DNA of 64,000 nucleotides. Source: Prevotella disiens JCM 6334 = ATCC 29426 (lineage in GTDB: Bacteria; Bacteroidota; Bacteroidia; Bacteroidales; Bacteroidaceae). Position numbers and translations under genes: made by a program. Location of the stretch: contig NZ_BAIS01000003.1 in assembly GCF_000613345.1 (NCBI RefSeq), positions 1-64,000 of the forward strand, given 5' to 3'. Under the pieces are notes generated by a model. The model saw only the letters and a list, made by a program, of their open reading frames with translations, searched no databases and was not told the origin of the DNA. This document shows, piece by piece, positions 1 through 64,000 of this stretch (position 1 is its first letter; every line of letters begins with the position of its first letter).

Positions 1-118
1 AGAGTTAGATTGTCAGTAAAAACATTTCTTTTAAAAAGATGTTGCTAACGAGTGCAAAGGTAAGGTATTTTCTTTTATAAGCCAAAAGAATATTGAAAAG
101 TATGGAAATTCTCTATGT

Positions 119-790
119 TTATAAATTCATTTTGTTTCTATCAAGTATTTTTATGGTTTTGCCGTTTACCTCAATAGCCCCATTTTCTGTCAATTCAGAC
201 AGGCAGCGGAGCAGTGAAAATTTTTGTATGCCGAATGAATCAGCTATTTCTTGACGCGATTTGTCGAGTTTTACAATGTTCGACCCTTGCTCTTTGGCGG
301 CTGAAAGAATAAAATAAACCACCTTTTCTCTTGCCGTAAGTAGCGATAATATGCGCATTTTTCGTGTCAAAAACACCTGAATGTTCGATAACGTTTGTAT
401 GTAGTTGCTACGAATCTGCTCGTTTGTGTCAATCAGTCGTTTTAGTTCCTGCGCACTCATACGGAAAATTGTTGTCGTTTCTTCGGCTTCCACCGTTACA
501 GGGAGTTTGTTCTCTTTTGAAAAAATAAATGCTGGTGCTATCATATTGCCCGAAGTCAAACGACTAACTTCAACTATTTTGCCCGAAAGTCCCATCATTT
601 TTGCCTTAAACTCGCCTTTTACTACGATGTCGGCATATTTTATAGGCATTCCCGTAATGCCGTAAATGTCTTTTTTAGCGTAAGTTACGAGTTCATATTG
701 CACACTATCCAATAGATTTTCTATCTCGTAAAAATCCATTTCTGCAAATAATGGGCATGTAGCCAATGCGTTTATTATATCTTTCTCCAT
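119..790 (-). CDS. Crp/Fnr family transcriptional regulator, probably HcpR-like
   Basis: A 223-residue protein with the usual Crp/Fnr layout: a cyclic-nucleotide-binding-like beta-roll over about residues 1-125, a dimer helix, and a C-terminal winged helix (about 175-205, reading SRQEIADSFGIQKFSLLRCL). Only scattered cysteines are present and no N-terminal Cys cluster, so it is not an Fe-S FNR. It is divergent from hcp, and two palindromes lie between them. In Bacteroidetes and other anaerobes, HcpR-type members of this family control hcp in response to nitrite or NO; the Porphyromonas protein binds haem. The regulator role for hcp is inferred from position and operator. The ligand is not visible in the sequence. 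Confidence 0.85.
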   Translation of the reverse strand: MEKDIINALATCPLFAEMDFYEIENLLDSVQYELVTYAKKDIYGITGMPIKYADIVVKGEFKAKMMGLSGKIVEVSRLTSGNMIAPAFIFSKENKLPVTVEAEETTTIFRMSAQELKRLIDTNEQIRSNYIQTLSNIQVFLTRKMRILSLLTAREKVVYFILSAAKEQGSNIVKLDKSRQEIADSFGIQKFSLLRCLSELTENGAIEVNGKTIKILDRNKMNL

Positions 791-811
791 TTATGTTTCC
801 CTCTGTTTTAC

Positions 812-828
812 TTTTGTAGCCTACAAAA
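812..828. promoter_or_regulatory. Palindrome at the start of the Crp/Fnr gene
   Basis: TTTTGTAG-C-CTACAAAA is a perfect inverted repeat with 8-base arms and a one-base centre. It overlaps the end of a minus-strand -7 box (TATTTTTG, 831 to 824) and so sits at the expected transcription start of the regulator gene. That position fits autorepression, but the sequence differs from the GTAACA palindrome nearer hcp. Confidence 0.4.
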
Positions 829-882
829 ATAGGGCTTTCACGCAATGTAACGAATTTATTTAACATCTTTTATGCAGCACAA

Positions 883-896
883 GTAACATTTGTTAC
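883..896. promoter_or_regulatory. Candidate HcpR/Crp-Fnr operator upstream of hcp
   Basis: GTAACATTTGTTAC is an inverted repeat with 6-base arms (GTAACA / TGTTAC) around TT. It lies directly upstream of the putative -33 element of the hcp promoter, the position expected for an activator of the Crp/Fnr family. The gene for such a regulator is divergent next door. Confidence 0.65.
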
Positions 897-897
897 C

Positions 898-926
898 TTT
901 GGCAGATTTTTGAAAACGTAATTTTG
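898..926 (+). promoter_or_regulatory. hcp promoter
   Basis: TTTG (898-901) and TAATTTTG (919-926, matching TAnnTTTG) are 17 bases apart, slightly short of the usual 19. Transcription would start near 930, giving a leader of about 29 bases before the hcp ATG. Confidence 0.55.
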
Positions 927-958
927 CAACATAATTTTAAAACGAATAAGAAAGAAAA

Positions 959-2608
959 ATGGAAAATCAAATGTTCTGTTATCAGTGTCAAGAAACTGCG
1001 AAAGGCACTGGCTGTACAATTAAAGGTGTGTGTGGTAAATTGCCTTCAACTTCAAAATATATGGACTTGCTCCTAAGTGTGGTTCGTGGTATAGCAACCA
1101 TCGAGTATAATTTGCGCCAAAATAATGTTGAAAGTATTGCCGAAGTAGACCATTTTATTATGGACGCTTTGTTCTGTACCATAACCAATGCCAATTTTGA
1201 CGACCCTTCTATTCTTCGTCGAGTAGATGCAGGCATTGCTTTGAAGAAAAAATTGATACTCATTGCAGAAACAAATAACGTAGTGTTGCCTTCTTATCGT
1301 GAAGTAGAGTGGGGTGGCGAAAAAGCCGATTACGACCATGAGGGCGATGCACAAACCATTCTTCGCACCGAAAACGAAGACTTGCGTTCGCTTAAAGAAC
1401 TTACCATGTTGGGTTTAAAAGGTCTTGCTGCTTATTATGAACATGCCTCACGTTTAGGATTTTACGACAAGAAAATTACCGATTTTGTATGCGAGGCTTT
1501 GGCTATTATTACCAATCCCGATGCTGATATGAACACTTTGCTCAATACGGTTCTTGCAACAGGAACAAACGGCGTGAACGTAATGGCATTGTTAGACCAA
1601 GCAAACACTACCGCATACGGCAATCCTGAAATTTCAAAAGTTAATATCGGAGTGGGCAAGAATCCTGGTATTTTGATTAGTGGACACGACCTTCACGATA
1701 TTGAAGACCTTTTAAAGCAAACCGAAGGCACAGGTATTGATGTTTACACACACGGCGAAATGTTGCCAGCTCATTACTATCCAAAGCTCAAGAAATACAA
1801 AAATTTAGTGGGTAATTATGGTAACGCATGGTGGCAACAGAAGGAAGAGTTTGCAAGTTTTAATGGTCCTATCGTTTTTACAACCAACTGTATTGTACCA
1901 CCTTCAAAGAATGCCAACTATAACGACCGTGTATTTACAATGAATGCAACAGGTTTCCCCGGGTGGAAACATATTGAAACCAATACCGAAGGGCATAAAG
2001 ATTTCTCTGAAGTAATCGAAATAGCTAAGAAGTGTCAAGCTCCAATCCAAATAGAAGAAGGCGAAATCATCGGTGGATTTGCCCATAATCAAGTACTTTC
2101 GTTAGCCGACCAAATTGTTGAGGCTGTGAAAAGTGGTGCTATTCGTAAGTTTGTAGTCATGGGTGGTTGCGATGGTCGTTTCAAAGACCGTAACTATTAT
2201 ACCGAATTTGCCCAACAACTACCAAAAGATGTAGTGATTTTAACTTCTGGTTGTGCCAAATACAAGTACAATAAGTTGAATTTAGGCGATATAAATGGCA
2301 TTCCTCGCGTATTAGATGCAGGTCAATGTAACGACTCTTACACATGGGCGGTAGTAGCTTTGAAGTTAAAAGAAATTTTTGGAGCAAATGATATAAATGA
2401 CCTTCCAATAGCTTTCAATATTGCATGGTACGAACAAAAAGCAGTTATTGTTTTGCTTGCTCTCCTAAGTTTGGGTATAAAGAATATCCACATTGGACCA
2501 ACTCTTCCTGCTTTTGTTTCTCCAGCCGTTCTCAAAGTGCTTGTTGAGCAATTTGACTTAGGCGGAATTACAACAGTAGAAGAAGATTTGAAAACTATGA
2601 TAGGTTAA
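959..2608 (+). CDS. hcp: Hydroxylamine reductase (hybrid cluster protein)
   Basis: A 549-residue Hcp. The N-terminal cysteines C7-x2-C10-x8-C19-x5-C25 bind the cubane Fe-S cluster and are spaced as in Hcp of strict anaerobes. Later segments [28 protein letters not shown] and DAGQCNDS supply the hybrid-cluster ligands. It is a cytoplasmic enzyme reported to reduce hydroxylamine and to act as an NO reductase in nitrosative stress. It is divergent from a Crp/Fnr regulator with an operator upstream, so it is probably an inducible single-gene unit. No hcr reductase gene is adjacent. Confidence 0.97.
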
Positions 2609-3019
2609 GTGGATTGTCCCAACTCATTGGTGGAATACAAAATTGTTTTTCTCTTTTATTTAACAAATATATTTTAAAACAATGGGATAGTCTGTCAAGT
2701 ATGATTTTTTCATAAACTCAACAACTCGTATTGTATTCTTTCACAAGAAATTAAAATTTTGAAAGTTAGAAATACAAGACGAGTAGTTGAGTTTTACAGT
2801 AAAATGACACTTTACGAAATAGTCTTCATTCGCTCACGTTTTTTGATGTTTTACCTAAAATAATGGTATGAGAGAAATAGATAAAAAATAAATCCACAAT
2901 GATAGTCTTAGAAACTACCCATTTACCCATTGTGGATTTATGTTTTATATGAATAATTTTTATTTTACTTTTATGTACGAATGAAATTATTTTATTAGTT
3001 TTATATTCCCTTGTTCTGC
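2609..3019. other. Non-coding gap with a long imperfect hairpin
   Basis: No gene is visible in this 411-base gap between hcp and the HIRAN gene. It holds a long imperfect inverted repeat: 2715-2739 pairs with 2769-2794 (ACTCAACAACTCGTA on the left, matched by ACGAGTAGTTGAGT on the right), with extra pairing of TCTTTC with GAAAG inside. A separate terminator lies at 2889-2940. The hairpin might end hcp transcripts, but no T-run follows it. Confidence 0.5.
2889..2940 (-). terminator. Terminator of the HIRAN gene
   Basis: TAAATCCACAATG (2889-2901) and CATTGTGGATTTA (2928-2940) form a perfect 13-base inverted repeat with a 26-base loop. Read on the minus strand it is followed by a T-rich run. 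Confidence 0.6.
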
Positions 3020-3343
3020 TTATTTCTCGTTTTTTCTCACATATATATTAATAGCAATTTGTTTTTCAGGGTGTTGCTCTGGATTGTATTGACATATATA
3101 CACTTCAAAAATATTACCCCAACCTTGGTCTAAAAAGATTGCAAGTTCTTCATTTTCATCGCTTGGAATGTACCCGATTTTACATTCATCGCAATATATC
3201 GCAATGGCATTTGGGTCGAATTTGTTATCTTCTTCGCGCACTAATTTAAGTTTCTTGCCATTTTTAAGCTCTTCAACACAGAATATAGCCTCATTATATT
3301 GTACTCCTGCAACTCTTGTGTTTATGTAATACTTTCTTTTCAT
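3020..3343 (-). CDS. HIRAN domain protein
   Basis: A 107-residue stand-alone HIRAN domain. The diagnostic stretches are the N-terminal TRVAGVQYNEA, then LKLVREEDNKFDPNAIAIY and IGYIPSDENEELA. HIRAN domains, known from HIP116/Rad5 helicases, recognise DNA ends or stalled forks; free-standing bacterial versions are uncharacterised. No helicase or nuclease is fused. A -7 box (TAACTTTG, 3379 to 3372) in the short gap before the gene suggests it is transcribed separately from the upstream WYL regulator, though on the same strand. Confidence 0.85.
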   Translation of the reverse strand: MKRKYYINTRVAGVQYNEAIFCVEELKNGKKLKLVREEDNKFDPNAIAIYCDECKIGYIPSDENEELAIFLDQGWGNIFEVYICQYNPEQHPEKQIAINIYVRKNEK

Positions 3344-3425
3344 AACTGTAATGTTTTTAAAGATTATGATGCAAAGTTAGGATAACACTGTGCTAAAACT
3401 TTTCCTATTGTGCAAAAATATTAAT

Positions 3426-4328
3426 TTATTTGTTGATTTTTGCTATTTCTTCAGCTTTTTCTCGTACAGCTTTACGCAATGAAAGTGGTTCAATAACTTC
3501 GCAATGCGCGCCTAATCCCGTAATTGTATCAATTAATTCGTAATTTTCTATTAGATGAAACCGAAAGATGGTATAATCAGTTGTTCTTTCTTCAATTTCT
3601 TGTGAGTCGTGAATGGGTAGCGTTTCAATGTAATCTCTAACGTACCCTGTAACTTTTAGGCGTATCAATTCCACAGGACTATCCTCATTAGAATGCATTC
3701 CAATACAAGATTTAAATTTTCTTTTTGCCGAAAATGTAGGTGAAATTTCAAATGTTTTGTCAAGTTCTCTTACTTCAATGATGCGATCAAGTCCGTATGT
3801 AAATTCTTTATTGTGCTTGTCACTATGGGCTACGAGGTACCAACGTCGTTCATTTAATTTCAATGCGTATGGTTTTGTTTCAAAATCATAATCAGAATTT
3901 CCTCCAAAAGGCTTATATTTCATGTAAATTTGGTGATTATGACGCATTGCATTACAGATTATTTCCAATGTTTCGTTGGCTGTTGGAATATCTTCAAGCA
4001 GTATTCTTTCATGCAGCAATCTGTTTTCCGACATTATATTTCCAATAGAGTAAGCGTTCATTGTCCATTTTATTAAGTCGTTATGGTTACTCTCATCTTC
4101 CATAATATAATATCTGAACGGTGCTTTTCGGGCACATTCAACCCAAATTCCGAGTGCGGTTGGCAGTGCATTGAGCCAATTTCTAAATGTTCTTTTTGAT
4201 AGTTCTGTGCCATATTCGTTTAAGCAACTCCTTTGCCAAGCATTGTTTATTTCTTCAAAAGTGAGTCCTTTCCCACGTCGTATGGTATCTACCAACCAAA
4301 TGTATCGTCTAAAAATTTCTTTAGCCAT
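3426..4328 (-). CDS. WYL domain-containing transcriptional regulator
   Basis: A 300-residue protein with an N-terminal helix-turn-helix region (about 1-60) and a WYL domain in the middle, where ERRWYLVAHSD contains the name-giving W-Y-L and is followed by YGLDRIIEV. A C-terminal WCX-like extension follows. WYL proteins bind nucleic acids or nucleotides and often control defence, CRISPR or DNA-damage genes. The next gene downstream encodes a HIRAN protein, so the two may be functionally linked. No restriction or CRISPR genes are adjacent in the window. Confidence 0.88.
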   Translation of the reverse strand: MAKEIFRRYIWLVDTIRRGKGLTFEEINNAWQRSCLNEYGTELSKRTFRNWLNALPTALGIWVECARKAPFRYYIMEDESNHNDLIKWTMNAYSIGNIMSENRLLHERILLEDIPTANETLEIICNAMRHNHQIYMKYKPFGGNSDYDFETKPYALKLNERRWYLVAHSDKHNKEFTYGLDRIIEVRELDKTFEISPTFSAKRKFKSCIGMHSNEDSPVELIRLKVTGYVRDYIETLPIHDSQEIEERTTDYTIFRFHLIENYELIDTITGLGAHCEVIEPLSLRKAVREKAEEIAKINK

Positions 4329-4422
4329 TGTTTTTTATGAATTTAGTCTGTTTCTATTTTGTTTTATTGTTACATGGATTGGGTTTTGGATTACCTCTTA
4401 TAAGATTTCTTTATTTTACGTT

Positions 4423-4462
4423 TAACCCCTCGAAAGAACCATTGGATTTTTTCGAGGGGTTA
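4423..4462. terminator. Inverted repeat between WYL and EamA genes
   Basis: TAACCCCTCGAA (4423-4434) pairs perfectly with TTCGAGGGGTTA (4451-4462), with a 16-base loop. It lies upstream of the minus-strand WYL gene and downstream of nothing on the plus strand, so its role as a terminator is uncertain. A related half, TTTTTCGAGGGGTTGA, recurs near 34396-34411. Confidence 0.4.
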
Positions 4463-4559
4463 AATATAATGTGTTAATCTATTGTTTCTATTTCTCAAAT
4501 AGCCTTAATTTTTTATTTGCTTTTGTGCGCCTATATAATATAATAAGGTGTAATTTGGC

Positions 4560-5464
4560 TTATTTTTTGTTCGCAAAGAATACTCCTACGAGGATTAAAG
4601 CACTACCGATAGCTGCTTCGATGGTCATTTGTTCGCCTAAGAAGATTGCACTAATGATGACGGTACAAATTGGACTGAGATAGTTGTAGTTGGCAATTTT
4701 CACTGCTCCTACTTTTTCTGTAACGTAACTCCATGCACCAAAACCAAAGAACGATGCCACCAAACCAAGGAAAAGAAGGTTGAAAGTAACAGGTAAGTCG
4801 GTCAAGAAATTTTGCAATGGATATTCCCAAGGAGTAATAATGAACAATGGAAGACTTGTCAATGCACCATAGAAGAACATTTTACGGGTGAGGAAAGCGG
4901 CGCCATATTTTTTTCCTAATGGTTTTAGCAGCAAGCAGTAAGCACCAAAACAAGCCGTAGAGAGCAATGCTAAAGCGTCGCCCAAGACACGATTGCTTGC
5001 TGTTTTGCATTCGCTATTGCCACCAAAGATGATGAACGACACACCGATGAGGCTATGAGTGAACCTATTGCCAACGATTTTGTGAGTTTTTCTTTGCAGA
5101 AAAGTATCGCTAAAAACATGGTAAACAAGGGCGAAGTACAAAGGATAAAGCTAATATCATTTACGCTACCTACTTCTACCGCAAAGTTTTCTGGAATAAA
5201 ATAGAGTGAACCTCCCAATACACCACAAGCTACCATTAGTAATTCGTCTTTGAGATTGGCTGACCATAGCTTCTTGTACGACAGTGTCCACATAGCGAGA
5301 TAAGCAATGATATAACGTGAAAGAAAAACTTCATCAGGTCGCATGCCACCTTGAATAACAACTTTTGTATTTACCAAAGTTGCTCCCCAAATACTTACAA
5401 CCAATATTGCGATAAGATGATAGAGTACCACTCTATTCTTACTCTCTTTAACTATGTTAGGCAT
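4560..5464 (-). pseudogene. EamA/DMT-family permease, frameshifted
   Basis: Two overlapping reading frames together make one drug/metabolite transporter of about 301 residues with ten predicted membrane helices. The first half begins MPNIVKESKNRVVLYHLIA and runs to GSLIA; the second continues from LIGVSFIIFGG to the end at FANKK. The shift is at about 5051-5052: adding one C to the minus-strand GCCTC (giving GCCCTC) joins the frames. The start is the ATG at 5464, because a longer TTG start would overlap the -7 box TAACTTTG (5502 to 5495). The substrate is unknown. A sequencing error is as likely as real decay. Confidence 0.8.
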
Positions 5465-5638
5465 AAAATTATTCTTGTATGATTTAAAGTAGCGCAAAGT
5501 TAGGAAATTTTAGATTAAGAACAAAATATTAACCGACTTAAAATTAGCAAAGATTGAAAATTATACGTTTTTTATGTTGCTTTTAACTATTTGAGGTCTA
5601 AAATCGGAAGAAAAGAATAATATATTGTTGTGATTTTA

Positions 5639-6418
5639 CTATTTCTTTTCGTTCGATTTTCTTAATGTATTTTTTGAAATGCACAAATCTTTAATGACTT
5701 CACCGCCAATGATTAGTCCTGCCGTAGCGGGTACCCATGCGTTGGAAGCAGGTGTTAATCGTTTTTGGTGGGCTATGGTTTCTTCGTTTTCTTTGTTTGT
5801 GTTTGGCTTGTTTTGGCTTACTCTCATGCTTGTGAGCGGTTCTTCGGGGCTATAAACCACCTTTATATCGCGCACATTGGTCTTTCTTAGTTTTTTGCGC
5901 AATACCTTTGCTAATGGGTCGTTGATGGTCTTAAATAAATCGGTTACTATAAATTGGGTTGCATCTAATTTGAAAGCTGCTCCCATACTGCTTATCATGG
6001 GGACGTGTAAGTTGTGGCAACGGGTTATAATATCGAGTTTTGCTACGACCGTATCAATGCAATCTACCACATAATCGTACTGTGTAAAGTCGAATATATC
6101 AGCACTTTCTGGCAAATAAAACGTTTCAAATTTCGTTACCTTGCATGCTGGGTTGATGTCTTTAATGCGGCGTTCTGCTACGTCTACTTTCGCTTCGCCG
6201 AGTGTAGAGTGTGTAGCAATGATTTGACGATTGATGTTGGACAGTCCCACATGGTCGTCATCGACAATATCAATGTTGCCCACTCCGCTACGTGCCAATA
6301 CTTCTACAACATAGCCACCAACTCCACCGACGCCAAAGACCAGCACATGGCTGTTTGTCAATGTTGTCATGGCTTCGCTACCCAATAAAAGTTCTGTTCT
6401 TGAAAACTGATTTTCCAT
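5639..6418 (-). CDS. tcdA: tRNA threonylcarbamoyladenosine dehydratase
   Basis: A 259-residue E1-like/ThiF-family enzyme. The nucleotide-binding GVGGVGGYVVEVLARSG is followed by DDDHVGLSNINRQ and DCIDT, as in TcdA (CsdL/YgdL). The family catalyses ATP-dependent cyclisation of t6A37 in ANN-decoding tRNAs to the hydantoin form. TsaE, part of the t6A synthesis machinery, is encoded elsewhere in this window. The ATG at 6418 is chosen as the start; an upstream TTG would overlap promoter-like sequence. A -7 box TAACTTTG lies at 6473 to 6466. Confidence 0.92.
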   Translation of the reverse strand: MENQFSRTELLLGSEAMTTLTNSHVLVFGVGGVGGYVVEVLARSGVGNIDIVDDDHVGLSNINRQIIATHSTLGEAKVDVAERRIKDINPACKVTKFETFYLPESADIFDFTQYDYVVDCIDTVVAKLDIITRCHNLHVPMISSMGAAFKLDATQFIVTDLFKTINDPLAKVLRKKLRKTNVRDIKVVYSPEEPLTSMRVSQNKPNTNKENEETIAHQKRLTPASNAWVPATAGLIIGGEVIKDLCISKNTLRKSNEKK

Positions 6419-6594
6419 AATGTATTTCTGCTTTTCGTGCAAAGTATTGCTGCTAAAATTTGATGCAAAGTTACGATATCATTCCCATAGAATGGCAGTT
6501 TTTCTGCTGTTTTTGTTATTTTTCTTGTGCTTTGCAAGCGGTGTGCTTGACGAATATATTATTTTATGGTTCATTGTACAATCGCTTTAAAATT

Positions 6595-6655
6595 TAAAAT
6601 AGGCTCTTTTGAACTTCAAAATAGGCGGTTTTGCAGTGCAAAATAGCCTATTTGA
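6595..6655. repeat. 22-bp-period repeat array, locus 1 (3 units)
   Basis: Three 17-base units of the form (C/T)AAAA-N7-TTTTG start at 6595, 6617 and 6639, separated by 5-base spacers (AACTT, CAGTG). The N7 cores are TAGGCTC, TAGGCGG and TAGCCTA; the last unit is one base short at its end. The array lies in the 349-base gap between the divergent tcdA and TPM genes, which holds no other gene. Confidence 0.8.
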
Positions 6656-6754
6656 GTTTTTGGTATGTTCTCTACTTTTTTATTTTCTTGAAAGTTTCAT
6701 CAATTATTCTTAGCTTTTATCAACGAGAAATCTTGGTTTATTGTTGAAATGTGT

Positions 6755-6762
6755 TATCTTTG
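6755..6762 (+). promoter_or_regulatory. -7 box directly before the TPM gene
   Basis: TATCTTTG matches TAnnTTTG exactly and ends only 5 bases before the ATG at 6768. If the start point is 3-5 bases past the box, the message would be leaderless or nearly so. Confidence 0.55.
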
Positions 6763-6767
6763 CAGCC

Positions 6768-7547
6768 ATGAATAGGTATGCAATTGCAATGTTAGCATTT
6801 ATTTTTTCATGCTTTAGTCAGCAAGTTTTGGCTAAAGTTTGGACAGCTAACGATATTCCTATGGTGCATTTGCAAGATGCACGCCGCTATGTTTGCGACC
6901 CTGAAAACATCATGTCGGACGCCTTACGCGATTCTACTGATTTATATTTGAGTAGGTTGGAAAAGGAAAGCGGCATTCAAGCCGTCTTTGTTATCGTGTC
7001 TAATGTTGAATCGGGCGATGCTTTTCGTGTGGCGCAAGATATTGGTAACAAACAAGGTGTAGGCGATAAGAAAACCGACAGAGGTCTCGTTGTGGTTGTT
7101 GCTGTGGAAGATAGACGCTACTTTATAGCCCCTGGCGACGGTTTGGAGGGCGACTTAACCGATGTGGATTGCGATGATATAGCCCAAGCATGTATCGTAA
7201 AAAATATGCGATTGGGTAACATTGATAAGGCAATGCTCAGTACTGCAAAAGCTGTTTATTCAAAGTTTAAAACAGGAAAAACGGGGGTAGAACAAGGCGA
7301 AAGCAATGATGCCGCAGACGCCATGAGTGCTATTATCTTGTTGATAGTAATCTTTTGGATTGTTTGGTCGATTAGCAAAGGAGGAAAAGGTGGCAATGGC
7401 GGACATGGAAGAGGCAGCCGCAGTTTTGGTCCTTTCTTTTGGGGTAACCCAGGACATATAAATGATGGACACTTTGGTGGAGGTTTTGGTGGCGGAAGTT
7501 TCGGCGGTGGCAGCTTCGGTGGCGGCGGTGCTGGCGGCGGTTGGTAA
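6768..7547 (+). CDS. TPM domain protein (YgcG family)
   Basis: A 259-residue membrane protein: a signal peptide (about 1-22), a TPM domain (about 28-160, with VCDPENIMS, FVIVSNVES, RGLVVVVAVEDRRYFIAPGDGLEG), one membrane helix (IILLIVIFWIVWSI) and a glycine-rich tail of GGGFGGGSFGGG type. TPM domains have been linked to phosphatase activity and photosystem II repair in plants; in bacteria the family is uncharacterised and often sits beside LemA, as here. The ATG at 6768 is preferred because a start further upstream would lie ahead of the -7 box. Confidence 0.88.
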   Translation: MNRYAIAMLAFIFSCFSQQVLAKVWTANDIPMVHLQDARRYVCDPENIMSDALRDSTDLYLSRLEKESGIQAVFVIVSNVESGDAFRVAQDIGNKQGVGDKKTDRGLVVVVAVEDRRYFIAPGDGLEGDLTDVDCDDIAQACIVKNMRLGNIDKAMLSTAKAVYSKFKTGKTGVEQGESNDAADAMSAIILLIVIFWIVWSISKGGKGGNGGHGRGSRSFGPFFWGNPGHINDGHFGGGFGGGSFGGGSFGGGGAGGGW

Positions 7548-7580
7548 GAAAAACAGAATAACATTATTAACTATAAGGAA

Positions 7581-8165
7581 ATGAAAAATAAAACATTATT
7601 AATTGTGATAGCGATTGTGGCTTTGCTCGGTATTTGGGCATTCTCAGGCTACAATGGTATGGTGGATAAACAAGAATTGGCTACTACTGCTTTAAGCAAT
7701 GTGCAAGCGCAATATCAGCGCAGAACCGACATGATGCCACAGTTGGCAAAGATTGTGAAGGCATACGCAAAACACGAAAAAGAAACATTCGAAGCCGTAA
7801 CGAAGGCACGCAACGCAGCTACACAAATACATTTGGACGCTGATAACCTCACACCTGAAAAGATGAAAGAGTATGAAATGGCTCAAAACCAAGTGACACA
7901 GGCGTTTTCACGCTTAATAGCTGTGGCTGAGGCTTACCCAGAACTCAAGGCAAGCGAGAATTTTAAGGCATTGCAAGTGCAGGAAGAAGGTACAGAAAAT
8001 CGTATCAATGAGGCGCGAAAGAAGTACAATGAGTCGGTACAAGAATACAATCAAACAGTGCGCCACTTCCCTAATTCAATCTTAGCAGGCATGTTTGGTT
8101 TCGACAAAATGACCAAGTTTGAGGCTGCGACAGGTGCCGAAAAAGCACCAGATTTGGATATTTAA
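7581..8165 (+). CDS. LemA family protein
   Basis: A 194-residue protein with an N-terminal membrane anchor (about 4-22, LLIVIAIVALLGIWAFSGY) and a long helical domain containing the LemA signature (QYQRRTDMMPQLAKIVKAYA, then FEAVTKARNAAT). LemA proteins form a periplasmic or extracytoplasmic four-helix fold of unknown function. The gene starts 33 bases after the TPM gene, giving a two-gene operon that ends at a hairpin at 8180-8250. Confidence 0.93.
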   Translation: MKNKTLLIVIAIVALLGIWAFSGYNGMVDKQELATTALSNVQAQYQRRTDMMPQLAKIVKAYAKHEKETFEAVTKARNAATQIHLDADNLTPEKMKEYEMAQNQVTQAFSRLIAVAEAYPELKASENFKALQVQEEGTENRINEARKKYNESVQEYNQTVRHFPNSILAGMFGFDKMTKFEAATGAEKAPDLDI

Positions 8166-8179
8166 GAAAGTTTTTGGAA

Positions 8180-8255
8180 AGAGGAAGCATCGGATTTGTC
8201 TGACTTTGCGCAAATTAATACCCACGTCAGACTCGTCCAGATCGTCCTCTTTTTC
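8180..8255 (+). terminator. Terminator of the TPM-LemA operon
   Basis: AGAGGAAG...TTGTCTGAC (8180-8204) pairs with GTCAGACT...CGTCCTCT (8226-8250), with internal mismatches, followed by TTTTTCT. Confidence 0.6.
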
Positions 8256-8407
8256 TCTTGAGCTTTTTGTATTTTAATGAAAAACTACCATGTTGAACTA
8301 ATGTAAAATTGGCTATCATTCTAATAAATGGACGTTAAGGTAGCTTTTTTAATTGTTAAATACGAATAAAGAATACTGACAAATTGGCAAGGTTACAAAA
8401 AATGGTC

Positions 8408-8415
8408 TATATTTG
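8408..8415 (+). promoter_or_regulatory. htrA -7 box
   Basis: TATATTTG fits TAnnTTTG; a TTGG lies about 20 bases upstream. The leader before the ATG at 8463 would be about 45 bases. Confidence 0.5.
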
Positions 8416-8462
8416 CAACACGTTTAAGCAAATAAGACAAATAAATATAAAAGTAACAGATT

Positions 8463-9920
8463 ATGAAAAAAATGGGAAATTTTTTAGTGGGTGCTTCTTG
8501 TGTACTTGCACTCACATTTTCTACAACAGCTTTCATCAAAGCATATGGAGCTGAAACAAAAGCTGTAGCACCAGGACAACCTGTCGATTTGACTTATGCT
8601 GCCGAAAAAGCATTGCCTGCGGTGGTGCATATTAAGAACGCACAAAACTCGAAAACACAGATGGTGGAAGTGCCTGACGACCCATTTGGAGGATTTTTTG
8701 ACTTCTTCGGCTTCGGAAACCCTGGCGGTGGTTCACGCCAACAACAAATTCAAACTCCTAAACGCCAACTTACAGGTAGTGGTGTCATCATTTCGGAAGA
8801 CGGATATATCGTTACCAACAACCATGTGGTAGAAGGTGCTGACGAACTTACTGTAACGCTGAACGATAACCGCGAGTTTTCGGCTCGTGTCGTAGGAACT
8901 GACAAAAGTACCGACTTGGCATTGATAAAAGTGAGTGGCAAAAACCTACCAACATTGCCTATTGGTAATTCTGACAATCTAAAAGTGGGCGAATGGGTAA
9001 TCGCTGTGGGCAACCCATACAATCTTAATAACACTGTAACGGCAGGTATCGTGAGCGCAAAGGCACGCGGATTGGGCGCAACACAAGGTGGTGTTGAAAG
9101 CTTTATACAGACCGATGCTGCTATCAATCAAGGCAACTCTGGTGGTGCATTGGTGAACGTTCAAGGAGAATTGGTAGGTATTAATGCCATGCTTTACTCA
9201 CAGACAGGCTCTTACAGCGGATATGGTTTTGCCATTCCTACTGTGATTATGAATAAAGTTGTTGATGATATTAAGAAGTACGGAAGCGTTCAACGTGTCA
9301 TTTTAGGCATTCAAGGAGGCGATGTTATCAACTATATCAACGCACAAAAGGAAGAAGGAAAAACAGTAGACCTCGGTACAAACGAAGGTGTGTATGTTGA
9401 TAAAGTTTCGGAAGAAGGCAACGGCGCAGAAATAGGATTGCATAAAAAAGACGTAATCGTTAAGTTTGACGGAAAGAAAGTTACCAAGATGTCTGAATTG
9501 CAACAACTTTTGAATACAAAACGCCCAGGCGATAAGGCTTCAATAACTTTCTTGCGTGATAAGAAAGAAATAACAAAGACCATTACTTTGAAGAATGCTC
9601 AAGGTACAACAAAGCCTATCGAACAAGCTGATATAGATGTTCTTGGAGGTCAATTCCGCCCAATTACAGATGCAACAAAGAAACAATTGAACATTAAGTT
9701 CGGTTTGGAAGTAATGAAAATCAATAGTGGTGCATTGCGCAATGCAGGCATTAATCGTGGCTTTATTATCCAAAAGGTAAACGATGAAGTCGTAAATTCA
9801 ATCGAAGGATTACAGAGATTAGTTAAAATAGCATCAACAAGTAAAGACCCAGTACTTTATATTCAAGGTGTTTATCCAACAGGAAAGAAAGCCTACTATG
9901 CTGTTCCATTGGTGGATTAA
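8463..9920 (+). CDS. htrA: Do-like serine protease (DegP/DegQ/HtrA family)
   Basis: A 485-residue periplasmic protease/chaperone. An N-terminal signal segment is followed by a trypsin-like domain with the full triad: H121 (TNNHVVEG), D151 (STDLALIK) and S226 (GNSGGAL). Two PDZ domains follow (about 270-375 and 395-480), the second less well conserved. A phenylalanine/glycine-rich LA-loop-like stretch (GGFFDFFGFGNPGGGS) precedes the catalytic core. It degrades or refolds damaged envelope proteins. It lies upstream of rpoD, with a terminator between. Confidence 0.95.
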   Translation: MKKMGNFLVGASCVLALTFSTTAFIKAYGAETKAVAPGQPVDLTYAAEKALPAVVHIKNAQNSKTQMVEVPDDPFGGFFDFFGFGNPGGGSRQQQIQTPKRQLTGSGVIISEDGYIVTNNHVVEGADELTVTLNDNREFSARVVGTDKSTDLALIKVSGKNLPTLPIGNSDNLKVGEWVIAVGNPYNLNNTVTAGIVSAKARGLGATQGGVESFIQTDAAINQGNSGGALVNVQGELVGINAMLYSQTGSYSGYGFAIPTVIMNKVVDDIKKYGSVQRVILGIQGGDVINYINAQKEEGKTVDLGTNEGVYVDKVSEEGNGAEIGLHKKDVIVKFDGKKVTKMSELQQLLNTKRPGDKASITFLRDKKEITKTITLKNAQGTTKPIEQADIDVLGGQFRPITDATKKQLNIKFGLEVMKINSGALRNAGINRGFIIQKVNDEVVNSIEGLQRLVKIASTSKDPVLYIQGVYPTGKKAYYAVPLVD

Positions 9921-9956
9921 AAGACTTGACGGTACATTATCATTTTAATTAATAAG

Positions 9957-9986
9957 AAAGCCTTGTTGTTAGCGCAGCGAGGCTTT
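9957..9986 (+). terminator. htrA terminator
   Basis: AAAGCCTTGTTG and CAGCGAGGCTTT pair around TTAGCG, followed by TTTATATT. This is a rho-independent type hairpin. Confidence 0.75.
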
Positions 9987-10043
9987 TTATATTAAAAATA
10001 AGACTTTATTTGTTTTTTTTTCGTTTAACTCGCTGATTTTCCG

Positions 10044-10051
10044 TAATTTTG
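10044..10051 (+). promoter_or_regulatory. rpoD -7 box
   Basis: TAATTTTG fits TAnnTTTG. It lies 27 bases before the chosen rpoD ATG and excludes a TTG start at 10049. Confidence 0.55.
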
Positions 10052-10078
10052 TGCATCTTAATGTCAATCCGCATACAG

Positions 10079-10942
10079 ATGAGACAATTGAAAATCACCA
10101 AATCGATTACAAATCGAGAAAGTACAGCCTTAGAAAAATATCTTCAAGATATAAGTCGTGAAGCTATGGTGGGGTTGGACGAGGAAATAGAACTCGCAAA
10201 ACGAATAAGAGAAGGCGACGAGAAAGCACTCGAACGACTTACAAAGGCTAACCTTAGATTCGTTGTGTCGGTGGCAAAGCAATACCAAAATCAAGGTTTA
10301 GCTCTGCCAGACCTTATTAATGAAGGAAATTTTGGACTGATAAAAGCAGCACAAAAATATGATGAAACAAGAGGATTTAAGTTCATTTCGTATGCAGTTT
10401 GGTGGATAAGACAAAGCATTATGCAAGCCATTTCCGAGCAAAGCAGAATGGTGAGAGTGCCTATCAACCAAATGGGGTCGGCAAACAGAATAAGAAAATT
10501 TATCAATCAGTTCGAGCAAGAGCATGAACGCTATCCGAGCCTATCGGAATTGACCGAACATATTGATTTGCCAGAAGAAAAAATTGTCGAAGCATTAGCA
10601 ATGGCTACCACACAAGTGTCAATGGACGCACCTTTTACAAGCAATGAAGAGGGCAGTTTGCTTGATGTCTTGCCTAACAAAAACGCTCCTTCGGCTGACG
10701 ATTTGTTGGTAGCAGAAAGTTTAAGTACCGAGGTAGCCAATGCTTTAGCATCGCTTTCGGAGCGTGAACAAATCATTATAAAATGCTTTTTTGGTATTAA
10801 TCAACCCGAAATGTCGCTCGAAGAAATCGGCGAAAGGACAGGTTTGACACGCGAAAGGGTAAGGCAAATAAAAGAAAAAGCCATTATTCGACTACGCAAA
10901 AATTCACTGAGTGAACGATTAAAAAGTTTTTTAGGAAAATAA
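10079..10942 (+). CDS. rpoD: RNA polymerase sigma factor, RpoD/SigA type
   Basis: A 287-residue short group-1-type sigma factor. It begins MRQLKITKSITNRES, the typical Bacteroidetes primary-sigma start without region 1.1. Regions 1.2-2 (LTKANLRFVVSVAKQYQNQG, DLINEGNFGLIKAAQKYDETRG, FISYAVWWIRQSI), 3 and 4 (SLEEIGERTGLTRERVRQIKEKAI) are all present. Length and architecture match the primary sigma that reads TAnnTTTG promoters. Some positions (GLDEEIELAKRI, VRVPINQMGSANRI) diverge from the usual sequence, so a close paralogue cannot be excluded. Genes downstream follow closely on the same strand. Confidence 0.82.
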   Translation: MRQLKITKSITNRESTALEKYLQDISREAMVGLDEEIELAKRIREGDEKALERLTKANLRFVVSVAKQYQNQGLALPDLINEGNFGLIKAAQKYDETRGFKFISYAVWWIRQSIMQAISEQSRMVRVPINQMGSANRIRKFINQFEQEHERYPSLSELTEHIDLPEEKIVEALAMATTQVSMDAPFTSNEEGSLLDVLPNKNAPSADDLLVAESLSTEVANALASLSEREQIIIKCFFGINQPEMSLEEIGERTGLTRERVRQIKEKAIIRLRKNSLSERLKSFLGK

Positions 10943-10949
10943 AAGAAAA

Positions 10950-11420
10950 ATGAAATACGGAAAATTATTAATTATTTTGACAATGTTGATGGGAATAACC
11001 ACAACGATGTCGGCAAAAGATGGATACAAAGCCATGAAAGTTTATATGTTTGGAGTGTCTATTTCGTTCAACGATTCCATTGTAAATTTTACGGATATAC
11101 AAGCTGTTGATGTGTATATAGCCAATGATAAACCTCATTTCTTACTCAATCGTGAAGATTATTCCTACCAATTGCGTTATTGTATTGAGCGCATACAGGC
11201 AAATAATCACCCAACTTGTTTGGTAGTATACGGGAAAACAGAAAAGGAAGCAATGAAAAAGTACCTTAAAATGCAAGCAAGGTATACCAAAAAGGCAAAG
11301 AAAACTTATGTGATAAATGCTATTCCATCTACTCAATTTAAATTTCAAACGATGCTACCAGATGATTTGAGAGAAGAAAAGATAAAAAATAGTAACGTAA
11401 AACAAGAAGAAAAGAAATAA
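10950..11420 (+). CDS. Secreted protein of unknown function
   Basis: A 156-residue protein with a signal peptide (about 1-22, LLIILTMLMGITTTMSA) and no domain I recognise. The mature part is short, with mixed alpha/beta composition (ISFNDSIVNFTDIQAVDVYI, CLVVYGKTEKEAMKKYLKM) and a charged, lysine/glutamate-rich tail. It starts 7 bases after rpoD and ends 12 bases before the HprK-like gene, so it may be co-transcribed with the kinase / peptidase / PqqD genes. Whether it is their substrate or only a neighbour cannot be judged. Confidence 0.7.
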   Translation: MKYGKLLIILTMLMGITTTMSAKDGYKAMKVYMFGVSISFNDSIVNFTDIQAVDVYIANDKPHFLLNREDYSYQLRYCIERIQANNHPTCLVVYGKTEKEAMKKYLKMQARYTKKAKKTYVINAIPSTQFKFQTMLPDDLREEKIKNSNVKQEEKK

Positions 11421-11432
11421 AAACACAAAAGC

Positions 11433-12344
11433 ATGCAAACCTATAAATTCAGGATAGCCGAACTAAATATTCGCATTGTTATTGCAAACGATGCGTACAA
11501 TGGAATGAAACTCATGTATTCGATGCAGCCATTCATGGTGGACGAGCATGACGACGAATTGTTTTTTCAACTTATTGTTGATGATAGTTTAGCAAGAGTA
11601 CCTGAAACGGAATGCAGACGGATAAGAACATTTGATACAGGTAACGGAGATATCATTGTTGATAAACTTGAAAGTGGTGGCTATCAATATATTATAAAGG
11701 ATATTAGAGGTGAAACATGTTGCTTATTAGTAACAAATAAAGACTTCTCTGATTGTAAATGTGCGCTCAAAGGGGGACATAACATGCGACGTTTTGGACT
11801 CAATAATGCACTGATGCTTATCTTCGCATTTGCTGGAGTCCACAAGAATACATTATTGATGCATGCATCTTTGGTGAGAAATAACGGCTATGGCTATGCT
11901 TTTATAGCAAAGAGTGGAACTGGAAAATCAACGCAAGTAAGCATGTGGTTGCGCTATATTCCTGGCTCAGACCTTATGAATGACGATAATCCGATTATTC
12001 GTTTAATTGATAATGAGTTCTGGATTTTTGGTGGACCATGGAGTGGAAAGACACCATGTTATCGTAATGTTAAAGCAAAATTAGGAGCCATTACGCGTAT
12101 AGACCGTGCAGAAACGAACTCGATAGAGAAACTTTCACCAATTCAGGCCTTTGCCTCGGTGTTGCCATCATGTTCCAGTATGAAATGGGACAAGGATATT
12201 TACAATGCTTTTTGCAACTTAATAAGTAAAATTATAGAGACAACCAGCATTTATACTTTACATTGTTTGCCTAACAAAGAGGCTGCGGAAGTGTGCTACA
12301 ATACAATAGCAAAGCATAAAGATGCCGAAGATGATAAAAAATAA
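11433..12344 (+). CDS. HPr kinase-like protein (HprK/PEPCK-type P-loop)
   Basis: A 303-residue protein whose C-terminal half resembles the HPr kinase fold: a Walker A motif GTGKST (lysine 165, in FIAKSGTGKSTQVSMWLRYIP), then DLMNDDNPIIRL and FGGPWSGKTPCYRN. The N-terminal half is a separate, less conserved domain. It is not the classic HprK, since no HPr or PTS gene is near. Similar kinases occur beside PqqD-type and peptidase genes; in some lasso-peptide clusters such a kinase phosphorylates the precursor. It overlaps the next gene by 23 bases, so the two are translationally linked. The substrate is unknown. Confidence 0.82.
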   Translation: MQTYKFRIAELNIRIVIANDAYNGMKLMYSMQPFMVDEHDDELFFQLIVDDSLARVPETECRRIRTFDTGNGDIIVDKLESGGYQYIIKDIRGETCCLLVTNKDFSDCKCALKGGHNMRRFGLNNALMLIFAFAGVHKNTLLMHASLVRNNGYGYAFIAKSGTGKSTQVSMWLRYIPGSDLMNDDNPIIRLIDNEFWIFGGPWSGKTPCYRNVKAKLGAITRIDRAETNSIEKLSPIQAFASVLPSCSSMKWDKDIYNAFCNLISKIIETTSIYTLHCLPNKEAAEVCYNTIAKHKDAEDDKK

Positions 12345-12807
12345 AACGGAAATTCAATTTGAGAATGCATTAATTCTACCAGAAATAGTGAGTTTGTTGA
12401 ATGAAGGGCATACTGTAACGTTACAGTTAAAAGGTTTTTCCATGCGACCATTTTTAGAAAATAATAGGGATAAAGCCTTGTTAGTAAAGCCGAAAGAAAT
12501 CGCTGTTGGCGACCCTGTATTGGCTGAAGTGGAACCTAAAAATTACGTATTGCATCGCATTATAGCGATTGAGGGGGAGGAGGTTACCTTATTGGGCGAT
12601 GGAAACTTAACGCCTGAACATTGTCAAAGAAAAGATATTGTAGGTGCTGTTATTGGATTTTACAGAAAAGGACGAACAGAAATAGACCGAGTAGATGGTA
12701 AAAAATGGAAAATATATAGTCGTGTTTGGACTGCATTGCGCCCCATTCGACGTTATCTTTTAGGTTTTTATCGTCGGTTATGGATACCCATCTTTGGTGT
12801 GATTTAA
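12322..12807 (+). CDS. S24/S26-family signal-peptidase-like protein
   Basis: A 161-residue protein with the S26/S24 core: GFSMRPF (serine 40), GDPVLAE, VLHRI (histidine 78) and LLGDGN (aspartate 93). Ser with His, rather than Ser with Lys, is the SipW/eukaryotic-type arrangement. There is no N-terminal membrane helix; the C-terminus is basic and aromatic (RPIRRYLLGFYRRLW) and could contact a membrane. The gene lies between an HprK-like kinase and a PqqD protein. It may process a peptide handled by this cluster, but no precursor gene is evident. A second ATG at 12331 is an alternative start. Confidence 0.8.
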   Translation: MPKMIKNKTEIQFENALILPEIVSLLNEGHTVTLQLKGFSMRPFLENNRDKALLVKPKEIAVGDPVLAEVEPKNYVLHRIIAIEGEEVTLLGDGNLTPEHCQRKDIVGAVIGFYRKGRTEIDRVDGKKWKIYSRVWTALRPIRRYLLGFYRRLWIPIFGVI

Positions 12808-12833
12808 GCAGTACTAAATAAAAAAGAAAACGA

Positions 12834-13226
12834 ATGAAGACAAAATTAGGTTTTAATTTACGCCAAGTTTGTGGCGAAAATATTATTGTTGCTGAGGGTG
12901 AAGAGAACATAGACTTTAGCAATATTATTTCAATGAACGAAAGTTCCGCCTTTCTTTGGAAAGAAGCACAACAGTTAGACAATTTCTCTGTCAGCGATTT
13001 GGTACGCATTTTAATGAATGAATACGATATTGATGAGGCTATCGCTACGGCTGATGTTACCAATTTATTAGAACAATGGGCGGGAGCAGGCATTATTGAA
13101 GGCGATGATATGCCTATTGTTGAAACATCAGAATTAGCAAATCAACCAGCAGAAAATGCTCCAATAGTTGAAAAAGAAGAGCCTAAGCCAGCGAAGAAAG
13201 GTTTCTTTAAGCGACTGTTTGATTAG
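12834..13226 (+). CDS. PqqD family protein (RiPP recognition element)
   Basis: A 130-residue protein. Residues about 5-95 match the PqqD fold (LRQVCGENIIVAEG, ISMNESSAFLWKEA, DEAIATADVTNLLEQWAGAGII). PqqD domains bind leader peptides of ribosomally made, modified peptides (RiPPs). The C-terminal 35 residues are a proline/glutamate linker ending in a basic amphipathic KKGFFKRLF, which could bind membrane. No radical SAM enzyme or short precursor ORF is adjacent, so this is an incomplete or unusual RiPP-like set with the two preceding genes. Confidence 0.85.
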   Translation: MKTKLGFNLRQVCGENIIVAEGEENIDFSNIISMNESSAFLWKEAQQLDNFSVSDLVRILMNEYDIDEAIATADVTNLLEQWAGAGIIEGDDMPIVETSELANQPAENAPIVEKEEPKPAKKGFFKRLFD

Positions 13227-13384
13227 AATGATTTGCCTAAAAAGTAGGGAAAAATTAAGCAACAAGGCAAATATTAGGGTAGGGATATTGCATTTTCAAC
13301 ATTGAAGTGTGATAAATGGAATCTTACCAACCAACTTTTTATAGCTTCAAGAATATTCCTATTTCTCTCAAATAGGTATAAAAC

Positions 13385-13420
13385 AAAAACGAACACCTCT
13401 TCTCGAGATGCTCGTTTTTT
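13385..13420. terminator. Bidirectional terminator between convergent genes
   Basis: AAAAACGAACACCTC and GAGATGCTCGTTTTTT form a hairpin with two or three mismatches, with T-rich sequence on each strand. It separates the PqqD gene from the convergent lipoprotein gene. Confidence 0.65.
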
Positions 13421-13438
13421 ATTTATTTCACTCTTATT

Positions 13439-14350
13439 TTACTTTACTTGAACTACAAGATACTTGCTTGTACTCCAGAATGTTTGTGGGTCGCTGATGC
13501 GTAGAACATATTGTCCCGATGCGTCCTTAGCGAGTGTGTAGCTATTGCTTGGGTGTGCCGTGAGCAATGTAGCACTCTTGCTGTACAATTTGATTTCCTT
13601 TGTTGAACGGATATCAATCTTTGTAAAATAGTTTTTGTTGAAACTACCTTGAAGAACCTTACCGCTTGCAAGAATTTTTTGACCTTTCAATTCACTCTTT
13701 GTACCGAAAACATACCAACCAGTGTTCAATTGCATGTCTTGAGTAGAGATAGTTTCGCTCTTTTGCTTAGATTCTGTTTGCAAATTAGCCTTTTCCGTCT
13801 CCAAGTTATTCTTTTGTGTTGTAAGATTTTCCTTGTCAGTTTTCAAGTTAGAAACATCGGTATTCAAACCTGAAATCGTTTGGTCGAGTTCCTTAATATG
13901 AATATTTTTTGATTCCAATTCAGCACGAAGTTGCTTTAACTCGTTGTCTTTTTGAGCCATTTGGGCAGTCATTTGTCCAAGCGTCTTGCGCATTTCTTCG
14001 CCCTTGAATCCAGTTTCTTGCAATTGTTGTTGAAGTTTCTTAATCAATTCTCGGTTCTGTTGCATGCGTTCTGCAATGAACTTGATGTTTTCTCTAATCT
14101 GTGTTGCCTTGTCAGAGCTTTCGCCTTCCTTGGCTAAAGTAACACGATTTTCAGCCGCGTTGATTTCTGCGAAGCCCTGTTGTATTTGGTTCAAAGTTGC
14201 CATCATGTCGTTTACTTCGTTGTCACGAGCATTGATGATAGCACGCAATGAGTCATTTTGAATATCAGCAGGGTTGATTGTAGGTTTGTTCTGGTTACAT
14301 GCAGTGAGTGCCATGGCACCACAAGCTGCGTAAATTAATAGTTTTTTCAT
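13439..14350 (-). CDS. Coiled-coil lipoprotein, Cbp1-like
   Basis: A 303-residue lipoprotein: signal peptide with lipobox LTAC (cysteine 18), then a long coiled coil over about residues 30-205 with heptad-like repeats (LKTDKENLTTQKNNLETEK), and a C-terminal globular domain of about 95 residues (GWYVFGTKSELKGQKILASG...). This layout matches conserved Bacteroidales lipoproteins, one of which (Cbp1) was reported as a collagen-binding adhesin. Adhesion here is not shown. An envelope spacer or structural role is equally possible. Confidence 0.75.
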   Translation of the reverse strand: MKKLLIYAACGAMALTACNQNKPTINPADIQNDSLRAIINARDNEVNDMMATLNQIQQGFAEINAAENRVTLAKEGESSDKATQIRENIKFIAERMQQNRELIKKLQQQLQETGFKGEEMRKTLGQMTAQMAQKDNELKQLRAELESKNIHIKELDQTISGLNTDVSNLKTDKENLTTQKNNLETEKANLQTESKQKSETISTQDMQLNTGWYVFGTKSELKGQKILASGKVLQGSFNKNYFTKIDIRSTKEIKLYSKSATLLTAHPSNSYTLAKDASGQYVLRISDPQTFWSTSKYLVVQVK

Positions 14351-14392
14351 AATCTATCTATTTTCATTTATAATTCTGAAGAGTATTCTTCA

Positions 14393-15094
14393 TTAAATGT
14401 TTTTGTTTAATTTCTTTTTCTCTTTATCTTTGCCTGCGAGTACAATTACAAATTCGCCTCGTGGGGCTGTTTCTTTGAAATGTTGGAGTACTTCCTCCAA
14501 TGTTCCTCGTACACTTTCTTCGTGTAATTTGGATATTTCTCGGCAGCAACTCACCATTCTATCTGCTCCGAAAGCTTCGATGAACTGTTCCAATGTTTTT
14601 ATAATTCGGTAAGGCGATTCATAAAAAATCATGGTTCGAGTTTCGTCTTGCAAACTTTCTATGTGGGTTTTACGGCCTTTTTTCTGTGGTAAAAATCCTT
14701 CAAAACAGAAGCGGTCGCATGGAAATCCACTTGATACCAAGGCAGGAATCATGGCTGTTGCGCCTGGTAGTGTTTGAACGGTTACTCCAGCAGCTATGGC
14801 TTCGCGTGCTAAATAGAAACCAGGGTCGCTTATGCCTGGTGTTCCTGCATCGGAAATCAATGCTATGGTTTCACCAGCTTTTAGTCTGTTTACGATATTT
14901 GCTGATGTTCCGTGTTCATTGAACTTATGGTGCGCCATTAAATGGTTCTTAATATCGAAGTGTTTAAGCAGAATTCCCGATGTTCGCGTGTCTTCACACA
15001 ACACAAGGTCTGCTTCTTTGAGGATTCGGACGGCACGAAATGTCATGTCTTCCATATTTCCTACTGGAGTTGGCACAAGATATAAAATACCCAT
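14393..15094 (-). CDS. rsmI: 16S rRNA (cytidine1402-2'-O)-methyltransferase
   Basis: A 233-residue tetrapyrrole-methylase-fold enzyme. It starts MGILYLVPTPVGN and has EDTRTS, LISDAGTPGISDPGF, LPGATA and FYESPYRI, all RsmI hallmarks. It methylates the ribose of C1402 in the 16S rRNA decoding site using SAM. The ATG at 15094 is chosen over an upstream TTG because a -7 box TACATTTG (15111 to 15104) lies just before it, leaving a leader of only about six bases. Confidence 0.95.
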   Translation of the reverse strand: MGILYLVPTPVGNMEDMTFRAVRILKEADLVLCEDTRTSGILLKHFDIKNHLMAHHKFNEHGTSANIVNRLKAGETIALISDAGTPGISDPGFYLAREAIAAGVTVQTLPGATAMIPALVSSGFPCDRFCFEGFLPQKKGRKTHIESLQDETRTMIFYESPYRIIKTLEQFIEAFGADRMVSCCREISKLHEESVRGTLEEVLQHFKETAPRGEFVIVLAGKDKEKKKLNKNI

Positions 15095-15243
15095 ATATGT
15101 TTGCAAATGTAAAGGAAAACTCTTAATGAGCAAAATAAATTAGCATTTTTTACATGTCATTTTATTTCATATTCATTAAAAGTCTGCTTTAATCGAAGTC
15201 TATTGTTGCTTTTGTCGGTTTTCACGCTTGGTATTTGAATGAC

Positions 15244-15304
15244 TAAAAGTGCCTATTTTGAAAGTGAAAACAGGCTCTTTTTAGCACCAAAATAGCCTGT
15301 TTTG
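15244..15304. repeat. 22-bp-period repeat array, locus 2 (3 units)
   Basis: Units start at 15244, 15266 and 15288, each 17 bases with 5-base spacers (AAAGT, AGCAC). The cores are GTGCCTA, CAGGCTC and TAGCCTG. The array lies in the gap between rsmI and dsbD, where the only other element seen is the dsbD terminator. Confidence 0.8.
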
Positions 15305-15388
15305 AAATCTGCTGCAATAACCTTTTTTTATAAGTTTGTTATGAACTGACTCTCATTGTGTTGTAAGATTACGATTGCTAGAATAAGC

Positions 15389-15433
15389 AGAACGCCAATA
15401 AACTATTGATTTCTCAATGTTTATTGGCGTTCT
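15389..15433 (-). terminator. dsbD terminator
   Basis: AGAACGCCAATAAAC (15389-15403) and GTTTATTGGCGTTCT (15419-15433) form a perfect 15-base stem with a 15-base loop, about 60 bases past the dsbD stop. Confidence 0.75.
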
Positions 15434-15492
15434 TGTTGTCTTATTTTCAAAACTTATGGAGGCTTAGTCCACAAGTTTTGAATGTATTTCTT

Positions 15493-17550
15493 TTATTTTT
15501 TGTAGTTCTCTACACCCTTATCAAGGAAGTCGATATATGCTTTGATGTCTTCTTTGTAAGTAAAGCTACCGCTCAATGGGTTTCCGTGATTGTCTATTGT
15601 AACATAGAATGGTTGAGCTAAGTAGCCGAATTTTGACTCTTGGAGATAGCTCCACTTGTCGCCAATGGTGCGTAATGTGCGTGTTGTGCCATCAGGACGT
15701 TTCACTTTAACAGGTTGAGCTAATGGTGTTTTATCGTCTACATAGAGTGAAATCAAGATATAATCATTGTTCAACTTGCTTGCTACTGTTGCGTCAGTCC
15801 ATACTGCACCTTCCATTTTACGGCAGTTTACACAACCAAAGCCTGTGAAGTCGAGCAATACAGGTTTGCCTGCCTTTGCCGCAGCGAGCATTCCTTCTTC
15901 GTAATCCTTATATTTTGGTTCTACTTCTTGGTGATGTAGGTTGAAATCCTGAGTGTAAATTGGTGGTGCAAAAGCACTAACTGCTTTCAAAGGTGCACCC
16001 CAAAGTCCAGGAATCATGTATACGGTGAATGCTAACGCCATCATACCGAGCATGATTGCAGGTACAGGCATTGCTTTTTGTTCAGGGTCGTCGTGTGGGA
16101 ACTTCACTTTACCAATGAGATACAAGCCCATTATGCCGAAGATGACAATCCAAATTGCTAAGAAAGTTTCTCTATCGAGTATGCGCCAACTGTATGCTAA
16201 GTCGGCAACTGACAAGAATTTGAAGGCAAAAGCCAATTCGATGAAGCCTAATACCACCTTTATCATGTTCATCCATGAGCCTGATTTAGGTGCTTGCTTT
16301 AACCATGTTGGGAACAAAGCGAAGAGGGTGAAAGGCAAAGCTAAAGCAAAAGCAAAACCAAACATACCCACGGTTGGTGCTACCCAGTCGCCACTGGTTG
16401 CTGCTTGTACGAGAAGCAAACCTACGACAGGTGCTGTACAAGAGAAAGATACCAATGAAAGGGTGAAAGCCATCAAGAAAATAGAGAGCAAACCTGTTGT
16501 TGCTGCGGCTTTATTGTCAATAGCATTACCCCATGAAGAAGGCAAGCTAAGCTCGAACCAGCCGAAGAAACTTAATGCAAATACCACCAACATCAAGAAA
16601 AAGAATATGTTAAATGGAGCATTGGTTGCCAATTCGTTCAGTTTTTGTGGACCAAACAATGCTGTAATAATCGCTGCTAAGCCCATATAAATCACGATAA
16701 TTGAAATACCATAGGTGATAGCATCGCGTATTCCCTTCTGTTTGTCGCCCTTTGCACGCTTCAAGAAGAAGCTAACAGTCATCGGAATGATAGGCCAAAC
16801 GCATGGTGTTAGCAAAGCAACCAAACCACCTACGACACCCATAATAAAGATATACCACAAAGAATGGTTCTCTCCGTCTTGCCCATTGCTAAATGCTTTG
16901 AGTTCTTTTATTACAGGACGCCAAAGTTCATTAGGGTTTACTGAAGCGTTAGACGTAGCTGCTAACGTGTCATTTTTAACGGCAGAATCACCTTTTAGGG
17001 TAGCTGTTGAGTCAGCTGTTCCACCCATTAAAGCTGCAAGACCATCGGCTGCGGCATCGCCTTCAGCTGTTTCCGTTGTTGGAGTAGCTGCTGGTGCATC
17101 AGCAGGACCTGCTCCGTTGTAGCTAAATTCTACGCTGGTTGGTGGCATACACATTTCATCGTTACAAGCACCATATTCCAAATAGCCTGCAACCTTGTAA
17201 GTTTTGCCTGTAATTTTATATTTTTGAATGAAAGTTACTGCATGTTCAAAATAGCGTAACTTCATTTCAAACACTTTATCAAACACGTTCAATTCATTGC
17301 CGCGTGCCATTAATTTTCCCATTGCTTTTACGCCTTCCGCCTTGGTGGTAGTTAGTGTCGCAGAAGTAGGACCATCGGCTGGTAAACCAGTTGAATAAAC
17401 GTGCCAACCGCCGTCAATCTTACCTGTAAAGATAACATCTACTTCGGTAGGCGATACTTTCTTTTGTTGTACACTGAAATGTACAGGATTTTGAGCAATC
17501 GCTGCTAAGTTGAATAATGCTAAAAGAGCTAATAAAATCTTATATTTCAT
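15493..17550 (-). CDS. dsbD: Thiol:disulfide interchange protein DsbD
   Basis: A 685-residue inner-membrane electron carrier. It has a signal peptide, an N-terminal immunoglobulin-like domain (with CNDEMCMPPTSVEF), a low-complexity alanine/threonine linker (about 150-205), a core of eight or so membrane helices (GVVGGLVALLTPCVWPIIP, FSCTAPVVGLLL), and a C-terminal thioredoxin domain with the redox pair CVNC (GFGCVNCRKME). It moves reducing power from cytoplasmic thioredoxin to periplasmic proteins. Transcribed alone, with a strong terminator. Confidence 0.94.
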   Translation of the reverse strand: MKYKILLALLALFNLAAIAQNPVHFSVQQKKVSPTEVDVIFTGKIDGGWHVYSTGLPADGPTSATLTTTKAEGVKAMGKLMARGNELNVFDKVFEMKLRYFEHAVTFIQKYKITGKTYKVAGYLEYGACNDEMCMPPTSVEFSYNGAGPADAPAATPTTETAEGDAAADGLAALMGGTADSTATLKGDSAVKNDTLAATSNASVNPNELWRPVIKELKAFSNGQDGENHSLWYIFIMGVVGGLVALLTPCVWPIIPMTVSFFLKRAKGDKQKGIRDAITYGISIIVIYMGLAAIITALFGPQKLNELATNAPFNIFFFLMLVVFALSFFGWFELSLPSSWGNAIDNKAAATTGLLSIFLMAFTLSLVSFSCTAPVVGLLLVQAATSGDWVAPTVGMFGFAFALALPFTLFALFPTWLKQAPKSGSWMNMIKVVLGFIELAFAFKFLSVADLAYSWRILDRETFLAIWIVIFGIMGLYLIGKVKFPHDDPEQKAMPVPAIMLGMMALAFTVYMIPGLWGAPLKAVSAFAPPIYTQDFNLHHQEVEPKYKDYEEGMLAAAKAGKPVLLDFTGFGCVNCRKMEGAVWTDATVASKLNNDYILISLYVDDKTPLAQPVKVKRPDGTTRTLRTIGDKWSYLQESKFGYLAQPFYVTIDNHGNPLSGSFTYKEDIKAYIDFLDKGVENYKK

Positions 17551-17796
17551 TGTTCCAGTATGTTACGTTTTTCTTTTATTTTTTTTGAATTTAAGATTGT
17601 TTGCCTCCTTGTTTGTTAGAAATAAGTTCTGCATAACGAATTACAAAGGTAATGTTTTTTTTCAAAAACAAAACCTTTGCAGCTATTTTTTTTGTTATTT
17701 ATTCATTTTTGTAAGTTCCTAATATCTTAAATATTAAGCACTTTAAGTATTTTTACATGTGAAAAGGAAGAATTTTCACCTTAATAAAATGTATTT

Positions 17797-18834
17797 TTAC
17801 ATCACTCCGTCTTCACGTAACTTCTGTTGCCATTTCCAAGCCGAAGCTAATACGTCTTCGAGTGGTGTGTTGGCTTTCCAACCTAACACCTTATTTGCTT
17901 TGGTGCAATCGCCCCATATCTTTTCAATATCTCCCTCTCTGCGTGCGCCATACTTCCAATTAAGTTTCACACCTGTAGCTTTTTCGAAAGTGGTAATGAT
18001 TTCTAAGGTAGAGTTACCACGCCCTGTTCCGATGTTGAAATACTCAATCTTGTCAGTTTCTTTGTCTAATACGCGTGTCATTGCAGCCACATGCGCTTTG
18101 GCAAGGTCTACTACGTAAATGTAATCGCGTATGCAAGTGCCGTCTTCAGTGTTGTAATCGTTTCCGAAAATAGTGAGTTGTTGGCGTATGCCCATGGCCG
18201 TTTGCGTAACATAAGGAATTAAATTGTTCGGTACACCATTAGGCAATTCGCCAATATGTGCCGAAGGGTGTGCGCCAATAGGATTGAAATAACGAAGCAC
18301 AATGCTCTTAATATTAGCTCCGCTGTGTATGTAATCGTAAATGATTTGCTCGTTTATTTCCTTTGTATTACCGTATGGAGAAGTCGCTTTTTGATGTGGA
18401 GCGTCCTCTGTAACAGGAAGATTTTCTTGATTAGGCTGACCATAAACGGTGCAAGAACTTGAGAAAATAATGCCTTTAACATTGTATTTAGGCATGAGTT
18501 CCAAAAGATTTATGAGCGAAACAACATTGTTACGATAGTACATTAAAGGCTTTTCAACGCTTTCACCTACTGCCTTTGAAGCTGCAAAATGAATGATTCC
18601 TTCAATGTTTGGATACTTTTGGAAGATTTTTTCTGTAGCAATTTTGTCTTCAAGATTGGCTTGTTCGAATGCTGGGCGCACCCCTGTTATCTTCTCAATA
18701 CCATCAAGTACTTCTATTTTTGAGTTTGAAAGATTATCAACAATCACAACATTGTAGCCTGCTTCTTGCAATTCTACCGTTGTGTGTGAACCAATAAAAC
18801 CAGTTCCACCAGTAACTAAAATTGTTTGCTTCAT
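17797..18834 (-). CDS. galE: UDP-glucose 4-epimerase
   Basis: A 345-residue short-chain-dehydrogenase-type epimerase. The NAD-binding GGTGFIGSHT is at the start, and the catalytic YxxxK is in SPYGNTKEINE; IVLRYFNPIGAHPS and IRDYIYVVDLA are typical GalE segments. It interconverts UDP-glucose and UDP-galactose for polysaccharide and LPS synthesis. A -7 box (TACCTTTG, 18921 to 18914) precedes it, and a divergent box serves the next gene. The 246-base gap to dsbD holds nothing recognisable. Confidence 0.96.
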   Translation of the reverse strand: MKQTILVTGGTGFIGSHTTVELQEAGYNVVIVDNLSNSKIEVLDGIEKITGVRPAFEQANLEDKIATEKIFQKYPNIEGIIHFAASKAVGESVEKPLMYYRNNVVSLINLLELMPKYNVKGIIFSSSCTVYGQPNQENLPVTEDAPHQKATSPYGNTKEINEQIIYDYIHSGANIKSIVLRYFNPIGAHPSAHIGELPNGVPNNLIPYVTQTAMGIRQQLTIFGNDYNTEDGTCIRDYIYVVDLAKAHVAAMTRVLDKETDKIEYFNIGTGRGNSTLEIITTFEKATGVKLNWKYGARREGDIEKIWGDCTKANKVLGWKANTPLEDVLASAWKWQQKLREDGVM

Positions 18835-18913
18835 ATTCTATTCTCGTTTATTTCCCAAGTAAATGTTTTTATTTTGTAGTGAAATGTAAGCTATTTCCAG
18901 CTTGATATAAGTG

Positions 18914-19014
18914 CAAAGGTAGTTAGATTTTACCATTTTGAGCCATAAAAGTGCTTGAAATAATTAAAAAAGGTGTGATATAAGAGTATTAAACAAAAAG
19001 TTTTCTTACCTTTG
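18914..19014. promoter_or_regulatory. Divergent promoter region galE / 19059 gene
   Basis: TACCTTTG occurs on the minus strand (18921 to 18914) facing galE and on the plus strand (19007-19014) facing the 19059 gene. The -33 elements are weak. Confidence 0.5.
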
Positions 19015-19058
19015 CGATAATTAATTTCGCATTCAAACGTTCTTGAAATACAATTATT

Positions 19059-19469
19059 ATGGAACAAACAAAGCAACAAATTGAGCGCTTTTTAAAGAAA
19101 ATTGCTCAAAAGTTTCCTACAACGGAAGAACCTACTTTAATGACAGATATTCACATTATGGTATCGCAATTTAGTGGCGACCTTATGGCTTTCAACGATG
19201 AAGGCGTGGAAATAACACGCTGTGTTGTAGAGAAATGGATTGAAAATACTGACGATGATTTCTATGAACAAGTAACTTCTTTGTTGAGATGCGAATTGTT
19301 AAAGCACAAAGATATTATTGAAAATTTTGGTATTATACAACCTTTCAACTTTGTTTTAGAAGACGAAGAAGGCGAACACATTGCTGAACTTTATTGTGAA
19401 GACAATGATACTATCATTGCAGACGGCGACTTGTTGCTGGATTGGAAGAAGACCTTGATGATTTTCTAA
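19059..19469 (+). CDS. Conserved small acidic protein of unknown function
   Basis: A 136-residue cytoplasmic protein, strongly acidic, with no signal peptide and no domain I recognise. Notable stretches are TDIHIMVSQFSGDLMAFNDEG, a central helix-rich part, and an acidic tail (FVLEDEEGEHIAELYCEDND). It starts 45 bases after a good -7 box and is followed after 35 bases by the T9SS plug gene, so they may share a transcript. Confidence 0.65.
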   Translation: MEQTKQQIERFLKKIAQKFPTTEEPTLMTDIHIMVSQFSGDLMAFNDEGVEITRCVVEKWIENTDDDFYEQVTSLLRCELLKHKDIIENFGIIQPFNFVLEDEEGEHIAELYCEDNDTIIADGDLLLDWKKTLMIF

Positions 19470-19504
19470 AGAAACTAATTCCATAAAGAAAGGAAAGGTG
19501 ATTC

Positions 19505-20761
19505 ATGCGAAAGGAGATTAGGTTTACTTTTTTGCTTATATCATTCTTTTTCTCTATTGCGACAACTGCGCAACGACACGAAATTTTGAATGAAAACATA
19601 CGTTCGTTGCAGGTGGTAGCCAATGGAGATTGGCTTTCTATGCCTATCATGGAACTTGGAAATGGAGGAATTGATATTGATTTCGATGACCTTACGCATG
19701 AATATAACCGCTATACTTACAAACTTGAGCATTGTGAAGCTGATTGGAAACCATCTACTTCATTGTTTGAAAGCGACTTTGTAGAAGGTTTTGCTGACGG
19801 AAATACGATAGAGGATGTGGAACAATCGTTGCTTACAAATACCATTTACACGCACTATCATCTTAGTATTCCGAACGAAAAATGCCGTCCAAAAATATCA
19901 GGAAACTATCGATTGACGATTTTTAATGCTGATAATGAAGCGGTTGTAAAGACATGTTTCATGGTGAAAGAACCTTTGGAGAACGCAATGGGGGTGGGTT
20001 TGAACATTACAACCAATACTGATGCAACTATCAACATGGCTCATCAGCAGGTTGAAATGGAATTGAGTTACGGTAAATACAATATTACCAATCCACAAAT
20101 GCAGTTGAAAACTATCGTGTTACAAAACCGTCGGTGGGACAATGCACGTTGGAACGCTAAACCTCAATACGTTATGAGTGATGGATTGCGTTGGAATCAT
20201 AATGCCGATTATATTTTTTTAGGTGGAAATGAATACCATAAATTCGAAATTCTTTCTACCGATGTAGCAACAACAGGCATTGACCATATCAGCTGGGACG
20301 GTCAGAATTTTCACGCTTATCCTTTCGTTGCTGTTCCACGCATGAACTATTTGTATGATGAAGATGCCAATGGAGCGTTCTTAATTCGTAATTCGGATAA
20401 TTATAATATCCATACCGAGAGCGATTACATGTTGGTACATTTCCAATTGGAATGCCCTGAACCAATAAATGGGGAGGTTTATTTAAATGGCGATTGGACA
20501 AACGATAGTTTCTTGCCTCAATACAAGCTTGATTACAATGAAGAAACAAAACGCTATCAGGCAGTTGTTCCATTGAAATTGGGCTATTATAGTTATCAAT
20601 TCTTGGTGCTTTCACCCGATGGGCGCATTACTTTTATGCCAAACGAAGGTAGCTATTTCCAAACAGAAAATACTTATCAATCCTTGGTTTACTATCGTGA
20701 ACAGGGTGGTAGAACCGATAAACTTGTTGGGTATAACTCTGTTAAGTTTAGAGCAAAATGA
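19505..20761 (+). CDS. Type IX secretion plug protein (DUF5103)
   Basis: A 418-residue secreted protein with a signal peptide (about 1-21). It fits the DUF5103 family: YKLEHCEADWKPS near the start, then TNTIYTHYHLSIPNEKCRPKISGNY in the first half, and a C-terminal Ig/E-set-like domain (VYLNGDWTN, LKLGYYSYQFLV). This family contains the periplasmic plug that closes the SprA/Sov translocon of type IX secretion. The match rests on recalled family features. PorX and PorW in the same window support a working T9SS. Confidence 0.82.
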   Translation: MRKEIRFTFLLISFFFSIATTAQRHEILNENIRSLQVVANGDWLSMPIMELGNGGIDIDFDDLTHEYNRYTYKLEHCEADWKPSTSLFESDFVEGFADGNTIEDVEQSLLTNTIYTHYHLSIPNEKCRPKISGNYRLTIFNADNEAVVKTCFMVKEPLENAMGVGLNITTNTDATINMAHQQVEMELSYGKYNITNPQMQLKTIVLQNRRWDNARWNAKPQYVMSDGLRWNHNADYIFLGGNEYHKFEILSTDVATTGIDHISWDGQNFHAYPFVAVPRMNYLYDEDANGAFLIRNSDNYNIHTESDYMLVHFQLECPEPINGEVYLNGDWTNDSFLPQYKLDYNEETKRYQAVVPLKLGYYSYQFLVLSPDGRITFMPNEGSYFQTENTYQSLVYYREQGGRTDKLVGYNSVKFRAK

Positions 20762-20790
20762 GTTTTAACAACTAAATAATAACAAACCAA

Positions 20791-22545
20791 ATGAATAGAA
20801 TTTTAATTGCATTTATGGCACTTATTTTAAGCGGTGTGGAAGCAGCTGCACAGAAAAATATAACGATTAAATTAGTAGAAACATCAGACGTTCATGGCTC
20901 GTTTTTTCCTTACGATTTCATTACGCATAAACCAAAAGCGGGGTCAATGGCAAGGGTTTCTACTTATGTGAACGAACTAAGAAAGCAAAAAGGCGAGCAA
21001 AATGTTTATCTTTTAGACAATGGCGACATTCTCCAAGGGCAGCCTATTTCGTATTATTACAACTACATTGCAACACAAAAGCAAAATATTGCTGCAAGTG
21101 TTATCAACTATTTGAAATTCGATGTTTCGGGTGTTGGTAATCACGATATAGAAACTGGACACGCTGTTTACGATAAATGGATTCGTGAAATGAATTGTCC
21201 TGCTGTTGGAGCAAACATCATTGACACCGAAAAACAAGCACCATATGTCTTACCTTATTATATTATTAAGAAGAAAAATGGCGTAAAAGTGGCTGTCATA
21301 GGTATGCTTACTCCTGCCATTCCTAACTGGTTAGAAGAGGGATTATGGAAAGGTTTGCATTTTGAAGAAATGGTTTCATCGGCTAAAAAGACCATTCAAG
21401 CATTGAAAACAAACGAAAATCCTGATGTTATCGTAGGACTTTTCCACTCTGGTTGGGACGGTGGCATCGCTACTCCTACCTATCTTGAGGACGCTTCCAA
21501 GAAGGTTGCCGAAGAAGTGGAAGGTTTCGATGTTGTCTTTTTCGGACACGACCATAAACCACGCAACATTAATGTAACCAACAAATTAGGAAAAACCGTG
21601 CTTTGTCTTGACCCTGCCAACAATGCACAGAAGGTTGCTGTGGCTACGATTACATTGAAAAAGACGAAGAAAAGCAATAAGCATGAAAAACAATATGAGG
21701 TAGTTAGCAAGTCGGGCGAGTTGGTTGATGTAACTAATCTTGCAGTAGATGAGGCTTATATGAACCATTTTGAAAAAGAAATCAATGAGGTTAAAGCGTG
21801 GGCTGACCGTAAAATAGGTAGTTTTCAGAACACCATTAGCACAAAAGATTGTTTCTTTGGCAGTTCAGCTTTCAATGATTTAATTCTCAATTTAGAACTC
21901 CAAATCACCAAAGCCGATATTGCTTTTAACGCTCCTTTGGGCTTTAACTCTTCTATTTCAGCTGGTCCTATCACTGTTGCAGATATGTTTAATCTTTACA
22001 AATACGAGAATCAGCTTTACGTTATGCGACTAACGGGCAAAGAAATTCGTAACTATTTGGAAATGAGTTATAATCTTTGGATAAATACTATGCGCTCGGC
22101 TGATGACCATTTGCTATTGCTTTCTGAAGATACTCGTGATGATTCACAACGTTTGGGGTTTAAAAATTTCTCTTTTAACTTTGATTCTGCTGCTGGAATC
22201 GACTATGAGGTGGACGTAACGAAACCATACGGCGAAAAAGTTCGCATACTAAAAATGAGCAATGGAGAGCCTTTCGACGAATCAAAATACTACAATGTGG
22301 CAGTAAATAGCTATCGTGGCAATGGTGGTGGCGAACTTTTAACAAAGGGAGCAGGCATTCCGCAAGACCAATTGAAGCAAAGAATTGTTTGGCGCAGCGA
22401 GAAAGACCAACGCTACTACCTTATGGAAGAGATTGAAAAGGCGGGTATTATGAACCCACAACCTAATCATAACTGGAAGTTTGTACCAACAGAATGGACT
22501 GAAAAAGCCGCAGTACGCGACCGTAAAATTCTCTTTGGCGAATAA
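20791..22545 (+). CDS. 5'-nucleotidase / metallophosphatase
   Basis: A 584-residue secreted enzyme of the UshA/CpdB family with a signal peptide (about 1-20). Metal-binding motifs are in order: ETSDVHGSFFP (DxH), DNGDILQG, GNHDIE, LFHSGWDGG and GHDHKPR; the C-terminal substrate-binding domain includes ITVADMFNLYKYEN and VNSYRGNGGGE. It hydrolyses nucleotides or 2',3'-cyclic nucleotides in the periplasm. Genes for NudC and a purine permease follow closely, suggesting a nucleotide-salvage operon. Confidence 0.92.
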   Translation: MNRILIAFMALILSGVEAAAQKNITIKLVETSDVHGSFFPYDFITHKPKAGSMARVSTYVNELRKQKGEQNVYLLDNGDILQGQPISYYYNYIATQKQNIAASVINYLKFDVSGVGNHDIETGHAVYDKWIREMNCPAVGANIIDTEKQAPYVLPYYIIKKKNGVKVAVIGMLTPAIPNWLEEGLWKGLHFEEMVSSAKKTIQALKTNENPDVIVGLFHSGWDGGIATPTYLEDASKKVAEEVEGFDVVFFGHDHKPRNINVTNKLGKTVLCLDPANNAQKVAVATITLKKTKKSNKHEKQYEVVSKSGELVDVTNLAVDEAYMNHFEKEINEVKAWADRKIGSFQNTISTKDCFFGSSAFNDLILNLELQITKADIAFNAPLGFNSSISAGPITVADMFNLYKYENQLYVMRLTGKEIRNYLEMSYNLWINTMRSADDHLLLLSEDTRDDSQRLGFKNFSFNFDSAAGIDYEVDVTKPYGEKVRILKMSNGEPFDESKYYNVAVNSYRGNGGGELLTKGAGIPQDQLKQRIVWRSEKDQRYYLMEEIEKAGIMNPQPNHNWKFVPTEWTEKAAVRDRKILFGE

Positions 22546-22577
22546 AACAAAGAACTGAAAAATAGAAAAATAAAGCA

Positions 22578-23354
22578 ATGAAGTGTTATTGGTTTGTATT
22601 TTGCAAAACCGACTTGGTGTTAGAAAAGACCGATATAGGCTATACGATACCACTTTCAGAAGAATGTCCCATACCATTAAAGGCGTGGTCGCAGGTGTTA
22701 AGCATTGAAGCCATGCCTGAAGGGGAAAGCGTAAAGGCGGTAAACATTGATATGCCTGTTACGAACAATCCTAAATTGGAAATGTGTGGACTAAGAGCCA
22801 GTTATTACAAGCTGAACACTGAATTTTATTTAAAGGCTGGCAAATGTGCTGAACTACTTTATTGGAATCAGAATACCCAGTTTTGTGGTGTTTGTGGCTC
22901 CCCTATGAAGTTGCATACCGAAATATCTAAGCGTTGCACCAACTGTGGAAAGGAGGTTTGGCCACAACTTTCTACTGCCATTATTGTGCTGATACATCGA
23001 GGCGAAGAGGTACTTTTAGTGCGTGCCAATAGCTTTAAAGACAACCATTACGGCTTGGTTGCAGGATTTGTTGAAACGGGTGAAACCTTTGAAGAAGCCG
23101 TACACCGAGAGGTAATGGAGGAAACTGGCATTACCATAACCAATCTTCGCTATTTCGGTTCGCAACCTTGGCCTTATCCTTGTGGTGTTATGGTGGGTTT
23201 CAATGCCGACTATGTAGCAGGCGAAATACATTTGCAACACAGCGAACTATCAAAAGGGAATTGGTTTACAAAAGATAATTTACCAAATCTTCCCGAAAAA
23301 CTATCAATAGCAAGAATGCTAATTGACCATTGGATAGAAGAAAATAACAAATAA
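22578..23354 (+). CDS. nudC: NAD+ diphosphatase / RNA deNADding enzyme
   Basis: A 258-residue Nudix enzyme. The zinc ribbon (CGVCGSPM...CTNCGKE) is followed by the Nudix box GFVETGETFEEAVHREVMEE and the NudC hallmark SQPWPYP. It splits NAD(H) into NMN(H) and AMP and can remove NAD caps from RNA. It starts 33 bases after the nucleotidase gene and is followed 28 bases later by the permease. Confidence 0.95.
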   Translation: MKCYWFVFCKTDLVLEKTDIGYTIPLSEECPIPLKAWSQVLSIEAMPEGESVKAVNIDMPVTNNPKLEMCGLRASYYKLNTEFYLKAGKCAELLYWNQNTQFCGVCGSPMKLHTEISKRCTNCGKEVWPQLSTAIIVLIHRGEEVLLVRANSFKDNHYGLVAGFVETGETFEEAVHREVMEETGITITNLRYFGSQPWPYPCGVMVGFNADYVAGEIHLQHSELSKGNWFTKDNLPNLPEKLSIARMLIDHWIEENNK

Positions 23355-23381
23355 TACATATCATTTCAATCCAACAATCTT

Positions 23382-24683
23382 ATGAAGTTTTTAGAAAAGA
23401 CTTTGGGTTTCGACCCTAAAACCATGAAGTTACGCACCGAATTAATCGCTGGCGTAACTACATTTCTCACTATGAGTTACATTTTGGCAGTCAATCCGTC
23501 AATCCTTATGTCTACAGGAATGAGTCAAGGTGCGCTCTTTACCGCTACCGCTTTGGCTTCGGCAATTGCTACTTTGCTATTGGCTTTTATGGCAAAACTA
23601 CCATTTGCCCAAGCACCGTCAATGGGATTGAATGCCTTTTTTGCTTATACGCTTTGTCAAGCAATGGGTTATTCATGGCAAAACTCATTGGCAATTCTCT
23701 TGATTGAAGGTATTGTGTTCATTTTGATTACTTTTTTCAATGTGCGAGAAATGATTTTCAATGCCATTCCTAACAACTTACGCTATGCCATTTCGGCTGG
23801 TATTGGTATGTTTATCGCCTTTATCGGACTCAAAAATGCTGAAATCATTGTGTCGAAAGAAGGCACATTCGTAGGTCTTGGAGCTTTTACTGCACCTTGT
23901 TTATTGGGTATTTTTGCCACTTTATTGAGTGGTGTTCTTATGGCACGCAATGTGAAAGGTGCTTTGTTTTGGAGCATTATCGCAGCCACTTTGTTGGGTA
24001 TCCCAATGGGCGTAACCAATATTCCGTCAGGCTGGTTGCCAGTTTCTGCTCCACAAGATATTTCGCCTATCTTCTGTCAATTCGATTTCTCTGGTTTATT
24101 GACACTTAAAACAGGATTGGTGGTATTCTCTTTGCTCATTATCAATATTTTCGACACCATCGGAACGCTCATGGGACTGGCTGAAAAGACAGGTATTGTG
24201 CGCAAAGATGGTAGCATTCCACACGTTAGCGAAGCCATGATGAGCGATGCTATCGGTACTACTTGCGGCGCAATGTTGGGAAGTTCTACCATTTCAACCT
24301 ACATCGAAAGTGCCAGCGGCATTGCTGAAGGTGGTCGTTCGGGCGTAACCTCGTTTGTGGTGGGGCTGTTGTTCATTCTTGCCTTGTTCCTTTCGCCAAT
24401 TTTCTTGCTCATTCCGAGTGCGGCAACTAGTGGTGCGCTCATCATGGTGGGTGTCCTCATGCTCGATTCTGTTAAGAAAATAAATCTTCAAGATATGACC
24501 GAAGCCTTTCCAGCCTTCATTACCATGATAACCATGGTACTTTGCTATTCAATTGCTGACGGCATTTGTCTTGGTATTCTGTCGTTTGTCATCATGAAAT
24601 TATGTACACGCCGTTGGCAAGAATTAAATTGGACTTTGTGCATTCTCTCCGTCCTCTTTGTGTTGAACTTCATTTTTGGATAA
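23382..24683 (+). CDS. NCS2-family purine (guanine/hypoxanthine) permease
   Basis: A 433-residue membrane protein of the AzgA/PbuG branch. It starts LEKTLGFDPKTMKLRTELIAGVTTFLTMSYILAVNP in the usual way, followed by PSMGLNAFFAY, FDTIGTLMGLAEKTG and SSTISTYIESASGIAEGGRSG; about 12-14 membrane helices are expected. It imports nucleobases by proton symport. It is last in a nucleotidase-nudC-permease operon and is followed by a hairpin formed from repeat units. Confidence 0.93.
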   Translation: MKFLEKTLGFDPKTMKLRTELIAGVTTFLTMSYILAVNPSILMSTGMSQGALFTATALASAIATLLLAFMAKLPFAQAPSMGLNAFFAYTLCQAMGYSWQNSLAILLIEGIVFILITFFNVREMIFNAIPNNLRYAISAGIGMFIAFIGLKNAEIIVSKEGTFVGLGAFTAPCLLGIFATLLSGVLMARNVKGALFWSIIAATLLGIPMGVTNIPSGWLPVSAPQDISPIFCQFDFSGLLTLKTGLVVFSLLIINIFDTIGTLMGLAEKTGIVRKDGSIPHVSEAMMSDAIGTTCGAMLGSSTISTYIESASGIAEGGRSGVTSFVVGLLFILALFLSPIFLLIPSAATSGALIMVGVLMLDSVKKINLQDMTEAFPAFITMITMVLCYSIADGICLGILSFVIMKLCTRRWQELNWTLCILSVLFVLNFIFG

Positions 24684-24701
24684 ACGCAAAGGTATAAAAC
24701 A

Positions 24702-24762
24702 CAAAAGAGCCTATTTGGACGCTCCAAATAGGCTCTTTTTGTGTTCAAAACAATAGGTTTTG
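24702..24762. repeat. 22-bp-period repeat array, locus 3 (3 units), also a terminator
   Basis: Units start at 24702, 24724 and 24746 with spacers ACGCT and GTGTT; the cores are GAGCCTA, TAGGCTC and CAATAGG. The first two units are reverse complements and form a strong hairpin followed by TTTTT, a plausible terminator for the permease gene. Confidence 0.8.
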
Positions 24763-24768
24763 CTTTTC

Positions 24769-24800
24769 GTAGGGGCGTGATTTTAAAATCACGCCCCTAC
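24769..24800. repeat. 32-bp perfect palindrome (REP-like)
   Basis: GTAGGGGCGTGATTTT and its exact complement form a palindrome with no loop. The same arm starts an 82-base hairpin at 49195-49276. The stop codon of the acyltransferase remnant (24797-24799) lies inside it. Confidence 0.8.
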
Positions 24801-25948
24801 AAGGTTGAAATGTTGTTTATCTTACGTTGGTCAGCTTTATAGGCGAAGAAGGTAAGCAAAAAAGTTAATAGCAACTCTAAGGCGATGACCAATAAACATT
24901 TATCGAGTTTAAACTGATAGGCATTATGGTTAAGGTGCAATAGGTCTGTACCCAATATAAGGGGAAATGGAAAGTGGAAAAGATAGATATACATTGAAAC
25001 ATTGCCTAACAAAACGAGTTTACGAGAACGGAGTAGGGTGGAAATCTTTCCCCTTTCAAATGCAAAAACATAGACGAGAGCCGCCGCTAAAAGTATATCG
25101 AACGTGTCTTTTACATCTTCATATTGACCGTAAAACATAGCGTTTCTGCCTAACCACCAACCTATTAATAAAAGTATGCAGAAAGTTTCAAGCCTTGTTG
25201 CGCTCGACTTTTCTACCCTTTCAGTAGGCAATGCACTATTAGTCTTGTGAAAAAACAAGTCGCAAAGTAATATTCCTATTGTGAAATCGAAGATACGCAG
25301 CAGCGGTGAAGCAAAGTTTAAGTCGTTGAAACGTGTGTTGGAAGCAATAAAACTGAAGAAAAGCAGGCACAAAAAGCGAAGTAAAAAGACCCCAAAGAGG
25401 TAGCTTAGTGCGAGTCTTCGGGTCGATACAAGTTGGCGATTGGAGCCGTTCTAAAACGGGATAAACAGCGTAAAGAACAAGCAAAGCCGATAGAAACCAA
25501 CCCACTCCGTTCAGTATATAGCTGAAATTAGACATGCTTGGAATTGTTTGGAGGAGGGTGAGCGACAAAGCAAACTTCGCTATGATGTTCGGAATAGCCA
25601 TGATTCCTTTGTCATTCCATAAAGTTAGAAGGGTGGTAGGCAGCATGATGAGCATCGAAAGCACATACCACCGATATAGTTTTTGCAGCTTTCGCATACC
25701 AAACCGATAACCTCGTCATGGATTCTACGTGTCCATGCACGGCTGTTGCGTGGCGAAAGACTTGTAAGTGAGTCCGAAACCCGGCATGATGAAGAAGAAA
25801 TCGACGGCTAAAGTGGCATTATGAAAACCAAATCATACCAATTTTGCGTCTGAGAATCCATGAATTCGAAGTGAGAAATCACCACCATTACCATCATAGG
25901 AAACCGCAAACCAGTCAAAGTATCAATGCGTTTTATCTTCGTTTTCAT
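24797..25948 (-). pseudogene. Acyltransferase family 3 membrane protein, degenerate
   Basis: The remains of an O-acyltransferase of about 384 residues. The start (RIDTLTGLRFPMMVMVVISHFEF, from ATG 25948) is followed by a shift near 25815-25825 (NATLAVDFFFIM lies in another frame), then two in-frame stops near 25710-25722, then YRWYVLSMLIMLP in that frame, and another shift near 25410 before LCLLFFSFIASNTRF and the C-terminal helices. Unlike the other broken genes here, these lesions cannot all be fixed by single-base additions, so real decay is likely. The family acylates surface sugars. A promoter-like TACTTTTG (26013 to 26006) remains upstream. Confidence 0.85.
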
Positions 25949-26071
25949 TTTTATCTTATTCCGTTTTAACTCACATTCCTTCAGGTTAATGTTGAAGGAG
26001 TGGCACAAAAGTACAAAATAAATTTGTAATGCAGCCTTGCAAACCTTTGTAAGCATGATAATTTATAAAAA

Positions 26072-26123
26072 AAGAGAAGTGAACTTTGAAAGTATTGTGT
26101 TGCTTTCAAAGTTCACTTCTCTT
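26072..26123 (-). terminator. tsaE terminator
   Basis: A perfect 21-base inverted repeat (26072-26092 with 26103-26123; arms AAGAGAAGTGAACTTTGAAAG) with a 10-base loop. On the minus strand a T-run follows. It lies 20 bases past the tsaE stop. Confidence 0.88.
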
Positions 26124-26142
26124 CTTATTGGTTTGGAAAGGA

Positions 26143-26553
26143 TTAGAAAGTAACTACTCGTGTGCCGTCGGGCTGTTCTTCTATCGTTACTTTTATCGTA
26201 TTTTCGGGTAGTATATCTTCTATCAACTCTGGCCATTCCAACAAACAAAGGTGGTTGCTGTAGAAATAATCTTCGTATCCCATATCGTAAACCTCTTCCA
26301 ATTTCTTGATTCTATAGAAATCGAAATGGTAAATGGGTTGCCCTTCTCGGTCGGTATATTCGTTTACGATAGCAAAAGTAGGTGAGGTGATGACATCTTC
26401 CACACCCAAAACTTCGCAAATGGCTTTGGTAAAGGTGGTTTTTCCTGCCCCCATTTTACCGTAAAAGGCAAACACTTTGTTGTCGCCGATACCTGCTATG
26501 AATTGTTTTGCCGCCTCGTGTATGGTGGCAAGGCTTTCTATTTTAATTTCCAT
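26143..26553 (-). CDS. tsaE: tRNA threonylcarbamoyladenosine biosynthesis protein TsaE
   Basis: A 136-residue P-loop ATPase. The Walker A GKMGAGKTT is followed by SPTFAIVNEY, HFDFYRI and LLEWPELI, all standard for TsaE. It works with TsaB and TsaD in making t6A37 of tRNA. It lies 30 bases downstream of porX on the same strand, so it is probably co-transcribed with it. Confidence 0.96.
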   Translation of the reverse strand: MEIKIESLATIHEAAKQFIAGIGDNKVFAFYGKMGAGKTTFTKAICEVLGVEDVITSPTFAIVNEYTDREGQPIYHFDFYRIKKLEEVYDMGYEDYFYSNHLCLLEWPELIEDILPENTIKVTIEEQPDGTRVVTF

Positions 26554-26583
26554 GCTGTTTATTTTATTTTTATTTCTTGTTGC

Positions 26584-28155
26584 TCAACGCTTCTTTGGAG
26601 TAAGTGTAATGAGTGGAACGACCATTTCTTCGATAGAAATTCCACCATGTTGGAACGTATCTTTGTAATAAGAAACGTAATAATTGTAGTTGTTTGGATA
26701 GGCAAAGAAATCGTTTCCAGTTGCAAAAACATAGGTTGTGCTAAGATTTGGAACAGGTAATTGTGCTTGACGTGGGTCTTTTATAACAAAGACTTCCTTT
26801 GGATTGTAATTCAAATTCTTGCCCAATTTGTAGCGCAAGTTGGTATTGGTGTTCCTATCGCCAATGATTTTCACAGGCTTAACAGTACGAATAGACCCAT
26901 GGTCGGTAGTCAAAATGATTTTGTAATTGCTTCTTGACAACTCACGGAACACGTCGGATAAAACATTATGCCTAAACCAACTCAAAGTTAAAGAACGGTA
27001 GGCACTTTCGTCGCTTGCCAATTCTCGAATCATTTTCATTTCGGTGCGTGCGTGCGAAAGCATGTCTATGAAATTCACAACCAATACATTCAAATCGTTT
27101 TGCTCCAAGTTTTTGAGTTGTTGCATAAACTTTTCTGCTCCACTCGAATTGTTTATTTTGTGGTAAGAGAACTTATCATGACGGCGGAAACGGTCGATTT
27201 GCGTTTGGATTAAAGGTCCTTCATTCAAGTTTTTCCCTTCCTCTTCGTCCTCATCAACCCAAAGTTCTGGATACATTTTAGCAATTTGCGCTGGCATTAA
27301 TCCACTAAAAATAGCATTTCTTGCGTATTGTGTTGCTGTTGGAATAATCGTCATATACAATTTTTCGTCTATGTCGTACAGCTCAGCAAGTTCCTCTGAC
27401 AGTATGCGCCATTGGTCGAAACGTAGGTTATCCACCACAATTAAAAAGACTTTATTGCCCTCATCAATCGTTGGGAATACTTGTTTTTTGAAAATATCGG
27501 GACTCATCAGTGGGCGAGAATCGTCTGTTTTGCCCTTTCCGTTGGTTGGTGCTACCCAATCTAAATAATGCTTTGCAATGTATTTAGCAAATCCATTATT
27601 GGCATCTTCCTTCTGCATAGTGAGCATTTCCGTCATATTGCTATCGGTACTGCTCAACTCTAATTCCCATTTCACCAATCGTTTGTAAACTTCCGCCCAA
27701 TCATTGAATGTTCTGCAATCGCTAATTTGCATTGCTAATTGCTGGTATTCTTGTTGGTACCCCGATTGTGTAACTTCGGTTACAATCTCTTTGCGGTGAA
27801 TATTTTTCTTTAAAGTAAGCAGAATTTGACTTGGATTGACAGGCTTTATCAAGTAATCGGCAATCTTAGAACCAATGGCTTGGTTCATAATATCCTCCTC
27901 TTCGCTCTTCGTTACCATAACGATAGGCGTTGCAGGTTGTATCTCTTTGAGTTTCTGCAAGGTTTCTAAGCCCGATAAGCCAGGCATTTGCTCGTCTAAA
28001 AGGACAAGGTCAAAGGTTTGTGTACGAAATTGGTCAATGGCATCAGCACCATTGCTGACGGTTACAACCTCATAACCTTTCTTTTCTAAAAAGATAATAT
28101 GGGCTTTTAAAAGCTCTATCTCATCGTCTACCCATAATAACAATCCATTTGTCAT
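26584..28155 (-). CDS. porX: Type IX secretion regulator PorX (response regulator with PglZ domain)
   Basis: A 523-residue protein starting MTNGLLLWVDDE. Its receiver domain (about 1-125) has the phosphorylation aspartate D54 (VLLDEQMPG), acidic D10/D11 and LIKPVNP. A linker of about 80 residues leads to an alkaline-phosphatase-like PglZ domain (VDNLRFDQWRIL, TTDHGSIR, HGGISIEEMVVPLI). In Porphyromonas, PorX with PorY controls T9SS genes and binds the T9SS motor; the PglZ domain is reported to hydrolyse oligonucleotides. The ATG at 28155 is chosen, since an earlier start would overlap porW and lacks receiver-domain homology. Confidence 0.95.
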   Translation of the reverse strand: MTNGLLLWVDDEIELLKAHIIFLEKKGYEVVTVSNGADAIDQFRTQTFDLVLLDEQMPGLSGLETLQKLKEIQPATPIVMVTKSEEEDIMNQAIGSKIADYLIKPVNPSQILLTLKKNIHRKEIVTEVTQSGYQQEYQQLAMQISDCRTFNDWAEVYKRLVKWELELSSTDSNMTEMLTMQKEDANNGFAKYIAKHYLDWVAPTNGKGKTDDSRPLMSPDIFKKQVFPTIDEGNKVFLIVVDNLRFDQWRILSEELAELYDIDEKLYMTIIPTATQYARNAIFSGLMPAQIAKMYPELWVDEDEEEGKNLNEGPLIQTQIDRFRRHDKFSYHKINNSSGAEKFMQQLKNLEQNDLNVLVVNFIDMLSHARTEMKMIRELASDESAYRSLTLSWFRHNVLSDVFRELSRSNYKIILTTDHGSIRTVKPVKIIGDRNTNTNLRYKLGKNLNYNPKEVFVIKDPRQAQLPVPNLSTTYVFATGNDFFAYPNNYNYYVSYYKDTFQHGGISIEEMVVPLITLTPKKR

Positions 28156-28222
28156 ATTGCGTTTTTTCCTTTCTTTATGTTTTATTTGCCACAACCCGTT
28201 AGTTCTTGTTGGGAAACTGCCT

Positions 28223-31200
28223 TTAGAAACCATCTAAATCGTAGTATTCGTCTTCAAAATCGTAATCGAGTGTTGTCTGATTTTCCTGCTTCTTTTCTTT
28301 ATTCTCGTCCTTTTTTGAATCGTCAGAGAAGTAAATATTTGGTCCATCAGGGGTTTGTTTCTTTGTTTCTTCCTTCTTTCCCGTTGTCTTTTTCTCTGTT
28401 GTAGCTTGCTTTTTAGACCCAGTTTTCGCTTTCTTTGGTTGCGCTTTTGGTTCGTCAATAGGCACTTCAAATGTTGTTTGTGGCACTGTTGGTTCAGGTT
28501 CCACTGGAATTACAAATGAATTGTCGTCTATTGGTACTGCCTTTTCTTCCTTTTTCTTGGTTGGTTTTGGCTGCCTCTTAGGTTCAACCTTCTGTGGTTC
28601 AGTCTTTGGAGCAACAGATTCTTCCATTGGAATAACCATTTCCGTGTTCTCAATCATGTTCTTTGGTTCTTCCTTCTTTGGAGTTTCAGGAACAGGAATA
28701 ACCATTTCCGTGTTCTCAACATTCTCTTTTGGTTTTTCTTGCTTCTTTTCTTCAGCAGGAATAACCATTTCGGTAGGTGCAGAAACGTCCTCTTTCGTTG
28801 TTTTTTCCTCCTCCATTGGAATTGTTATACCATTATCAACAGGTTCTATTTCGCCTTGTTCTTGCGCATTTAATTCAGCTTCTGTTGGATTTTTACTTTC
28901 TATTTCTTCTTGCAAATCACTTTCTATTTCTCGTGGTGTAGCAATTTCGGCAGGTTCAGACAATAGGTAACGTGATGTAACCTTTAGTGGAGCGAAATGC
29001 TTTGCATAGAAGTCTTCATAATCTTTGTAACTGAACGATTTGCCAATAAGTTGCAAGTTTTTATCGCTAATGATAATGGCTCGCGTGTCTTTGCTGATTT
29101 GTTCTGTTACGTTTCGGCTGCTAAAGAGTTGTCGTGCATATTGATAAGCCTCGTCAAAACTTCTGAAACCTGACAATTTCATTTGATGTAAGCCCTCAAT
29201 ATTCTCAATTTCTATTTCAAAATTGCGTACATAGAAACTCGTGAAATTAAACCTTGCCATTTCGAAAAGCAACTTGTTTTCCTTTAAAGAATCAGGGTTG
29301 TAAACTAACAAGAACTTGAAATCAATGTCTCTATCTGGCGAGAACTTCACTTGCTTGATACTATCACTATCGTTCAAAACATTGGTTCTGTAACTCCAAA
29401 CATCGCCTAAATCAAATTTACCATTTCTGATTTTCTTACCTGCTTGCACACCATTGACTATCATTCCAGCCATTTCACTAATGCGGCTTTGTGGGAACTT
29501 TTCGACAACTACCTTCATATCGCTCACGCAACCGTCTATATCGCCTTGATTTAACTTACTCAAACCACCGATAAACAAGAACTTATCACGGTTTGCACCC
29601 ATTGGAAAACGACTGTCGGAAATGCGTTTATTGCCACTAACCTCACTAAATCTGTTGTTTTTAAAGGCTTCGTATGTAGCTGCATAAAGCGAGTCTTCGA
29701 TGTGTTCGCCAAACTTTGCATTTTCTTTAAAGTATGGGTCGGTAAGCACAGCCGTCCATTGGCTCTTCGGATAGTTGGCTTTTAGTTTGTTGATATAGCT
29801 ATCTGCCAACTGCGGTTGATTCTTCCTCATGTAAAGTAAGTACAGATGGTAATAAACATCGTCCATTTCTTCATAGTCAGGATAGTTGTCGCTCACTCGT
29901 CGTAAGTTCTTTTCAGCCAATCGTAGGTTGTCCAATCTATCTTTGAAAATAACACCAGCATGATGCAAACCAGTCTCTAAAATCTTATTGCTTGCCTGCA
30001 TTTGCTCTTCTGTAAATGGTATTTGAGCCAAATAAAACTCTCTGCGGTGTGGGTCGTTCTGTACCGAATCGGTTTTACTTTCTATTGAATCTAAACGAGC
30101 TTCCTCCTTTGCTATGGAATCACGCTGCTCGTCTGTCCATTCCATGTTGTTGTTCATACCCCCGACAACGGTTTTATTAACACGCTGCCAGTTGTCTACG
30201 TTCTCACGTTTGCCCCATAGTTTCTGGAATTGTGCTTTACCTTGTTGCACAGCCATAGGGTTATAGAAATACCATGTGCCGTTTTCTTGCTGTTGGCTAC
30301 GTGGCATTGGTGTTGCCATGTTGGAATTATCAGCATTTGCACCCATTCCTTGGTTCTCAGCCATACGCTTTTCAGCATCTAATTCGGCTTGCTTGTTACG
30401 CTCTTCCTTTTCCTTTTTCTTAAGCGCATCTATCACTCTGTCGATGGTTGCCAATCGTTCTGGTTCAGAACATTTGGCTAAATGCTGCAAAGAATCTTGC
30501 AATTCTATCGCCTCTGTATGCGGGGTCAAATCGTCCAATACCTTTGCGCGATTAGAAAGTTGTTCGTAATCTTTTCGGTCTTTGTCTAAAAGTCCGAGTG
30601 CTTCATTGTAACATCTATGTGCATCGCTAAATTTTTCCTTTGTCCAATATAAATCGCCAAGATGTAAAAGCAGAACACCCTTTTCTACACCGCCCCGAGT
30701 AGCCTTTTTATTGCCTTGCTCGTAAGCCGAAATAGCGTTCAATGTATCTTTATCCGCCAAATAAATATTACCCATTGCGTAATATACTTGGTCTAAATAA
30801 TCCTTATTCTTGTCCGATGCCGCCATTCGTTTTAGTCGACTCACCATTTGTTTGGTTTGTCCTGCTGCCATTACTTCTGTTGCAGCTATGCGTGCATTAA
30901 ATTCTAATTCGTAAGGAGGGTTGGCTTTAATGACGTGTTTAAACGAATTGTAAGCAGCTTCTTTATTACCCAAAGCAGCTTGCAATTGCCCCATTAAGTA
31001 CCACTCTCTTGCTTTTTGCTTCTTGCGCATCTCGTGTTTGATGACTTTTTGCAAGTAGGGTACAGCTTTTTCAAATTCGCCTGTGTGGATATAATAGTCA
31101 GCGTAAGTGTAATTCCATTCTCTCACTGCACGCCAATCTAACGAATCACGCTTCATATTTCGGATTACATCTTCCGCATCGTAAAGCCAACCTGCCTCAA

Positions 31201-31753
31201 TATACGATTTTGCCAACCACGCACGCGCTTTTCCATAGATAGCTGGTTGCGTTTTATACAATCGGCTCATGTAGGAAAACGTTGTTGCGGCATCTTCAAA
31301 AGCTCCTTTATAGAATTGAGAACGCCCCATGAGCATCCATGCTTTCCATATAAAAGGGTTGTATTCCTTACGATTCAACCATTCTATATCTTTTTCTGTT
31401 TTGCGTCTTGATTTATTCCATTCAGGTTTTTTCTTTATACTGTGTCGGGCAATGGCTTTCTCTGCTTTTTCAATAGCACGCTCATAGTTACCTTTTCCTA
31501 AATCTTTGCTTGATTTATTGCCTACGGTATAGAGTGGAATTATTTCTGTAAAGTTATCCTTATTGCCGTTTTCTTTTTCCAAAGATGCATCGATGTAGGC
31601 TTGCGCTCCATTATAATAGGTGTTGTATTTGGCATTAAAAGAGTGCCACCAACGCGATTGCGAGGTGTTATTTTTGGTAGAACAACTTACGATAACTAAT
31701 AAAATGCTTGCTACCAAAAGGGCTGTAAAATATTTTGCGTAACTTATCTTCAC
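28223..31753 (-). CDS. porW: Type IX secretion lipoprotein PorW/SprE (TPR)
   Basis: A 1176-residue TPR lipoprotein. The lipobox is IVSC (cysteine 24) and the family start reads RWWHSFNAKYNTYYNGAQAY. TPR-like repeats cover about 130-420, with another repeat region around 600-850. The last 250 residues are low-complexity Lys/Glu/Pro with three TEMVIP repeats followed by basic stretches. PorW/SprE is an outer-membrane lipoprotein required for type IX secretion. The gene ends 67 bases before porX on the same strand, making porW-porX-tsaE a likely operon. The extended tail is unusual and may be under little constraint. Confidence 0.9.
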   Translation of the reverse strand: MKISYAKYFTALLVASILLVIVSCSTKNNTSQSRWWHSFNAKYNTYYNGAQAYIDASLEKENGNKDNFTEIIPLYTVGNKSSKDLGKGNYERAIEKAEKAIARHSIKKKPEWNKSRRKTEKDIEWLNRKEYNPFIWKAWMLMGRSQFYKGAFEDAATTFSYMSRLYKTQPAIYGKARAWLAKSYIEAGWLYDAEDVIRNMKRDSLDWRAVREWNYTYADYYIHTGEFEKAVPYLQKVIKHEMRKKQKAREWYLMGQLQAALGNKEAAYNSFKHVIKANPPYELEFNARIAATEVMAAGQTKQMVSRLKRMAASDKNKDYLDQVYYAMGNIYLADKDTLNAISAYEQGNKKATRGGVEKGVLLLHLGDLYWTKEKFSDAHRCYNEALGLLDKDRKDYEQLSNRAKVLDDLTPHTEAIELQDSLQHLAKCSEPERLATIDRVIDALKKKEKEERNKQAELDAEKRMAENQGMGANADNSNMATPMPRSQQQENGTWYFYNPMAVQQGKAQFQKLWGKRENVDNWQRVNKTVVGGMNNNMEWTDEQRDSIAKEEARLDSIESKTDSVQNDPHRREFYLAQIPFTEEQMQASNKILETGLHHAGVIFKDRLDNLRLAEKNLRRVSDNYPDYEEMDDVYYHLYLLYMRKNQPQLADSYINKLKANYPKSQWTAVLTDPYFKENAKFGEHIEDSLYAATYEAFKNNRFSEVSGNKRISDSRFPMGANRDKFLFIGGLSKLNQGDIDGCVSDMKVVVEKFPQSRISEMAGMIVNGVQAGKKIRNGKFDLGDVWSYRTNVLNDSDSIKQVKFSPDRDIDFKFLLVYNPDSLKENKLLFEMARFNFTSFYVRNFEIEIENIEGLHQMKLSGFRSFDEAYQYARQLFSSRNVTEQISKDTRAIIISDKNLQLIGKSFSYKDYEDFYAKHFAPLKVTSRYLLSEPAEIATPREIESDLQEEIESKNPTEAELNAQEQGEIEPVDNGITIPMEEEKTTKEDVSAPTEMVIPAEEKKQEKPKENVENTEMVIPVPETPKKEEPKNMIENTEMVIPMEESVAPKTEPQKVEPKRQPKPTKKKEEKAVPIDDNSFVIPVEPEPTVPQTTFEVPIDEPKAQPKKAKTGSKKQATTEKKTTGKKEETKKQTPDGPNIYFSDDSKKDENKEKKQENQTTLDYDFEDEYYDLDGF

Positions 31754-31823
31754 GTTATAATAAACTCTAAGTGCCTTGCTTTATTGTCTTTTAAGCGAAA
31801 TACTTCACTACTTCATTTCCATT

Positions 31824-32219
31824 TTACCCTTCAATCATGGCGATGAGTTCGTCTTTTATTTGATTGGGAACATTTATTCCTCGTAGAATCAAACTTCTAT
31901 TCCACCCCTTAGCCTCCTCTGGACACATGGTGTAGAGTATTTCCGAAAATTCTTCCGCTTCTTTGTCAGTATATTCTGTAGCCTCTCTCCCTTTGAAACG
32001 GTCTAATTCTTCATCGTCATAATATTCTATGGGCTTTGTGGCAGCTTCCATTGTACACGTTTGTTCGCAACTTTCATCTATGCCTATACAGGTGGAACAA
32101 TCGCCTGAAGCATGATTTATCACATCTTCTTCGCCTTTTTGTCGGTTCAGAAGGGTAGCGATACCTACCAATGCTCCCATGCCTAAAATGGCTAACAAAC
32201 CTATTATAATAATGTCCAT
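31824..32219 (-). CDS. Membrane-anchored protein with a Cys motif, unknown function
   Basis: A 131-residue protein: an N-terminal membrane helix (about 3-23, IIIIGLLAILGMGALVGIA), then a cysteine cluster (CSTCIGIDESCEQTC), an acidic segment, and a helical C-terminal part (FSEILYTMCPEEAKGWNRSL). The CxxC...CxxxC pattern could bind a metal or form disulfides. I do not recognise the family. It lies 19 bases downstream of aroA and 70 bases before porW on the same strand. Confidence 0.68.
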   Translation of the reverse strand: MDIIIIGLLAILGMGALVGIATLLNRQKGEEDVINHASGDCSTCIGIDESCEQTCTMEAATKPIEYYDDEELDRFKGREATEYTDKEAEEFSEILYTMCPEEAKGWNRSLILRGINVPNQIKDELIAMIEG

Positions 32220-32238
32220 TCGTTTTTCTTCTTTGTTT

Positions 32239-33492
32239 TTATTCTATCTCTTCGATTTCAAACCCTACATTGCGCAACTCGTTCCAAAAGTTGGGATAGG
32301 ATTTTGATACCACTTCTGGATTGTTAATAGTGAGTTCGCCCAACTTAACGCTGAGCGGAGCAAATGCCATTGCCATGCGATGGTCTTTGTAAGTGTCAAT
32401 AACGATAGATTTTTCAGCTTCACAACGTTCTCCGTCCCATATTATTTCAGAGTCGTTGCTATCGTGCAAGACATATCCCAACTTTGTCATTTCCATTTTC
32501 ATAGCCTCTATGCGGTCGGTTTCTTTCAGTTTCAAACTGCTCAATCCCATAAACTTGAACGGAATATTCATAACACAACAAGTGGCTATCATTGTTTGCG
32601 CTAAGTCGGGTTGATTTTTGAAATCATATTCTAATCGTGGCAACATTCGTTGTTGCTTGCAAATGGTAACTTCAGTAAGTTCATCTTTCTCCTTATCAGC
32701 GAAACTTGTTTTAATACCAAGCAGGGAGAAAATATATTTCACCGCAGAATCGCCTTGACGTGAACCATTCTTCAACCCTTTGAACGTGATGTACGAATCG
32801 GTATCGTTTAGTAAAGTAATGATAGCATACCAATAGCTTGCTGCCGTCCAATCGTTTTCTATCGTGTAACTTCTTTCCTTATATTTCGTTGGACGAATAG
32901 TGATAGTATCCACGTCTGTCCATTCTGCATCAGCACCATATTCGTGCATCAAATGAAGGGTTAAATCGATGTATGGACGAGAAATAATGTTGCCTAATAA
33001 CTTCAATTCTAAACCTTTTTTCAATGTGGGAGCTATCATCATCAATGCCGAAATGTATTGCGAACTAACATTGCCCTCAATTTCTACACGACCACCCATG
33101 AGCTTTTTACCTTTAATACGGAGGGGAGGAAAGCCCTCTTTTTCTGTGTATTCCACTTCAGCACCGAGAAATCTTAACGCATCAACCAATATTTTAATAG
33201 GTCTTTGCTTCATTCTTTCAGTTCCCGTAATGACGTGTTCACCTTCCGAAGCAGCGAGGAAAGCCGTCATAAAGCGCATTGCTGTCCCTGCTGCCATAAT
33301 ATCAATTTCGTAGGGTTGCTGCTTAAAAGCTTTGCATATAACCTTTGTGTCGTCGCAGGTAGAAATATTTTCAGGCCATTTGTTGCTCCCTGTTAGTGCA
33401 TTGATAATGAGCGCTCTGTTGCTAATACTCTTCGATGCAGGCAAGTCAATGTTTGCCTCAATGTGATGTGGTGGTTTTATTTTGTATTGCAT
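32239..33492 (-). CDS. aroA: 3-phosphoshikimate 1-carboxyvinyltransferase (EPSP synthase)
   Basis: A 417-residue EPSP synthase. Typical segments in order: LPASKSISNRALIINALTG, GTAMRFMTAFLA, GNVSSQYISALMMIAPTL, NDWTAASYWYAI, LKETDRIEAMKMEMTKLG and DHRMAMAFAPL. It joins shikimate-3-phosphate and PEP in the sixth step of aromatic amino acid synthesis. First gene of a leftward run that continues into the Cys-motif protein and possibly porW. Confidence 0.97.
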   Translation of the reverse strand: MQYKIKPPHHIEANIDLPASKSISNRALIINALTGSNKWPENISTCDDTKVICKAFKQQPYEIDIMAAGTAMRFMTAFLAASEGEHVITGTERMKQRPIKILVDALRFLGAEVEYTEKEGFPPLRIKGKKLMGGRVEIEGNVSSQYISALMMIAPTLKKGLELKLLGNIISRPYIDLTLHLMHEYGADAEWTDVDTITIRPTKYKERSYTIENDWTAASYWYAIITLLNDTDSYITFKGLKNGSRQGDSAVKYIFSLLGIKTSFADKEKDELTEVTICKQQRMLPRLEYDFKNQPDLAQTMIATCCVMNIPFKFMGLSSLKLKETDRIEAMKMEMTKLGYVLHDSNDSEIIWDGERCEAEKSIVIDTYKDHRMAMAFAPLSVKLGELTINNPEVVSKSYPNFWNELRNVGFEIEEIE

Positions 33493-33599
33493 TCTTTTTT
33501 CTTCTTTCTTTTTTTGTGTGGACTTTTATTCAAGCCCCACTTTTATTTCATACAAAAATACGAATAAAGTTGGGAACAAGTGAAAAACAACTCTAAAAG

Positions 33600-33631
33600 T
33601 TTGCTAATGTCTTAAAAAGTGAGTAAATTTG
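33600..33631 (+). promoter_or_regulatory. tRNA-Pro promoter
   Basis: TTTG (33600-33603), a 20-base spacer and TAAATTTG (33624-33631) match the Bacteroidetes consensus; transcription would start about 12 bases before the mature tRNA. Confidence 0.65.
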
Positions 33632-33647
33632 CATTATAATTCAATCA

Positions 33648-33721
33648 CGAGATGTAGTTCAGTTGGTTAGAATGCTGGTCTGGGGGACCAGTGGTCGGGC
33701 GTTCGAGTCGCCTCATCTCGA
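33648..33721 (+). tRNA. tRNA-Pro (GGG anticodon)
   Basis: A full cloverleaf: acceptor CGAGATG pairs with CATCTCG; the anticodon stem CTGGT/ACCAG closes the loop CTGGGGG, giving anticodon GGG; the T arm contains GTTCGAGTC. The discriminator is A at 33721 and CCA is not encoded. Confidence 0.95.
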
Positions 33722-33724
33722 CTT

Positions 33725-33750
33725 AAACAGTAAGGATTTCCTTGCTGTTT
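33725..33750 (+). terminator. tRNA-Pro terminator
   Basis: AAACAGTAAGGA and TCCTTGCTGTTT pair (one G-T) with a two-base loop, followed by TTTT. Confidence 0.75.
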
Positions 33751-33819
33751 TTTGCAAAAATATTGCCAATAAGTGTAAAATGAACTTGCTTTCTTTGTAG
33801 AGCGTGCCTTTTCGCAAAA

Positions 33820-33891
33820 GGGTTACGATTTTCCACCCCATACATTATTTGTTTGTGGGTTACGATTCCCCCCCATACATTATTTGCTTGT
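33820..33891. repeat. 37-bp tandem duplication
   Basis: GGGTTACGATT..CC(A)CCCCATACATTATTTG(T/C)TTGT occurs at 33820-33856 and again at 33857-33891, the second copy slightly shorter in its C-run. Confidence 0.75.
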
Positions 33892-34122
33892 GCGGAACGG
33901 AAAGACGAGTTGTTGAGCTTGCAAAAAACTCTGCCCCTACTGCTGCCTGCTCTGGCAAATTGCAGAGGATAGTTATCTTTTGCAAAGTTAGCAAAAGCAA
34001 TCACTATTTGCAAGCCTTTGCTGTGTAGTTCGCTGTATGCAAACTTCTTTTTCTCTTCTCGAAAGTTTTTAAATATAAGGTAAGAATATGTCTGTCTTAC
34101 CGAAAATATCTGCCAAAGGGGC

Positions 34123-34168
34123 TAATTATCCGATAATTTTCACCCTCTATGGGGTAAATTATCGGATA
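34123..34168. repeat. Inverted repeat ATTATCCGATAATT / AATTATCGGATAT
   Basis: The left arm near 34125-34138 is itself almost palindromic, and the right arm lies near 34156-34168. It could be a terminator for the minus-strand genes ending at 34178 and 34421. Confidence 0.4.
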
Positions 34169-34177
34169 TTTTTCCCT

Positions 34178-34390
34178 TTACACTGCGTAAAGCGTTTGTT
34201 GCAAGTTTAAATAAAGGCTACTAATGGTTTGCGGATTGCCTAATTTCTTGACAGCATCAGCGGTTGAACCATATTTCTTTCTTAGGAAATGAGGGAGGTT
34301 ATCTCGATAAAGCTCCATTGATCTACGGGCAATATAGTGGTTTAAAACATATTTTGCAAACTCCACTTGCTCTTCCGAAAACTCGAAAGT
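34178..34390 (-). pseudogene. C-terminal remnant, possibly of an HsdR-like helicase/restriction subunit
   Basis: An open stretch of about 70 residues without a proper start: FEFSEEQVEFAKYVLNHY...LPHFLRKKYGSTADAVKKLG...LYLNLQQTLYAV. The pattern of aromatic and leucine residues, KY followed by DA..LG and a final Q..LY, resembles the C-terminal end of type I restriction R subunits. This is a weak, remembered likeness. It immediately follows the SUFU-domain gene, whose last codons it overlaps. Confidence 0.35.
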
Positions 34391-34420
34391 GGGGAATTTT
34401 TCGAGGGGTTGAATTGTGCT

Positions 34421-35737
34421 TTATTTTTTAGTAGGATACATTGTAACTACATTTGCACCTTTTTTGTGGCGTTCAAAGTGGGAAATTAGCGCATTGGTAT
34501 AGTGCTTTTCTTTCACATCAAGGGTTTCTTCGTCCAATTTTATAATGTCCAATTCCATGTATTTCTTCATAAAGTCGGCAGGTGAATTGTGCCCAAGATA
34601 GTCTAATTCTTCGGTTGTTATCGGCATAACTTGGTGGAATTGAATGGTGCGACCGCCTATATTGGCATACGTTTCATTAGGAACGTCGGGTAAAGGGCAA
34701 AGTATCAACACGCCGAAGAAGTCGGTTGAGGGGTCGAAAGATACTTCTGTGTCGTCCCCAGCGTTAAAACTCATGGTGTCGCCCAACTGGAATTGGAAGT
34801 TGTCGAAGGTGTCATGACCAATCCCATTGAGTACTCTTATCGGCCAATAATTACTTTCTTTCTCTAATGCTTCGGCAGAAAGATTCCAATCGGCAGGCAA
34901 ATACATGACGTATTCGTAGTGTTCGATGAGCGAATCGTGTTCTTCACCACAATTCAGCACCTCTTCCCCTTCTTTAGAACGTTTGTATTCTTCCGAATTT
35001 CTTACTCTATAAGTGCCTGCCCCAAGGGTGCATAGTGTCCAATAATTGCGTGTCTTTGTTGGCGGAATGACCATAATATCAATAGGTTGCTCCCTATTTA
35101 AGGTGTCACGGAATATATCGGTTGGCTTGCCGAATCGTTCTATAACAAAGTCTTTTATTTCATCTAACTCTTGATTGGCATAAACGGAAGGCAAATTCTT
35201 AATTTCCTGTTTCTCTTCGAGTTGCATATACGACACAATATTGCCCAAAACACGTTCTGTATCTTCGGTAATCAAATAGATAATGCCAATTTCAGACGTT
35301 TCTTCCAACTCGAAATAGACGTAATCTTTGCTTAAATAAATGTCTTTTATCTGCGAATAAGGGGTGGTAATGTATCGGATAAGTGTACCATCGTCTGCTG
35401 TTATGTAGAGCGAGATGCCGTCTTCGTCCATACGATAAGTAAAGGTTTTGATAGCCTTATAAACTTTTCGGTAGGTGTAGAAGTAATAAATGTTGAGTCC
35501 AAACAGTGCTAAAAGAAATCCCAATACGCCCCAAAGTGTCCCTAAACGCAAATAAGATAAGCCAAAAAGGAGCCAAATAAAATTGGTCAAAGCCATGCGT
35601 TTAGGCTGTTGTCTCCACAATCCTAAAACCGCACGAGGCACAAACCACCACAACGATTTATTGCATTGGTTTACAACGGGTTCTGGTCTACCATGGATAA
35701 GTAGTTTAAGTGCTTCGTCTTTCGTTATATGTTTCAT
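34421..35737 (-). CDS. Suppressor-of-fused domain protein with membrane-anchored N-terminus
   Basis: A 438-residue protein with two parts. The N-terminal part (about 1-190) has two membrane helices (LTNFIWLLFGLSYLRLG, GVLGFLLALFGLNIYYFYT) and a YcxB-like domain (YITTPYSQIKDIYLSKDYVYFEL). The C-terminal part (about 200-430) matches bacterial SUFU domains: IDIMVIPPTKTRNYWTLCTLGAG, YEYVMYLPADWNL, YWPIRVLNGIG, FFGVLILCPLPD, FHQVMPITTEELDYL. Bacterial SUFU proteins are often immunity proteins of polymorphic toxins. No toxin gene is adjacent, so the role here is unknown. Confidence 0.78.
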   Translation of the reverse strand: MKHITKDEALKLLIHGRPEPVVNQCNKSLWWFVPRAVLGLWRQQPKRMALTNFIWLLFGLSYLRLGTLWGVLGFLLALFGLNIYYFYTYRKVYKAIKTFTYRMDEDGISLYITADDGTLIRYITTPYSQIKDIYLSKDYVYFELEETSEIGIIYLITEDTERVLGNIVSYMQLEEKQEIKNLPSVYANQELDEIKDFVIERFGKPTDIFRDTLNREQPIDIMVIPPTKTRNYWTLCTLGAGTYRVRNSEEYKRSKEGEEVLNCGEEHDSLIEHYEYVMYLPADWNLSAEALEKESNYWPIRVLNGIGHDTFDNFQFQLGDTMSFNAGDDTEVSFDPSTDFFGVLILCPLPDVPNETYANIGGRTIQFHQVMPITTEELDYLGHNSPADFMKKYMELDIIKLDEETLDVKEKHYTNALISHFERHKKGANVVTMYPTKK

Positions 35738-35816
35738 TGCGAAACCACAACTTAGCAGATTATTTTAGGGGCAAAAAGAACGTTCTATGGGTAGTAACGT
35801 TCTTTCTACGTTGTAT

Positions 35817-36563
35817 TTAATTTTTGATAGTAGGGTATTTTCTGAACCAACCGTCCATTCTTAGGCGCATCACCCCAAAGAAAGCTTCCGAGAAAATGCC
35901 TCCACTCATCTTGCTTGTTCCCTCTCTTCGGTTCACAAATATAACTGGCACTTCCTTGATTTTAAATCCAATTTTGTGCGAAGTGAACTTCATTTCTATT
36001 TGGAAAGCATAGCCTTTGAAGCGAATTTCTTCTAATGGTATGGTTTCTAATACTTTGCGGCGATAGCAAACAAAGCCTGCTGTGGTATCATGAACGTGGA
36101 AACCCGTTACAAATTGCACGTATTTGCTGGCAAAATAGCTCATCAATACACGTCCAATAGGCCAGTTCACAACGTTTACTCCGCTTACATAACGTGAGCC
36201 AATAGCCACATCGAAGCCTTCATCGTGGGTAGCTGCATACAAGCGAGGCAAGTCTTTTGGGTCGTGACTAAAGTCGGCGTCCATCTCAAAGATGTATTCG
36301 TAGTGATGTTCTAATGCCCATTGGAACCCACGAATGTATGCTGTGCCAAGACCTAACTTGCCAGAACGCTCAATAATAAATAGTCGGTCGGCAAATTCTT
36401 CCTTGATTAAGTTGTGAACAATCTGTGCTGTTCCGTCTGGACTTCCATCATCGATGACTAAGATATGGAAAGTTTTCTCCAAGCCAAATACGGCTCTGAT
36501 GATTTTTTCCATATTCTCTTTTTCGTTGTAAGTCGGAATAATTACTATGCTATCGCTTGTCAT
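35817..36563 (-). CDS. Polyprenol monophosphomannose synthase-like glycosyltransferase (GT2)
   Basis: A 248-residue GT2 enzyme of the Dpm1 type: IVIIPTYNEKENMEKII, VIDDGSPDGT, MDADFSHDPKDLP and GSRYVSGVNVVNW. No membrane helices follow the catalytic domain. It should transfer a sugar from a nucleotide donor to polyprenyl phosphate, as a donor for protein or polysaccharide glycosylation. The start is taken at 36563 (MTSDSIVIIP); TACTTTTG lies upstream as a -7 box. Confidence 0.92.
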   Translation of the reverse strand: MTSDSIVIIPTYNEKENMEKIIRAVFGLEKTFHILVIDDGSPDGTAQIVHNLIKEEFADRLFIIERSGKLGLGTAYIRGFQWALEHHYEYIFEMDADFSHDPKDLPRLYAATHDEGFDVAIGSRYVSGVNVVNWPIGRVLMSYFASKYVQFVTGFHVHDTTAGFVCYRRKVLETIPLEEIRFKGYAFQIEMKFTSHKIGFKIKEVPVIFVNRREGTSKMSGGIFSEAFFGVMRLRMDGWFRKYPTIKN

Positions 36564-36691
36564 ATACAAAATTATCTTTGATGCAAAAGTAAGATAAATA
36601 TCCGAAAATCCCAAATGTTATGCGGAAAAAGGTAAACTGTAACCTTTTAAAACCGAAGAAACACATGATATTTTGACATGACATAAAAACA

Positions 36692-36723
36692 AGCGAGGGA
36701 TAGACTCGTATCCACCCCTCGCT
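36692..36723 (-). terminator. Terminator of the 36758 gene
   Basis: AGCGAGGG (36692-36699) pairs with the CCCTCGCT that ends at 36723. A second small hairpin, GCCGTTCGGACGGC, follows at 36733-36746. Confidence 0.55.
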
Positions 36724-36757
36724 GATAGTATCGCCGTTCGGACGGCGTATCGTTGTA

Positions 36758-37399
36758 TTAAAACACCACTTTCTTGCCATTCACGATATACACGCCTTTG
36801 CCTATCTTGCTCACGCGACGCCCCTGCAAATCGAACACCTCTGGTGTTTTCTTGTATGCGTTCACATGGTCGATACCCGCGGGGTTTAATTTCTTTTTCT
36901 TTCCCTTGAATACATATTGTATATGTGAGTCTTCCTTAAAAGACAAGAAAAAACTAAGTTTCAAATTGCCTTCCTTATCCACCAAACTCTCTTTCTCGTC
37001 AATACTGCCCGAGAGCAATACCGTGTGCTGTTTGTCCTTGGTAGCCACCTCGTCATCAAGATTGTTGTATGCCTCTATATGCCATTTGTTGTTATTAGGC
37101 AACAGATAGCAATCTTTGAAAGGAATTGCCGCGAACTCATATTGGCCGATTGTAACGTCTTTTAAGGTTAAAACCGTAAACAAACGCTCACCCTTGCTTA
37201 TCTCTATGGTCATATGTTTCTTGCCACTTGGAGTCTTGGTCCCGGTCGTGCGGTCGAACAATTCCGTGGTGGCCTCACCCTCATAAGTGCCCCAAACAAC
37301 TGGCACCTTCTCAGGCTTGGCTTCTTGGGCCATCATTATATTCACCTGCGCACATAGCACAATCAATAACATGGGAATTTTGTGAAAGATTCTCATCAT
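36758..37399 (-). CDS. Secreted protein with a T9SS-like C-terminal tail
   Basis: A 213-residue secreted protein (signal peptide about 1-24, LLIVLCAQVNIMMA). The body is beta-rich and not recognised (YEGEATTELFDRTTG, TVLTLKDVTIGQYEFAAIP). The last 25 residues, VFDLQGRRVSKIGKGVYIVNGKK, match the tail common in Prevotella secreted proteins and similar to T9SS type A sorting domains (DLxGRxV...GxYxV). The codons look somewhat richer in G and C than those of the neighbours, which could mean recent arrival, but this was judged by eye. Confidence 0.72.
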   Translation of the reverse strand: MMRIFHKIPMLLIVLCAQVNIMMAQEAKPEKVPVVWGTYEGEATTELFDRTTGTKTPSGKKHMTIEISKGERLFTVLTLKDVTIGQYEFAAIPFKDCYLLPNNNKWHIEAYNNLDDEVATKDKQHTVLLSGSIDEKESLVDKEGNLKLSFFLSFKEDSHIQYVFKGKKKKLNPAGIDHVNAYKKTPEVFDLQGRRVSKIGKGVYIVNGKKVVF

Positions 37400-37597
37400 T
37401 GTTTTTTTCTTTTAATTTTTAATTAATTATTTAATGAAGTGACCACAACAATTCACATATCACATTGCGAGCTGTTTGCGACCACAAAAAAAAATGCGGC
37501 GCAAAGGTATGAAAATAGTGGTAAAAAATCGAGACTCCACTTGCAAAAAAAATATAAATATGCCATTTATAACCAAATCGTTGTATGCTTTAAAATT

Positions 37598-37658
37598 CAA
37601 AATAGGCTGTTTTTTATCTCAAAAGAGCCTATTTTGCAGTTCAAAACAGGCACTTTTG
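37598..37658. repeat. 22-bp-period repeat array, locus 4 (3 units)
   Basis: Units start at 37598, 37620 and 37642 with spacers TATCT and CAGTT; the cores are TAGGCTG, GAGCCTA and CAGGCAC. It lies just past the stop of hemW (minus strand). Confidence 0.8.
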
Positions 37659-37673
37659 AAATTCTACTTGTTT

Positions 37674-38840
37674 TTAAACCCAGACGAGTTCGCTCATTAT
37701 CGCATCGCTAACGTATATACCTTCGCGCGTAAGGTGTAAATGTTCGTTCCCCAAACTTAGTAATCCACGTTCTATAAAAAGTTTGGAAGCCTTGATAATG
37801 TGCGTTTTAAAAGGTTCTTCCAAGTTTTTCAAATCAATACCCTTGCGTGTTCTTAGTGCCGTTGTTACGGTATCGTTAAAATGCGTTGGTTTATCAATGT
37901 TTTCAGCCTCATAAATAGGCGTTCCATTTTCGATACCTTCCATGTATTTTTGGAGGTTGTCCACGTTCCAACGGCGTTGTTGATGATTGTAACCATGTGC
38001 CGATGCGCCCACACCAATGTACGATTGATTTGCCCAATAGGCACTATTATGGCGCGAACGATAAGGCGATGAGCCGTTATTGATAAGCTTTGCAAAATTA
38101 CTGATTTCATATTGCTCGTAATGAGCTGCTACAAGGCGGTCGATTAGTTTATCGTACATAGTCCGATACAACTCCTCGTCCATATCTTTTACCTTTCCTT
38201 GTTCTAACAAGCGATAGAGTGGGGTGCCTTCTTCGTACATTAAACTATAAGCCGAAAGGTGTTCCACATTCAAAGCAATCGCCTTTTCAATATCATCTTC
38301 CCACTCTTGTAAGGTTTCTTCGGGGAAGCCAAACATTAAATCAATAGAAATGTTATGAATATCAGCACGATGCAAACGGTCGATAGCCATCTTTACATCG
38401 TTCGCTTTGTGTCGCCTTCTCAGAAATTTCAACCGAGTTTCAGAGAACGTTTGCGCCCCCATTGAAATGCGATTGATAGGAAAATGGCGCATGTTTTCAG
38501 CAAATTCTTCGGTTACATCATCGGGGTTACATTCAAAAGAAATTTCCATATCAGCCAACTTTTCCATCTTGTCGGAATAGTTATCTTCTATGGTTTGAAA
38601 TATTTTCTCAATGTGTTGAGGTGCTAATTGCGAGGGAGTGCCGCCTCCAAAGTAAATTGTTTCTAAGGTTTCGTTGTTATCTTGGAATACGAAATTCTTT
38701 TGTTCCACCAATTCTTTGCACACTGCTACCACATAGCGGTCAATGGTTTCGGTTCTCGTTTTTGGGGTTAGTGTAGAATAAAACCCACAATAAATGCAAC
38801 GTGAAGCACAAAACGGAATATGAATGTAAAGACTTGCCAT
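37674..38840 (-). CDS. hemW: HemW, radical SAM haem chaperone
   Basis: A 388-residue radical SAM protein. CxxxCxxC is in HIPFCASRCIYCGF, followed by FGGGTPSQL, ISMGAQTFSE and SIDLMFGFPEET. The absence of the extra HemN-specific cysteine (CxxxCxxCxC) points to HemW, a haem chaperone, rather than coproporphyrinogen dehydrogenase. TACTTTTG (38892 to 38885) is its -7 box. Confidence 0.93.
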   Translation of the reverse strand: MASLYIHIPFCASRCIYCGFYSTLTPKTRTETIDRYVVAVCKELVEQKNFVFQDNNETLETIYFGGGTPSQLAPQHIEKIFQTIEDNYSDKMEKLADMEISFECNPDDVTEEFAENMRHFPINRISMGAQTFSETRLKFLRRRHKANDVKMAIDRLHRADIHNISIDLMFGFPEETLQEWEDDIEKAIALNVEHLSAYSLMYEEGTPLYRLLEQGKVKDMDEELYRTMYDKLIDRLVAAHYEQYEISNFAKLINNGSSPYRSRHNSAYWANQSYIGVGASAHGYNHQQRRWNVDNLQKYMEGIENGTPIYEAENIDKPTHFNDTVTTALRTRKGIDLKNLEEPFKTHIIKASKLFIERGLLSLGNEHLHLTREGIYVSDAIMSELVWV

Positions 38841-39111
38841 TATATATTAATAAGGAGAACGCCTTACGAGCGTTGATTTCCTTGCAAAAGTACTAATTTC
38901 TTTTAAAACTTTGCAAAATTCTTATAAATTGTTTTGGTAGTATAAAATAAAATGACTAACTTAGACGACAGATTCAGTAAGTATTGCTTATTGTAATCGA
39001 AAAAAAAACAATAATACTAACAACCTAAAGGTGGGCTTCTAAAAGAATCTATCAAGATTAACGACCTACACATAGAAATTTTGGAACAACCTTTTTAAAT
39101 CTATCGTGGTT

Positions 39112-41272
39112 ATGAGAATATATCAGACAAACGAAATTAAGAACATTGCATTGCTTGGCAGTGCGGGTAGCGGCAAGACTACACTTGCGAGAGTATGTTG
39201 TTTGGCGCAGGTGTCATTAAACGACGTGGCACCATTGAGGCGAAAAACACAGTTAGTGATTATTTCCCAGTAGAACAAGAATATGGTTACTCGGTCTTTT
39301 CTACTGTTTTTCATGTCGAGTGGAACAATAAGAAGTTAAACATAATTGATTGCCCAGGAAGCGATGACTTCGTTGGTGGTGCTATCACAGCATTGAACGT
39401 AACCGATCAAGCCGTAATTCTCATTAATGGACAATATGGTCCAGAAGTAGGCACACAAAATAATTTCCGATATACAGAGAAATTAAAGAAACCTGTTATC
39501 TTCTTAGTCAATCAATTAGATTCCGATAAATGCGACTTCGATAATGTTATGAACAGCATGAAGGAAATTTATGGTTCTAAATGTGTTCAAATTCAATATC
39601 CAACCGCAACTGGTTCGGGTTTTAATAGCATCATTGATGTTCTTTTGATGAAGAAATATAGTTGGAAACCTGAAGGTGGTGCGCCTATTATTGAGGATAT
39701 TCCAGCTGAAGAAATGGATAAAGCATTGGAACTTCACAAGATTTTGGTTGAAGCAGCTGCCGAAAACGATGAAACATTAATGGAAAAGTTCTTTGAAACA
39801 GAAACGCTTACAGAAGATGAAATGCGTGAAGGTATTCGCAAAGGACTTGTTGCACGCAGCATATTCCCAGTTTTCTGTGTTTGTGCAGGGAAAGATATGG
39901 GCGTGCGCCGCTTAATGGAGTTCTTAGGCAATGTAGTTCCTTTCGTTGATGAAATGGATAAGGTTCACAATACTCGTGGAGAAGAGGTTACACCCGATAC
40001 AAATGGGGCGGAATCTGTTTATTTCTTTAAGACTGCTGTTGAGCCTCACATCGGTGAAGTGAGCTACTTTAAGGTGATGAGTGGCTCTATAAAAGTGGGC
40101 GATGATTTGACAAATGCAGATAGAGGCTCAAAGGAACGCATTGGCAAATCTTTGCTTGTGCAGGTGCTAATCGTATTCCTGTTGAACAACTCAACGCTGG
40201 CGATATTGGTTGTACTGTAAAATTGAAAGATGTCAAGACGGGTAATACTTTGAATGGTAAAGGTGTTGAACAACATTTCGATTTCATCAAGTATCCTAAC
40301 CCAAAATATATGCGTGCCATTGAGGCTACCAATTCGCAAGAAACAGAAAAACTCATGGCTGCACTCTTAAAGATGCGTCAAGAAGACCCTACATGGATTG
40401 TAGAACAGAGCAAGGAATTGCGCCAAACCATTGTGAAAGGACAGGGCGAATTCCACTTGCGTACCCTCAAATGGCGTTTGGAAAACAATGAAAAACTTCA
40501 AACTGTATTTAAGGAAGCACGCATACCATATCGTGAAACCATTACAAAGCAAGCAAAAGCTGAGTATCGTCATAAGAAACAAAGTGGTGGTGCAGGTCAG
40601 TTTGGCGAAGTTCACCTCATTGTAGAACCATACGCTGAAGGAATGCCAGACCCTACTATGTACAAGTTTAATGGGCAAGAGTTTAAGATGAACATCAAGG
40701 GTAAGGAAGAAAAAGATTTACCTTGGGGCGGTAAACTCGTCTTTATCAACTCAGTAGTAGGCGGTGCTATTGATACACGCTTCATGCCTGCCATCTTAAA
40801 AGGTATCATGGATTGTATGGAACATGGTCCATTGACAGGTAGTTATGCTCGCGATGTACGCGTAATTGTTTACGATGGTAAGATGCACCCAGTTGATTCT
40901 AACGAACTTTCATTTACGCTTGCTGCTCGCCACGCTTTCTCTGATGCGTTCAAAGTTGCTGGTCCAAAGATTTTGGAACCAATTTACGATTTGGAAGTAT
41001 ATGTACCAAGCGATTATATGGGCGATGTGATGAGCGATTTGCAAGGTCGTCGTGCCATGATTATGGGTATGGATTCGGAGGCAGGCTACCAAAAGTTGCA
41101 AGCTAAGATTCCTTTGAAAGAATTGTCAAGCTATAGTATTTCGTTGAGTTCGCTCACTGGTGGTCGTGCAAGTTTCACAACTAAATTCTCAAGTTACGAA
41201 CTTGTACCTAACGAATTGCAACAAACCCTCATCGCTGAACATGAAGCAGAGGTGAAGGACGAAGAAGAATAA
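39112..41272 (+). pseudogene. Elongation factor G paralogue (EF-G2), two frameshifts
   Basis: A reconstructed 720-residue EF-G-like protein in three frames. It starts MRIYQTNEIKNIALLGSAGSGKT (P-loop 16-23). Adding one G at 39189 restores LAESMLFGAG, and one C at 40145 restores IGQIFACAGANRIPVEQLNAGD. Switch II reads DCPGSDDF instead of DTPGHVDF, so the catalytic histidine is missing, and NKMD is NQLD. This fits the Bacteroides EF-G2 described as supporting translation without GTP hydrolysis during carbon starvation. Domains III-V are complete (QSGGAGQFGEVHL, SLTGGRASFTTKFSSYE). Both breaks may be sequence errors. Confidence 0.88.
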
Positions 41273-41318
41273 AATAGAAATCGTGATTTGCCCATACCAT
41301 TGGGTTATATTAATAATG

Positions 41319-41348
41319 AGGTTGGCAGCTTTTTGAGCATGCCAACCT
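41319..41348 (+). terminator. EF-G2 terminator
   Basis: AGGTTGGCA and TGCCAACCT form a 9-base stem with a 12-base loop, followed by a long T-run. Confidence 0.88.
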
Positions 41349-41391
41349 TTTATTTTTTTTGAAATATTTTGGTAAAGGAATTTTGATTTAC

Positions 41392-41525
41392 TATCTTTGC
41401 ATAAGATATAGCTGCACTCGGCAATTAGAAAGTAAACTTTCTTTGCACTCGTTGGCAATATCTTTGCATAAGATATAGCTGCACTCGGCAAATAGAAAGT
41501 AAACTTTCTTTGCGCTCGTTGGCTA
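41392..41525 (+). repeat. 67-bp tandem element with -7 boxes, copy A
   Basis: Two copies of a 67-bp unit (starts 41392 and 41459), nearly identical. Each begins TATCTTTGCATAAGATATAG, continues with GCTGCACTCGGCAA, and contains GAAAGTAAACTTTC, an inverted repeat. Each opening box matches TAnnTTTG, so the element can supply promoters for the downstream operon starting at 41545. A related, inverted copy lies at 49287-49378. Confidence 0.85.
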
Positions 41526-41544
41526 TCTAATAAATTGTAAATAA

Positions 41545-43982
41545 ATGACACGAATGGAAATAAAACATACTATCGACTGTTTTGTTCCTTGCAATAATGT
41601 ATTGCAAGCTGAAGAAATAGCGAAGCAATTCATAAACGAAGACGAAGTAAATAAAGTTTGGTTGCTTAGAACAGAGGCTGCCAATATGGATAAAACACTT
41701 CCCGAAGGAGTGGAAACCATGCAAGTTGGCAATATTCTTTCAGTAGAAACCATGCTCGCAATGGCAGAGAATTGTACTGCCGATTATGTGCTTTTTTATA
41801 TGAAAACTTCGCCCATTACATTGGGTTACCATGCTTTGAAACGTTTTTTGAATGTTGCCAAGGACACTAAAGCAGCGATGGTTTATGCCGACCGTTACTC
41901 GGTTGAGGCTGGAAAAGTGGTGCACCACCCTGTTATTGATTATCAAGTAGGAAGTATTCGTGATGATTTCGATTTCGGTTCTTTGGTCTTGATAGATGCA
42001 AAGCAATTGAAGGCTTATGCTAAACAAGCTGAAAAGCACGATTATAAGTTTGCTGGTTGGTATGATTTGCGTTTGTTCTTGAGTCGCCAAGAACGAATTT
42101 TCCATTTAGATGAATACCTCTATACCGAAGAGGAAGACGACTTGCGCCGTAGTGGCGAGAAGCAATTCGACTATGTAAACCCACGCAATCGTGAGGTGCA
42201 AATAGAAATGGAAAAAGCGGCAACCGCCCATTTGAAAGCCGTAGGAGCGTTGGTTGATATATCAAAATATCAACAACCCGACTTTGAAGGGGGGAATTTC
42301 AAGGTGGAAGCATCGGTGGTTATTCCTGTTTTCAATCGTGAAAAAACAATTCGTGATGCGGTGGAATCGGCATTAAGTCAGCAGACTAATTTTGAATACA
42401 ACGTAATCGTTGTGGATAATCATTCTACCGACCAAACCACAGCGATACTTTCTGAAATGGCAAAGAGTAACGCCCGCCTTGTTCATCTTACCCCACAACG
42501 CACCGACCTCGGTATTGGTGGTTGTTGGAACTATGCTGTGAATAACGAAAAGTGTGGGCGTTTTGCCGTCCAATTAGATAGTGATGACCTTTATTCATCG
42601 GAACTTACCTTGCAAAAGATAGTTGATGCTTTCCATAAGCAGAAGGCTGCCATGATAATAGGTTCGTATCGAATGTGCGATTTTGAGTTAAATACCTTAC
42701 CACCAGGATTGATTGACCATGCAGAATGGACAGACGAGAATGGTTGTAACAATGCTTTGCGCATCAATGGTTTAGGTGCTCCACGTGCGTTTTATACACC
42801 ATTGGCACGCGAAATACAATTCCCAAATACCAATTATGGGGAAGATTATGCCATGGGATTGGCTTTTAGCCGACAATTCCGCATCGGTCGTCTTTACGAA
42901 GAACTCTATTTGTGTCGTCGTTGGGGTGGAAATAGCGATGCAGCATTGAGCGTTGAACGTGTCAATGCCAATAATTTATACAAAGACCGATTGCGTACCA
43001 TCGAATTAACGGCACGTCAGCAACTCAACAAGCAAGGCGATGAGGAGGGCGCAAAGAGTTTAGAGCCTTTTTTTACAGCCAACTGAACCAATGGGCAGAT
43101 GCCAAACAGCGGTTCAGTGATTTAGAATTGGTGCAAATAAAAAATATCGGTGATGGCTTAAAGGCGCAGTTTAATCCTGCAAGAATGGTCAGCACGGGGG
43201 CTAAAATAGATAAAACAACGATAGCAAAACGTCCTTGTTTCCTTTGTGTAGCTAATCGCCCAGCGGTTCAAACAAGTGTTTCGTTTGGTTCATCGTTTGA
43301 GATATTAGTCAATCCGTTCCCTATCTTACCGATTCATTTCACCATTCCTGCACGCCAACATCAATTGCAAAAGATAAAAGAGTATTACGCTGATTTGCAC
43401 AACCTTGCTAATGCGTATCCAAATCTTATGTTCTTTTACAATGGACCAAAGTGTGGCGCAAGCGCACCAGACCATTTGCATTTTCAAGGTGGTACAAGTG
43501 GGTTGTTGCCTATACAAGAAAGGTGGGACGATTTGGAGGCTTCGGCACTGCCATTGTTGAACCTCAGTGATGTGGAAGGTATATTCTTGATTCAAGATTT
43601 CGCCTATCCTGCCCTTGCTATTAAGAGTCGTAGCGTTGAAAACGATGAATATTTGTTTCGCATAGTTTACGATTCGTTGCCACAAAGAGAGGACGAAATT
43701 GAGCCAATGATGAATATTGTGGTTTGGAAGAAAGGACTTGACACTATTTCTGTTGTCTTTCCACGTCAGAAACATCGTCCTGAATGCTATTCAAAGGAAG
43801 GAGATGAGCAGTATTTGATAAGTCCTGGTGCTTTGGATATGGGCGGTTTGCTCATTCTTCCACGACAAATTGACTTTGAAAGAATGAATGCCGACTTATT
43901 AAAAGAGGTGATGAAAGAAATTGTTCTTGCACCAACGGAGATGGAAAAGGTGTGCGAAAAAATCAAAAATACAAAGGTATAA
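41545..43982 (+). pseudogene. Tandem glycosyltransferase-DUF4922 fusion, one frameshift
   Basis: A reconstructed protein of about 812 residues. Residues 1-230 resemble a degenerate GT-A domain ([25 protein letters not shown]); 255-500 form a GT2 domain ([53 protein letters not shown]); the rest is DUF4922 with PCFLC, PFPILPIHFTIP and PDHLHFQGG, a HIT/GalT-like nucleotidyltransferase fold. The break is the T-run at 43068-43074: eight Ts instead of seven give [10 protein letters not shown] and a single protein. The second part has no good start of its own, which supports fusion. The substrate is unknown. First gene of an operon with SpoIID and an AmpG-like permease. Confidence 0.8.
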
Positions 43983-43994
43983 CGAACTGAAACA

Positions 43995-45336
43995 ATGGGA
44001 ATAAGTAAGATAACAGCAGAACCGAACGTATCGGTAGGCATTGTTAGTGCAAGCAAATTGTGCTTTTCGCTCAATCATGTTTATTCGGTAAATGGAGTAG
44101 CGTGTAGCGGAAAACAGAAGGTAGAACTGGCTGAAGGACGCATTTTATGGCAAAATAAGACTTATGATACGCTTGTTTTTAAACCTATTGATGCTCAATC
44201 ATCGTTTACACTCGAAGACGTTACCATTGGAGTGAATTTCCATTGGGAGCGAAAAGAGGCACAAACATTCTTAGGGAAATTGCGTTTTGTGGTGGAAAAC
44301 GGTAAGATTTGCGCTATAAATGAACTGCCTGTTGAAACTTATTTAACCAGTGTTATATCGTCAGAGATGCGTGCCACGTCTTCATTAGAGTTGCTTAAAG
44401 CCCACGCGGTAATATCACGCAGTTGGCTTTTGGCGCAAATGCAGCAACGAAAAGCAAGTGAAAGCAATGCAGAAGCACTTGTTTCGTTTGTAAAAACCGA
44501 TGACGAAATCATACGTTGGTACGACCGTGAAGACCATAAACTATTTGATGTATGTGCCGATGACCATTGTCAACGCTATCAAGCATTACAAAGGCAGCCA
44601 ATAAGCATGTGGTGGAAGCTATAAAACAAACCGCTGGAGAAATATTAACAAGTGGCGATGAGATTTGCGATGCACGTTATAGCAAGTGTTGCGGTGGTGC
44701 AATAGAGGAATTTCAATATTGTTGGGAGAACATCAGAAAGCCTTATTTGGTGGCACTACCCGATGTTCTGCCCGACGAAAAGCCTTTGCCCGACCTTACC
44801 GATGAGGCAATTGCAAGAAAATGGATATTGTCTAAACCTGAAGCGTTTTGCAATACAAACAATAAAAAGGTGCTTTCGCAGGTGTTAAACGACTTTGACC
44901 AAGAAACAACAGACTTCTATAGATGGGAGCAAATCTACTCGCAAGCAGAAGTAAAGCAGCTTTTAGAAGAAAAAATAGGGGTTGATTTTGGTGATATTCT
45001 CGACCTTATTCCATTGGAAAGAGGCAAGAGTGGGCGCATCTTTCGACTGAAAATAGTGGGTACAAAGCGCACTTTGATTATCGGAAAGGAACTTGAAATT
45101 AGGCGAGCATTAAGCAAAAGTCATCTTTATAGTTCGGCATTTGTGGTTGAACGAGCTGATTTGAAAGACAATGTTCCACAAACTTTTACGATAAAAGGTG
45201 CTGGTTGGGGGCATGGAGTAGGGCTTTGCCAGATTGGCGCTGCATGATGGGCGAACAAGGTTATCGTTACGACCAAATACTTTTACATTATTATAAAGGT
45301 GCAGATATAACAAAGGCATACGAAAGACGTTCTTAA
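43995..45336 (+). pseudogene. SpoIID/LytB domain protein, two frameshifts
   Basis: A reconstructed 447-residue protein. The SpoIID core (LPVETYLTSVISSEMRATSSLELLKAHAVISRSW, then DARYSKCCGGAIEEF and GAGWGHGVGLCQIGAA) is intact apart from two single-base losses: one G near 44583 (CQRYQGITKAANKHV is restored) and one base near 45244 (GAA.MGEQGYRYDQILLHYYKGADI is restored). SpoIID enzymes are lytic transglycosylases acting on glycan strands without stem peptides. There is no signal peptide or membrane helix at the N-terminus, which is odd for a cell-wall enzyme. It starts 12 bases after the DUF4922 gene. Confidence 0.85.
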
Positions 45337-45367
45337 TACAGAGCAAAGCAGCGCAAACGCAAATTAT

Positions 45368-46651
45368 ATGGATACGAACGAAACTTTAAACAATAAAAAA
45401 TGGCTATGGCTACCCACTATTTATTTTACGCGTGGATTGCCTTACGTCATTGTGTTTCTCGTTTCATTGGTATTTTTCAATAGAATGGGCTTGTCAAATG
45501 GTACGATAACGCTGCTCACCTCATGGTTTTTCATTCCCTTTATTCTGCGTCCTTTGTTGGGTAGAGTTGTTATTGGCTATGCCACAAAACGCTTTTGGAT
45601 ACTCGCAATGGAGTTCTTAATGGCTGCTTCCATGTTTGGAATTTCAAAGCTAATAACTGCTTCCTATTGGGAAATAGGTTCCATGCTGCTCTTTATTATA
45701 ATAGCTTGTGCTGCTGTAATACATGATGTTGCGGTAGCAAGGTTCTATAAACTGAGTATATCTCGTAAATCGCCTGGGGTAAGCAGTTTGCATTCGGTAT
45801 TCTTGCTCATGGCTATTGTGGTCGGAATGGGTATTCCTTTAACCTTAGCAGGTAATCTTGAAATGCTCAATCGTGTCGTTGCGAAGTCGTGGGTATCTAC
45901 TTTTTATTTATTATCCGTAACGTTTTTATTGCTTTTTATTTATCATTTTTGGGTGATTCCTCGACCCAAAGACAAGCCGTCTATACCTGTACGTAGCGGA
46001 TTGACCCGTCGTTGGTGGTTGGAAACCAAAACTACTTTCATGCAATTGCCTAACTATGTGGCGTTGCTTTCTTTTCTTTTGCTTTATTTAATCCCCGAAG
46101 GAATGTTTTTCCGCATAGCTCCTTTGTTCTTAATCGACCCTGGAAGCAATGGCGGATTGAGTCTTTCGCCACAAGAATTGGGCTTGGTTCAAGGTTCGGT
46201 AGGTGCGTTTGCTGCCATTTTTGGTTGCATTTTAGGTCGTCAGTCTATCGTAAAAAGAGGATTAATGGGTAGCCTTTGGCTCATGGTTTGTGCTATAACG
46301 TTGCCCAAAATGCTTTATATTTACCTTAGCTACAACTTTGTTTCCACACTTTCTGTTATCAATATTTGCGTGGCAGTGGAACAATTTGGTTTTGGTTTTG
46401 GCATTACTGCCTATATTTTGATACTTCTTTATTGTTCGCAAGGTAAGTATGCCATCTTCCGTTACTCTATTGCGAGTGCCATTGCAGCTTTATCTCTTAT
46501 GGCATCTGGTTGGTTTACAGGCATTCTTCAAGAATATTTAGGCTATCGTCGCTTCTTTGTTATTGTGGCAATCGTTAATATTTTGCCTTTTATCGTAACG
46601 GCATTTTTAAGTCGTTCTACCCAATTTGAAAAGGAAAATGAAATAAGATAG
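45368..46651 (+). CDS. MFS permease, AmpG-like
   Basis: A 427-residue membrane protein with about 12 helices. The start, WLWLPTIYFTRGLPYVIVFLVSLVFF, matches the AmpG/PAT branch of the major facilitator superfamily, whose AmpG members import anhydromuropeptides for cell-wall recycling. It starts 31 bases after the SpoIID gene, so an envelope-recycling role is inferred from family and neighbours. A substrate other than muropeptides is possible. The stop codon lies inside the terminator stem. Confidence 0.83.
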   Translation: MDTNETLNNKKWLWLPTIYFTRGLPYVIVFLVSLVFFNRMGLSNGTITLLTSWFFIPFILRPLLGRVVIGYATKRFWILAMEFLMAASMFGISKLITASYWEIGSMLLFIIIACAAVIHDVAVARFYKLSISRKSPGVSSLHSVFLLMAIVVGMGIPLTLAGNLEMLNRVVAKSWVSTFYLLSVTFLLLFIYHFWVIPRPKDKPSIPVRSGLTRRWWLETKTTFMQLPNYVALLSFLLLYLIPEGMFFRIAPLFLIDPGSNGGLSLSPQELGLVQGSVGAFAAIFGCILGRQSIVKRGLMGSLWLMVCAITLPKMLYIYLSYNFVSTLSVINICVAVEQFGFGFGITAYILILLYCSQGKYAIFRYSIASAIAALSLMASGWFTGILQEYLGYRRFFVIVAIVNILPFIVTAFLSRSTQFEKENEIR

Positions 46652-46674
46652 AAACGCTTAGTTTCTATCTTATT
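46642..46674. terminator. Bidirectional terminator
   Basis: AATAAGATAGAAAC (46642-46655) and GTTTCTATCTTATT (46661-46674) form a perfect 14-base stem with a 5-base loop between convergent genes. Confidence 0.82.
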
Positions 46675-46682
46675 CTCATATC

Positions 46683-47903
46683 TTATTCGTCTTCTGGAAA
46701 AATCTCTTCTGGAATTTCGTCAGTTTCATCATCTCCATCGCCAATTAATATTTGGTTTCCCGTGAGAATTTTCTTCTTTCCGTCCATGTAAGTCAATATA
46801 ATTTTGGTAATTCTGAGCCTTGTTGCATCGCCAGCATAACAGAAAGTGTACGATGAATCGTAATCCCAATCCCATGTACCTGCATCATATTGTTTTATAG
46901 GACCTGTTCCTTTGAAGTTGCCTGACACTCTAATATCGCCCACATCGTTCAAAACATTATAGAAAACTTGAATGTATCGGATTGTTTTTGCGTTCAAATT
47001 TCTGAATGTTAGTTTTAGCGTTACAACATAATTTTCATTGTCCCAACTATAATCAGAAACGAATCCCCAAGGCACAGCTTTCTTTATTTTACCAATTACT
47101 TCGTTAATTTTATCTGCATTAAAATACTCTATTTCTTCAAGAGGTATATGAGTTTTACCTAATGAATCAACAAATGCCGTTGCGTGCTTTTGAAAAGCCT
47201 CGTGTTCGAGTATATCGTCTGTTAATTTATAAACGTGAATTTGCGTACAACTGTAACCTAAATCGAATGGTTCGTTATGTATACTTAATATAGAATCGTT
47301 TTGAATGCCTATGCAATATAGTCGATTGGTCTTTATTTCCCTCTCGCATAACTCACATTTGTATGTATCTAAAGGAACAGGAAGGAAATTCCAAATGTGC
47401 GAACGGCGATATTCTTCCTTTTCTTTGCGTGCTTTTTCAGCTTTTTCAGCTTCTTCCTTTTTGCGCCTTTCCACCTCTTCTCGCTCTCGTCTGATGCGTT
47501 GTTCTTCTTGATATTTAAGTTCTTGATTATGCGCCTCACACTTTTTGACGAGTGTAGCCGACTTTAAATCAATCAGATTTTGCAGGTCTGCGCCCGAAAC
47601 CATAGGAATAGTTTTGGCTTTTTTATAGTTTTTGAACACCGATTTGTCGAGTGTTATGGCAAAATTTCCTGTTGCAGTGGTAGCATAAAGCGTTAAAGTC
47701 TTCTTGTTGAGCGCATACATTTCCGTAATGTTATCAATGCTCACAACAGGCATATTCTCCTTTTTCACATAATAACCCTGCTCGTCAGTTTCGTACATGA
47801 CAATGGCACGGCGCATTAACGAATTGAAAGCCGTGAATTGGGCATATGAAAACAAAGTTGCAAAGCAACCAATGAAAAGTAAAAATAGCTTTTTGAAGTT
47901 CAT
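46683..47903 (-). CDS. Secreted coiled-coil protein of unknown function
   Basis: A 406-residue secreted protein (signal peptide about 1-21). A short N-terminal domain is followed by a charged helix of E/K/R repeats (about 125-170, EEQRIRREREEVERRKKEE), then a part with CELCEREIKTNRLYC that could bind a metal, and a beta-rich C-terminus ending in an acidic tail. No domain was recognised. It forms a same-strand pair with the 47922 gene (18-base gap), so both are probably expressed together. Confidence 0.68.
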   Translation of the reverse strand: MNFKKLFLLFIGCFATLFSYAQFTAFNSLMRRAIVMYETDEQGYYVKKENMPVVSIDNITEMYALNKKTLTLYATTATGNFAITLDKSVFKNYKKAKTIPMVSGADLQNLIDLKSATLVKKCEAHNQELKYQEEQRIRREREEVERRKKEEAEKAEKARKEKEEYRRSHIWNFLPVPLDTYKCELCEREIKTNRLYCIGIQNDSILSIHNEPFDLGYSCTQIHVYKLTDDILEHEAFQKHATAFVDSLGKTHIPLEEIEYFNADKINEVIGKIKKAVPWGFVSDYSWDNENYVVTLKLTFRNLNAKTIRYIQVFYNVLNDVGDIRVSGNFKGTGPIKQYDAGTWDWDYDSSYTFCYAGDATRLRITKIILTYMDGKKKILTGNQILIGDGDDETDEIPEEIFPEDE

Positions 47904-47921
47904 ATATACGTTTTTAAGAAT

Positions 47922-49085
47922 TTACAAATAGAACACGAGGGAGGCAGAAACCACATTCAACTGTTTTTCTTTGGTAAGGTATCCCACTTGCGAAATACGG
48001 TTTGGCGTGTTCAATATATGCTCAAAATTAAGTTTTACCATACCCAATGAAAGCGTTGCACAAACGGAATTAACCATTTTTTTCTCCGTTATTATGTTCT
48101 GTCTGTCCACAGGAATGCCCACCGTATAGCCCAAATGAAGTCCGTATGACTTGTTTTTAAAAGGCACAAACATAATCTTTGGAGCAATTCTGACGTATGA
48201 TATTCGTGGATTTCCTTGATAAATAAATTCGTCAGCATCTCTGGTAAAATCAACTTCAGCGTATGAACCCGTCAATTCAAAGCCAATGAACGAATTAGTA
48301 GTGCGTATCTGTGCGCCAATACCAGCCTCCCATTCATAATTATTTTGCGTGTCTAAGAGTGTTCCAAAGCTACCAAAGATTATTCCTTTAGAATGCCAAC
48401 GCACTTTGCGGCGTTCTTTTCGGTAGTTGGCATAGTATTTTGCCGATTGTATACTGTCGGCTTTTGCCTTTGCTTCCAATATCTTTCTTTCCTCCGCATC
48501 TTTATGATTCGTGAATGCTTCATATAGTGTGCGATATTCACTACTCTTTGCTGGCATGAGTTTTTCGTCATTATTGAGCAATGAGCAGCCAAATTCGGTA
48601 GGCGTAAAGTAAGCAAATAAGGAGCTGAGTCGGTCGTATTCATGCCCACTTGCATACTGATTGGCATTGGCAAGCACGTTTGTCCATAAGCGTTGTGTTT
48701 GTCTGTCCAATTCGTTCTTTGTCATTTCTTCCTGTACATCGAGCAAAAGTCGGCGAATACCGATATTGTCGTTTACAACAATCATTTCAGAAACCTTATT
48801 ATTAATGTAAGAATTGAACTTTATTTGTGCAATTTCCAATGCGTTATAAAGATTTTTTCGGTCGGCTTCGTTCATGCTTTCTTTGGTCAAAGCGGTGTAA
48901 ATAAAAATAGCCTCCTTCAAATCGCCACTTTTTTCTTTCGCTTTTGCTTCGTCCATTCTACTCGAAAAATAGCGTTTACTTTCGATTTGACTTTTCGATT
49001 TAAATGTTTCCATTGTTACCTGACCATAAACTTCGCCTTGTTCAAAAGCGAATAATAAGGCTACGAGTACAAAAAAATGTTTCAT
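47922..49085 (-). CDS. Outer-membrane-type protein of unknown function
   Basis: A 387-residue secreted protein (signal peptide about 1-21, ending EVYGQ). The first half is helical and TPR-like (AKEKSGDLKEAIFIYTALTKES); the second half is beta-rich and ends in LNVVSASLVFYL, a pattern typical of outer-membrane barrels. It is upstream of, and probably co-transcribed with, the coiled-coil protein gene. Function is unknown. Confidence 0.7.
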   Translation of the reverse strand: MKHFFVLVALLFAFEQGEVYGQVTMETFKSKSQIESKRYFSSRMDEAKAKEKSGDLKEAIFIYTALTKESMNEADRKNLYNALEIAQIKFNSYINNKVSEMIVVNDNIGIRRLLLDVQEEMTKNELDRQTQRLWTNVLANANQYASGHEYDRLSSLFAYFTPTEFGCSLLNNDEKLMPAKSSEYRTLYEAFTNHKDAEERKILEAKAKADSIQSAKYYANYRKERRKVRWHSKGIIFGSFGTLLDTQNNYEWEAGIGAQIRTTNSFIGFELTGSYAEVDFTRDADEFIYQGNPRISYVRIAPKIMFVPFKNKSYGLHLGYTVGIPVDRQNIITEKKMVNSVCATLSLGMVKLNFEHILNTPNRISQVGYLTKEKQLNVVSASLVFYL

Positions 49086-49194
49086 TTTTACTTTGATAGT
49101 TCGGTTATTTGTTTCTAAAATATAGGTTGTATTAATTTACTTTACGTTGTAGGGGGTAGATTGTTACTGTTTACTTTGCGAATAATGTAACTTT

Positions 49195-49276
49195 GTAGGG
49201 GCGTGGTTTATCACGTTCCTTATTGCAAAACTACTTACTTTTAGGGTGTTAGGAACGTGATAAATCACGCCCCTAC
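49195..49276. repeat. GTAGGGGCGTG hairpin (REP-like)
   Basis: A 26-base inverted repeat (49195-49220 with 49251-49276; arms start GTAGGGGCGTG and end with its complement, one mismatch) with a 30-base loop. It shares its outer arm with the palindrome at 24769-24800. Confidence 0.8.
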
Positions 49277-49286
49277 GGAGTCCATT

Positions 49287-49378
49287 GTGCAGCTTATCTT
49301 ATGCAAAGATATTGCAAACGAGTACAGAGAAAGTTTACTTTCACTTTGTCGAGTGCAGCTATATCTTATGCAAAGGTA
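49287..49378 (-). repeat. 67-bp-period promoter-like element, copy B
   Basis: Read on the minus strand it begins TACCTTTGCATAAGATATAG at 49378 and repeats as TATCTTTGCATAAGATAAG at 49311, again 67 bases apart, with GAAAGTAAACTTTC between. It points towards the 49085 gene, about 200 bases away. Confidence 0.8.
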
Positions 49379-49698
49379 GTGTAAATTAAGCATAATACCA
49401 ATATATTCACTTTTTTTAAAAAATAAAATATAAGATTTTGGTAATTGGATATTTTTTGTTTAACTATTTTTGGTCGTGCGTTAGAGAGAAATGAAGTAGA
49501 CGGTCTCGAACTTTTTTATCTTTTTAGGTGTGCATAAATGTAGCAGAATTGCTAACTTTCGGTGCATTTTACTCCATTTTTTACACTCAAATTGTTCTAA
49601 ATTCGTGTTCTAAAAATGGACAAAATTAGATGAGAAATGTACTTCTCTGTATCTTGCTGATTATCAATTTATTATGTGGTTTTTATATTTTTGCCTTT

Positions 49699-49781
49699 CA
49701 AAACAGTATATTTTAGCGTTCAAAACAATAGGTTTTAAGCTTCAAAACAGTCGGTTTTGCAGAGCGAAACAATAGGTCTTG
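49699..49781. repeat. 22-bp-period repeat array, locus 5 (4 units)
   Basis: Units start at 49699, 49721, 49743 and 49765 with spacers GCGTT, AGCTT and CAGAG. The cores are CAGTATA, CAATAGG, CAGTCGG and CAATAGG. The last unit has two substitutions in its flanks. This is the longest array in the window. Confidence 0.85.
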
Positions 49782-49870
49782 TTTTTTAAAGCCTAATTTT
49801 AAAGAATTGTCGGAGCTATATTGTTCTCTTTTTCCGTATTCAAAAAATGATGCTAAAAATACCAATTAAT

Positions 49871-49901
49871 TTTGAACACCTATTTAAATTTTGTATCTTT
49901 G
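49871..49901 (+). promoter_or_regulatory. ugd promoter
   Basis: TTTG (49871-49874), 19 bases, TATCTTTG (49894-49901): a full match to the Bacteroidetes consensus. The leader before ugd would be about 128 bases. Confidence 0.75.
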
Positions 49902-50034
49902 CATCATAAAGGCTGCAATCAATACTTGCATTTTTGTAAATGAAGCGACACAATATTTAATATATTGTCGTGGTAGAAAATCGCACTTTTATATAAAAAA
50001 AGACATTTTTGCAGTCGTATAACGCAGAAAAATT

Positions 50035-51284
50035 ATGAAAAGCAAAATTAAAATAGCGGTTGCTGGAACAGGTTATGTAGGGTTGAGCATAGCAACATTG
50101 TTGAGTCAGCACCACGAAGTTGTGGCGGTCGATGTTGTAAAGGAGAAAGTAGACCTTATCAATAATAGACAGTCGCCCATTCAAGACGACTATATTGAAA
50201 AATATTTAGCCGAAAAGGAGCTACATCTTACGGCTACATTGGACGGCGAAAAGGCGTATCGTGATGCCGACTTTGTGGTCATTGCTACGCCTACCAACTA
50301 TGACTCAATGCGCAATTACTTTGATACAACCCATGTAGAGGAGGTGATTGAGCAAGTAATGCGTGTCAATTCAAAGGCTATTATGGTGATTAAATCCACA
50401 ATCCCAGTGGGTTATACCGAAAGCGTACGACAGAAATTCAATTGCGAAAACATCATCTTTGCCCCCGAATTTCTACGAGAAAGCAAAGCGTTATACGATA
50501 ATTTGTACCCAAGTCGCATCATTGTTGGACGACCTGAAGGCGACGAACGATTGGACAACGCTGCTCATGAATTTGCCGAACTCTTGCAAGAAGGAGCGAT
50601 AAAGGAAGACATTCCAACGCTTTTCATGGGACTCACTGAGCCGAAGCCGTGAAACTATTTGCCAATACCTATTTGGCTTTGCGTGTAAGCTACTTCAATG
50701 AACTCGACACTTACGCCGAAGTAAAAGGCTTAGACACCTCAAACATTATTCAGGGTGTTTGCCTTGACCCACGCATAGGGGCGTTTTACAATAATCCTTC
50801 GTTCGGTTATGGAGGGTATTGTTTGCCAAAAGACACGAAACAATTGTTGGCAAACTATTCTGATGTACCCGAAAATTTGATTCAAGCCATTGTGGAAAGC
50901 AACCGAACACGCAAAGATTTCATAGCCGACCAAGTGCTGCACAAGGCAGGTTATTACGACTATTTTGAGCAAGGAAATTACAATCCGAAAGTAGAAAAAG
51001 ATTGTGTCATAGGCGTTTACCGATTAACTATGAAATCGAACAGCGATAATTTTCGGCAAAGTTCTATACAGGGTGTCATGAAACGCATCAAGGCAAAGGG
51101 CGCAACTATTATTATTTATGAGCCAACTTTAGAAGACGGCACCACATTTTTTGGTAGTTTGGTGGTGAACGACTTACAAAAGTTCAAAGCTGAGTGCGAT
51201 GAAATTATAGCCAACCGATATGATAGTGCGTTGGACGATGTAAAAGAAAAAGTTTATACACGCGATATATTCCAGTGCGACTAA
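50035..51284 (+). pseudogene. ugd: UDP-glucose 6-dehydrogenase, one frameshift
   Basis: A reconstructed 416-residue nucleotide-sugar dehydrogenase. The start IKIAVAGTGYVGLSIATLLSQ is the NAD-binding site; VVIATPTNYDSMRNYFDT, KSTIPVGYTESV and FAPEFLRESKALYDNLYP follow; the catalytic cysteine is in [13 protein letters not shown]. Adding one G at 50640/50641 restores [18 protein letters not shown], where TEPKP-stop is now read. It oxidises UDP-glucose to UDP-glucuronate for capsule or LPS. A strong promoter precedes it. A sequencing error is likely, because both halves are fully conserved. Confidence 0.9.
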
Positions 51285-51307
51285 GAGAATGAAGCGAAGG
51301 AAGAACT

Positions 51308-52225
51308 ATGAAGATTGAAAAAATAGAGGAAACTAAAGAATATTTTAAAGGAAAAATTAGCGTTGAAGTAACCCAACCACGTATTGATATAATAAACGAA
51401 GTGGTTTATGCTCAATACTTTGGCAACGGCACACGCTCGCTCCACATGACAATATTCATGCCCAATACAACGAAAAAGAAACCTTGTGTGGTCTATTTTC
51501 CAGGTGGAGGGTTCACCACTTCCGATTATGGCAAGTGGAGCAGACTGCGTATGGCGTTGGCATTAGAAGGATTTATAGTGGCAGCAGTGGAATATCGTCC
51601 GTTGCCAGATGCTTTCCCAGCCATGCTTATCGACGGAAAAGCAGCCGTAAGATACCTACGCGCTCATGCCGAACAATTCGGAATTGATACAGAACGCATA
51701 GGTGTTATGGGCAATTCGGCAGGTGGTTATTTGGCGCAACTTGTGGCAATGACCGCAAAAGAAACCGAGTTTGAAGTGGGCGACTACCTAAACTATTCGT
51801 CAGAAATACAAGCTTGTTGCGATATTTTTGGTCCTTACGATTTTACACGCATCGTGGAAGATTTTCCCGCTGAGGTGCAACAATGGCATCAATCAGCCGC
51901 TGCCTCGGAAGCATTGTTGGTAGGTGGAGTGAAATATGGAAAGAAACCAATGGGAACAATTGCTGAAAACAAAGAGAAAGCCCTATGGGCAAGTCCGATA
52001 GGGCATATACATTCCGACTTACCACCGTTCTTAATTTTGCACGGAACAGCCGATAAAATGGTTACAACCTTGCAAAGTGAACATTTATACAATGACTTAA
52101 AAGCACGCAATGTACCTGCTACGTTTTATCTTTTAGAGGGCGCTGGGCATGGCGACGACCCTTGGTTTCAACAACCTATTATTGATTTAATCGTGGAATG
52201 GTTCAAACAGCAACTGAATAAGTAG
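51308..52225 (+). CDS. Alpha/beta hydrolase (esterase/acetylesterase type)
   Basis: A 305-residue hydrolase of the hormone-sensitive-lipase or BD-FAE type: PCVVYFPGGGFTTSDYGKWS (oxyanion hole), VEYRPLPDAFPAMLIDGKAAVRYLR, GNSAGGYLAQLVAM (nucleophile serine), ILHGTADKMV (acid) and GAGHGDDPWF (histidine). No signal peptide, so it is cytoplasmic. The natural substrate is probably a small acetyl or acyl ester. It starts 24 bases after ugd and may be co-transcribed. Confidence 0.87.
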   Translation: MKIEKIEETKEYFKGKISVEVTQPRIDIINEVVYAQYFGNGTRSLHMTIFMPNTTKKKPCVVYFPGGGFTTSDYGKWSRLRMALALEGFIVAAVEYRPLPDAFPAMLIDGKAAVRYLRAHAEQFGIDTERIGVMGNSAGGYLAQLVAMTAKETEFEVGDYLNYSSEIQACCDIFGPYDFTRIVEDFPAEVQQWHQSAAASEALLVGGVKYGKKPMGTIAENKEKALWASPIGHIHSDLPPFLILHGTADKMVTTLQSEHLYNDLKARNVPATFYLLEGAGHGDDPWFQQPIIDLIVEWFKQQLNK

Positions 52226-52257
52226 ATAGTAAAAGATGTAGCCGATTATTTTTTAGT

Positions 52258-53040
52258 TTAATACGATGCGCTACATGAAATGCCCATAGCCTTTACACGT
52301 TCGCAAATAGTGTTCAATTCTTCCTTTGTAGCTTTTTTGAGGTTTGGGTCGGGTGTCTCTCGGTCAATGGTATAAATCATAACTTTGCGTGGAGCAATGG
52401 TTTTCAGGGCTGCAAGCCATGGGGAAATGTACTCCTCCTTTACGTTGTTTACGTCAATGCCGTCTTGCGATGTGCCTTTCATGAACATGGTTTGAATGAT
52501 GAGCTTACCTTTAAAAGCCTTCATGCCTTCAATGATTTTCGCTGCACTATAAGACGGAATTACAGGGCGGTCAGTATTCTGAATATAAGCATCGTTAATC
52601 GTATCAAGTTTTAGAATGTTATTGTCCACTTTCAAAAGCGCATCAAAAACCTTTGGGCGATGTATGAACGTGGAATTGCTTAATACAGAAACCTTTGCAT
52701 TGGGACAATATTGATTGCGAAGCCGAATAGTATCGTCAATAATTTCTGCAAATTCAGGGTTAGAAGTAGGCTCGCCATTGCCAGCAAAGGTGAGTACATC
52801 TGGATATTCTCCCGTTTTGGTCATTTCTTTTAACTTTTCTTCAAGTTTTATAGCCACCGCTTGGCGAGTTGGGAAAATCGATTTTGTGCGGTGGTCTTTG
52901 TTAAAACCACATTCGCAATAAATGCAATCGAAGGTGCAAACTTTGCCATCGCTCGGTAAAAGATTAATGCCTAACGATAGACCGAGACGGCGACTTTTGA
53001 TAGGACCGAAGATAGGAGAAGGATAAATAATGGTACTCAT
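52258..53040 (-). CDS. Radical SAM protein
   Basis: A 260-residue radical SAM enzyme. CTFDCIYCECGF carries the CxxxCxxC cluster motif; LTFAGNGEPTSNPEF follows. The N-terminal SPIFGPIKSRRLGLSLGINLLP is typical of a conserved family that I do not know to be functionally assigned. It may act in RNA or cofactor modification. The gene is monocistronic between ugd-esterase and ftsX, and convergent with the former. Confidence 0.83.
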   Translation of the reverse strand: MSTIIYPSPIFGPIKSRRLGLSLGINLLPSDGKVCTFDCIYCECGFNKDHRTKSIFPTRQAVAIKLEEKLKEMTKTGEYPDVLTFAGNGEPTSNPEFAEIIDDTIRLRNQYCPNAKVSVLSNSTFIHRPKVFDALLKVDNNILKLDTINDAYIQNTDRPVIPSYSAAKIIEGMKAFKGKLIIQTMFMKGTSQDGIDVNNVKEEYISPWLAALKTIAPRKVMIYTIDRETPDPNLKKATKEELNTICERVKAMGISCSASY

Positions 53041-53140
53041 ATTAAAAATCTTATTCGTTGCACAAAGGTAACAATTAAGTTTAAAATAGGAAGAGGTTGA
53101 ATTGGAAATATGTTTTGTTTGTAAATAAAATTTAAAATCT

Positions 53141-53171
53141 TTTGCTATTACCTTATTTTACAGTATCTTTG
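53141..53171 (+). promoter_or_regulatory. ftsX promoter
   Basis: TTTG (53141-53144), 19 bases, TATCTTTG (53164-53171). It fixes the ftsX start at the ATG at 53207, with a leader of about 32 bases. Confidence 0.75.
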
Positions 53172-53206
53172 CATCAACTTTGGTGTATTATCCCCAATTT
53201 AGAACA

Positions 53207-54085
53207 ATGGCAAAACAACATAAAAAGGCAGGAAAGCCACGCAGCTTACAAATAATAACGCTTTGCATTAGTACGGCAATGGTGCTTATTCTCATTGGAA
53301 TGGTAGTTTTGACGGTGTGTACAAGTCGCAATCTCAGTCAGTTTGTTAAGGAAAACCTTACGATAACCATGATTCTTCAGCCCGATATGAGCAACGAAGA
53401 ATGTGCTACTTTGTGCGAGCGTGTAGACCAATTGAATTATATCAGCAACTTAAACTTTATCAGCAAGGAAGAAGCCTTGAAGGAAGGAACAAAAGAATTG
53501 GGAGCAAACCCTGCCGAATTTGCTGGCGAAAATCCGTTCACCGCTGAAATAGAGGTACAATTGAAGGCGAATTATGCCAATAACGATTCGATAAAAGCTA
53601 TTGCAGCGCAATTGAAAACCTACAAAGGGGTGAGCGATATTACTTATCGTCAAGATTTAGTAGAGAGTGTGAATAACACATTGGGCAAGATTAGTCTTGT
53701 GTTGTTGGTTATTGCAGCATTATTAACAGTCGTTTCTTTCTCGTTGATAAACAATACAATACGATTAAGCGTATATGCTCAACGATTTACAATCCATACA
53801 ATGAAGCTCGTAGGAGCATCGTGGAATTTCATACGAATGCCTTTCTTGCGTACAGCTATCATCGAAGGATTGGTTTCGGCACTGATTGCTATTGCTGTTT
53901 TAGGGGTTGGAATGTATTTCTTGTATTCTTACGACCCTGAAATTGCTGTGGTTTTGGATTGGAACGTAATGATAATAACCGCTTTGACTATGCTTGCTTT
54001 CGGTGTTCTCATTACTTTCTTCTGCTCATGGCTATCGGTAAACAAGTTCTTGCGCATGAAAGCAAGTTCACTTTATAAGATTTAA
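53207..54085 (+). CDS. ftsX: Cell division protein FtsX
   Basis: A 292-residue FtsX: one N-terminal membrane helix (about 22-43), a periplasmic domain (ECATLCERVDQLNYISNLNFISKEEALKE), and three C-terminal membrane helices with FSLINNTIRLSVYAQRFTIHTMKLVGAS. With FtsE it forms an ABC-like complex that activates cell-wall amidases at the septum. ftsE is not next to it in the window. First gene of a six-gene operon. Confidence 0.95.
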   Translation: MAKQHKKAGKPRSLQIITLCISTAMVLILIGMVVLTVCTSRNLSQFVKENLTITMILQPDMSNEECATLCERVDQLNYISNLNFISKEEALKEGTKELGANPAEFAGENPFTAEIEVQLKANYANNDSIKAIAAQLKTYKGVSDITYRQDLVESVNNTLGKISLVLLVIAALLTVVSFSLINNTIRLSVYAQRFTIHTMKLVGASWNFIRMPFLRTAIIEGLVSALIAIAVLGVGMYFLYSYDPEIAVVLDWNVMIITALTMLAFGVLITFFCSWLSVNKFLRMKASSLYKI

Positions 54086-54154
54086 GTAAACATATTTTCA
54101 AGAGTTCAACCTTTATATTATATATAAGGTGTGGCTTAACAATTCATAAACGAA

Positions 54155-54397
54155 ATGGATAAAAAGAATTTAGCATTTAGCAAAATCAATTTCATCTTGT
54201 TGGCTATTAGTGTGGCTATCGTGATTTTGGGTTTTATATTGATGAGCGGTAGCGGTTCTACTGAAACAGAGTATAACCCTGAAATCTTCAGTACCATGCG
54301 TATTAAGGTCGCTCCAGTCGTAACTTTCATTGGTTTCATCTCGATTATTGGTGCAATTATGTATCAACCAAAACGTAAAGACGAGGCTGAAGAATAA
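54155..54397 (+). CDS. DUF3098 membrane protein
   Basis: An 80-residue protein with two membrane helices (NFILLAISVAIVILGFILM and VAPVVTFIGFISIIGAIMY) and the FSTMRIKVAP signature between them. It matches DUF3098, a Bacteroidetes family found between ftsX and uppP. Function unknown; position suggests the envelope. Its stop shares one base with the uppP start (TAATG). Confidence 0.88.
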   Translation: MDKKNLAFSKINFILLAISVAIVILGFILMSGSGSTETEYNPEIFSTMRIKVAPVVTFIGFISIIGAIMYQPKRKDEAEE

Positions 54398-55212
54398 TGG
54401 ATTTAATTCAAACAATTATTATTGCCATAGTTGAAGGTTTGACAGAGTTCTTGCCTGTATCGTCAACAGGGCACATGATTATTACGCAACACCTATTAGG
54501 CGTTGAGCAAGGCAATCCCTTTGTTCACGCTTTTACATTTATAATACAGTTTGGAGCAATCCTTTCTGTGGTTTGTTTGTATTGGAAAAAGTTTTTTTCA
54601 TTTACAAAAGAAATGTGGAAACTCTATGGACTGCTGATAATTGGTGTGCTTCCTGCCGTTGTTGTGGGTTTAGCTGCAAAGAAAAGCGGACTCTTAGATT
54701 GGCTTTTAGACTCTATTTGGGTGGTAGCCATTACGCTTGTTTTGGGCGGAATCTTTATGCTTTTCTGCGACAAACTATTTAATCAAGGCAAAGAAGAAAA
54801 CGAAGTTACACCTAAACGCGCCTTCTTTATAGGAATGTTTCAATGCCTTTCAGTTATCCCAGGTATGAGTCGTTCCATGTCAACCATTGTTGGTGGTATG
54901 GCAAACAAACTCACTCGCAAGAAAGCAGCCGAGTTTTCGTTCTTCCTTGCTGTGCCAACCATGGCTGGCGCAACCATTTTGGACGTTTACGATATGATGA
55001 AAGAAAACGTAAGTTGGGCAACTTCCGACAATCTTATGCTCTTAGGCGTAGGGTGTGTCATATCGTTTTTCGTGGCAATCTTAGCCATGAAATGGTTTGT
55101 TAGCTTCCTTACCAAATATGGTTTTAAAGCCTTTGGGTGGTACAGAATCATTGTTGGTGGTATTCTTTTAGCCATGTTGCTTTCTGGCGTATCGCTCAAT
55201 ATGGTTGATTAA
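54397..55212 (+). CDS. uppP: Undecaprenyl-diphosphate phosphatase
   Basis: A 271-residue multi-pass membrane enzyme (BacA/UppP). Signatures: EGLTEFLPVSSTGHM near the start and PGMSRSMSTI later. It removes one phosphate from undecaprenyl diphosphate so that the lipid carrier can be reused in peptidoglycan synthesis. It overlaps the DUF3098 stop by one base. Confidence 0.97.
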   Translation: MDLIQTIIIAIVEGLTEFLPVSSTGHMIITQHLLGVEQGNPFVHAFTFIIQFGAILSVVCLYWKKFFSFTKEMWKLYGLLIIGVLPAVVVGLAAKKSGLLDWLLDSIWVVAITLVLGGIFMLFCDKLFNQGKEENEVTPKRAFFIGMFQCLSVIPGMSRSMSTIVGGMANKLTRKKAAEFSFFLAVPTMAGATILDVYDMMKENVSWATSDNLMLLGVGCVISFFVAILAMKWFVSFLTKYGFKAFGWYRIIVGGILLAMLLSGVSLNMVD

Positions 55213-55237
55213 TGTTTATTCTTTTAATAAAATCAGA

Positions 55238-55945
55238 ATGAATTTCAAAGAAGGAGTAATCATACCGATTGACAAACCATACGGAATAACGAGTTTTAAG
55301 GCTTTGGCTCATGTGCGTTACCTTTGTTCTCAAGCGCAAGGAGGACGAGTAAAAATAGGGCATGCAGGCACACTCGACCCATTGGCAACAGGAGTCCTCA
55401 TACTTGCAACGGGTAAGATGACCAAGCAAATAGAGAATTTGCAGACGCACACGAAGGAATATGTAGCCACAATGCAGTTGGGAGCAACTACGCCAAGCTA
55501 CGATATGGAACACGAAGAGAACGAAAAGTTCCCAACGGAGCATATCACTCGTGAACTCATTGAAGAGAAACTGCAACATTTTGTAGGCGATATTGAGCAA
55601 ATACCCCCTACTTATAGTGCAGTAAAAGTGAATGGGCAACGAGCTTTTGATTATCGTCGCAGAGGCGATGACGTGGTTTTGAAACCTAAAAAGATACGAA
55701 TTGATGAAATAGAAATCATCAGTTTCGATGTAGAAAAAATGCAACTTACCATGCGAATTGTATGCGGTAAAGGTACATACATACGCGCTTTAGCACGCGA
55801 TTTAGGGAGAACACTTAGCAGTGGAGCCTATCTTACAGCATTAAGACGCACAAAAGTTGGCGAAATTAAAGTAGAAAAATGTGTTAATTACGACCATTTT
55901 CAAGAATGGTTGAACCAACAGAACATAGAAAATATAGATAAATGA
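55238..55945 (+). CDS. truB: tRNA pseudouridine55 synthase
   Basis: A 235-residue TruB. Starts [20 protein letters not shown]; the catalytic aspartate is in [36 protein letters not shown] and [14 protein letters not shown] follow. It makes pseudouridine 55 in tRNA. It starts 25 bases after uppP and its stop overlaps the queA start in ATGA. Confidence 0.97.
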
Positions 55946-57126
55946 AGCTTTCACAATTTAAATTCAACTTACCTCAAGAGCAGGTAGCTTTGTATCCACA
56001 TTCGTCTGAACGTGTGTTAAATCGTGCTGACGGAACAAGTCAAGTATTCAAAGTAACTCGCAGAGATGAAGCGCGGCTTATGGTTTTGCATAAAAAATCG
56101 GGAACGATTGATATGTATAACAAAGAAATAGAGGGTGACCCAACTGAGGAAGACTACATACGCTTTAAAGATGTTGTGAATTATTTTGATGAAGGCGATA
56201 CTTTTATATTTAACGATACAAAGGTTTTTCCTGCACGTTTGTATGGTACGAAGGAAAAAACAGATGCCAAAATCGAAGTGTTCTTGTTGCGTGAACTCAA
56301 TCAAGAGATGCGTTTATGGGACGTTTTGGTAGAACCAGCACGCAAAATTCGTATTGGTAACAAACTTTTCTTTGATGAATCAGGCTCAATGGTAGCTGAA
56401 GTTATCGACAATACAACTTCTCGTGGTCGCACGCTTCGTTTCCTTTATGACTGTCCGCACGAGGAGTTTAAGAAAGAACTCTATGCTTTGGGCGAAGCTC
56501 CATTGCCCCGTTACATCATAGATAATCGTGAAAAAGAAGCAGGAGAAGACTTTGCTCACGCTGATGCAGACGATTTAGAGAATTTCCAATCGGTCTTTGC
56601 AGCACATGAAGGTGCTGTTACTGCCCCTGGAACCAACCTTCATTTCTCAGAACATTTAATGAAAATGATGGAAATAAAAGGCATACAGTCGGCTTTTATT
56701 ACGTTGCATTGTGGCTTAGGCAATTTCCATGATATTGAGGTGGAAGACCTTACAAAGCACAAAATGGACTCAGAGGAAATGCACATTAATGCTGATGCTT
56801 GCAAAATTGTTAATGAAGCAAAACTTGCTAATCATCGTGTTTGTGCCATTGGAGCAAGTGTTGTTAAGGCAACGGAAACTGCTGTGGGGACAGACGGAAT
56901 GTTGAAAGAATATGATGGATGGACAAATAAGTTTATTTTCCCTCCATACGATTTCGGATTGGCTAACTCAATGTTGGTGAATTTCTATCACCCTTATTCT
57001 ACTTTATTAATGGAAACTGCTGCTTTTGGTGGTTACGACCTTGTTATGGAGGCTTACGATAAGGCTGTTAAGGGTGGCTATCAGTTTGGTTGCTTTGGCG
57101 ATGCACTTTTAATTTTGAACGATTAA
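55942..57126 (+). CDS. queA: S-adenosylmethionine:tRNA ribosyltransferase-isomerase
   Basis: A 394-residue Que[63 protein letters not shown] and [10 protein letters not shown]. It adds the epoxycyclopentane precursor from SAM to 7-aminomethyl-deazaguanine in tRNA during queuosine synthesis. The protein is longer than many QueA enzymes, mainly through an N-terminal insertion (about 20-50). Confidence 0.96.
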
Positions 57127-57162
57127 TTTGGGATTAGCAATTTAAAATAGACTGAATAGAGA

Positions 57163-57573
57163 ATGTCGCACATCGTTTATCTTGGTTTAGGTTCTAATCT
57201 TGGCAACCGAAAAGCAATACTGAATGAAGCCATTGCTCTTATTTTTGAAAGGGTAGGGGAGGTTATTCGGCAGTCTTCGTTTTTAGAAACCAAACCTTGG
57301 GGCTTTGAAAGTCCTAACCAATTTCTCAATGCGTGTCTTTGTGTGAATACGGAACTTGCTCCTCGCCAGCTTTTGGAAACTACGCAAGCCGTAGAAAAGG
57401 AAATGGGAAGAGCACACAAAACAGTTAATAGAAAATATCAAGACCGCATTATTGATATTGATATTCTGATGATTGATGACTTGAAAATAGATGAACCAGA
57501 CTTCAAAGTTCCTCACCCCCTAATGAAAGAACGCGACTTTGTAATGATTCCTTTAAAGGAAATTATGCCGTAA
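57163..57573 (+). CDS. folK: 2-amino-4-hydroxy-6-hydroxymethyldihydropteridine diphosphokinase
   Basis: A 136-residue HPPK with LGLGSNLGNRKAIL, the substrate-binding FLNACLCV and the metal-binding DRIIDIDILMIDD. It transfers diphosphate from ATP to the folate pterin precursor. Last gene of the ftsX-folK operon, followed by a terminator. Confidence 0.95.
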   Translation: MSHIVYLGLGSNLGNRKAILNEAIALIFERVGEVIRQSSFLETKPWGFESPNQFLNACLCVNTELAPRQLLETTQAVEKEMGRAHKTVNRKYQDRIIDIDILMIDDLKIDEPDFKVPHPLMKERDFVMIPLKEIMP

Positions 57574-57599
57574 ACGATTATTTTTTTTCACATTAATAT

Positions 57600-57627
57600 A
57601 ATAAGGTTCGCAAAAGCGAGCCTTATT
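57600..57627 (+). terminator. folK operon terminator
   Basis: AATAAGGTTCGC pairs with GCGAGCCTTATT around an AAAA loop (one mismatch), followed by TGTTATTT. Confidence 0.8.
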
Positions 57628-57643
57628 TGTTATTTACCCATTG

Positions 57644-59014
57644 TTACCTTTTTATTTCCTTCAAGTTGCAATCTAATTCAGGATTGTTTCTGCTTATGTC
57701 CATAATTTGGAAAGAATCACTGTAAGCAATAATAGGGTGAGGAATCATACCATAGATGATTTCGTTCTTTAAATTGATGATACCATATTGGTTATCTTTC
57801 TTTACAACAAACTTATTACCACACGAAGGGTACAGCGGCTCGTCGTATATGCATGGAATAAACACCTTGTCGTTTTTGTCAACAAGACCATATTTGCCAT
57901 TCAGACTTACTGTAAAAAGACTGTCTTCGGTCGATTCTGAAATGTCTTCGTATTTAAAAGGAAAAACCAACTCAAGCGTTACCTTATTCAAAAAGGCAGC
58001 TTTCCCACCTTTCTTAATTAAGGCATACGGACCGCTTGATTCTCTTATATAGTCGAAATGCAGCGAATGAAAAATGCTGTTGTCTTTCAGTGAGTAAAGC
58101 ATATACCCCTCTTCGTCTTCCAAAACAATATGGTTGCTTATGTAAATGTTGGCAAACGATTTATACTTAAGTGGAACTAAAACATCATTTGAAAGACTTA
58201 TTATACCATAGAGCGAGTTTTGTTGCACAACAAGATAGTCAGTTCTGCCGCTCGATATATTGTAGTATGGAGTCATACTTTCGTATTGTGGTTTTATCTG
58301 TACATTGCCTTCAATGTCTAACAAACCGATTTTTCCGTTCTTATCTTCAAATATAAAATAATTTATTCTCTTAGATTCACCGTTTTGTTTTATCCAGTTG
58401 GTTATCTTGTCTTTTATTGTAATGCCTTTTATCAGTGTCTGTTTATGCTTCATCAGATAGCCTTTTTCGTTACCTCTTATGAAGATTTGGTGTTGGTCAG
58501 CATACTTTACTTCATCGTATTCTGGCTGTATCATACAGTCGCCTTTAGCATTGAACATTCCATATTTGCCCTTTTCTTTCACAACAAAGTCGGGGTCTAA
58601 GTTCCAATCTCTGTACAAATAGATAATTTCATCATACTTTGCAGGCAGCACTTTCTTTCCATCAAAGGTGTAAATGCCTTGTTGTCCATTCAGAAAAACC
58701 TTCCAAAAGAAATTGCCAAAAGCCTCCATTCTGTCGTATTTCATTGGTATTACTTCCTTCCCCTTGCTGCTGTAAACTCCTTTCAGTTTGTTTTTAGTAA
58801 CGATAAACAAGTTGCTTTGTATGCGTTTAATGCTGTCAAGACCATTTAAAAGCCTTTTGCCTTCCGATGTGTAAAGCGCAAGTTTCCCTGTTTTATCATC
58901 TTTTTTAATGTTCCAACCTTCGTCCGCTGCTGCTACCGCTACTGCTACTTGCGCCTTTGCACCAATGCAGCACAGCAGGAAAAGCGTGTAAAATATTGTT
59001 TTTAGAGTCTTCAT
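57644..59014 (-). CDS. WG-repeat protein
   Basis: A 456-residue secreted protein (signal peptide LKTIFYTLFLLCCIGAKAQ) made almost entirely of WG/KWG-type repeats, each with K-Y/Q-G followed by a loop and I/V-P-x-K/Q-Y-D/E. Examples are GKEVIPMKYDRMEAF, GKKVLPAKYDEIIYL, KYGMFNAKGDCMIQPEYDEV and KYGLVDKNDKVFIPCIYDE. At least nine repeats are visible. These form a beta-rich fold thought to bind partners in the envelope; no specific function is known. The start is taken at 59014, where the signal peptide begins. Confidence 0.88.
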   Translation of the reverse strand: MKTLKTIFYTLFLLCCIGAKAQVAVAVAAADEGWNIKKDDKTGKLALYTSEGKRLLNGLDSIKRIQSNLFIVTKNKLKGVYSSKGKEVIPMKYDRMEAFGNFFWKVFLNGQQGIYTFDGKKVLPAKYDEIIYLYRDWNLDPDFVVKEKGKYGMFNAKGDCMIQPEYDEVKYADQHQIFIRGNEKGYLMKHKQTLIKGITIKDKITNWIKQNGESKRINYFIFEDKNGKIGLLDIEGNVQIKPQYESMTPYYNISSGRTDYLVVQQNSLYGIISLSNDVLVPLKYKSFANIYISNHIVLEDEEGYMLYSLKDNSIFHSLHFDYIRESSGPYALIKKGGKAAFLNKVTLELVFPFKYEDISESTEDSLFTVSLNGKYGLVDKNDKVFIPCIYDEPLYPSCGNKFVVKKDNQYGIINLKNEIIYGMIPHPIIAYSDSFQIMDISRNNPELDCNLKEIKR

Positions 59015-59097
59015 TTTATGTAAAATAGTCTGTCTGATTGTTTCAAAATGCAAAGATAACAATAAAATATCAAAGCTCTGCACCCTTATATAACTAA

Positions 59098-59132
59098 CAA
59101 GAGAATGTATCTGAAATAGATACATTCTCTTG
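59098..59132 (-). terminator. dps terminator
   Basis: CAAGAGAATGTATCT (59098-59112) and AGATACATTCTCTTG (59118-59132) form a perfect 15-base stem with a 5-base loop, 25 bases past the dps stop. Confidence 0.85.
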
Positions 59133-59157
59133 AAAATTTAATCTTTATGGCTGATGC

Positions 59158-59667
59158 TTACTTGCTCTCGCAACCACATTCGTTCTTATGGTGGTGTTCA
59201 GCGAAAGCGAGGAGCATCCAAACAGTCTTTTCCTGTGCTGCAATGTAGCCCGTCATAAGGTCGGCAGTTACATCGTCGTTTGCTTCGCCTGCCAATTCGA
59301 TGAGCGCACGCTCTTGTGCAATGAGGTTCTTAAAGTAGCCCATGATATACTCAATAGCCTCGCCAGAACATTCCGTTTTGTCAAGTTCTTTGATAGTTGA
59401 AACCTTCAAATATTCGCTGAACTTGCTTTCAGGAGTTCCGCCCAATTGAAGAATGCGCTCTGCAATTTCATCAATTTGCAGTGCTGCTGCGTTGTACATT
59501 TCTTCGTATTTTGCGTGCATGATAAAGAAACCATGTCCCTTAACATTCCAGTGCAAGTTGCGAAGGTTGGTGTAATATATTTGGAAGTCTGCCAAAAGTT
59601 GTGCCAATCCTTCTCTAACCTTACTTACTTTGTTTTCGTCTAAACCGATAAAATCTAAATTCTTCAT
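59158..59667 (-). CDS. dps: DNA-protecting ferritin-like protein Dps
   Basis: A 169-residue Dps/ferritin-family protein. The ferroxidase residues are in NLHWNVKGHGFFIMHAKYEEMY and LQIDEIAERIL. It stores iron and protects DNA against peroxide. The C-terminus ends in HHHKNECGCESK, a histidine/cysteine-rich tail not typical of every Dps and possibly metal-binding. A consensus promoter lies upstream (59710-59740). Confidence 0.95.
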   Translation of the reverse strand: MKNLDFIGLDENKVSKVREGLAQLLADFQIYYTNLRNLHWNVKGHGFFIMHAKYEEMYNAAALQIDEIAERILQLGGTPESKFSEYLKVSTIKELDKTECSGEAIEYIMGYFKNLIAQERALIELAGEANDDVTADLMTGYIAAQEKTVWMLLAFAEHHHKNECGCESK

Positions 59668-59709
59668 AATCTTTATATTTTAAATTGTTATTTTTTTTGT
59701 TTTCTGTTG

Positions 59710-59740
59710 CAAAGATAGACTATATTTCTGTCCCCTCCAA
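59710..59740 (-). promoter_or_regulatory. dps promoter
   Basis: On the minus strand TTGG (59740 to 59737), 19 bases, TATCTTTG (59717 to 59710). Ten bases further upstream lies the palindrome TCTATATATTTATAGA (59750-59765), a possible operator. Confidence 0.62.
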
Positions 59741-59919
59741 TCGGTTTTGTCTATATATTTATAGATTTAATCAATATCGTTGCTTAAACTAATGAATGCA
59801 AATGAGTTATGCAAGATAATAAAAAGTGTGTTCCTCTGTGTTTTTTCTTTTGAAAAAAAGTAATTGGTGGTAAAGACGATTTTAGTTGTCCTATTTTCTT
59901 CGTCTGTAGCGTGCCATTT

Positions 59920-59980
59920 TAAAAGTGCCTATTTTGAACCGCAAAATAGGCTCTTTTTGATGTTGAAACCTATTGTTTTG
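59920..59980. repeat. 22-bp-period repeat array, locus 6 (3 units)
   Basis: Units start at 59920, 59942 and 59964 with spacers AACCG and GATGT; the cores are GTGCCTA, TAGGCTC and CCTATTG (the complement of CAATAGG). It lies in the 408-base gap between dps and the YfhO gene, which holds no other gene. Confidence 0.8.
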
Positions 59981-60007
59981 CTTTTCCAACTTACTATCCG
60001 TGTACAA

Positions 60008-60054
60008 GAAAGCCTTCAAAATCGGCTTGTAGTAGCACGAATTTGAAGGCTTTC
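60008..60054 (-). terminator. YfhO gene terminator
   Basis: GAAAGCCTTCAAA (60008-60020) and TTTGAAGGCTTTC (60042-60054) form a perfect 13-base stem, 22 bases past the stop. Confidence 0.72.
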
Positions 60055-60075
60055 GTTGTGGATTGATGCGTTAAA

Positions 60076-62589
60076 CTATGCTTGTTGAGCCTTTTTCTTC
60101 TTCCATTCCATGAATCCACCACCGAGAATAGCAAGAAGAAGAATGAACAAAGCTATATAGGCTATCGTTTCTGTTGTTGAAATGCTCGTTGGGTGGAAAT
60201 CTAATACCACTTCGTGTTTACCTGCTTTCACATTCAAAGCACGGAGAATATAGTTCACACGACCGAGTTCAGCAGGTTGTCCGTCAATGGTAGCTGTCCA
60301 ACCTGGATAGTAAATTTCAGAGAAAACCACTACGCCACCTTTCTTTGAATTAATGGTATAAGTCAGATTATTAGGCGCATATTTGGTCAGTTGAACCATT
60401 GATGTAGAGTCGTTTTGCTGAGTTTTACCCAATACTGACTCGAATTTCTTGTCGGCTACAGCCTCGTGGCTTACGTCTATTTTGCCAACTTCTGCATACT
60501 CTGCATTAGCATCGGCAACATAAACGAGCTTATCAACAAACCAACCATTGCCTTGTGCGTATGGGTTTTGAATTTCAGTTGTAGCTTCTCCTTGCAATGG
60601 AACAATGAAATACTTGGCATTCAACATATTCAAAACTGGGAAGATTTTGCGCCCGTCCACTGCTGCCATGTTGCCTCCCTTGGTGGCAATGGCTTGCATT
60701 CCTGCTTGCATTTCAGGGGCTACATACTTCTCTATCATCTCTTGGTAACGGCGGAGTTTCGCTGGGTGATAGCCACCAATGCTCTTATGGAAGTACGAAG
60801 TATTATTTTCATTGAATGCACCCGATGCAAAATTGAGTACACGATAAGACAAAGCCTTGTCTTTCAAGATTGCAATATCGGCTGCTGTGGCTTGTTGCGG
60901 TGTGTCGCGCTCGCTCTTTGGTACAAACATATCGTCGTTCAAGTAGCGTTTATCCACTTGCCAAAGGTCGATTAAACAGAGTGCCGACAAACCAAGAATA
61001 AGGTATAAAGGCTTAATTTTCTGTCCTTTGTAGAAATAAAGTAGGGCAACACCAACAAGAATGATAAGGATTGAACGCCACGCATCACTGCTTACCATGG
61101 CTGCACGCATATTGGCAACATTAGAAAGCATCATGTTTTGAACATCAGGCGTCATGCCTTGAATGCCTGAAAGCATCGCACGCTCTTGGTCAGAAATGAA
61201 AGGCGACATCATGCTTGGCATGAGTGCCATGATGAGCGCCAATCCAACGGTGAGCGCAAGCGATATGCCAATGGCTTTCTTTTGCTTAGAAAGTAGTTCG
61301 GGTTCTTCGACAATGCGCTTCAAAGCAAGGATTGCCAACAAAGGAATTGTAAATTCAGCTATGACCAATATGCTGGCAACCGTGCGAAACTTGGCATACA
61401 TTGGCACATAATCTAAGAAGAAGTTGGTAAAGCCCATGAAATTATGACCCCATGAAAGCAATACCGAGAGGATTGTTGCGCCCAACAAAGCCCATTTCAG
61501 TGGACCTTTCACAATGAACCAACTCAATACAAAGAGGAAGAAGACGAAAGCACCCACATAAACAGGACCGCTCGTCCCAGGTTGTGTTCCAAAGTATTGA
61601 GGCATAGCATCGTAGAGTTGTGGAAGCGAAGATTGTACTTCTGGATTAGCCTCTTTCATTGCCGTTTCGTTCTGACTTAACGGAACACTCGCACCACCTT
61701 TAGCGTTTGGAACAAGCAAAGTAAGGGTTTCGTCTATGCCGTAACTCCATTGTGTAATGTAGTCGCGGTCGAGTCCAGAGTTGGTTTGATTGGCACTATT
61801 GGCTTTGGTCAATTCGCTTTTCCCACGCATACTTTCCTTTTGATACTCCCATGTGTGGTAAAGATTGGAAATATTGATAGCAATAGCAATCAATCCAGCT
61901 GCTAAAAGTACACCCGAAGCTTTTAGGAAGTGGGCAATTCGTTGTTCTTTAATGGCTTGCACAAGGTAGGCTATGATGATGAAAAGAACAATGAACAGGT
62001 AGTAATAAGTCATTTGCACGTGGTTGGCTTTTATCTCAAAGGCTGCAAAAAGTGCGGTTATAATAAATCCCCATAGATATTTGCCCCGATAAGCTAAGAC
62101 GACACCGCCTATCATTGGAGGTAAATAAGCCAAAGCCATGACTTTCCACAAGTGTCCTGCGGCGATAATGATAAGGAAATAAGAAGAAAAAGCCCATATA
62201 ATACTGCCCAATGCTGCCAACGATTGGCGGAAATTGAACGCACGAAGCATGATATAGAAGCCTAAAAGATAGGCGAAAATGAACCAAACATAGTCGGGAA
62301 GCCAAAGATGATAGGCTGACATAACGGCAGAAAGTCCGTCGGTAGAATTGTAAGACGGTGCAATCTGATAGGTAGGCATTCCGCTAAACACCGAGTTTGT
62401 CCAACGACTTACTTCACCTGTTTGAGTTTCATACTGTGAAAGTTCTTGTCCTAAGCCTACACTGGCTTGCGAATCGTGGCGAAAAAGTATTTTGCCTTGC
62501 GATACAGGAACAAAGAAATAAGCAAAAGAGATTACTGCAAAAAGGGCGATGACAATGGCATCGGGCAGACATTTCTTCAAAGTATTCAT
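60076..62589 (-). CDS. YfhO family membrane protein
   Basis: An 837-residue protein with about a dozen membrane helices, starting MNTLKKCLPDAIVIALFAVISFAYFF. Features include LFRHDSQASVGLGQEL, WTNSVFSGMPTYQIAPSY, and a periplasmic C-terminal domain with YYPGWTATIDGQPAELGRVNYILRAL before a final helix (about 815-830). YfhO-type proteins are predicted GT-C glycosyltransferases; Gram-positive members glycosylate teichoic acids. The substrate in this organism is unknown. The ATG at 62589 is chosen; the upstream extension overlaps a -7 box (62631 to 62624). Confidence 0.88.
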   Translation of the reverse strand: MNTLKKCLPDAIVIALFAVISFAYFFVPVSQGKILFRHDSQASVGLGQELSQYETQTGEVSRWTNSVFSGMPTYQIAPSYNSTDGLSAVMSAYHLWLPDYVWFIFAYLLGFYIMLRAFNFRQSLAALGSIIWAFSSYFLIIIAAGHLWKVMALAYLPPMIGGVVLAYRGKYLWGFIITALFAAFEIKANHVQMTYYYLFIVLFIIIAYLVQAIKEQRIAHFLKASGVLLAAGLIAIAINISNLYHTWEYQKESMRGKSELTKANSANQTNSGLDRDYITQWSYGIDETLTLLVPNAKGGASVPLSQNETAMKEANPEVQSSLPQLYDAMPQYFGTQPGTSGPVYVGAFVFFLFVLSWFIVKGPLKWALLGATILSVLLSWGHNFMGFTNFFLDYVPMYAKFRTVASILVIAEFTIPLLAILALKRIVEEPELLSKQKKAIGISLALTVGLALIMALMPSMMSPFISDQERAMLSGIQGMTPDVQNMMLSNVANMRAAMVSSDAWRSILIILVGVALLYFYKGQKIKPLYLILGLSALCLIDLWQVDKRYLNDDMFVPKSERDTPQQATAADIAILKDKALSYRVLNFASGAFNENNTSYFHKSIGGYHPAKLRRYQEMIEKYVAPEMQAGMQAIATKGGNMAAVDGRKIFPVLNMLNAKYFIVPLQGEATTEIQNPYAQGNGWFVDKLVYVADANAEYAEVGKIDVSHEAVADKKFESVLGKTQQNDSTSMVQLTKYAPNNLTYTINSKKGGVVVFSEIYYPGWTATIDGQPAELGRVNYILRALNVKAGKHEVVLDFHPTSISTTETIAYIALFILLLAILGGGFMEWKKKKAQQA

Positions 62590-62623
62590 ATATTTAATGT
62601 TTAAATCTTCTGTGATATGCGTG

Positions 62624-62682
62624 CAAAGATACAAAAAACTCATAACTTACAACTCCCTACTTGCAACTTTTTAGTACCTTTG
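62624..62682. promoter_or_regulatory. Divergent promoters for YfhO and mtnN
   Basis: TATCTTTG on the minus strand (62631 to 62624) and TACCTTTG on the plus strand (62675-62682). The latter ends only 4 bases before the mtnN ATG, so that message would have almost no leader. Confidence 0.6.
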
Positions 62683-62686
62683 CGGC

Positions 62687-63385
62687 ATGAAAATAGGAAT
62701 AATAGTTGCAATGGATAAGGAGTTCGTACAACTCAAATCCATTCTTGAAGAAACAATAACAGAAAGCCGTAACCACAAAAAGTTTGTCGTTGGACGAATT
62801 GCTAATAAGGAAATCGTGTTGCAAAAGTGTGGCATTGGCAAGGTAAATTCAGCCATTGGCGCAGTAGAAATGATAAATAATTACCACCCCGACCTTGTTA
62901 TTTCGAGTGGTTGTGCAGGTGGAGCAGACACAACATTGAATGTTATGGACGTGGTTGTGGCTTCAGAATGTGTTTATCATGACGTTTCTTGTGGCAGCGA
63001 GGCAGCAAAAGGGCAAGTAATAGGTATGCCTGCTCGCTATGTTTGTCCACAAGAATTGGTTGAAAAGGCTTTGTCGTTGAACGAAAATCAAGGCGAAAAC
63101 GCACTCACTATCAAGGCTGGACTAACCGTTAGTGGTGATTATTTCGTTACATCGAAAGAGAAAATGCAGTCGATTATGAACGATTTTCCAGAAGCTACTG
63201 CCGTAGATATGGAGAGTTGTTCCATTGCTCAAGTATGCTATATCTATCATGTTCCGTTTGTTTCCTTCCGTGTCATCAGCGATATTCCGCTCAAAGATAC
63301 CGATGCAAGCATGTATTACGACTTCTGGAACAAAGTAGCTGAGGGAAGTTTCGAGGTTACAAAACACTTTATCAACACACTTTAA
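62687..63385 (+). CDS. mtnN: 5'-methylthioadenosine/S-adenosylhomocysteine nucleosidase
   Basis: A 232-residue nucleosidase (Pfs). The expected catalytic residues are present: E12 (AMDKEFVQ), E176 (VDMESCSIAQ) and D199 (ISDIPLKD). It splits S-adenosylhomocysteine and methylthioadenosine into adenine and the thioribose. It lies 11 bases upstream of luxS, whose substrate it makes. Confidence 0.97.
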   Translation: MKIGIIVAMDKEFVQLKSILEETITESRNHKKFVVGRIANKEIVLQKCGIGKVNSAIGAVEMINNYHPDLVISSGCAGGADTTLNVMDVVVASECVYHDVSCGSEAAKGQVIGMPARYVCPQELVEKALSLNENQGENALTIKAGLTVSGDYFVTSKEKMQSIMNDFPEATAVDMESCSIAQVCYIYHVPFVSFRVISDIPLKDTDASMYYDFWNKVAEGSFEVTKHFINTL

Positions 63386-63396
63386 ACTCTGAAAAC

Positions 63397-63879
63397 ATGG
63401 ATAAAATACCTTCATTCACCATTGACCACGAACGTTTATTGCGTGGAATTTATGTCAGTAGACAGGACAAAGTAGGCAACGAAACCATTACTACTTTCGA
63501 TATTCGTATGAAAGAACCAAACCGTGAGCCTGCTCTTCACGTTGGAGCAATACACGCTATGGAGCATTTAGCAGCCACTTACCTAAGAAACGATACAGAA
63601 TGGAAAGACCGTATCATCTATTGGGGACCAATGGGCTGTCTTACGGGCAACTATTTAATACTAAAGGGCGACTTAAAATCATCGGATATTGTAGACCTTA
63701 TGCGTCGCACTTTCGAATTTGTAGCTTCGTTTGAAGGCGAAATACCAGGTGCAGCACCAAAGGATTGTGGCAACTATTTACTTCACGACCTACCAATGGC
63801 ACGCTGGGAAAGCCGCAAATTTGTAGACGAAGTGTTGAATAAAATCACAGAAAAGAACCTGATTTATCCAACTTTGTAA
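63397..63879 (+). CDS. luxS: S-ribosylhomocysteine lyase
   Basis: A 160-residue LuxS. The metal ligands H53 and H57 are in HAMEHLAATYLRN with E56 beside them, the third ligand is C124 (KDCGNYLLHDL), and C81 (GPMGCLTG) is the catalytic cysteine. It cleaves S-ribosylhomocysteine to homocysteine and the AI-2 precursor. Co-transcribed with mtnN. The 121 bases after it, to the window end, show nothing recognisable. Confidence 0.97.
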   Translation: MDKIPSFTIDHERLLRGIYVSRQDKVGNETITTFDIRMKEPNREPALHVGAIHAMEHLAATYLRNDTEWKDRIIYWGPMGCLTGNYLILKGDLKSSDIVDLMRRTFEFVASFEGEIPGAAPKDCGNYLLHDLPMARWESRKFVDEVLNKITEKNLIYPTL

Positions 63880-64000
63880 GTTGTTGGAAACATTATATTG
63901 TACGTTTCTAAGAAAATATAATTGCGAATTAGATAAAATGTCCTCCGTAATTTTTTGGTCTCGGGCTATCTAGCTGAGAAGCAATAGGTTACCGTTTGGG

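Follow-up and report, generated by a model that had tools for sequence, protein, structure and literature searches.

REP/BIME elements, which are associated with RAYT transposases, consist of short palindromic units that alternate in orientation and occur in many intergenic copies, CRISPR arrays combine repeats of at least 23 bp with unique spacers of approximately 30 bp, and phased A-tracts, about one per helical turn, are predicted to curve DNA. Two dispersed repeats stand closer to the arrays described here. PINSR is a 188-bp intergenic repeat present at ~180 copies per genome in the Prevotella intermedia/nigrescens group, P. falsenii included (PMC4755523). The portions of that report dealing with the element give a single 188-bp consensus for four related species, and they describe it as restricted to the group and devoid of terminal inverted repeats. 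BrickBuilt is an intergenic MITE-like element of Porphyromonas gingivalis and P. gulae, with tandem 23-nt units and 19 copies in one strain, and its repeat number is described in the same source as very variable (PMC4596501).

Arrays in the P. disiens window

The window, i.e., the whole stretch of 64,000 nucleotides of P. disiens DNA that was analysed, harbours six arrays totalling 19 units of 17 bp, with each step being 22 bp. The initial annotation had reported these loci, units and period, all of which were confirmed by direct re-reading of the sequence, and the period also by an unbiased spacing test (see below). In these 19 units, 32 of the 38 A4/T4 tracts are exact, and the other six are off by one base. 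Weaker, additional half-units are found in four of the six arrays.

None of the arrays is assigned to a strand. The array at 6585..6655, with three units (words TAGGCTC, TAGGCGG and TAGCCTA) and a weaker 5' half-unit, has divergent genes on either side. Divergent genes also flank the array at 49689..49791, which is made up of four units (CAGTATA, CAATAGG, CAGTCGG and CAATAGG) with weaker half-units at both ends. Three arrays are located between co-directional genes, at 15234..15304 (three units and a weaker half-unit; GTGCCTA, CAGGCTC and TAGCCTG), 37588..37658 (three units and a weaker half-unit; TAGGCTG, GAGCCTA and CAGGCAC) and 59920..59980 (three units; GTGCCTA, TAGGCTC and CCTATTG), the latter 95 bp past the stop of an 855-aa gene. 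The array at 24702..24762 (three units; GAGCCTA, TAGGCTC and CAATAGG) lies between convergent genes whose stops are 18 and 34 bp away, and its first two units are inverted copies giving a stem in which 16 of 17 positions pair. Another array, at 17751-17798 (score 17), was excluded as sub-threshold. The proposal that the arrays are intergenic and occur in all gene-orientation contexts is thus supported, with two divergent, one convergent and three co-directional settings in the window. With their 5-bp spacers between 17-bp units and their dispersed locations, they do not correspond to CRISPR arrays.

Other repeats were observed in the window. A second family, GTAGGGGCGTGATTT...AATCACGCCCCTAC, is found at 24769-24800, 49195 and 49268, as well as at locus L137 (G000:C181:1-20000). 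Its exact 9-mer ends number 23 in 464 kb, mainly on contig C181, and a perfect 32-bp palindrome of this family begins 66 bp from the start of array 24702. A 67-bp unit starting with TATCTTTG, which in our estimation resembles the Bacteroidales -7 promoter box, is present in two tandem copies, 96% alike, at 41392-41523. Finally, a ~66-bp repeat with 2.2 tandem copies is located at 28629-28771, within a large minus-strand ORF (28223-31753).

Period and common frame

The 22-bp period holds, but the unit initially proposed is really made of two 11-bp half-units: the actual repeat is an 11-bp alternation of A4 and T4. We scanned 464,000 bp of the P. disiens genome (the window and 400 kb more), using a score of 18 as the array threshold. 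The nearest relatives of P. disiens among 398 genus genomes are G233, G529 and G483 (85-86% identity, based on one 855-aa protein), and the G233 assembly comprises 2 contigs and is 99% complete. With a half-period of 11 and scores of at least 18, 36 arrays were collected from the 464 kb of P. disiens and 37 from 400 kb of G233, while half-periods of 7-10 and 12-15 yielded none in these two genomes, with the exception of one array at half-period 10 in P. disiens. Two of the checks suggested by the initial annotation, a comparison with shuffled sequence and an analysis of spacing beyond the window, argue against chance. Markov-1 shuffles, at two per segment, gave no array. In the unbiased period test, units were located by their words and the distances were then tallied for gaps up to 80 bp; 45 of 46 gaps in P. 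disiens are multiples of 22, as are 437 of the 438 gaps tallied for G233 and 181 of the 185 for P. falsenii. The regularity of the arrays is not a matter of chance.

The frame common to the various species is AAAA-N7-TTTT-N7, in which the 7-bp cores are species-specific words. The mean unit over 13 sets reads AAAA-S-N5-S-TTTT-G-N5-C, with tract values that are inflated because the arrays were found by their tracts; the less biased tests of the tracts are the flank-motif search for G233 elements and the comparison of orthologous positions presented below, rather than this profile. In other species, array length goes beyond three to four units.

Abundance and distribution

The 36 P. disiens arrays are found in co-directional (22), divergent (6) and convergent (5) gaps, at contig edges (2) and overlapping a predicted ORF (1), and by extrapolation there are roughly 200 arrays per genome. 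In G233, 151 arrays were identified in 1.6 Mb, 20 of which overlap predicted ORFs of 90 aa or more; arrays are present in 50 of 131 convergent gaps, as compared with 66 of 494 between co-directional genes and 16 of 145 between divergent genes. The arrays occur about every 7-13 kb in the three genomes measured, and short intervals are depleted. Thus, G233 has 3 intervals shorter than 2 kb vs 16.7-20 expected and 20 shorter than 4 kb vs 40.5-44.8 expected (0 of 2000 draws as low). For P. disiens, 2 intervals are shorter than 4 kb vs 9.0 expected (P 0.002), and the CV of the intervals is 0.53 vs 0.85 expected (P 0.003). Arrays therefore mutually avoid one another below ~4 kb in both genomes. This repulsion could reflect a function, or else selection against deletion between nearby repeats.

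A search of other Bacteroidales had also been proposed, and it yielded matches in the genus but hardly any elsewhere in the order. The pattern (A4N7T4N7)x2A4, searched on both strands together, reads the same backwards, making a reversed control uninformative. It matched 94 of the 299 genus genomes sampled, some of them with single matches that are perhaps due to chance; 30 genomes, including that of P. disiens, had at least 10 matches. Species of the genus can thus do without the element, given that 205 genomes had no match. A somewhat tighter pattern matched a single one of 294 other genomes of the order, on a poly-A/T stretch. Of 151 family genomes, two, including P. disiens, contain the tight CAAAA/TTTTG pattern. 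A scan of named species gave at least 80 loci, nearly all of them from Prevotella or Prevotellaceae by title; Leyella, Hoylesella, Marseilla and one Mediterranea massiliensis are among the matches listed. We also scanned the 2.9 million contigs of IMG/VR for phage carriage, and 7 viral contigs matched.

Species-specific words

Within a species, the cores mostly correspond to few words. GAGCCTA, CAATAGG and CAGGCTC account for 54 of 120 units in P. disiens. The words are CCTACGC, CAGCCGC, CAATAGG and GAGCCGC in G233, CCGTAGG, CAATAGG and CCTACGC in P. falsenii, ACCATAC and ACCCCCT in P. pallens, GCTTACC and GCTAAGC in P. brunnea, and GGACTCC in Leyella stercorea. G483 harbours P. pallens-like words, G233-like four-unit arrays and words of its own together (C116:24109-24189; C129:28703-28783), indicating that word families can coexist. 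Of note, arrays of nearly identical 22-bp units, apparently at contig ends judging by the lengths of loci and contigs, were observed in RumenCo841 (L035, L062, L082 and L094) and RGIG5135 (L057 and L085), which suggests the presence of larger tandem arrays that break the assemblies.

The P. intermedia-clade element and PINSR

In G233, 149 of 151 arrays are anchored on one unit. Among complete elements, 108 of 111 have exactly 186 bp between the end motifs TGTAAAGATAATTC and GAAAAATATTTACA, and the element holds four array units. Both motifs are found near 136 of the 151 G233 arrays and 54 of the 55 arrays in 400 kb of P. falsenii DSM 22864. No clean target duplication was found at the 186-bp boundary in G233. 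This element agrees with PINSR, as described in the available portions of the report (PMC4755523), in size, copy number, intergenic setting and the presence of P. falsenii among the hosts; matched by description rather than by sequence letters, it is very probably PINSR.

The situation differs in P. disiens, where both end motifs are near 3 of 39 arrays and one motif near 10, which is about chance level. In the window, one of the six arrays has one end motif and none has both, and the 186-bp element was not found there. We thus rejected the idea that PINSR ends surround the P. disiens arrays. A different flank motif is kept near 10 of the 39 P. disiens arrays, all of them outside the window. 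The family, not recognised as a named one in the initial annotation, is thus not entirely without a name: in the P. intermedia clade the array very probably forms the core of PINSR, even though PINSR flanks are no more frequent than by chance at the P. disiens arrays. The arrays constitute a Prevotella-wide superfamily, PINSR being very probably its P. intermedia-clade member.

Mobility of the arrays

Between P. disiens and G233, whose proteins have a median identity of 84%, we identified 143 syntenic gene pairs. Seven of them, the informative ones, have an array in one genome, and none has an array in both. Within 1.5 kb 3' of the 855-aa gene next to array 59920, an array is present in 3 of 29 relatives, namely G483 (200 bp on), G464 and G457 (score 14), and absent from G233 and G529.

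P. falsenii and G233 could be compared more closely: in the part of G233 examined, both flanks were matched for 24 of 79 P. falsenii arrays, 17 of which have a G233 array in place (two share one) and 7 do not. The latter comprise 4 clean empty sites and 3 with unclear boundaries. At the clean sites, the P. falsenii insertion is 451-567 bp long with ends like ACGTGAGTTCGGTATAAG, and overlaps of 6-9 bp are found at 3 of the 4. Similar ends delimit an insertion sequence present in six copies of 1025-1027 bp in 1.6 Mb of G233, with a transposase of the IS982 family (NF033520, E 3.9e-84) and perfect duplications of at least 7 bp at 4 of the 6 copies, as judged by eye. Both IS982-type MITE ends are recognisable at 8 of 55 arrays in P. 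falsenii, 5 of 151 in G233 and none of 39 in P. disiens. A perfect 7-bp target duplication, allowing small offsets, accompanies 6 of the 8 MITE-ended arrays of P. falsenii and none of the 5 of G233. The array-bearing forms are 344-565 bp long, and IS982-type MITEs of ~139 or ~239 bp that carry no array are also found, as solo copies, in P. falsenii and G233. Most array insertions are thus specific to a lineage, and IS982-type MITEs carry some of the copies of one clade, in keeping with the initial suggestion of a mobile or structural repeat. IS982 does not track array richness, as genome G496 has 97 two-unit matches but no IS982 and genome G210 has 24 IS982 matches but no array match. This indicates that IS982 is a vehicle in the P. 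intermedia clade and not the general driver, the latter role being unsupported.

These data raise the real, if less favoured, possibility that the arrays are purely selfish, i.e., a mobile element bearing a minisatellite in the manner of BrickBuilt, whose tracts serve its spread alone or stay alike through conversion, with no gain for the host. The array presence in one genome only at syntenic pairs, the P. intermedia-clade copies with MITE ends and duplications, the solo MITEs and the patchy distribution across species would all be accounted for in this manner. It fits less well with the independence of array richness from IS982 or with the 39 P. disiens arrays, which are intact although none has recognisable IS982-type ends. 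It also has to contend with the conservation of the tracts in place.

Conservation in place and predicted curvature

When G233 elements were located by their flank motifs alone, 130 of 134 were found to retain 30-32 of the 32 tract letters, while the flank interiors of the same elements show 71-77% consensus. We then compared 15 orthologous positions of P. falsenii and G233, after dropping two of 17 rows (L206, one G233 array) with an outer identity of at most 0.7. Differences affect 20 of 564 tract sites (3.5%), 140 of 448 core sites (31%) and 77 of 434 spacer sites, as compared with 378 of 1742 in the near flank (22%), 525 of 2556 in the far flank and 548 of 4170 in the outer regions. The tracts thus change far more slowly, and the words faster, than the flanks at these positions (Fisher tests with sites taken as independent, 7e-29 for tract vs flank and 4e-5 for core vs flank). 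No tract change is found in 10 of the 15 arrays. When 52 unit positions from 13 arrays were aligned, the words proved to be changed by at least two letters at 23 and identical at 19. The element's own flanks therefore decay around intact tracts, contrary to expectations for a purely selfish element. Conversion between copies, without host selection, could be the source of tract constancy, at least in part. That species differing in their words and flanks have this frame in common points to host use.

Intrinsic curvature is predicted for the arrays. Using wedge parameters drawn from general knowledge, the model yields end-to-end ratios of 0.782 for 125 G233 arrays and 0.809 for 36 P. disiens arrays, vs ~0.965 after permutation of the arrays and 0.946 for intergenic DNA without arrays. 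For synthetic A4/T4 sequences, a half-period of 10 is predicted to be the most curved in a relaxed model (0.725 vs 0.772 at 11), and the optimum moves to a half-period of 11 (0.710) in an underwound model with a twist of ~11 bp per turn. According to these calculations, array DNA would be phased for ~11 bp per turn. The initial proposal of a protein bound on one face of the DNA agrees with this helical phasing and with the conservation of the frame in place, the binding itself being the putative part.

The explanation that we tentatively favour over the others is that of a dispersed docking element made of curved DNA, spread by transposition, whose frame is selected by the host and whose words turn over. 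Its working part would be a stretch of ~60-110 bp built of A4 and T4 tracts in alternation at 11-bp steps, and the curved frame might dock a protein that bends or wraps DNA. Candidates include a nucleoid-type protein, gyrase, or a protein that would read the words while sitting on one face of the DNA, with one copy every 11 or 22 bp. Such elements would spread by hitch-hiking, after which selection at the host level would retain the frame, plausibly for local supercoiling or chromosome architecture. Inside each genome the words would be homogenised by inter-copy conversion, and they would drift from one species to another.

Hairpins, operators and REP-like elements

Neighbouring inverted units might form 17-bp stems with 5-base loops and serve as bidirectional terminators or RNA hairpins, as the stem of array 24702 illustrates. 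The orientation of same-word units varies between species. Among 16 sets, two are significantly inverted, G233 (139 inverted vs 9 direct) and P. falsenii (121 vs 55), and arrays favour convergent gaps in G233. Six sets are significantly direct (direct/inverted counts of 37/14 for P. pallens, 90/20 for RGIG4852, 15/3 for CAMNII, 32/1 for RUG14873, 40/0 for RumenCo841 and 38/0 for RGIG5135), and eight are undecided, including P. disiens (22/16). Arrays also occur between divergent genes (2 of 6 in the window and 6 of the 33 P. disiens arrays with both neighbours), and an Rfam scan of the window gave no match. For unit pairs complementary in both P. falsenii and G233, both words have changed in 7 of 8 cases, as might be expected for a stem, but another 11 pairs show complementarity either in P. 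falsenii or in G233, not in both. For G233 words, the G/C position agrees between the two sides of the stem in 23 of 61 copies (four word sets, counted by hand) vs ~29 expected. The top co-varying columns of the G233 element do not show consistent Watson-Crick pairing and correspond instead to word swaps or subfamilies, so that selection for an RNA stem was rejected for this element. Hairpins or terminators are thus an improbable explanation of the arrays, and a general role as terminators is not supported by the orientation counts over the 16 sets, in agreement with the initial statement that terminators do not explain them. Nevertheless, the inverted pairs, the paired word changes and the preference for convergent gaps make a side-role of this type possible in the clade of G233 and P. 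falsenii.

Near-palindromic units with a species-specific centre are also what one would expect of operators read by an evolving dimer, with each 17-bp near-palindrome bound by a transcription regulator, several dimers per site and the sites forming a regulon. We consider this very doubtful, because the arrays are located away from predicted starts (the 10th percentile of the distance is 116 bp in P. disiens and 194 bp in G233) and their positions are not common to P. disiens and G233. Furthermore, in a Pfam scan of ten proteins flanking the window arrays, seven match unrelated families over the cut-off (TPM domain, ThiF, tetrapyrrole methylase, DsbD, permease, radical SAM/HemN and UDP-sugar dehydrogenase), one has a match below the cut-off only, and two have none.

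REP/BIME elements spread by a RAYT (Y1) transposase share with the arrays their many intergenic copies in both orientations and their short palindromic units of species-specific sequence, but such an origin is highly unlikely and not supported, since Y1_Tnp (PF01797) does not track the arrays, being present in 3 of the 10 array-bearing genomes tested (G160, G156 and G371), absent from the other 7, P. disiens and G233 included, and present in 5 of 11 array-free genomes.

Relation to known systems

Returning to the docking element, a broader and more speculative extension, which we regard as unlikely but worth stating, is that some Prevotella use curved, 11-bp-phased platforms as chromosome marks at intervals of about 7-13 kb, on which the 7-bp words would represent a species-specific address read by a putative protein. 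The words would be replaced in concert throughout the genome while the platform remains constant, yielding a fast-evolving, chromosome-organising code spread by transposition. A fixed helical frame together with words that outpace the flanks of the same sites in their change offers a testable sign that the host makes use of an element borne by a transposon, and the array-bearing Prevotella form a natural comparative series in which to look for a word-reading protein.

In the literature searched (open-licence PMC papers), we found no description of a genus-wide frame, species-specific words or in-place conservation, and the terms 'PINSR' and 'Prevotella' occur together only in PMC4755523. The array family has very probably been described in part, as PINSR in one clade. 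The passages on PINSR in that paper mention neither a 22-bp frame nor relatives with other words. Our analyses join this seemingly group-specific repeat to a genus-wide family that is defined by DNA geometry and not by sequence. As described in the parts of the report devoted to it (PMC4596501), BrickBuilt resembles the Prevotella arrays in being intergenic, MITE-like and the carrier of a tandem array; it differs by its period of 23 vs 22, the two having been compared by description and not by sequence.

The defining feature of the Prevotella arrays, their 11-bp A4/T4 phase, sets them apart from REP/BIME elements. With phased A-tract curved DNA, they share A-tracts approximately once per helical turn and a predicted curvature of the helix, but they differ from it by the alternation of A4 and T4 at 11 bp, their conserved species words and their many dispersed copies.
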